NCBI GenBank assembly: GCA_031290675.1
Contig: JAITNC010000031.1
Span: forward strand, 1 to 10,801
Reading direction: 5' to 3'
Length of the DNA stretch: 10,801 nucleotides
Source: Campylobacteraceae bacterium
Lineage (GTDB): Bacteria > Campylobacterota > Campylobacteria > Campylobacterales > Campylobacteraceae
Shown here: one piece after another, positions 1-10,801 of the stretch
Layout of the letters: the number at the start of each line of letters is the position of its first letter
How positions within the stretch are numbered: the stretch's first letter is position 1
Notes under the pieces: model-generated
Database searches by the model: none
What the model saw: the letters and a program-made list of their open reading frames with translations, nothing else
What the model was told of the DNA's origin: nothing
Made by a program: the position numbers and the translations under genes

Positions 1-94
1 AGATGAATAGAGAAACAGATATAAGAAACATAAGAAACACAGAAAGTGAAAAAAGCACAAAAGAGATGAAAAAAGAGGCAAAAGTGTCAACGAA

Positions 95-297
95 ATTGTT
101 GACTAGCACAGCAATGACGGGAGAGGAGAGAAACACAGATTGTCACGTCGCTTCGCTCCTCACAATGACACAATGGGCGTGTGTGGCGCAAAAAAAGGCA
201 AAAAGAGTGGATTGCCACGCCGCAGTCACAGGCTCGCAATGACGGTATGTGGACACAAACAAAACACAGATGCTTCGCTTCGCTCTGCATGACAATG
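95..297 (-). repeat. Left palindromic repeat array (four units, inverted relative to right arrays)
   Basis: Four short imperfectly palindromic units lie here: a degenerate one at 95-120, then 138-170, 209-245 and 264-297. Read on the minus strand they follow the same order as the cassette at 8558-8720: a unit beginning GTCATGC and running into CATCTGTG, then a unit CGTCATTGCGAG...CGTGGCAATCCACTC, then a unit GTCATTGTGAGGAGCGAAGC. Segment 251-282 is an exact inverted match of 8573-8604 (32 bp), and 137-186 is an exact inverted match of 10551-10600 (50 bp). No convincing gene overlaps the array; open frames across it are translations of the repeats. The units resemble the dispersed GTCATTGCGAG...TGGCAATCC palindromes known from many bacterial genomes. 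Their function is unknown. Positions 1-94 are purine-rich with nothing I recognise. Confidence 0.8.
137..186 (-). repeat. Left copy of perfect 50-bp inverted repeat
   Basis: This segment is base-for-base the reverse complement of 10551-10600. The identity stops at both edges: position 136 and position 187 each mismatch their counterparts. It includes one whole palindromic unit (138-170) plus unique-looking flank (CACAATGGGCGTGTGTGG). The flank indicates a copied block rather than chance similarity of two units. Confidence 0.9.
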
Positions 298-487
298 GAA
301 AGTGTGGAGTTAATTTGGAATTTGTAATTAGTGATATGCTATACTTGTATATCTATTTTACAAACTGAGCAATGATGGAGAGGTGATTATTTTATTTTTA
401 AATACAAATTTTATTGAAAATTAATTTTAATTATGATATGTAAAAGCGAAAAATCCTCATAAATAGCACAATTATTGATATTAAAGC
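298..487. other. AT-rich intergenic leader region upstream of gltB
   Basis: This stretch is strongly AT-rich and carries no credible open reading frame. A TATACT hexamer at 340-345 (plus strand) could be a weak -10 box, but it has no convincing -35 partner. I see no terminator, riboswitch-like helix or operator palindrome that I can support. Confidence 0.4.
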
Positions 488-503
488 TTTTTTTTGGTAT
501 ATT
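488..503 (+). promoter_or_regulatory. Putative sigma70 promoter of gltBD
   Basis: An uninterrupted run of eight T (488-495) is followed by GG and a TATATT -10 box at 498-503. A T-tract placed just before the -10 box, in place of a clear -35, is the known promoter style of Campylobacter and its relatives. The predicted start is near 510, giving a leader of about 30 bases before the gltB ATG at 541. No NtrC or sigma54 site is apparent. Confidence 0.6.
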
Positions 504-540
504 CGTGAACTTTTTTTGAAAAAACTTATTAGGCAGGGCG

Positions 541-3500
541 ATGGAATTGTACAAAAGTTACAAAGACAACTGTGGTTTTGGTTTGCTGGCAAATATCGGA
601 AATATACCTTCTCACGATATAGTCAAAGACTCTATATCGGCGCTTGAGCGAATGGTACATAGAGGTGCTATCGCCAGCGACGGCAAGAGCGGGGACGGAA
701 GCGGACTTTTGTTTTCACTTCCCGTTGAGTTTATGGTCAAAGAGGCGGCGAAGCTCGGAGCTCACTTGCCGAAACAGTTCGCTGTGGCGCAGGTGTTTTT
801 CACGAAAGATGAGCAGAAAAATGTGTTTGAGGAGATTTGCGAGCAAAATGATTTGAAAGTTTTGCTTTACAGAGATGTGCCGATAAACACGAACGCTCTT
901 GGCGAACTGGCTCTCAAAACACTGCCGAAAATCACTCAAGTTTTCGTCATACCAAACTCTCTTATCGCAACAAAACGCTTTGAGTCGCTTTTGTATATGA
1001 CAAGACGCAACATTGAAAACGCCCTGAAAAACGACAGCGAGTTTTATATTCCGTCATTTTCAAACAGTGTCATCTCGTATAAAGGTCTGGTTATGCCGAC
1101 CTATATCAGAGAGTTTTACAAAGACTTGCAAGATACGGATTTTAAGTCGGTATTTGCACTGTTTCATCAACGATTTTCTACAAATACACTGCCAAAATGG
1201 AAGCTTGCACAGCCGTTTCGCACACTATCGCACAACGGCGAGATAAACTCTATCACTGCAAACAGATTTAACGTAAAAGCCAAAAGCGAGTTTTTACGAA
1301 GTGCCGTTTTTTCGGACAAAGAGCTGAACTCCCTGCTGCCTATCACGAGCGACGATGTCAGCGATAGCGCAAGCCTTGACAATATGTTTGAGTTTTTGAT
1401 ATCTAACGGGTATGATTTTTTCAAAGCCGCACGTGTTTTGATACCCGCTCCGTGGCAAAACTCCCCGCACATAGACTCAAAGCTGAGAGCGTTCTACGAG
1501 TATGCGAGCAATAGTTTTGAGCCTTGGGACGGGCCTGCCGCCATATCGCTCACAAACGGACGATACGTAGCCTGTATCTTGGATAGAAACGGTCTAAGAC
1601 CGGCGAAATACATCATCACAAAAGATAAGAGGATATTGATAGCCAGCGAATACGGCGTTTTGGACATAGACGATGACAACATCATAGAGCGCGGGCGTCT
1701 TCAAAGCGGCGAAATGCTCGGGGTTGATTTGAAATTTGGCAAAGTTATGAAAAACGCTGAGATAAACGACTATCTGAAAAATTCGCACCCATACGCCGAG
1801 TGGCTCAATAAAAATATGTTTTATCTCCAAGAGTATCTGGACATCTTGTTTGCCAACACAAGCGACTACAAACTTGACAACTTAGCCTATCTGCAACGCT
1901 ACAACAACATCACTCAAGAGATAAAAGAGATGGTTATAGAGCCTATGATGAAGGACGGCAAAGAGGCTACGGGTTCTATGGGCGACGATACGCCATTGGC
2001 AGCGTTTAGCGAGAAACAACGCTCATTTACGGACTTTTTCAAACAAAAATTTGCACAAGTTACAAACCCGCCGATAGACCCTATACGAGAGATGGTCGTC
2101 ATGAGTTTGAACGCCGACTTTGGGCAGATAAACAACATCTTGGACGAAACCCCAAGCCACGCTTTCCGTATCAAATCTATCTCGCCGATATTGACACAGG
2201 AGAGAGTGGAAGTACTGCGCTCGTTTGGCGACCCCGACAAGCCGCTCTACAAAAAAGAGTACAAATGCCGCACGTTCTCAACGCTTTATGAGGACAACTT
2301 GCACGGCTCTTTGGAGGATTTGGTTTATGATGTCGTGGAGGCAGTCAGATACGAGGGCGTGCATATAGTATTTTTTGACGACCGTATGATAGACAAAACG
2401 CACAAAGCCATACCGATGGCGATGGTCGTCGGGCGTGTCAGCCAAGCCCTTTTGGACAGCGGCGTCAGACACAAAGCCTCTATAGTCGCTATAAGTGCTG
2501 AAGTGTTTGACTCGCACTCTATGTCCGCGCTGATAGCGTTTGGAGCGAGTGCGGTTTATCCGTACCTGCTGTATGCGACCGTTTTTGAGGAGATTACAAG
2601 GCAAAATCTTGATGGTTATGAGGCGAAAGAAACATTTAAAAATGTCTTGCACGCACTCAACCAAGGCTTGCTCAAAACCATCTCCAAGATGGGCATCTCA
2701 ACCATAGCTTCGTACAGAAACTCGGGGCTTTTTGACATCATAGGACTTTCACGTGAGATAGTAAATGACTGTTTTAGGAACTCTGCGAGCGTGCTAAACG
2801 GGCTTAGCTACGAAGATATAGAAAACCGTATGCAAAAAAGCCACGACAAAGCGTATGAGCTTGCCACAAGAAAGATGATGTTTCCTCTTGATATCGGCGG
2901 ATTTTACAAGTACCTTGACGGCGGCGAATACCACGACTACAACCCAAGAGTCATACACGCTATCCACAAAATAGCCCAGAGCGGCAAAAAAAGCGATTAT
3001 GAGCAGCTCAAAGTGTTGATAGAGGGCAGAAAACTGAAGATGATAAGGGACTTTTTTGATATCAAATCCGACAAAAAACCTATAGACATCAAAAACGTGG
3101 AATCAAAAGAGGAGATTTTCAAACGCTTCAACGGAGCGGCTATGAGTCTTGGCTCTATCTCACCCGAAGCCCACGAAGCCATCGCTTTGGCTATGTATAA
3201 GATAGGCGGTATGTCAAACTCCGGCGAGGGCGGCGAAGCACCCCAGAGGCTAAAAAGCGAGAAAAACTCCAAAATCAAACAAATAGCTTCAGGACGCTTT
3301 GGCGTAACGCCCGAGTATCTCAGAAGTGCGAAAGAGATACAGATAAAAGTAGCGCAGGGAGCGAAACCCGGCGAGGGCGGACAGCTGCCCGGACACAAAG
3401 TCACACCTCTTATAGCGAGCCTTCGTTACACAACGCCCGGAGTAACGCTCATCTCGCCGCCGCCGCACCACGATATATATTCCATTGAGGATTTGGCGCA

Positions 3501-4962
3501 GTTGATATTTGACCTCAAACAGGTCAATCCGGACGCTATCATAACAGTCAAACTTGTTTCAACGACGGGTGTCGGCACTATCGCCGCAGGCGTAGCGAAA
3601 TCATACGCCGATAAAATCATCATCTCAGGCAATGACGGCGGAACGGGCGCAGCACCTCTCACGTCTATCAAATTTGCGGGCGACCCTTGGGAGATAGGAC
3701 TCAGCGAAGCTCAAAACGCCCTCAAGCACAACAACTTGCGGGAGCTTGTACATTTGCAGACAGACGGCGGCTTGAAGGTCGGTTCAGACATCATCAAAGC
3801 GGCTCTTTTGGGAGCTGAAAGTTACGCTTTCGGAACGCTTCTTTTAAGTATAGTCGGCTGTAAAATGCTAAGAGTTTGCCACCTGAACAGATGTTCGGTC
3901 GGCGTAGCGACGCAAGACGCTGAACTGCGAGAGCATTTTGTCGGCACGGCGGATAAGATAGTCAATTATTTGACTCTTTTGGCTGAGGACGTGCGGGAGA
4001 TATTGGCGTCTTTGGGGTACACATCGTTAGAAGAGATAATCGGACGCAATGATTTGTTGTCCGTGAAAGACGATGAGGTCGCCAAAAAGTTTGATTTTAG
4101 CCCTATTTTGACGCACATAGAGGGCGTAAATACGTGCCAAAAAACAAACACGCCTTACGATAAAAACGAGTTTGAAAAAGAGATATTGAAAGAGGCTTAC
4201 AAAGTCATAGAAAATCCAAACGAACACGTCGTACTCAACAAAGTCATAGCCAACACAAACAGAAGTTTTGGCGCGAGAACGAGCGGCGAGATAGCGAAAT
4301 TTTACGGCGACGCAGGGCTTAAAGAGAACAGCATAGTCTACAAGCTTGACGGCATAGCAGGTCAATCTTTGGGGGCGTTTTTGATAAACGGCGTGAGTAT
4401 TCATCTAAGCGGCGTGGCGAACGACTACGTCGGCAAAGGTATGAACGGCGGCAAAATCATCATAACGCCGAAAGTACAGGGCGAAAACTTCTCATGTGCC
4501 GGAAACACATGCCTTTACGGCGCTACGGGCGGCAAACTTTTTGTAGCCGGAAATGTCGGCGAGAGATTTTGCGTCAGGAACTCCGGAGCCATAGCGATAG
4601 TAGAAGGCACGGGCGACCACGCTTGTGAGTATATGACGGGTGGCGAAGTGCTGATACTCGGCAAAACAGGCGTGAACTTTGGCGCAGGTATGACGGGCGG
4701 CGTGGCTTTCGTGTACGATAAAGACCACGATTTTATAGACAAACTAAACCAAGAACTTGTCAAAGCAGTGCGCATAGACACAGACGAGATGGACGAAGCA
4801 AGACACGCTCTGAAAAAGCTTTTGCGCTACCACATCAACGAAACTGAGAGCGTGAAAGCCAAAGATATTATGGACACTTTCAGACACGCTATAAGGGACT
4901 TTTGGATGATATATCCGAAAGATATGACAAGATTGCCGTTAAGCCCGGGAGAAGGAAACTAA
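541..4962 (+). CDS. gltB: Glutamate synthase [NADPH], large subunit
   Basis: This is the alpha subunit of NADPH-dependent glutamate synthase, which hydrolyses glutamine and transfers the ammonia through an internal tunnel to 2-oxoglutarate, giving two glutamates. It is cytoplasmic and partners with GltD. The 1473-residue protein has the usual family length and domain order. An N-terminal class II amidotransferase domain (about 11-400) has catalytic Cys11 in DNCGFGL and the glutamine-site motifs HQRFSTNTLP (209-218) and SHNGEIN (230-236). A central domain follows (about 430-720). The FMN-binding synthase domain (about 810-1180) has MSLGSIS at 868-874, GEGGE at 895-899 and GNDGGTGAAP from 1030. 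Cys1107, Cys1113 and Cys1118 show the CX5CX4C spacing of the 3Fe-4S cluster. The C-terminal GXGXG beta-helix domain spans about 1240-1430. Cys11 implies that a 10-residue propeptide is removed. The start at 541 follows a weak AGG ribosome site at 532-534. The reading frame is intact. Confidence 0.97.
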   Translation: MELYKSYKDNCGFGLLANIGNIPSHDIVKDSISALERMVHRGAIASDGKSGDGSGLLFSLPVEFMVKEAAKLGAHLPKQFAVAQVFFTKDEQKNVFEEICEQNDLKVLLYRDVPINTNALGELALKTLPKITQVFVIPNSLIATKRFESLLYMTRRNIENALKNDSEFYIPSFSNSVISYKGLVMPTYIREFYKDLQDTDFKSVFALFHQRFSTNTLPKWKLAQPFRTLSHNGEINSITANRFNVKAKSEFLRSAVFSDKELNSLLPITSDDVSDSASLDNMFEFLISNGYDFFKAARVLIPAPWQNSPHIDSKLRAFYEYASNSFEPWDGPAAISLTNGRYVACILDRNGLRPAKYIITKDKRILIASEYGVLDIDDDNIIERGRLQSGEMLGVDLKFGKVMKNAEINDYLKNSHPYAEWLNKNMFYLQEYLDILFANTSDYKLDNLAYLQRYNNITQEIKEMVIEPMMKDGKEATGSMGDDTPLAAFSEKQRSFTDFFKQKFAQVTNPPIDPIREMVVMSLNADFGQINNILDETPSHAFRIKSISPILTQERVEVLRSFGDPDKPLYKKEYKCRTFSTLYEDNLHGSLEDLVYDVVEAVRYEGVHIVFFDDRMIDKTHKAIPMAMVVGRVSQALLDSGVRHKASIVAISAEVFDSHSMSALIAFGASAVYPYLLYATVFEEITRQNLDGYEAKETFKNVLHALNQGLLKTISKMGISTIASYRNSGLFDIIGLSREIVNDCFRNSASVLNGLSYEDIENRMQKSHDKAYELATRKMMFPLDIGGFYKYLDGGEYHDYNPRVIHAIHKIAQSGKKSDYEQLKVLIEGRKLKMIRDFFDIKSDKKPIDIKNVESKEEIFKRFNGAAMSLGSISPEAHEAIALAMYKIGGMSNSGEGGEAPQRLKSEKNSKIKQIASGRFGVTPEYLRSAKEIQIKVAQGAKPGEGGQLPGHKVTPLIASLRYTTPGVTLISPPPHHDIYSIEDLAQLIFDLKQVNPDAIITVKLVSTTGVGTIAAGVAKSYADKIIISGNDGGTGAAPLTSIKFAGDPWEIGLSEAQNALKHNNLRELVHLQTDGGLKVGSDIIKAALLGAESYAFGTLLLSIVGCKMLRVCHLNRCSVGVATQDAELREHFVGTADKIVNYLTLLAEDVREILASLGYTSLEEIIGRNDLLSVKDDEVAKKFDFSPILTHIEGVNTCQKTNTPYDKNEFEKEILKEAYKVIENPNEHVVLNKVIANTNRSFGARTSGEIAKFYGDAGLKENSIVYKLDGIAGQSLGAFLINGVSIHLSGVANDYVGKGMNGGKIIITPKVQGENFSCAGNTCLYGATGGKLFVAGNVGERFCVRNSGAIAIVEGTGDHACEYMTGGEVLILGKTGVNFGAGMTGGVAFVYDKDHDFIDKLNQELVKAVRIDTDEMDEARHALKKLLRYHINETESVKAKDIMDTFRHAIRDFWMIYPKDMTRLPLSPGEGN

Positions 4963-4963
4963 T

Positions 4964-6349
4964 ATGCAAAACTTTTTAACCATAGAGAGAATAGAACCGC
5001 AAAAACGCTCACAATTTGAGAGAGTGAAAGACTACAGAGAGATTTACGAGTTGTTGTCCAAAGACGATATAAGTGAGCAGGCGAGCCGATGTATCCAGTG
5101 CGGCGACCCGTTTTGTCATAACAAATGCCCGCTTCACAACCTCATACCTTTTTGGCTCAAAGCGGTTGGTGCAAAAGCCGATATAGACCTTGCGTTTGCA
5201 CTCTCAAACGAAACAAACCCATTTCCTGAGATAACAGGTCGCGTCTGTCCTCAGGAGCGGCTTTGCGAGGGGGATTGTTCGCTAAATGACGGACACGGAG
5301 CGATAACGATAGGCTCCATAGAAGTAGCCATCAGCGAAAACGGCTTTAGAAAAGGGCTCAAACCGCTATTTGCAGAGAAAAAAGCAGGCAAATCCGTAGC
5401 CATAGTAGGTTCCGGCCCAGCTTCCATATCTGCCGCTACTTATCTTTTGAGAGCAGGCGTTGATGTAGTGATGTACGAGCGCCAATCACGAGCGGGCGGG
5501 CTTTTGACGTATGGTATTCCGGGCTTCAAGATAGAAAAAGATGTCGTGGCAAGACGCATTGATTGGCTTGTGAAGGCGGGAATGAAGCTTTTTGTAGATA
5601 CAAAAGTCGGAGAGCACATACAGTTTTCGGAGCTTGTGAACTCGCATAATGCCGTATTTTTGGGCATAGGAGCTGAGCAGTCAAACAGAGCAAATATAGT
5701 AAACGAAAACGCTCGCGGGACTATCTCGGCGATAGATTTTCTACGTGATATACAGAAGAAAAACTTTAAAGAAAAACACGATGGCGCTGTAGACGCGGCG
5801 GGCAAAAACGTCGTAGTTATCGGCGGCGGCGATACGGCTATGGACTGCCTAAGAAGTGCTGTGCGAGAGGGTGCGAAGAGTGTTACGTGTCTGTACAGAC
5901 GTGATAAATTTAATATGCCCGGTTCAAAAAAAGAGTTCAAAAACGCTCTTGATGAGGGGGTGATTTTCGTCTATAACGTCACGCCAAAAGATATAATTCT
6001 CAACAGTGACGGCAATGTCATAGGCATAAATATGCAAAAAACCATCATGAGTGAACGCTCAGCCGACGGCAGACAAAGCGTTGAGGTAGTCAAAGGCAGC
6101 GACTTCAAAGTTGATGCCGATATCGTTATATTTGCACTTGGATTTAGCCCGAGCGAGCCTGCATTTTTGGCTGAAAACGGCATAGAGATGAACTCCAGAG
6201 GCGCTATAGCAGTGGACAACAAATACCGCACGAGCAAATCAGGAGTGTATGCGGGCGGGGATTGTATGAGGGGAGCGGCTCTTGTAGTGAACGCGGCGGC
6301 GGACGGAAAAGCGGCGGCGGCACAAATTTTGCGAGATTTATCATTGTAG
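4964..6349 (+). CDS. gltD: Glutamate synthase [NADPH], small subunit
   Basis: This is the beta subunit of glutamate synthase. It oxidises NADPH on FAD and passes electrons through 4Fe-4S clusters to the FMN of GltB. The 461-residue protein has an N-terminal ferredoxin-like part with Cys43, Cys46, Cys51 and Cys55 and a second set Cys95, Cys101 and Cys105, the pattern that holds the 4Fe-4S clusters in GltD. An FAD-binding Rossmann motif is at 149-154 (GSGPAS), a NADPH-binding motif at 287-292 (GGGDTA), and a C-terminal FAD motif reads GVYAGGDCMRG. The sixth position of the first motif is Ser where Gly is more usual. The start lies one base after the gltB stop, and its ribosome site GAAGGA (4951-4956) sits inside the end of gltB, so the two are almost certainly cotranscribed and translationally coupled. 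No clear terminator follows it. Confidence 0.97.
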   Translation: MQNFLTIERIEPQKRSQFERVKDYREIYELLSKDDISEQASRCIQCGDPFCHNKCPLHNLIPFWLKAVGAKADIDLAFALSNETNPFPEITGRVCPQERLCEGDCSLNDGHGAITIGSIEVAISENGFRKGLKPLFAEKKAGKSVAIVGSGPASISAATYLLRAGVDVVMYERQSRAGGLLTYGIPGFKIEKDVVARRIDWLVKAGMKLFVDTKVGEHIQFSELVNSHNAVFLGIGAEQSNRANIVNENARGTISAIDFLRDIQKKNFKEKHDGAVDAAGKNVVVIGGGDTAMDCLRSAVREGAKSVTCLYRRDKFNMPGSKKEFKNALDEGVIFVYNVTPKDIILNSDGNVIGINMQKTIMSERSADGRQSVEVVKGSDFKVDADIVIFALGFSPSEPAFLAENGIEMNSRGAIAVDNKYRTSKSGVYAGGDCMRGAALVVNAAADGKAAAAQILRDLSL

Positions 6350-6362
6350 GGCATATATTTAA

Positions 6363-6392
6363 TTACTTTTTAAGCATAACATCTATTATAAT
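6363..6392 (+). promoter_or_regulatory. Putative promoter of the small acidic gene
   Basis: A perfect TATAAT -10 box lies at 6387-6392. TTACTT at 6363-6368, 18 bases upstream, is a possible weak -35 box. The predicted start is near 6399, about 50 bases before the ATG at 6452. This suggests that the downstream small gene has its own transcript and need not depend on gltBD. Confidence 0.55.
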
Positions 6393-6451
6393 TTAACTTT
6401 CAAATTCATTTTTTGGGTTTGGAAGTTAAATATACAGAAATAAGAGGATTT

Positions 6452-6682
6452 ATGACTAAAGATGAAGCAGTTTTGGAGTTGCGCTTTTGCAATGTGAGTG
6501 AGGAGGATATAGCCTTTATCGTAGATAAGTGCAAGCACAAAAATATCTCTCCGCAGTTTTTAGATGATGAGCTTGAAAAGCTTGATTATGAGCGTTTTTT
6601 TCGTTTTGAGTATGACGAGGATTTCGGCGCGCACGACGCTTATGCAGCCTCGCCGGCAAATAAAAAGAGGAACTCGGATTAG
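6452..6682 (+). CDS. Small acidic protein of unknown function
   Basis: This 76-residue protein is not one I recognise. It is rich in Asp and Glu, especially in the middle and C-terminal half, contains Phe/Tyr clusters (ERFFRFEYDEDF), and has two Cys residues in its N-terminal third. It has no signal peptide, membrane segment or recognisable domain. The ATG at 6452 is preferred because AAGAGGA lies just upstream (6442-6448) and a TATAAT box stands at 6387-6392. A TTG at 6413 in the same frame would add 13 residues but has no ribosome site. It stands between gltD and a non-coding stretch, on the same strand, with its own promoter. It could be a lineage-restricted regulatory or adaptor protein, but that is a guess. 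Confidence 0.65.
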   Translation: MTKDEAVLELRFCNVSEEDIAFIVDKCKHKNISPQFLDDELEKLDYERFFRFEYDEDFGAHDAYAASPANKKRNSD

Positions 6683-6730
6683 TGGGGAGCGTTGCCTTTG
6701 CAATGTTTAACCCGTTTTTCTCATGCAAAT

Positions 6731-6752
6731 TTTCTTGCAACTCAGTTGCATT
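6731..6752 (+). repeat. 22-bp repeat, copy 1, with hairpin
   Basis: This 22-base segment recurs at 8419-8440 with one difference (21 of 22 identical). It contains a perfect 6-bp stem, TGCAAC and GTTGCA, around a TCA loop (6736-6750). In the second copy the stem has one mismatch. It is probably a fragment of the dispersed repeat family that fills the right part of the window. Confidence 0.6.
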
Positions 6753-6860
6753 TTGTTACCAATCCCCCTTCTGTGGAAAGGGTGGTGGTTTTGGCTTGGG
6801 AGTTATCAAGACGAACTAAAAAATTCTAAAAAAAGCAATATAGATAGTTATAACAAAAAA

Positions 6861-6887
6861 GGTGGTATTCGGTATGTATATACCACT
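6861..6887. repeat. Inverted repeat in the upstream region of the RRM gene
   Basis: GTGGTAT (6862-6868) and ATACCAC (6880-6886) are exact inverted copies with an 11-base gap, extended by one G-T pair. It lies about 160 bases before the RRM gene in AT-rich sequence. It could be an operator or an RNA hairpin; nothing decides between them. Confidence 0.35.
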
Positions 6888-7001
6888 CAAAATGAAAAAT
6901 TTTTCCAAAAAAAGCAAAAAATATTAAAAAAAAGCAAAATTTTTACATATTAACACGATAAATAAAACAAGTTTTAATAATTAAGTGGGTATTGTATGAG
7001 A

Positions 7002-7028
7002 TTGACTTTTATAGTCAAGACATTTTTT
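7002..7028 (+). promoter_or_regulatory. Leader hairpin with T-tract before the RRM gene
   Basis: TTGACT (7002-7007) and AGTCAA (7013-7018) form a perfect 6-bp stem with a 5-base loop. GACA and a run of six T (7023-7028) follow, and then the ribosome site AGAAGGA (7029-7035) of the RRM gene. If transcription begins upstream, this small stem plus T-tract could act as an attenuator or a site for autoregulation. It could instead be a DNA operator, since TTGACT also resembles a -35 box. The stem is short. Confidence 0.35.
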
Positions 7029-7044
7029 AGAAGGATAGTTAAGC

Positions 7045-7317
7045 GTGAATATTTACGTTGGAAATTTGTCATATAAAATGACAGAGGGTGAGCTTGAGGC
7101 AGTATTCGGACAATTTGGCACAGTTTTAAGTGCAAAAATAGTAATGGATAGAGATACAAACCGTTCAAAAGGTTTTGCGTTTGTAGAGATGGAAGATGAA
7201 GCTGCTGCTCAAGAAGCCATTGAACAACTCAATAACAAAGATATCGGTGGAAGAAGTCTTCGTGTAAATGAGGCTAGACCTCGCGAAGAGAAACCAAAAA
7301 GAGCACCTCGTTTTTAA
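7045..7317 (+). CDS. Single-RRM RNA-binding protein
   Basis: This 90-residue protein is almost entirely one RNA recognition motif, the fold that binds single-stranded RNA through aromatic residues on its beta sheet. RNP2 is IYVGNL at 3-8 and RNP1 is KGFAFVEM at 42-49, with the expected aromatic positions Tyr4, Phe44 and Phe46. A basic, flexible tail (PREEKPKRAPRF) follows. Short proteins of this build are common in cyanobacteria and in several proteobacterial lineages, including Campylobacterota; they are often linked to cold or stress responses, though the targets here are unknown. The start is GTG at 7045 with AGAAGGA at 7029-7035, nine bases away. It is a single-gene unit closed by a strong terminator. 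The assignment to the fold is secure and the role is inferred. Confidence 0.93.
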   Translation: MNIYVGNLSYKMTEGELEAVFGQFGTVLSAKIVMDRDTNRSKGFAFVEMEDEAAAQEAIEQLNNKDIGGRSLRVNEARPREEKPKRAPRF

Positions 7318-7342
7318 TTAAATAAAAACCAAGATGAACTTT

Positions 7343-7377
7343 AGCCCTTTGCGCTTTTTGCGTGAAGGGCTTTTTTT
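7343..7377 (+). terminator. Intrinsic terminator of the RRM gene
   Basis: AGCCCTT (7343-7349) pairs with AAGGGCT (7365-7371). The inner bases continue the stem with two G-T pairs and three Watson-Crick pairs around a five-T loop, for about 12 bp in all. Six further T follow (7372-7377). It ends the RRM transcript and separates it from the downstream phospholipase gene. Confidence 0.9.
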
Positions 7378-7479
7378 ATGGGCAAATTTATCCACAGCAC
7401 AAGCCAACTTCACACTTACATACACTTTATCAAAACACCATAAGGGCGAAAGCAAAAGCGAATTTTTACAAAATACTGC

Positions 7480-7501
7480 TAAAATATATAGATTTTATAA
7501 A
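7480..7501 (+). promoter_or_regulatory. Candidate -10 region for the patatin-like gene
   Basis: TAAAAT (7480-7485) and TATAAA (7496-7501) are both possible -10 boxes in a run of AT-rich sequence past the terminator. The first would give a leader of about 25 bases before the TTG start. No good -35 box is spaced correctly, so the choice is open. Confidence 0.35.
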
Positions 7502-7517
7502 ATACAAGGAGTGGGCG

Positions 7518-8366
7518 TTGGATAAGAGCGTTCTTGTTTTGGAAGGCGGCGGCATGAGAGGGCTTTACGGCGCAGGCGTGCTGGACTTTTTGGCTGCACA
7601 AAAACTCACATTTTCAGACGTAGTCGGCGTTTCTATGGGCGCTTGCAACGGTGCGAACTACCTCTCAAATCAGGCAGAACGCAACTACCGCATACCCGAC
7701 ACTTTCATCAACGACGCACGCTATCTGTCATACAAAAGGTGGCTTATGGGCGGCGAACTTTTTGATTTGAGGTTTATCTTTGAAACCCTCTCGCACGAGC
7801 TTGACCCGTATGATTTTGATACTTTCAGCAAAAGCAGCTCCCATCTTCACATCGTAGCGACCGAGTGCGTGAGCGGAGAAAGTGTCTGTTTTGACAAATT
7901 TGCCTCACACGAGGAGCTTGGCAAACTCTTAAGAGCCTCCTGCTCTCTGCCTTTTGCGGCAAAAAGCGTCGTCTACGAGGACAAAATACTGCTTGACGGC
8001 GGCATCAGCGACCCGATACCGATATCATACGCCAAAACTCTTGGAGCTAAAAAAATAGTCGTAGTTTTGACGCAGCCATCGGAGTACAAAAAATCAGCCT
8101 TCAAATTTGGCTTTTTGCTCAAACTTTTTTACCCAAAATACAAAGGCTTGCGAGAAGCTGTACTATCTCGCCACGATAGATACAACCAGAGTATGCTTGA
8201 AGTGGACAGGCTTGAAAAAAGCGGTGAGATATTTATCATTCGCCCCTCCTCTACCCTACCCGCCTCCCGTATAGAAAGAGACAGAACGAGGTTAAAATCT
8301 ACTTATGAGAGGGGATTTGCGGACGCCTGGGAGAGTTATGAGGGGCTGAAAGAGTATCTTGGTTGA
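7518..8366 (+). CDS. Patatin-like phospholipase / esterase
   Basis: This 282-residue protein belongs to the bacterial patatin-like family, hydrolases that cleave acyl esters of lipids with a Ser-Asp dyad. The oxyanion loop GGGMRG is at 10-15, the nucleophile Ser39 lies in GVSMG (37-41), and the catalytic Asp160 lies in DGG (160-162), in the order the family requires. No signal peptide or membrane segment is visible, so it is probably cytoplasmic. The start is taken as TTG at 7518 because AAGGAG (7506-7511) stands six bases upstream and the protein then begins directly with the first beta strand. The longer frame from a GTG at 7362 would begin inside the terminator stem of the previous gene. 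Its overall layout resembles the YjjU-like branch. The physiological substrate is not evident. No terminator is seen after it. Confidence 0.9.
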   Translation: MDKSVLVLEGGGMRGLYGAGVLDFLAAQKLTFSDVVGVSMGACNGANYLSNQAERNYRIPDTFINDARYLSYKRWLMGGELFDLRFIFETLSHELDPYDFDTFSKSSSHLHIVATECVSGESVCFDKFASHEELGKLLRASCSLPFAAKSVVYEDKILLDGGISDPIPISYAKTLGAKKIVVVLTQPSEYKKSAFKFGFLLKLFYPKYKGLREAVLSRHDRYNQSMLEVDRLEKSGEIFIIRPSSTLPASRIERDRTRLKSTYERGFADAWESYEGLKEYLG

Positions 8367-8418
8367 TTTGGCATTTTCGTCTTTTGCATATTTTAACTTG
8401 GCTATTTCGTACGCTAAC

Positions 8419-8440
8419 TTTCTTGCAACTCAGTAGCATT
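8419..8440 (+). repeat. 22-bp repeat, copy 2
   Basis: This segment matches 6731-6752 in 21 of 22 bases. Here it sits directly before the palindromic array, which suggests that the 22-mer is part of the same dispersed family. Confidence 0.6.
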
Positions 8441-8451
8441 CGCTCCCCTCC

Positions 8452-8720
8452 CGTCATTTCGGCGAACCGAAGCACACCACTACCGTCATTGCGAGTTTGT
8501 AATCAGGCGTGGCAATCCACTCCCTCTTTTGTCATGCTGAGGCGAAGCCCCTCCCCTATTGTCATGCGTGAACGAAGCGAAGCATCTGTGTTTTGTTTGT
8601 GTCCCCTTCCCGTCATTGCGGCGAACCGAAGCCCACTTTACCGTCATTGCGAGTTTGTACTCAAACGTGGCAATCCACTCTTGTGTCATTGTGAGGAGCA
8701 AAGCGACGTAACAATCTCAG
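8452..8720 (+). repeat. Middle palindromic repeat array (seven units, partly tandem-duplicated)
   Basis: Seven short units lie here: 8452-8473, 8484-8519, 8530-8548, 8558-8590, 8611-8632, 8642-8677 and 8683-8720. The first two recur as the fifth and sixth with a shift of about 158-159 bases, which points to a local tandem duplication. Units 8484-8519 and 8642-8677 start with CGTCATTGCGAGTTTGTA and end with CGTGGCAATCCA. Unit 8683-8720 is the GTCATTGTGAGG type. Units 8530-8548 and 8558-8590 are the GTCATGC type. The spacers differ in length, so this is not a CRISPR array. A long open frame across it (8363-8812) is only the translation of the repeats. It occupies most of the gap between the phospholipase gene and the insertion sequence. 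Confidence 0.85.
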
Positions 8721-8764
8721 CTCTCTTGGGTTTTTCCCTCTTTTGGTTCACTCTTGCTCTTGTC

Positions 8765-8787
8765 ACTTTCTTTTCCGCAAAGAAAGT
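8765..8787. repeat. 9-bp palindrome at the 3' edge of the insertion sequence
   Basis: ACTTTCTTT (8765-8773) and AAAGAAAGT (8779-8787) are exact inverted copies around a five-base centre TCCGC. It lies outside the inferred end of the IS110 element and its outer edge abuts that end. I read it as a hairpin of the host's dispersed repeat that served as the insertion target. Confidence 0.7.
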
Positions 8788-8828
8788 CAACTATCAACCA
8801 ACTCACCTCTAAAAAACAGATATCTACA

Positions 8829-8843
8829 GTTTCATAATGAAAC
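8829..8843. repeat. Short palindrome after the transposase gene
   Basis: GTTTC (8829-8833) and GAAAC (8839-8843) with the intervening ATAAT form a symmetric 15-base palindrome just past the transposase stop, inside the inferred element. It could shape the 3' end of the transcript or the right end of the element. An AGATATCT palindrome lies beside it (8818-8825). Confidence 0.4.
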
Positions 8844-8847
8844 ACCT

Positions 8848-10017
8848 TTATGCTAAATTTGGGTCAAATTTGGTTTTGTTCTTTAGTAATACAAATAGTG
8901 TCCTTAACAGTTTGTTTGCTACAGCGATAACAGCCTGTTTGTATTTTTTACCTTCATCTATCTTTTTCTTGAAGTAAGCACGAAACTTATCACAATACCT
9001 TATAACACCAATAGCCATAAGATACAGAAGTCGTCTTAAACTTGAATTGCCTCTTTTGGATATTCTGCCATTAGAGTTAAGCGATATGCCGCTCTGTTTT
9101 AAAGCAGGGTCTAAACCTGCAAAAGCACTTAACTGCTTATGTGTGTCAAATCTGTTTATATCAGCTATCTCAATAACAAAGCTTTTTGAAGTAATTTTTC
9201 CTATACCGGGAATTGACTCTATATTCTGTATGTCGTTATTGATATCCTGATTGCCTTGCAAGAACTCTTCAAGCTCTTTGTCCAACATCTCTATCTCATC
9301 TTGAACAATCAAGAGTCTTCTTATTTGAGAAGTCAATACCTTTTCAAGAGGGATATTTATTATAGCGATAGAGTTATTGGCAAGGGTTAATATCTCTTGT
9401 GCGCTTATAGTAATCTTTCTACCCAATATACGCGCCAAGACTTTCTGCTTTAACTTCCTTACTGCTCTTGCGCTTGGAACTTCAAGAAGTAAGTTCAGTA
9501 TACCTTGTGTAAAGATATTTGTGCTCTTTTGCAATTCAGGAAACAGCTGTGTCAGAGATACTTTGATATTTGTCTTTAACTTGTTAATCTCACAACATAA
9601 ACTCTCCCGTTCTCTTACCAATACTCTTATGTCGTTAAAGGTATTGATATCGGCAAGACGCAGAGAGTTATAAGACTTTGAAGCAAAGAGGGCTATAAGG
9701 TAAGCATCTTTCTTGTCATTCTTTGTTTTTCTAAGTGTTGAGGAGGCTATAAACTTACTGATTAACAGTGGGTTTGTTACTGTACACTTGAAACCATTCT
9801 CAATCAAGAAACAGAGCAGTGGCATATGATATATACCTGTAGCTTCCATTGAGATTAGAAGTTTATCTTTATTTAAAGATGATAAATGCTTTATCAGAGT
9901 ATCAAATCCCTCTTTGTCCATTGAAAGTTTAATAGAGAGTTTGACTTTCTCACTTTCAAGCAAAGCTATATCAAAACTGTCTTTGCTTATGTCTATTCCC
10001 ATAAAATACTCATACAT
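8848..10017 (-). CDS. IS110-family DEDD transposase (RNA-guided recombinase)
   Basis: This 389-residue protein is a full-length IS110-group transposase. These enzymes pair a RuvC-like DEDD domain with a C-terminal serine-bearing domain and recombine the element with its target under the direction of a bridge RNA. The DEDD residues are visible as Asp9 (GIDISK), Glu58 (EATGIY), Asp101 and Asp104 (KNDKKDA). A coiled linker runs from about 135 to 260. The C-terminal domain begins with a helix-hairpin-helix (SIPGIGKITS, 268-277), followed by AFAGLDP (298-304), QSG with Ser309 as probable nucleophile, and RISKRGNSSLRRLLY (318-332). The ATG at 10017 has AAAGGGG on the minus strand at 10031-10025, seven bases upstream. 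There is no frameshift, stop or lost catalytic residue. The non-coding region lies upstream of the gene, which fits the IS110 rather than the IS1111 group. Confidence 0.95.
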   Translation of the reverse strand: MYEYFMGIDISKDSFDIALLESEKVKLSIKLSMDKEGFDTLIKHLSSLNKDKLLISMEATGIYHMPLLCFLIENGFKCTVTNPLLISKFIASSTLRKTKNDKKDAYLIALFASKSYNSLRLADINTFNDIRVLVRERESLCCEINKLKTNIKVSLTQLFPELQKSTNIFTQGILNLLLEVPSARAVRKLKQKVLARILGRKITISAQEILTLANNSIAIINIPLEKVLTSQIRRLLIVQDEIEMLDKELEEFLQGNQDINNDIQNIESIPGIGKITSKSFVIEIADINRFDTHKQLSAFAGLDPALKQSGISLNSNGRISKRGNSSLRRLLYLMAIGVIRYCDKFRAYFKKKIDEGKKYKQAVIAVANKLLRTLFVLLKNKTKFDPNLA

Positions 10018-10046
10018 TGTCTTACCCCTTTATGATATAATTAACA

Positions 10047-10199
10047 TACAAACAGATAAGCATTCTTGCTTTTATTCATTCTCCTATTTGACGGAAGCTC
10101 TAAGCTTAATCAACTGATTGGAATTGAAAGCAAGTGATAGACTTTCTTAAAGGTTCAAAGACCTAGTAACACAACAATCATCTTGCTTATCTGTTTGTA
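10047..10199 (-). ncRNA. Predicted bridge RNA (seekRNA) of the IS110 element
   Basis: On the minus strand this 153-base segment starts and ends with perfect inverted arms of 16 bases (10199-10184 and 10062-10047, TACAAACAGATAAGCA and its complement). A second stem pairs CTTGCTTT with AAAGCAAG (plus 10065-10072 and 10127-10134), extended by two pairs. Smaller stems are AGGT/ACCT (10151-10154 with 10161-10164), AAGC/GCTT near 10094-10106 and AATC/GATT near 10108-10119. A TATAAT box on the minus strand at 10210-10205 places the start at the edge of the outer stem. No open frame of note is present. Position, length and fold match the IS110-group bridge RNA, which aligns element and target. The bases after the outer stem run into the ribosome site of the transposase, so the RNA may be part of its leader. 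Confidence 0.65.
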
Positions 10200-10204
10200 C
10201 CGGA

Positions 10205-10233
10205 ATTATAGTATTATTTCCAGTAGGAGTAAA
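10205..10233 (-). promoter_or_regulatory. Promoter of the predicted bridge RNA and transposase
   Basis: On the minus strand TTTACT (10233-10228) and a perfect TATAAT (10210-10205) are separated by 17 bases, the ideal sigma70 spacing. The predicted start falls at about 10196-10199, where the outer stem of the RNA begins. The -35 box lies within a few bases of the inferred element end, so a circular intermediate would alter the sequence just upstream of it. Confidence 0.65.
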
Positions 10234-10236
10234 ACA

Positions 10237-10422
10237 AAGAAACTCCCCCTAGTGTAACTGTCCTTCGGATACCCTGCGCATTATTGCGTTACGTCGGGAG
10301 CTGCGGAACTCACTCAGTCGTTCAGACAGTCCTCGCTCTTTACCGACTTCACGCTTCAATGCTTGGCAGTTACAACGGGGAAAGAAACAGCCAACGAGTT
10401 TGCTGTATTTGCTTCGCAAATA
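10237..10422. repeat. Dispersed-repeat sequence flanking the insertion sequence
   Basis: This stretch has a higher G+C content than the element beside it and no convincing gene. On the minus strand it contains GTAAAGAGCGAGGACTGTCT, GAGTTCCGCAGCTCCCGACG and AGGGGGAGTTTCTTTG. I have the impression that such strings recur in other bacterial genomes as non-coding repeats, but I cannot check this here. A frame at 10249-10452 on the minus strand reads through it and is rejected as a gene. A perfect hairpin closes it: TATTTGC (10406-10412) and GCAAATA (10416-10422) around TTC. The module probably continues on the other side of the insertion sequence at 8720-8788. Confidence 0.5.
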
Positions 10423-10423
10423 A

Positions 10424-10603
10424 CACAGATACTCACACCTTCGGCTCAGCATGACACAAAAGAGAGGTAATCACCCAATGAGCCCCCATTCTCGTCATTG
10501 CGAGCTTGCTTGCAAGCGTGGCAATCCAGTATTGACACGGTGGAATTGCACCACACACGCCCATTGTGTCATTGTGAGGAGCGAAGCGACGTGACAATCT
10601 CAG
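10424..10603 (+). repeat. Right palindromic repeat array (three units)
   Basis: A unit of the GTCATGC type lies in reverse orientation at 10424-10456. A canonical unit at 10493-10528 has a perfect inner hairpin, GCTTGC and GCAAGC around TT, within outer arms ATTGC and GCAAT. A unit of the GTCATTGTGAGG type lies at 10568-10603. The last one and its left flank are exactly repeated, inverted, at 137-186. Confidence 0.8.
10551..10600 (+). repeat. Right copy of perfect 50-bp inverted repeat
   Basis: This segment is the exact reverse complement of 137-186. It contains most of the unit at 10568-10603 and 17 bases of flank. The two copies face each other across about 10.4 kb. Confidence 0.9.
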
Positions 10604-10637
10604 CACTACTTTTTTACGCAAAATAACTTAAAAAATA

Positions 10638-10666
10638 TTACTTATCTCACTACTTATTGATATAAT
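10638..10666 (+). promoter_or_regulatory. Candidate outward promoter near the right edge
   Basis: TTACTT (10638-10643) and a perfect TATAAT (10661-10666) are 17 bases apart on the plus strand, in AT-rich sequence. The predicted start is near 10673, so the leader would run through the palindromic unit at 10693-10727 towards a gene outside the window. Confidence 0.5.
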
Positions 10667-10692
10667 ATTTACTTTTTGTGCTATTATCATAT

Positions 10693-10727
10693 GGATTGCC
10701 ACGTCGCTACGCTCCTCGCAATGACGG
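10693..10727 (-). repeat. Lone canonical palindromic unit
   Basis: This 35-base unit reads GGATTGCCACG...CTCGCAATGACGG on the plus strand, so it is in reverse orientation to the right array. It is the least degraded copy in the window. It lies downstream of the candidate promoter at 10638-10666. Confidence 0.8.
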
Positions 10728-10740
10728 AGGAGGCATTGTA

Positions 10741-10756
10741 TGTAATTTGCATTACA
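10741..10756. repeat. Short hairpin near the right edge
   Basis: TGTAAT (10741-10746) and ATTACA (10751-10756) are perfect inverted arms around TTGC. No T-tract follows, so it is not called a terminator. It could be an operator for a gene beyond the window. Confidence 0.35.
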
Positions 10757-10801
10757 AAATGTACAACACTTCCCCCAAAAAAACTATTTATCCAAAAAGC
10801 T

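Follow-up and report, generated by a model that had tools for sequence, protein, structure and literature searches.

A probable bridge RNA enclosed by a closing helix in an IS110-group element of a Campylobacteraceae bacterium

The element, its transposase and its insertion site

The window, by which we mean the whole stretch of 10,801 nucleotides analysed here, carries an IS110-group element on its minus strand (8787–10229; 1,443 bp including one copy of a CT core). The upstream genes (541–8366), judged by eye, include two long frames resembling glutamate synthase subunits, a short frame resembling an RNA-binding protein and another resembling patatin. The element encodes a transposase/recombinase of 389 aa (8848–10017, minus strand; DEDD_Tnp_IS110 and Transposase_20), in which the DEDD RuvC-like domain (PF01548) and the serine Tnp domain (PF02371) both score above the curated cut-off. 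Alignment by eye places its residues D9, E58, D101, D104 and S309 in motifs matching D11, E60, D102, D105 and S241 of IS621; IS621 and ISCro4 are the two solved sequences that match the transposase at E ≤ 0.001.

Matches to the transposase at 1e-80 occur in 7 of 398 genomes of the order, the window's own included, and those in the other genomes are 47–62% identical to it. The best-matched named records come from Campylobacteraceae, Sulfurospirillum and Campylobacterales, with more distant ones in other groups. Close relatives of the transposase were not found in viral contigs, in plasmids (E up to 1e-60) or in phages (E up to 1e-40).

The element sits inside a dispersed host repeat (window 8669–8787 and 10228–10420). 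Its boundaries were set by comparing the flanks with three empty copies of this repeat (L002, L003 and L004), which read AAAGAAAGT-AAAACAAAG on the plus strand across the insertion point. The flanks align to L002 over 128 bp at 84% and 196 bp at 93%, abutting at the core, and they also align to L003 and L004; it should be noted that these empty sites are paralogous copies in the same genome rather than the same locus in a sister genome, and that small differences between the flanks are expected and present. The alignments indicate a scarless insertion at a short core, as is typical of the IS110 group: the left core dinucleotide CT lies at 10228–10229 and the right one at 8785–8786, with the left end starting at 10229 and the right end at 8787. 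The first-pass annotation had put the element's end at 10236; the end lies at the core, and the seven bases from 10230 to 10236 are host DNA. Read in the direction of the transposase, the target is TTTGTTTTA-CT-TTCTTTC. On the minus strand of the window, the left target TTTGTTTTA occupies 10230–10238, as judged from the empty copies, and the right target TTCTTTG occupies 8778–8784.

The left end begins CT-CCTACTGG and the right end finishes with ATAGTTGA before CT. Long terminal inverted repeats are absent, as in the IS110 group (by eye on the printed ends), and the left end (10018–10229; 212 bp) is longer than the right end (8787–8847; 61 bp). With the RNA described below in the left end and so short a right end, the element does not fit the IS1111 group, which has its bridge RNA in a long right end and also has long subterminal inverted repeats.

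The right target is an arm of an imperfect inverted repeat of the host, ACTTTCTTTTCCGAAAGAAAGT, 22 nt long. This repeat has 20 exact copies in the window's assembly, and a search allowing one mismatch found none in 13 further genomes of the genus (55–99% complete). More short dispersed repeats, of the type CATTGCGAG...GGCAATCCA, are present in the window at 8460–8720 and 10490–10740 and recur at other loci of the same genome.

Fold and covariation of the predicted upstream RNA

Within the left end we predict an RNA of ~153 nt on the minus strand (10047–10199), its 5' end placed from a −10 box and its 3' end taken as the end of a 16-bp arm. The two perfect arms of 16 bp (5' arm, 10184–10199; 3' arm, 10047–10062) form a closing helix that shows compensatory changes among relatives. 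The longest perfect inverted repeat in 10018–10236 is 16, and the longest in 2000 mononucleotide shuffles was 12, seen in two of them; the perfect stem reported by the first-pass annotation is real and its coordinates are right. The fold of the minus strand that the annotation proposed as a check gave −63.3 kcal/mol for 10018–10236, with shuffles at −40.9 ± 4.5 (z = −5.0) and 0 of 200 as stable. The plus strand of the same segment, which holds the same stem, has a z of −3.9.

A covariance model (R2) of nine relatives, built with the window left out, scored the window segment at 123.6 bits (E = 5.6e-25). None of the window's letters entered this model, but the model is not fully independent of the window's fold: the structure in which pairs were counted was drawn by hand on the alignment of the nine relatives, aided by a fold of an alignment with the window in it. 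The same model gave 22.2 bits on the window's plus strand and 91.1 bits on a relative from the Delongbacteria (L012). In the alignment of the nine relatives, 95.9% of cells pair, and compensatory changes are seen at 18 of 44 pairs (6.6 in shuffles, 0–3 in slid versions; L012 and the truncated remnant L057 stand outside this count). The closing helix is 98.2% paired, with compensatory changes at 8 of its 19 pairs, and each of the five inner helices has at least one pair with a compensatory change. One of the five covariation measures, further pair types, gave no excess (22 vs 23.6 in shuffles). The arms and the inner stems thus do covary among relatives, and the further internal stems read from the window's letters at the outset are borne out. 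We rejected the suggestion that the terminal stem links the RNA to the transposase leader, since its covariation is that of a helix closing the RNA itself.

The closing helix is ~20 positions long in most of the nine relatives, without counting a G.G mismatch that lies within it in all nine (columns 11 and 196 of alignment A2), where the window has a C-G pair. The helix is not universal at 20 bp, however: in the Delongbacteria relative only its inner pairs are evident. The window sequence has no match in Rfam at gathering thresholds. A truncated remnant in genome G022 (L057:513–705) retains the left part of the bridge RNA, and a transposase frame was not seen just downstream of it.

Guides, junction promoter and targets

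The folded RNA holds two internal loops, as in bridge RNAs, the first of which matches the target and the second the donor, core included. In the target-binding loop (all features on the minus strand), the left guide UUGUGUUACU (10165–10174) is the same as the target top strand TTGTTTTACT at 9 of 10 positions, with one G.A mismatch, and the right guide AAGAAAGU (10141–10148) is a perfect complement of the target ACTTTCTT (8/8); a hairpin, AGGU-CUUUGA-ACCU (10151–10164), folds within the loop. In the donor-binding loop, the left guide AGUUGAUU (10108–10115) matches the right end AGTTGACT at 7 of 8 positions, with a U.G wobble at the other, which lies in the core, and the right guide UAGGAG (10081–10086) is a perfect complement of CTCCTA in the left end (6/6); here the fold places the hairpin AAGCUUAGAGCUU (10095–10107), which is helix 6 of the covariation count.

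Taken together, and with the core counted in both guides, the target guides agree with the empty target at 17 of their 18 positions. This score was reached by none of 1990 CT sites of the same genome (both strands of the window outside 8700–10300 and of the repeat loci L005–L008), nor did any of 3000 dinucleotide shuffles of the RNA attain it; the top score in each set was 16. The donor guides match the circle junction at 13 of 14 positions, and 1 of the 1990 control sites does as well. The order of the target guides and their strand arrangement are as reported for IS621. A search of the 1.44-Mb assembly with a 15-nt guide at up to one mismatch returned six sites, all of them TTGTTTTACTTTCTT and all adjoining a copy of the inverted repeat, and none with the reversed control; the left guide fits the repeat copies flanked by TTTTA (six sites) better than copies such as L005–L008. 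We conclude that it was very probably this folded RNA that directed the element to its landing site.

A promoter, TTTACT-17-TATAAT, had been proposed to start the RNA. The site is present (10233–10205, minus strand), with its −10 box TATAAT at 10205–10210 and its −35-like TTTACT at 10228–10233, and it is the only such site that our promoter search returned in 8700–10400; shuffles, however, average 4.2 such sites, so that this 10/12 match is by itself not above chance and was not used as evidence. The first four of the six bases of its −35 box (10230–10233) are host DNA, and the box is completed only in the circle, where the joined right and left ends give TTGACT 17 bases before TATAAT. A promoter sequence is thus reconstituted across the joined ends, as expected for a bridge RNA. 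We do count this junction box as evidence, as TTGACT recurs at the junction in 9 of the 9 elements examined; the −10 box at the same distance, judged by eye, is TATAAT in two of them, one base off in six and two bases off in L012. The start predicted from the −10 box, ~10199, would fall roughly on the first base of the closing helix.

The element in the window targets the host inverted repeat, unlike most of its relatives, in which the target guides correspond to a Shine-Dalgarno sequence plus ATG; the donor loop is similar among them. An ATG reading outward lies 5–10 nt from the core in all 21 relatives scored, and by eye in one more (L062), against a background of 860 of the 8256 CT dinucleotides of these loci (10.4%) and 16 of 79 CTCCTT sites. 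This count leaves aside L009, whose contig begins at the core, L013, whose left end is not on the contig, L020, with the same left-end sequence as L010, and L030 and L031, which are the same copies as L058 and L059; the truncated remnant L057 and four copies in genome G235 that are cut by contig ends (L048, L051, L060 and L061) contribute left targets only. The frames that follow the outward ATG run from 14 codons (L057) to more than 400, several being cut by contig ends, and not every one of them need be a gene. CT-CCTT, which is AAGGAG on the strand of the gene, is found in 13 of the 17 relatives with a right end (the exceptions are L013, L023, L024 and L063). The core is not wholly fixed: the L058 copy has TT at the left core position, where others have CT.

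The right guides and their targets change together, in three classes: AAGGAG with CTCCTT, AUAYGAG with CTYGTAT, and AAGAAAG with CTTTCTT. The right guide of the CTCCTT class includes AAGGAG, and the targets CTCGTAT and CTTGTAT of L023 and L024 are met by the guides AUAUGAG and AUACGAG with one wobble each. When guides and targets are exchanged between elements, the window's right guide pairs at 7 of 7 positions with its own target and at 4–5 with the others, and on the window's target the AAAGGAG right guides of some relatives could pair at 6 of 7 positions if wobbles are included. The left guide starts with CAU, the reverse complement of AUG, in the 10 relatives tabulated. Its fit to their own targets is loose (2–9 of 10 in a fixed register); that of the window matches the targets of other elements at 3–7 of 10 positions, versus 9 on its own.

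In the CTCCTACT relatives (L048, L051, L010, L019 and others), the left end read outward is AGTAGGAG, shortly before the ATG of the neighbouring gene. Insertion thereby leaves the neighbour a Shine-Dalgarno-like sequence, and the element may resupply a ribosome-binding site to a gene whose own site is interrupted; we infer that the neighbour's expression could be retained in this way. A copy in genome G090 (L021:1050–3015) lies inside a 42-nt spacer between the repeats of a CRISPR-like array, of which seven repeat copies were seen, and this spacer holds CAT-N6-CT-CCTT. The outward ATG is unlikely to be a gene start there, so the sequence motif seems to suffice.

Alternative readings and known systems

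We are highly confident that minus-strand 10199–10047 belongs to a complete insertion sequence of the IS110 group and encodes its bridge RNA, as the first-pass annotation had proposed from the family of the transposase: the guides are complementary to both target and donor, a covariance model free of the window's sequence recognizes the segment, and its helices carry compensatory changes. What can be read from the sequence are the ends of the element, the core, the four guide matches, the conserved covarying fold and the junction promoter sequence; transcription, recombinase binding and catalysis are assigned by analogy with IS621. On this model, excision would bring the right end up to the left end across the CT core and so create TTGACT-17-TATAAT, a promoter for a transcript beginning close to the first base of the closing helix. 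This transcript would fold so that the closing helix holds the target-binding and donor-binding loops, and the recombinase would bind the folded RNA. At the host inverted repeat, the left target guide would then pair with the bottom strand and the right one with the top strand; the donor guides would pair with the junction of the element itself, and strand exchange at CT would be carried out by the DEDD/serine recombinase.

The element could be one that no longer moves, its bridge RNA having been functional once and being a remnant now; the assembly, which is 81% complete, holds a single full copy, and the −35 box of the integrated copy is incomplete. We consider this unlikely, since the transposase is open over its whole length with its catalytic motifs, empty members of the target family that the guides fit still exist, and the promoter sequence formed at the junction is complete. 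Less probable still is a role other than that of a guide RNA, with the inverted repeat and leader fold either controlling transposase translation in cis or serving as DNA to which the transposase binds: the segment does lie directly upstream of the transposase, a terminator-like site was not found in 8700–10400 and conserved inverted repeats can be protein-binding DNA too, but the Shine-Dalgarno-like AAAGGGG falls outside the stem, and this explanation accounts neither for two internal loops that match target and circle junction in the strand arrangement of IS621 nor for right target guides that change with the target.

Beyond the identity of the bridge RNA, we lean, with some reserve, towards a clade, mainly of Campylobacterales, in which a closing helix of ~20 bp replaces the 5' stem-loop, making the RNA self-contained and separate from the transposase message, and in which the target loop, unlike the nearly constant donor loop, has been switched in nature between gene start signals and an inverted repeat specific to one genome. 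Within the literature searched, the closing helix appears to be new, and so does this natural switching of targets around a donor loop that hardly varies. A target made of Shine-Dalgarno sequence and start codon was dropped from the claim of novelty, as it is already in print for IS900 (PMC8141618). The clade provides related bridge RNAs that vary naturally: vacant copies of the target lie in the same genome, and right target guides have shifted in step with their targets around a nearly fixed donor loop.

The described target motif of IS900, from Mycobacterium avium subsp. paratuberculosis, is CATGNNNNNNTCTCCTT, a start codon and Shine-Dalgarno sequence on the opposite strand (PMC8141618). 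Most relatives of the window's element share this type of target; the element itself differs in targeting a host inverted repeat. IS900 and a bridge RNA were not found together in the literature searched, whose coverage is incomplete. For some IS110-type elements that land in ribosome-binding sites, our reading offers an explanation by RNA guidance. For another IS110-type element, ISEc21, the account of its seekRNA reports that the upstream non-coding region is required for the element to form circles and to move, and that bases of the target match the RNA (PMC11187229); the likeness noted here is in these described features.

The closest comparison is with IS621, which, as described (PMC11208160, PMC11208158), shares with our element an RNA in the left end, a junction promoter (reported in PMC11208160) and a CT core. 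In both, the target-binding loop precedes the donor-binding loop, and in each loop the 5' guide corresponds to the bottom strand and the 3' guide to the top strand. The RNAs differ in length (177 nt in IS621 vs ~153 nt here), and the target and donor sequences differ as well. The main difference lies at the 5' end: a separate 5' stem-loop is described for the IS621 bridge RNA (PMC11208160, PMC11208158), whereas in the fold of the window and in the nine relatives the two ends of the RNA pair with each other in the closing helix. This stem-loop comes from the published consensus of 103 orthologues and is not required of every bridge RNA; diverse bridge RNA structures are reported in the same paper (PMC11208160). 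The RNA described here thus provides a scaffold closed at its ends for comparison with that of IS621.
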